From: Clostridia bacterium
GTDB lineage: Bacteria > Bacillota_A > Clostridia > UBA1212 > UBA1255
Length of the DNA stretch: 5,670 nt
Assembly (NCBI GenBank): GCA_017522515.1
Contig: JAFWZH010000169.1
Coordinates: 1-5,670 of the forward strand
Direction of reading: 5' to 3'
Numbering within the stretch: position 1 is the first letter of the stretch; every line of letters begins with the position of its first letter. Below are positions 1 to 5,670 of the stretch, piece after piece. Position numbers and translations under genes: made by a program. The notes beneath the pieces are model-generated. The model was not told where the DNA came from, searched no databases, and was given only the letters and a program-made list of their open reading frames with translations.

Positions 1-1880
1 ACACTATTAGGGATAGTAATACTCGTGAGACTGCTGCAGTCGCCGAAAGCACGCTCACCAATATTTGTAACGCCATTTGGGATGATTACACTTTTAAGAC
101 TGCTACAATTAAGGAACACCTGTTCACCAATACTCGTAACGCTATCGGGGATAGTTACGTTTGTTAGACTACAACAACCAGCGAATGCACTATCACCAAT
201 ACTTGTAACGCTATTTGGGATGATTACACTTGTAAGACCGCTACAACCACAGAACGCCCAATTGCCAATACTTGTAACATTATATCCTGCGATTGTTGAG
301 GGGATTATTACCTTGCTACCGTCGCCGATATAATTTGTGATAGTAACGGATTTTCTGTCCTCATTTATGCTATATTCAAAATCGGTTTCCGGAGAAGCAA
401 CCTCCTCATCAAGATAAATCTTTACGTAGGTATCAGCACTGAAGTATTCATCAGCAGTGCTATTTTTATAACAATATATTGTTTTTAAGTTGTTGCAATA
501 TTTAAACGCATCATCACCAATACTTGCAACACTATCGGGGATGGATACCTCTACAAGGTTGCTACATTGATAGAACGCATCATAACCAATACTCGTGACG
601 CTATCCGGGATGGTAACACTTGTCAGCTTGCTACAGCCCGAGAACACTGAATTTGAAATAATAGTCACGCTATCCGGAATATTTATATTTGATAAATTCC
701 AACATAGAGAAAACGCATAATCACCAATACTTGTGACACTGTTTGGAATAGTAACACTTATTAAATTATAGCAATATGAAAACGCAGAACTGCCAATACT
801 CTTTACACTGTCGGAGATCTCAACAGTTTTGAGGTTTCCGCATCCATAAAATGCACCATAATCAATACTTGTGACACCATTGGGTAAAGTATACATGGGC
901 GTACCGCCACCGGGATAGGCAAGCAGAACTGTTTTATCTTTGTTAAAAAGAACGCCATCCACATCACAATATTCTGTGTTTTCGCTGTCAACATTTATTG
1001 ACACAAGACTTTCGCAACCATCAAACACCAGTCCACCAATACTCTTGACATTGCGTGGGATTGTTATACTTGTAAGACTGCTACACCCTTGAAATGCACT
1101 ATCACCAATGTTTGTTACATTGTCACCGATAATCACACTGGTCAGATTGCTACAGTAATAAAATGAACAACCGTCAAGGTGGGTAACGCTACTTGGTATT
1201 GTTACACTTGTGATGCTGTCGCAATTTTCGAATGTCCAAGAACCTATGGTTGTTACACTGTATCCGTCTATTTCTTTTGGAATGACAACATTTCCACCGT
1301 CTCCGATATAGTCAGTAATCATTACAGACATCCCATCATCGATTACGCTATATTCAAAGTCTGTTTCAGGGGAAACGTTCTCGTCTTCAGTATTTTCTGT
1401 GACAGTAATAATACCATTTGAAACCGCAAGGGATAATTCAGACAGCGTATAATCATAACATTCTATAATAGAAACCGAAATAGGATACGAACTGAACTCT
1501 GCAAATTCATTCACCTCAAAAGTAACTGTTGCATTTCCAATCCTTGAAGGTCCGTAAAGAAATACGGTAAAAATCCCTGCAGATGGATCAAAATTGGAGC
1601 TTTCTATATTTGAAGTACCACTATCATTACCGCCTATCGCATTGTATGTAAAAGAAATTGGCGTTAGTGAAGAACTGTCATAATTGACCTCATAGTGCAA
1701 CCCGGCAATATACTCCGAACCTTCGAGATCAAATGTAACATCAACTGTAGCCCCTCGTGTAACAGTATGCGATGAAACATAAAAATTATATTCTGTTGCT
1801 GAAACTGACACAAACAGAACCGTAGCAAACAATACAACTGCTACTAACATAATTACCGGACACAAAAACTTTCTTTTCAT
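1..1880 (-). CDS. Secreted cohesin-like / BspA-type leucine-rich repeat protein, 3' end outside the window
   Basis: The minus-strand frame starting at ATG 1880-1878 is open for 626 codons and runs through base 1 without a stop, so the C-terminus is missing. AGGAG (1892-1888) lies 7 bases before the ATG and fixes the start. Residues 1-28 form a signal peptide (MKRK, a hydrophobic core, then SVSA before T29). Residues about 31-162 look like a cohesin-type beta sandwich: GATVDVTFDL, IAGLHYEVNYDSSSL, GIFTVFLYG, ATVTFEV and a final NGIITV match the usual strand pattern of that family. From about residue 174 a linker (DFEYSV..DGMSVMITDYIG) leads into about 14 LRR_5 (BspA-like) units of the form SVTIPDSVTSIGxxAFxxC. 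These are interrupted by a YCDVDGVLF module (304-312) and a second linker (467-530). Such proteins are exported and often bind host, substrate or partner surfaces; the ligand here is unknown. The cohesin call is from pattern only and could be a related carbohydrate-binding fold. Confidence 0.93.
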   Translation of the reverse strand, partial: MKRKFLCPVIMLVAVVLFATVLFVSVSATEYNFYVSSHTVTRGATVDVTFDLEGSEYIAGLHYEVNYDSSSLTPISFTYNAIGGNDSGTSNIESSNFDPSAGIFTVFLYGPSRIGNATVTFEVNEFAEFSSYPISVSIIECYDYTLSELSLAVSNGIITVTENTEDENVSPETDFEYSVIDDGMSVMITDYIGDGGNVVIPKEIDGYSVTTIGSWTFENCDSITSVTIPSSVTHLDGCSFYYCSNLTSVIIGDNVTNIGDSAFQGCSSLTSITIPRNVKSIGGLVFDGCESLVSINVDSENTEYCDVDGVLFNKDKTVLLAYPGGGTPMYTLPNGVTSIDYGAFYGCGNLKTVEISDSVKSIGSSAFSYCYNLISVTIPNSVTSIGDYAFSLCWNLSNINIPDSVTIISNSVFSGCSKLTSVTIPDSVTSIGYDAFYQCSNLVEVSIPDSVASIGDDAFKYCNNLKTIYCYKNSTADEYFSADTYVKIYLDEEVASPETDFEYSINEDRKSVTITNYIGDGSKVIIPSTIAGYNVTSIGNWAFCGCSGLTSVIIPNSVTSIGDSAFAGCCSLTNVTIPDSVTSIGEQVFLNCSSLKSVIIPNGVTNIGERAFGDCSSLTSITIPNS

Positions 1881-1887
1881 ACTCTTT

Positions 1888-1892
1888 CTCCT
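1888..1892 (-). promoter_or_regulatory. Ribosome binding site of the cohesin-LRR gene
   Basis: AGGAG lies 7 bases upstream of the ATG at 1880-1878, which is standard spacing for Bacillota. It directly abuts the U-tract of the leader terminator and lies outside that stem, so control is more likely at transcription than by hiding this site. Confidence 0.87.
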
Positions 1893-1936
1893 AAATAATA
1901 AAAAGTGCGCTACAAACGCAATCGTTTGCAACGCAC
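1893..1936 (-). terminator. Intrinsic terminator / attenuator immediately before the ribosome binding site
   Basis: In minus-strand RNA, 1936-1923 pairs with 1918-1905 as an unbroken 14-bp stem containing two G-U pairs (1931-1910, 1929-1912) and an AUUG loop. It is followed by UUUUUAUUAUUU (1904-1893). The next five bases are the AGGAG of the cohesin-LRR gene. A terminator in this place would stop most transcripts before the gene unless it is overridden. The upstream linker segment 1959-1953 (GCAAUCG) is exactly complementary to 1924-1918 in the stem and loop, so a competing antiterminator is possible. Confidence 0.75.
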
Positions 1937-2067
1937 AAAAAATACATTACTCCGATTGCTACGACACAATTTTCCACAAAACACTTGTAAGTATGCGAAA
2001 AGGGAGTATGTACTTTTTTCAAAAAGTACACACCACAAATGTTTTAGGAAATATTTAATTGTGTCGC
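1893..2067 (-). ncRNA. Structured leader RNA or small RNA, candidate new cis-regulatory element
   Basis: The predicted transcript begins with a long imperfect stem. Bases 2066-2057 pair with 1971-1962 (10 bp, plus G2067-U1961). Next come a 6-base bulge, 2050-2047 with 1975-1972, a small internal loop, 2045-2035 with 1988-1978 (11 pairs), and an apical hairpin 2034-2021 with 2018-2005. A 16-base unpaired stretch (2004-1989) sits on the 3' side. Four pairs in this stem (2067-1961, 2039-1984, 2034-2005, 2031-2008) are G-U in the minus-strand RNA but would be A-C in a plus-strand RNA, which supports function as a minus-strand transcript. After a short linker comes an intrinsic terminator (1936-1893). 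I do not recognise a known riboswitch or T-box core in it. It could be an attenuator of the downstream gene, a 5' mRNA-stabilising structure, or a free-standing RNA of about 170 nt. The fold is by eye, without energy calculation. Confidence 0.55.
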
Positions 2068-2073
2068 AGACAA

Positions 2074-2102
2074 ATTATAACATATTTATACAATTATGTC
2101 AA
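2074..2102 (-). promoter_or_regulatory. Consensus SigA promoter with extended -10, for the cohesin-LRR gene and its leader
   Basis: Read on the minus strand, TTGACA (2102-2097) and TATAAT (2079-2074) both match the consensus at all six bases and are 17 bases apart. TG one base before the -10 (2082-2081) makes it an extended -10. The DNA just upstream (2103-2140) is very AT-rich, as in UP elements. Counting from the -10 box, transcription should start at or near G2067, leaving a leader of about 187 bases before the ATG at 1880. A promoter this close to consensus would be strong unless something downstream holds it back. Confidence 0.82.
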
Positions 2103-2140
2103 TATTCCTTATATATCTTGAATTGCATTTTAAATTATAA

Positions 2141-2180
2141 TAGGGACTGCCGAAGTGCGAAAGCACTGAGGCAGTCCCTT
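2141..2180 (-). terminator. Hairpin terminator after the dockerin-LRR gene
   Basis: Bases 2142-2151 and 2170-2179 form a perfect 10-bp stem. Inside it a 2x2 mismatch is followed by a 5-bp stem (2154-2158 with 2163-2167) and a 4-base loop. On the minus strand it lies 16 bases after the TAA stop and is followed by the U-rich but broken tract AUUAUAAUUU. On the plus strand the stem is followed by UAAAUUUUU, so it may work in both directions. It separates the dockerin gene from the promoter of the next gene, which argues against simple co-transcription. Confidence 0.7.
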
Positions 2181-2196
2181 AAATTTTTGAGTTAAA

Positions 2197-5100
2197 TTAA
2201 CCGAGAGTTACACTCCATCCGGCAAGGTGTTGAGCAAGAAGGACTGCATCCTTTATGTCAACTTTGCCATCTGCATTACAGTCGGAATTTTCGCTATCCA
2301 CTGAAACATTCCATCCAGCGAGGTGTTGAGCCAAAAGAACAGCATCCTTTATATCAACAACATCATCTTCGTTGACATCTCCGTAAATCAACTCTTCTAC
2401 AGAAACTTGCGCTATAACATAAACGCTTAAATGATTTGTAGCAAAAATAAGCTTTCCATCTTTAAATTGAGCATTCATATCTGTTTTACTTCCGTCATCC
2501 TCAATTCTAAACACTTTACACAATTTTCCGCTAAACCCATCAGGAATAGTCAATGATACCATAATTTCATCACTCGGTTGAATTATAACACCATCTTTTT
2601 TTAGTGTGATATCATATGAAACAAACGGAGCAGCATCGCCTTTGTCATTTTTAATTATAACATCAATATCTTTGTTTGAAAGTTCAACAGCCGACAAAAC
2701 CACATCATTTGTTATTCCAGCAGCTTCATTGATAGAAACGCTCACTCCGGTGGAAATGATTTTGTTTAAATAGTTAATTTGGAGAGCAAAGCTACTATTT
2801 GAAAAATACGTATCGGATGAACTATTCTTATGAACATAAATTGCTTCAAGATTGTCACAATATTTTATAACATCTAAACCAAAACTTGTATTTATGCCGC
2901 AAAAAACAACTTTTTTTAGTTTTCTAAGATGGGTAAAGGCATAGTTTGAAATTTCTGTTACGCTTGATGGAATTATCAACTCTTCAATATTACTACACCC
3001 ATAGAAGCATTCAAATCCAATTTCCTCCACACTATCGGGAATATTGATTCTATTCAAATGTCCTACTGAATAAAATGCTCTATCTCTTATCTCAACAATT
3101 CCATATGGCAATGATATTTTATTAAGATTAAGACATTGACTAAAACAGTAATCTTCGATAATTGTAACCCCGTTTGGAACAGCATAATATGTATCGGCTT
3201 TATTTTTCGGATACTGAATTATTGATTTCATGTCTTTTGTGAAAAGAACACCGTCAATATCACAATAATACACATTGTTAGCATCCACATTGATACTTGT
3301 GAGATTCCTTGCATCACGGCATGGAGCACTTCCAATCCAAGTAACGCTTGCAGGAATGTCCAAACTTACTAAAGCATTACAATAAGCAAAAGCATCATAG
3401 CCTATTTTTTTAACGCTGTCGGGAATTATTATTTTAGTCAGCGAATCACTGTATATAAACGAGTAACCGCCAATCTCTGTTACTGTATTCGGAATGGAGT
3501 ATTCGTTATCGTTTTTCCCTGACGGATACTGTAATAGTAATGTCATGTTTTTGTTAAACAATACCCCGTTCACATCGCAGAAATACGCATTGTCATCAGC
3601 AACCTCTATTTTTTCGAGATTTTGGCAATAATCCAATATACCCGATCCGATGGAAGAAACTCGGCTGGGAATATTGATGCTTTTTAAATTGCTGCAACTC
3701 GAAAAAGCCCAGTTGGATATTGTTGTTAATTGAGCAGGCAATGTTAAAGATTCAAGTTGCCGACACTCAAAAAAAGCTTGAACTCCGATTTTTGTTACAC
3801 TATCGGTAATCGAGATTTCGGTCATATTTCTACAAAGCGCGAACGCCCCTTGACCAATTTCAGTTATACCGGTAGGTATCTTAACAGAAACAATATTTTG
3901 ATTATTTTGGAAAGCAAATCTGCCAATAACAGTAACAGGATAGCCTCCAAGCATAGAGGGAATAACAACATTGCTATCGTTGCCGATATATTTTGATACA
4001 GTAACTGATTTTCCATCGGAATTAACTGTATATTGGAAATCGGTATCATGTGAAGCAATTTCGTCATCAAGATAAATCTTTGTGTATGCCGTATCTGAAA
4101 AATAACTGTCCGCTAAGCTGTTTTTATAGCAGTATACTGTTGCAAGCTTCGAGCAATTATCAAATGCACTTGAAGAAATTGAGGTGTTTTTAGCCTCGAA
4201 AGTAACACTTTCCAGTTTTTCACAACCATCAAATGCACTATCACCTATATTGGTCACATTAACGGGGATTGTGATTTCTTTAATAGTAAAACAGTAATAA
4301 AATGCATTGTTCCCAATACTCGTTGTTTCATTTGGTATAGTATATGTTTCAGAACCGCCCCCCGGATATGTGACAAGAACATTCATATCCTTTGTGAAAA
4401 GAACTCCATCAACATCACAATAGCTTTTATTAGTTTCATTCACATTTATTGCTGTCAGGGCGAAGCACCCTGAAAATGTGCAAGCTCCAATACTTTCTAC
4501 ACTGTTTCCAAGGCTAATATTTTTAAGACCTCCAGCAAAATAAAAAGCATATTCGCCAATGTTTTTTACACTGTCAGGGATAATTATACTCTCAAGACTA
4601 CCGCAACCTGAGAAAGCACTATTGCCTATGGTTGTAACACTATTTCCAATGTTGACATTTGTTAATTGACGGCAACACCAGAATGCTTCATTGCCAATAG
4701 TTGTAACGCTATCGGGAATGGTTATGCTTGTCAAAACTTCGCAATTCATAAATGCATAATCACCGATACCTGTCACACTATAGCCGGCAATTTTTGATGG
4801 AATTATCACATCTTCAACGTTTGCGATATAATTTGTTATAGTAACAGATTTGCCATCGTAATTAACTGTATATTGGAAATCTGTCTCGGGGGAAGCAACT
4901 TCTTCATCAAGATATATCTTGGTGTATGTGTCGGAACTGAAATGTTCATCAGCAGTGCTGTTTTGGTAACAGTATATTGTTTCAAGCTTCGAGCAACTAT
5001 TAAATGCATTCGAAGCAATAGTAGCATTTTTAGATTTAAAGGTCACATTTGCAAGACTTCTGCAGTATCTGAACGCATAATCACCAATACTCGTAACGCT

Positions 5101-5670
5101 ATCGGGGATTTCTATGCTCGCAAGACTGATGCAGGAAGAGAACGCATAATCACCAATACTCGTCACGCTATCGGGGATTTCTATGCTCGCAAGACTCCAG
5201 CAGTAAGAGAACGCATCATTACCAATACTTGTAACGTTATCTCCTATGATAACGCTCGTAAGACTGCTGCAGAAATAGAACGCATAATTACCAATACTCG
5301 TCACGCTATCGGGTATTTTAACGCTCTTTATACTATCGCAATTGTAAAACGCATAGCCAATACTTGAAACTGTATCGGGAATTTCGATATCTGTTGCAAG
5401 AACACCGTCTATATAGAGCTTTCCGCCTGCTGAATATAGGGGATGGGAACTTGAATTATTTAAATTTACATTCAACCATGATTCAAGGTCGCTTATATAG
5501 AGATTTTTAAGACTGCTGCATTCATAGAACGCAGAAGAACCAATACTCGTAACGCTATCTCCTATGGTAACGCTTGTAAGACTGCTGCATTTATAGAACG
5601 CATAGTTACCAATACTTGAAACTGTATCGGGAATTTCAATATCTGTTGCAAGAACACCGTCTATATAGAG
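2197..5670 (-). CDS. Giant BspA-type leucine-rich repeat protein with C-terminal dockerin, 5' end outside the window
   Basis: This frame ends at TAA 2199-2197 and is open through base 5670, giving 1157 residues in the window with no start seen. A TTG at 5475-5473 could be taken as a start, but the frame continues upstream as the same protein (WSELD.. preceded by LRR units), so the gene begins outside. About 29 LRR_5 units of the IPDSVTSIGDYAF type fill residues 1 to about 960. Inserted among them are a YISDLESW..PLYSAGGKLYIDG module, two DFQYTV..DGKSVTI linkers (about 263 and 543) and three CDVDGVLF-type modules (about 422, 700 and 806). Residues about 971-1090 form a beta-rich module (VSYDITLKKDG, IPDGFSGKLCKVFRIEDDG, FATNHLSVYVIAQ). 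Residues 1096-1157 are a type I dockerin with two calcium loops, DVNEDDVVDIKD and DCNADGKVDIKD, each with D, N, D, D and D at positions 1, 3, 5, 9 and 12. The dockerin should attach the protein to a cohesin on a scaffold or at the cell surface. The LRR ligand is unknown. Confidence 0.96.
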   Translation of the reverse strand, partial: LYIDGVLATDIEIPDTVSSIGNYAFYKCSSLTSVTIGDSVTSIGSSAFYECSSLKNLYISDLESWLNVNLNNSSSHPLYSAGGKLYIDGVLATDIEIPDTVSSIGYAFYNCDSIKSVKIPDSVTSIGNYAFYFCSSLTSVIIGDNVTSIGNDAFSYCWSLASIEIPDSVTSIGDYAFSSCISLASIEIPDSVTSIGDYAFRYCRSLANVTFKSKNATIASNAFNSCSKLETIYCYQNSTADEHFSSDTYTKIYLDEEVASPETDFQYTVNYDGKSVTITNYIANVEDVIIPSKIAGYSVTGIGDYAFMNCEVLTSITIPDSVTTIGNEAFWCCRQLTNVNIGNSVTTIGNSAFSGCGSLESIIIPDSVKNIGEYAFYFAGGLKNISLGNSVESIGACTFSGCFALTAINVNETNKSYCDVDGVLFTKDMNVLVTYPGGGSETYTIPNETTSIGNNAFYYCFTIKEITIPVNVTNIGDSAFDGCEKLESVTFEAKNTSISSSAFDNCSKLATVYCYKNSLADSYFSDTAYTKIYLDDEIASHDTDFQYTVNSDGKSVTVSKYIGNDSNVVIPSMLGGYPVTVIGRFAFQNNQNIVSVKIPTGITEIGQGAFALCRNMTEISITDSVTKIGVQAFFECRQLESLTLPAQLTTISNWAFSSCSNLKSINIPSRVSSIGSGILDYCQNLEKIEVADDNAYFCDVNGVLFNKNMTLLLQYPSGKNDNEYSIPNTVTEIGGYSFIYSDSLTKIIIPDSVKKIGYDAFAYCNALVSLDIPASVTWIGSAPCRDARNLTSINVDANNVYYCDIDGVLFTKDMKSIIQYPKNKADTYYAVPNGVTIIEDYCFSQCLNLNKISLPYGIVEIRDRAFYSVGHLNRINIPDSVEEIGFECFYGCSNIEELIIPSSVTEISNYAFTHLRKLKKVVFCGINTSFGLDVIKYCDNLEAIYVHKNSSSDTYFSNSSFALQINYLNKIISTGVSVSINEAAGITNDVVLSAVELSNKDIDVIIKNDKGDAAPFVSYDITLKKDGVIIQPSDEIMVSLTIPDGFSGKLCKVFRIEDDGSKTDMNAQFKDGKLIFATNHLSVYVIAQVSVEELIYGDVNEDDVVDIKDAVLLAQHLAGWNVSVDSENSDCNADGKVDIKDAVLLAQHLAGWSVTLG
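4848..4980 (-). repeat. Large linker module shared by both LRR genes
   Basis: The stretch encodes a YCYxNSTADExFS..TYTKIYLDEEVASPETDFQYTV-type linker. A second copy in the same gene lies at about 4010-4142. A third, in the cohesin-LRR gene at about 350-482, aligns with this one without gaps (constant offset 4498 bases) and shares runs such as the 15 bases tcatcagcagtgctg/a. A shortened form (SPETDFEYSV only) follows the cohesin-like domain at about 1320-1372. The module therefore moves or duplicates as a block between LRR arrays and between genes. Confidence 0.85.
5071..5196 (-). repeat. Near-identical tandem pair of 69-base LRR units
   Basis: Bases 5071-5127 and 5140-5196 match over 57 positions with one mismatch (a at 5095, c at 5164). 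The offset is 69 bases, exactly one 23-residue LRR. They encode SLASIEIPDSVTSIGDYAF twice in a row. Most neighbouring units differ more, so this pair is a recent duplication or has been homogenised. Confidence 0.88.
5357..5670 (-). repeat. 252-base offset direct duplication inside the dockerin-LRR gene, running off the window
   Basis: A 62-base block at 5357-5418 recurs at 5609-5670 with one difference (g at 5386, a at 5638). Both copies encode YIDGVLATDIEIPDTVSSIG. The offset of 252 bases is 84 codons, so the frame is kept. Next to the block one copy encodes GNYAF and the other GYAF, a one-codon difference. The right copy is cut by the window edge, so the number of tandem units is unknown. 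Each full unit would hold two or three LRRs plus the YISDLESW module. Confidence 0.9.

Follow-up and report, generated by a model that had tools for sequence, protein, structure and literature searches.

A promoter-coupled structured RNA family of Clostridia, probably a transcription attenuator

Comparison with known leader RNAs

The closest described systems are the terminator-type riboswitches and riboswitch candidates, which are structured leaders with conserved unpaired bases, occur in several copies per genome, tandem copies included, and have mutually exclusive pairings that end in an intrinsic terminator before the ribosome-binding site. The c-di-GMP riboswitches (I and II) are found in many copies per genome and with surface and adhesion genes in Clostridia. 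T-boxes are terminator/antiterminator leaders, 6S RNA is a long-stem RNA of a size similar to that described here, and the type III toxin-antitoxin systems (ToxI/ToxN) are composed of a promoter, a pseudoknot-forming RNA, a terminator and then a gene.

The locus studied here is located on the minus strand of a 5,670-nucleotide stretch of DNA from a Clostridia bacterium, which as a whole is referred to as the window. The RNA predicted from it shares with the terminator-type riboswitches and candidates each of the features listed above. It differs from the riboswitches in that its predicted first base is fixed as the first base of the first stem (P1), with the promoter spacing being part of the family, in that it belongs to no Rfam family, and in that the genes behind it mainly code for exported proteins rather than for the proteins of one pathway.

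A covariance scan of the window against Rfam 15, with matches up to E 5, gave no family over the element. Scans of 12 and 17 loci from relatives up to E 1, of which the latter took in other shapes of the RNA, gave no family over any element, apart from a microRNA match in one locus (L040) that was far below threshold (28.7 versus 60 bits). There was no c-di-GMP riboswitch model over the element and no match to T-box or 6S RNA in the window or in these loci, and a single sub-threshold match to c-di-GMP-I in one of the loci (L033) was situated more than 1000 bases from the element. The sequence-only reading that preceded this analysis had seen no hallmark of known riboswitch or T-box classes. 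The order of promoter, pseudoknot-capable RNA, terminator and gene resembles that of ToxI/ToxN, but there are no direct repeats in the region 1850-2210 and the gene codes for an LRR surface-type protein; for the window, to which these observations refer, the type III toxin-antitoxin explanation was rejected. At 2101-2203, the Rfam model tp2 matched below threshold (33 bits versus a cut-off of 50, E 0.012), over a hairpin at 2142-2179 that appears to be the terminator of the dockerin-LRR gene located upstream.

Within the portions of the literature that they covered, our searches retrieved no description of this RNA, and term searches in three large RNA-discovery papers (PMC8040213, PMC11109978, PMC8632094) gave no passage that describes it. 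An earlier listing without a name, for example in supplements or subscription papers, is possible.

Recovery of the family and conservation of promoter and fold

Several routes to relatives were unproductive. Searches of the window's own genome gave no match that withstood scrutiny, the N-terminal domain of the downstream gene product gave no match at E 0.001, plasmid searches gave matches at chance level alone, and the dockerin protein, when used as a query, gave 1788 unspecific LRR-type matches and no relative on viral contigs. A short-pattern match in viral contigs (L002) was rejected as a chance match inside a coding gene. The first relative was identified from a weak DNA match (E 6e-4) in a phage collection, and a second was found afterwards. 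In the first homolog, the promoter and terminator are in the same place, P1 and the block that follows it are the same, and a lipoprotein-like gene comes next. Two records, L001 (MT835845.1) and L003 (MT837627.1), are labelled “Bacteriophage sp.” and UNVERIFIED. By eye, L001 contains Clp ATPase-like and YicC-like genes of a bacterial housekeeping type, which makes the phage label doubtful, while L003 contains an integrase-like gene.

A pattern based on the shared ends matched at least 120 loci in a genome collection, four of which were judged to be chance matches. The 124 pattern matches comprise the window, L001, L003 and L004-L123, with L043 matching on both strands. The 80 titles listed are Clostridia-type or unnamed bacterial assemblies, many from gut or rumen samples, except for one Halobaculum and one Nostoc; the matches in the latter two (L041, L060) and in L087 and L100 were dropped by eye. 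The comparison set contains 120 elements, of which 119 are distinct. Two alignments were analyzed. The first, A3, consists of 52 of 55 chosen sequences, with the window as one row and with L043, L055 and L123 left out. The second, A4, comprises 84 later matches at 80 loci, which are L124-L207 without L141, L142, L143 and L145, with a cut-off of E 5e-7. It is not wholly independent of A3, in which the sequences of at least L147 and L194 also occur, and that of L166 in nearly identical form.

Another model, R2, was built from 58 matches with E up to 1e-13 at 54 of the loci L124-L207; the window is absent from it, and its 58 sequences had been collected with the first model, whose 52 rows include the window. 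The strongest evidence came from the covariance search that the sequence-only reading had proposed, in which R2 recovered the window with 116.4 bits (E 6.9e-24) over the full model length; the next-best matches in the window were to this stem read on the opposite strand (22.3 bits) and others of 15.5 bits or less. Sequence comparison thereby confirms that the window encodes a real structured RNA that is a member of a large RNA family of Clostridia.

The 19 source genomes of 20 chosen loci each carry the RNA, with 2-25 model matches at E up to 0.01, some spurious opposite-strand and partial matches included. It was recovered from 49 of 196 genomes in the class, 64 of 197 in the order and 4 of 41 in the family of genome G008, from 26 of 28 genomes in the order of genome G015, and from one of 299 genomes in a phylum-wide draw, the one being G008 itself; these tallies count the seed genomes, and sampling and filters differ between draws, so that the frequencies are rough. 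Tandem arrangements of two or three copies, each with its own promoter and terminator as judged by eye, were observed in L168-L172, L146, L147, L209, L210 and L220, several of which were selected because they were tandem. One fetched stretch with a copy of the RNA also contains an FMN riboswitch (L156:17-134, 97.9 bits).

The promoter of the window is located at 2102-2074 on the minus strand, with the -35 sequence TTGACA at 2102-2097, a 17-nt spacer, TG at 2082-2081 and the -10 sequence TATAAT at 2079-2074. The number of promoter-like sites in the window is not in excess of that in shuffled sequences, and this site alone among the 21 listed matches the consensus at 12 of 12 positions. It had been described as a perfect consensus promoter, which is borne out, with the extended TG in addition. 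The predicted first base is the G at 2067, seven bases past the -10 sequence, with which the long stem opens. Across the 119 distinct elements, the -35 and -10 sequences are placed at one fixed distance from the first base of the stem: T is present at -35 in 116, TG at -15/-14 in 112 each, T at -12 in 113, A at -11 in 114 and T at -7 in 112 elements, and the base that precedes P1 is T in 118. The starting pattern specified letters in P1 and not in the promoter, and the conservation of the promoter is thus not built in. TAnnnT was found in position in 81 of 84 covariance-model matches, 72 of which have the extended form, and in each of 23 matches from a third set of 27, the other four being the opposite strand of an element. 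The comparison shows that the promoter is coupled to the RNA, with the transcript predicted to begin at the base that opens P1.

The RNA at 2067-1881 (minus strand) has a predicted folding energy of -65.9 kcal/mol, as compared to a mean of -37.35 (sd 3.43) for 200 shuffled sequences (z -8.3), none of which was as stable; this energy fold was a further check that had been suggested. The main stem at 2067-1961 had been read as roughly 38-40 pairs starting from the first base, and the predicted fold contains 40. It is composed of P1 (2067-2057 with 1971-1961), P2 (2050-2035 with 1988-1972) and P3 (2034-2022 with 2017-2005), all on the minus strand, of which P1 and P3 are backed by covariation in relatives as well as by the fold, and P2 by the fold and a strand-swapping test. 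Six pairs that are possible only as G-U in the RNA had been taken as a sign of selection on the RNA; all six are present in the fold, but the argument is weak on its own and is superseded by the covariation evidence.

For P1, P3 and the terminator taken together, 116 double-change cells were counted in A3, versus 35.4 in shuffled alignments, with P1 nearly invariant because the starting pattern had fixed it. The corresponding count in A4 is 427 versus 100.2, with changes on both sides in 29 of 31 pairs, although the A4 alignment was fitted to the structure of P1, P3 and the terminator and its covariation therefore leans towards that structure. The 84 sequences in A4 display 44 different 5' strands of P1, of which 39 are without alignment gaps, and position 3 of P1 occurs as G-C, C-G, U-A and A-U. 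P2 is without conserved sequence. Its own strands average -19.4 kcal/mol, as compared to -7.9 for swapped strands, and were the better partners in 106 of 107 elements, these being the members of the 119 that have the required anchor (12 do not). Comparison shows that P1, P2, P3 and the terminator, as predicted, are kept as pairs. A lack of conservation and covariation in relatives had been named as evidence against an RNA; both are strong in P1, P3, the terminator and the pairing of segments x and y described below. Conserved unpaired bases are scattered along the RNA, which in itself is no proof of ligand binding.

A longer form of about 190-220 nt was observed in L150-L152, L154-L156, L159, L181 and L222, often with P1 as GCCAAAC/GUUUGGC. 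It contains an additional A/U-rich stretch between P1 and P3, which in some members forms an obvious hairpin, such as GGGUAUUUAUACCC.

Terminator and alternative pairings

The main stem is followed by an intrinsic terminator at 1936-1900 (minus strand), with a stem of 14 pairs and a loop of 4 at 1936-1905 and UUUUU at 1904-1900. The hairpin has an energy of -20.9 kcal/mol and covaries in relatives in the pooled test with P1 and P3. As noted from the sequence, this strong terminator directly precedes the AGGAG ribosome-binding site (1892-1888), which is seven bases before the ATG start codon (1880-1878). An intrinsic terminator is thus placed between the promoter and the start codon of the gene that would be controlled, which extends from 1880 to 3 on the minus strand and runs off the window. 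Its product has a signal-like N-terminus, a cohesin-like domain and BspA-type LRRs. The earlier designation as a cohesin-LRR gene holds for the LRR part, while the cohesin match falls just under the curated Pfam cut-off (22.4 versus 24.1 bits, E 1.5e-4).

Two segments may take part in alternative pairings. Segment x (2018-2003, minus strand) consists of the 3' strand of P3 and the following bases to ACUCC, and segment y (GGAGUAAUGUAUUUUUU, 1953-1937), situated past P1, has two possible partners, namely x and the terminator 5' arm. Pairing with the terminator arm would form a candidate antiterminator hairpin (1950-1942 with 1936-1928, minus strand), which in the window is partly based on G-U pairs. 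The calculated energies in the window are -17.4 kcal/mol for the x-y duplex, with a few flanking pairs counted in, and -11.4 kcal/mol for the antiterminator hairpin.

The x-y pairing was better with its own than with swapped partners in 107 of 119 elements. The double-change cells amount to 60 in A3 and 89 in A4, as compared to 18.1 and 30.9 in shuffled alignments, and the covariation scores are 0.317 and 0.273, respectively, as compared to at most 0.155 and 0.096 when the partner was slid by 1-3 columns. The mere number of x-y pairs with double changes was not clearly above that in shuffled alignments (reached in 36 of 500 for A3 and 141 of 500 for A4). The model structure does not contain x-y, so its covariation is not built in; x also pairs within P3, and x-y is therefore not independent of P3.

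Pairing between y and the 5' arm of the terminator was tested in 117 of the 119 elements (L043, on one strand, and L082 have no simple terminator stem). Own partners were better than swapped ones in 97 of these, with a duplex energy of -11.7 versus a swapped mean of -8.2 kcal/mol. There were 37 double-change cells versus 21.3 in A4, where none of 500 shuffled alignments reached the score, and 22 versus 14.3 in A3, where 25 of 500 did. One antiterminator pair fails in 45 of the 84 sequences in A4, and a plain count of doubly changed pairs does not clearly exceed that in shuffled alignments (reached in 215 of 500 for A3 and 135 of 500 for A4). The comparisons thus lend this pairing weaker support than x-y, P1, P2, P3 or the terminator. 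A pairing that would exclude the terminator is present in the family as a whole, and in the window partly by means of G-U pairs.

Of the two structures, the terminator is the more stable in about 90 of 117 members and the antiterminator in only 27, which speaks against the attenuator reading; in the window, the terminator is favored by 9.5 kcal/mol. Since the terminator is usually the more stable, the default state should be OFF, unless the order of folding decides. In a recurrent variant, shape B (e.g., L164-L167, L178, L197), all three segments depart in concert from the usual form, as judged by eye: x is of a CUCUC type, y is of a GAGAG type and the terminator arm has UCUC-type letters, in line with the proposed switch. 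A run of five U in y (U5, model positions 128-132) is conserved to 94-100% per position in the 84 relatives. U5 hardly covaries, unlike the middle of x-y, and might cause pausing or pair with a further partner.

Downstream genes, rival explanations and proposed mechanism

We examined the genes behind the RNA across the family. Among 203 elements, a few repeats included, 199 were far enough from the end of the stretch, and 166 of these are followed by a ribosome-binding site and start codon within 110 nt of the terminator end (median distance 22), versus 29 of 150 in a control on the divergent side. The remaining 33 have no such start within reach. N-termini resembling those of secreted or membrane proteins were identified by an ad hoc hydrophobicity rule, rather than a signal-peptide predictor, in 91 of 118 downstream products of at least 120 amino acids, versus 85 of 393 control frames. 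The control frames, all from L004-L123, are complete and begin with ATG, restrictions that do not apply to the downstream set, which contains open frames, starts other than ATG and loci found later as well. The odds ratio is 12.2, with a Fisher p of 7.5e-28 that is generous because related loci are not independent. Relatives of the LRR region of the window product, itself counted, were found among 35 of 116 downstream products versus 5 of 393 controls. A Pfam scan covered 150 of 160 distinct downstream products, the window product among them, cut to 500 residues, and LRR_5 was identified in 34. In the 25 of 51 families listed, the rest is mixed and includes helix-turn-helix and zinc-ribbon proteins, AMP-binding enzymes, peptidases and others. 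The genes behind the RNA are enriched for exported and LRR proteins.

Judging from these comparisons, the RNA is probably a cis-acting transcription attenuator of Clostridia, which we have found described nowhere. The sequence-only reading had proposed an attenuator, a protein-bound leader or a separate small RNA; this set of options is supported, and the placement and bias of the genes favor a cis-acting attenuator over a free small RNA. The comparisons show that y can pair with x in the apical hairpin, which would create a pseudoknot across P1; its ability to pair with the terminator 5' arm is less well supported. By default, P1, P2 and P3 would fold, x would capture y as it emerges, the terminator would form and an RNA of about 165 nt would be released (OFF). 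A signal that holds x would let y invade the 5' arm of the terminator, and the polymerase would read into the gene (ON); candidate signals are a small molecule, a protein or another RNA. On spatial grounds, it is doubtful that x-y coexists with the full P1-P2.

Antitermination under the control of a protein is the rival that survives best, and we consider it a serious minority possibility; being a version of the attenuator reading, its probability overlaps with that of the latter. Here, a regulator would bind the conserved unpaired bases and stabilize one of the folds with no small-molecule aptamer involved, in line with the spread of such bases along the RNA and with the lack of a single metabolic theme in the gene families listed.

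It is unlikely that the RNAs are trans-acting small RNAs of about 165 nt with other targets, to which the neighboring genes would be incidental or exposed by read-through leakage. The units of promoter, RNA and terminator are complete, they occur as tandem pairs and one triple (L168-L172, by eye), the 19 genomes have 2-25 model matches each, some of them spurious, and 33 of the 199 elements lack a gene start in reach; however, the excess of gene starts over the control, the strong bias in gene type and the alternative pairing with the terminator arm all speak for a role in cis.

That the elements are MITE-like mobile inverted repeats carrying a promoter by chance is very improbable. The many copies per genome, the P1 arms as an inverted repeat and the presence of some copies on contigs from a viral collection would fit, but mobile repeats should be near-identical with fixed terminal repeats, whereas the 21 copies in genome G015 have a median identity of 61% (best pair 92%) and the P1 arms change together, with 39 gap-free 5' strands among 84 sequences. 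The promoter and terminator, moreover, are outside the repeat yet retained, and the elements are placed before genes; the mobile-repeat explanation is thus largely refuted. A classical leader-peptide attenuator would account for a terminator before the gene but is scarcely credible, as a predicted frame of at least 8 codons that is preceded by a ribosome-binding site and ends inside the leader exists in 8 of 119 elements only, and the RNA is a stem from its predicted first base.

It is conceivable, although we lean slightly against it, that the family is a new and very common class of switch RNAs in Clostridia through which one shared signal sets the surface proteome. Many unrelated genes of a single cell, for secreted proteins, lipoproteins and LRR proteins, would then each be placed behind a promoter-locked pseudoknot switch that operates by strand exchange between P3, x and y. 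U5 would serve as the exchanging strand or for pausing, and copies in tandem would act as stacked gates. Given its occurrence in 49 of the 196 genomes sampled from the class, with up to about 20 copies per genome, and its position outside every Rfam 15 family, such a regulatory RNA would fill a large gap in the picture of gene control in these bacteria. With 91 of the 118 longer downstream products appearing to be exported, identification of the signal would reveal what is sensed during surface remodelling. Its many and diverse members make the family suitable for firm structure work, and the switch can be transferred to laboratory strains.

A few loci have unusual surroundings. Each copy of the RNA in L171 precedes its own short gene, and at L171:200-900 a copy and a short AbrB-like gene (by eye) are duplicated in tandem, with the first copy of the gene truncated. 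The copies from the viral-contig collection are located on four contigs (L164-L167), and those in L164 and L166 are followed by an MSGSS-type gene, as is a copy from the genome collection (L010).
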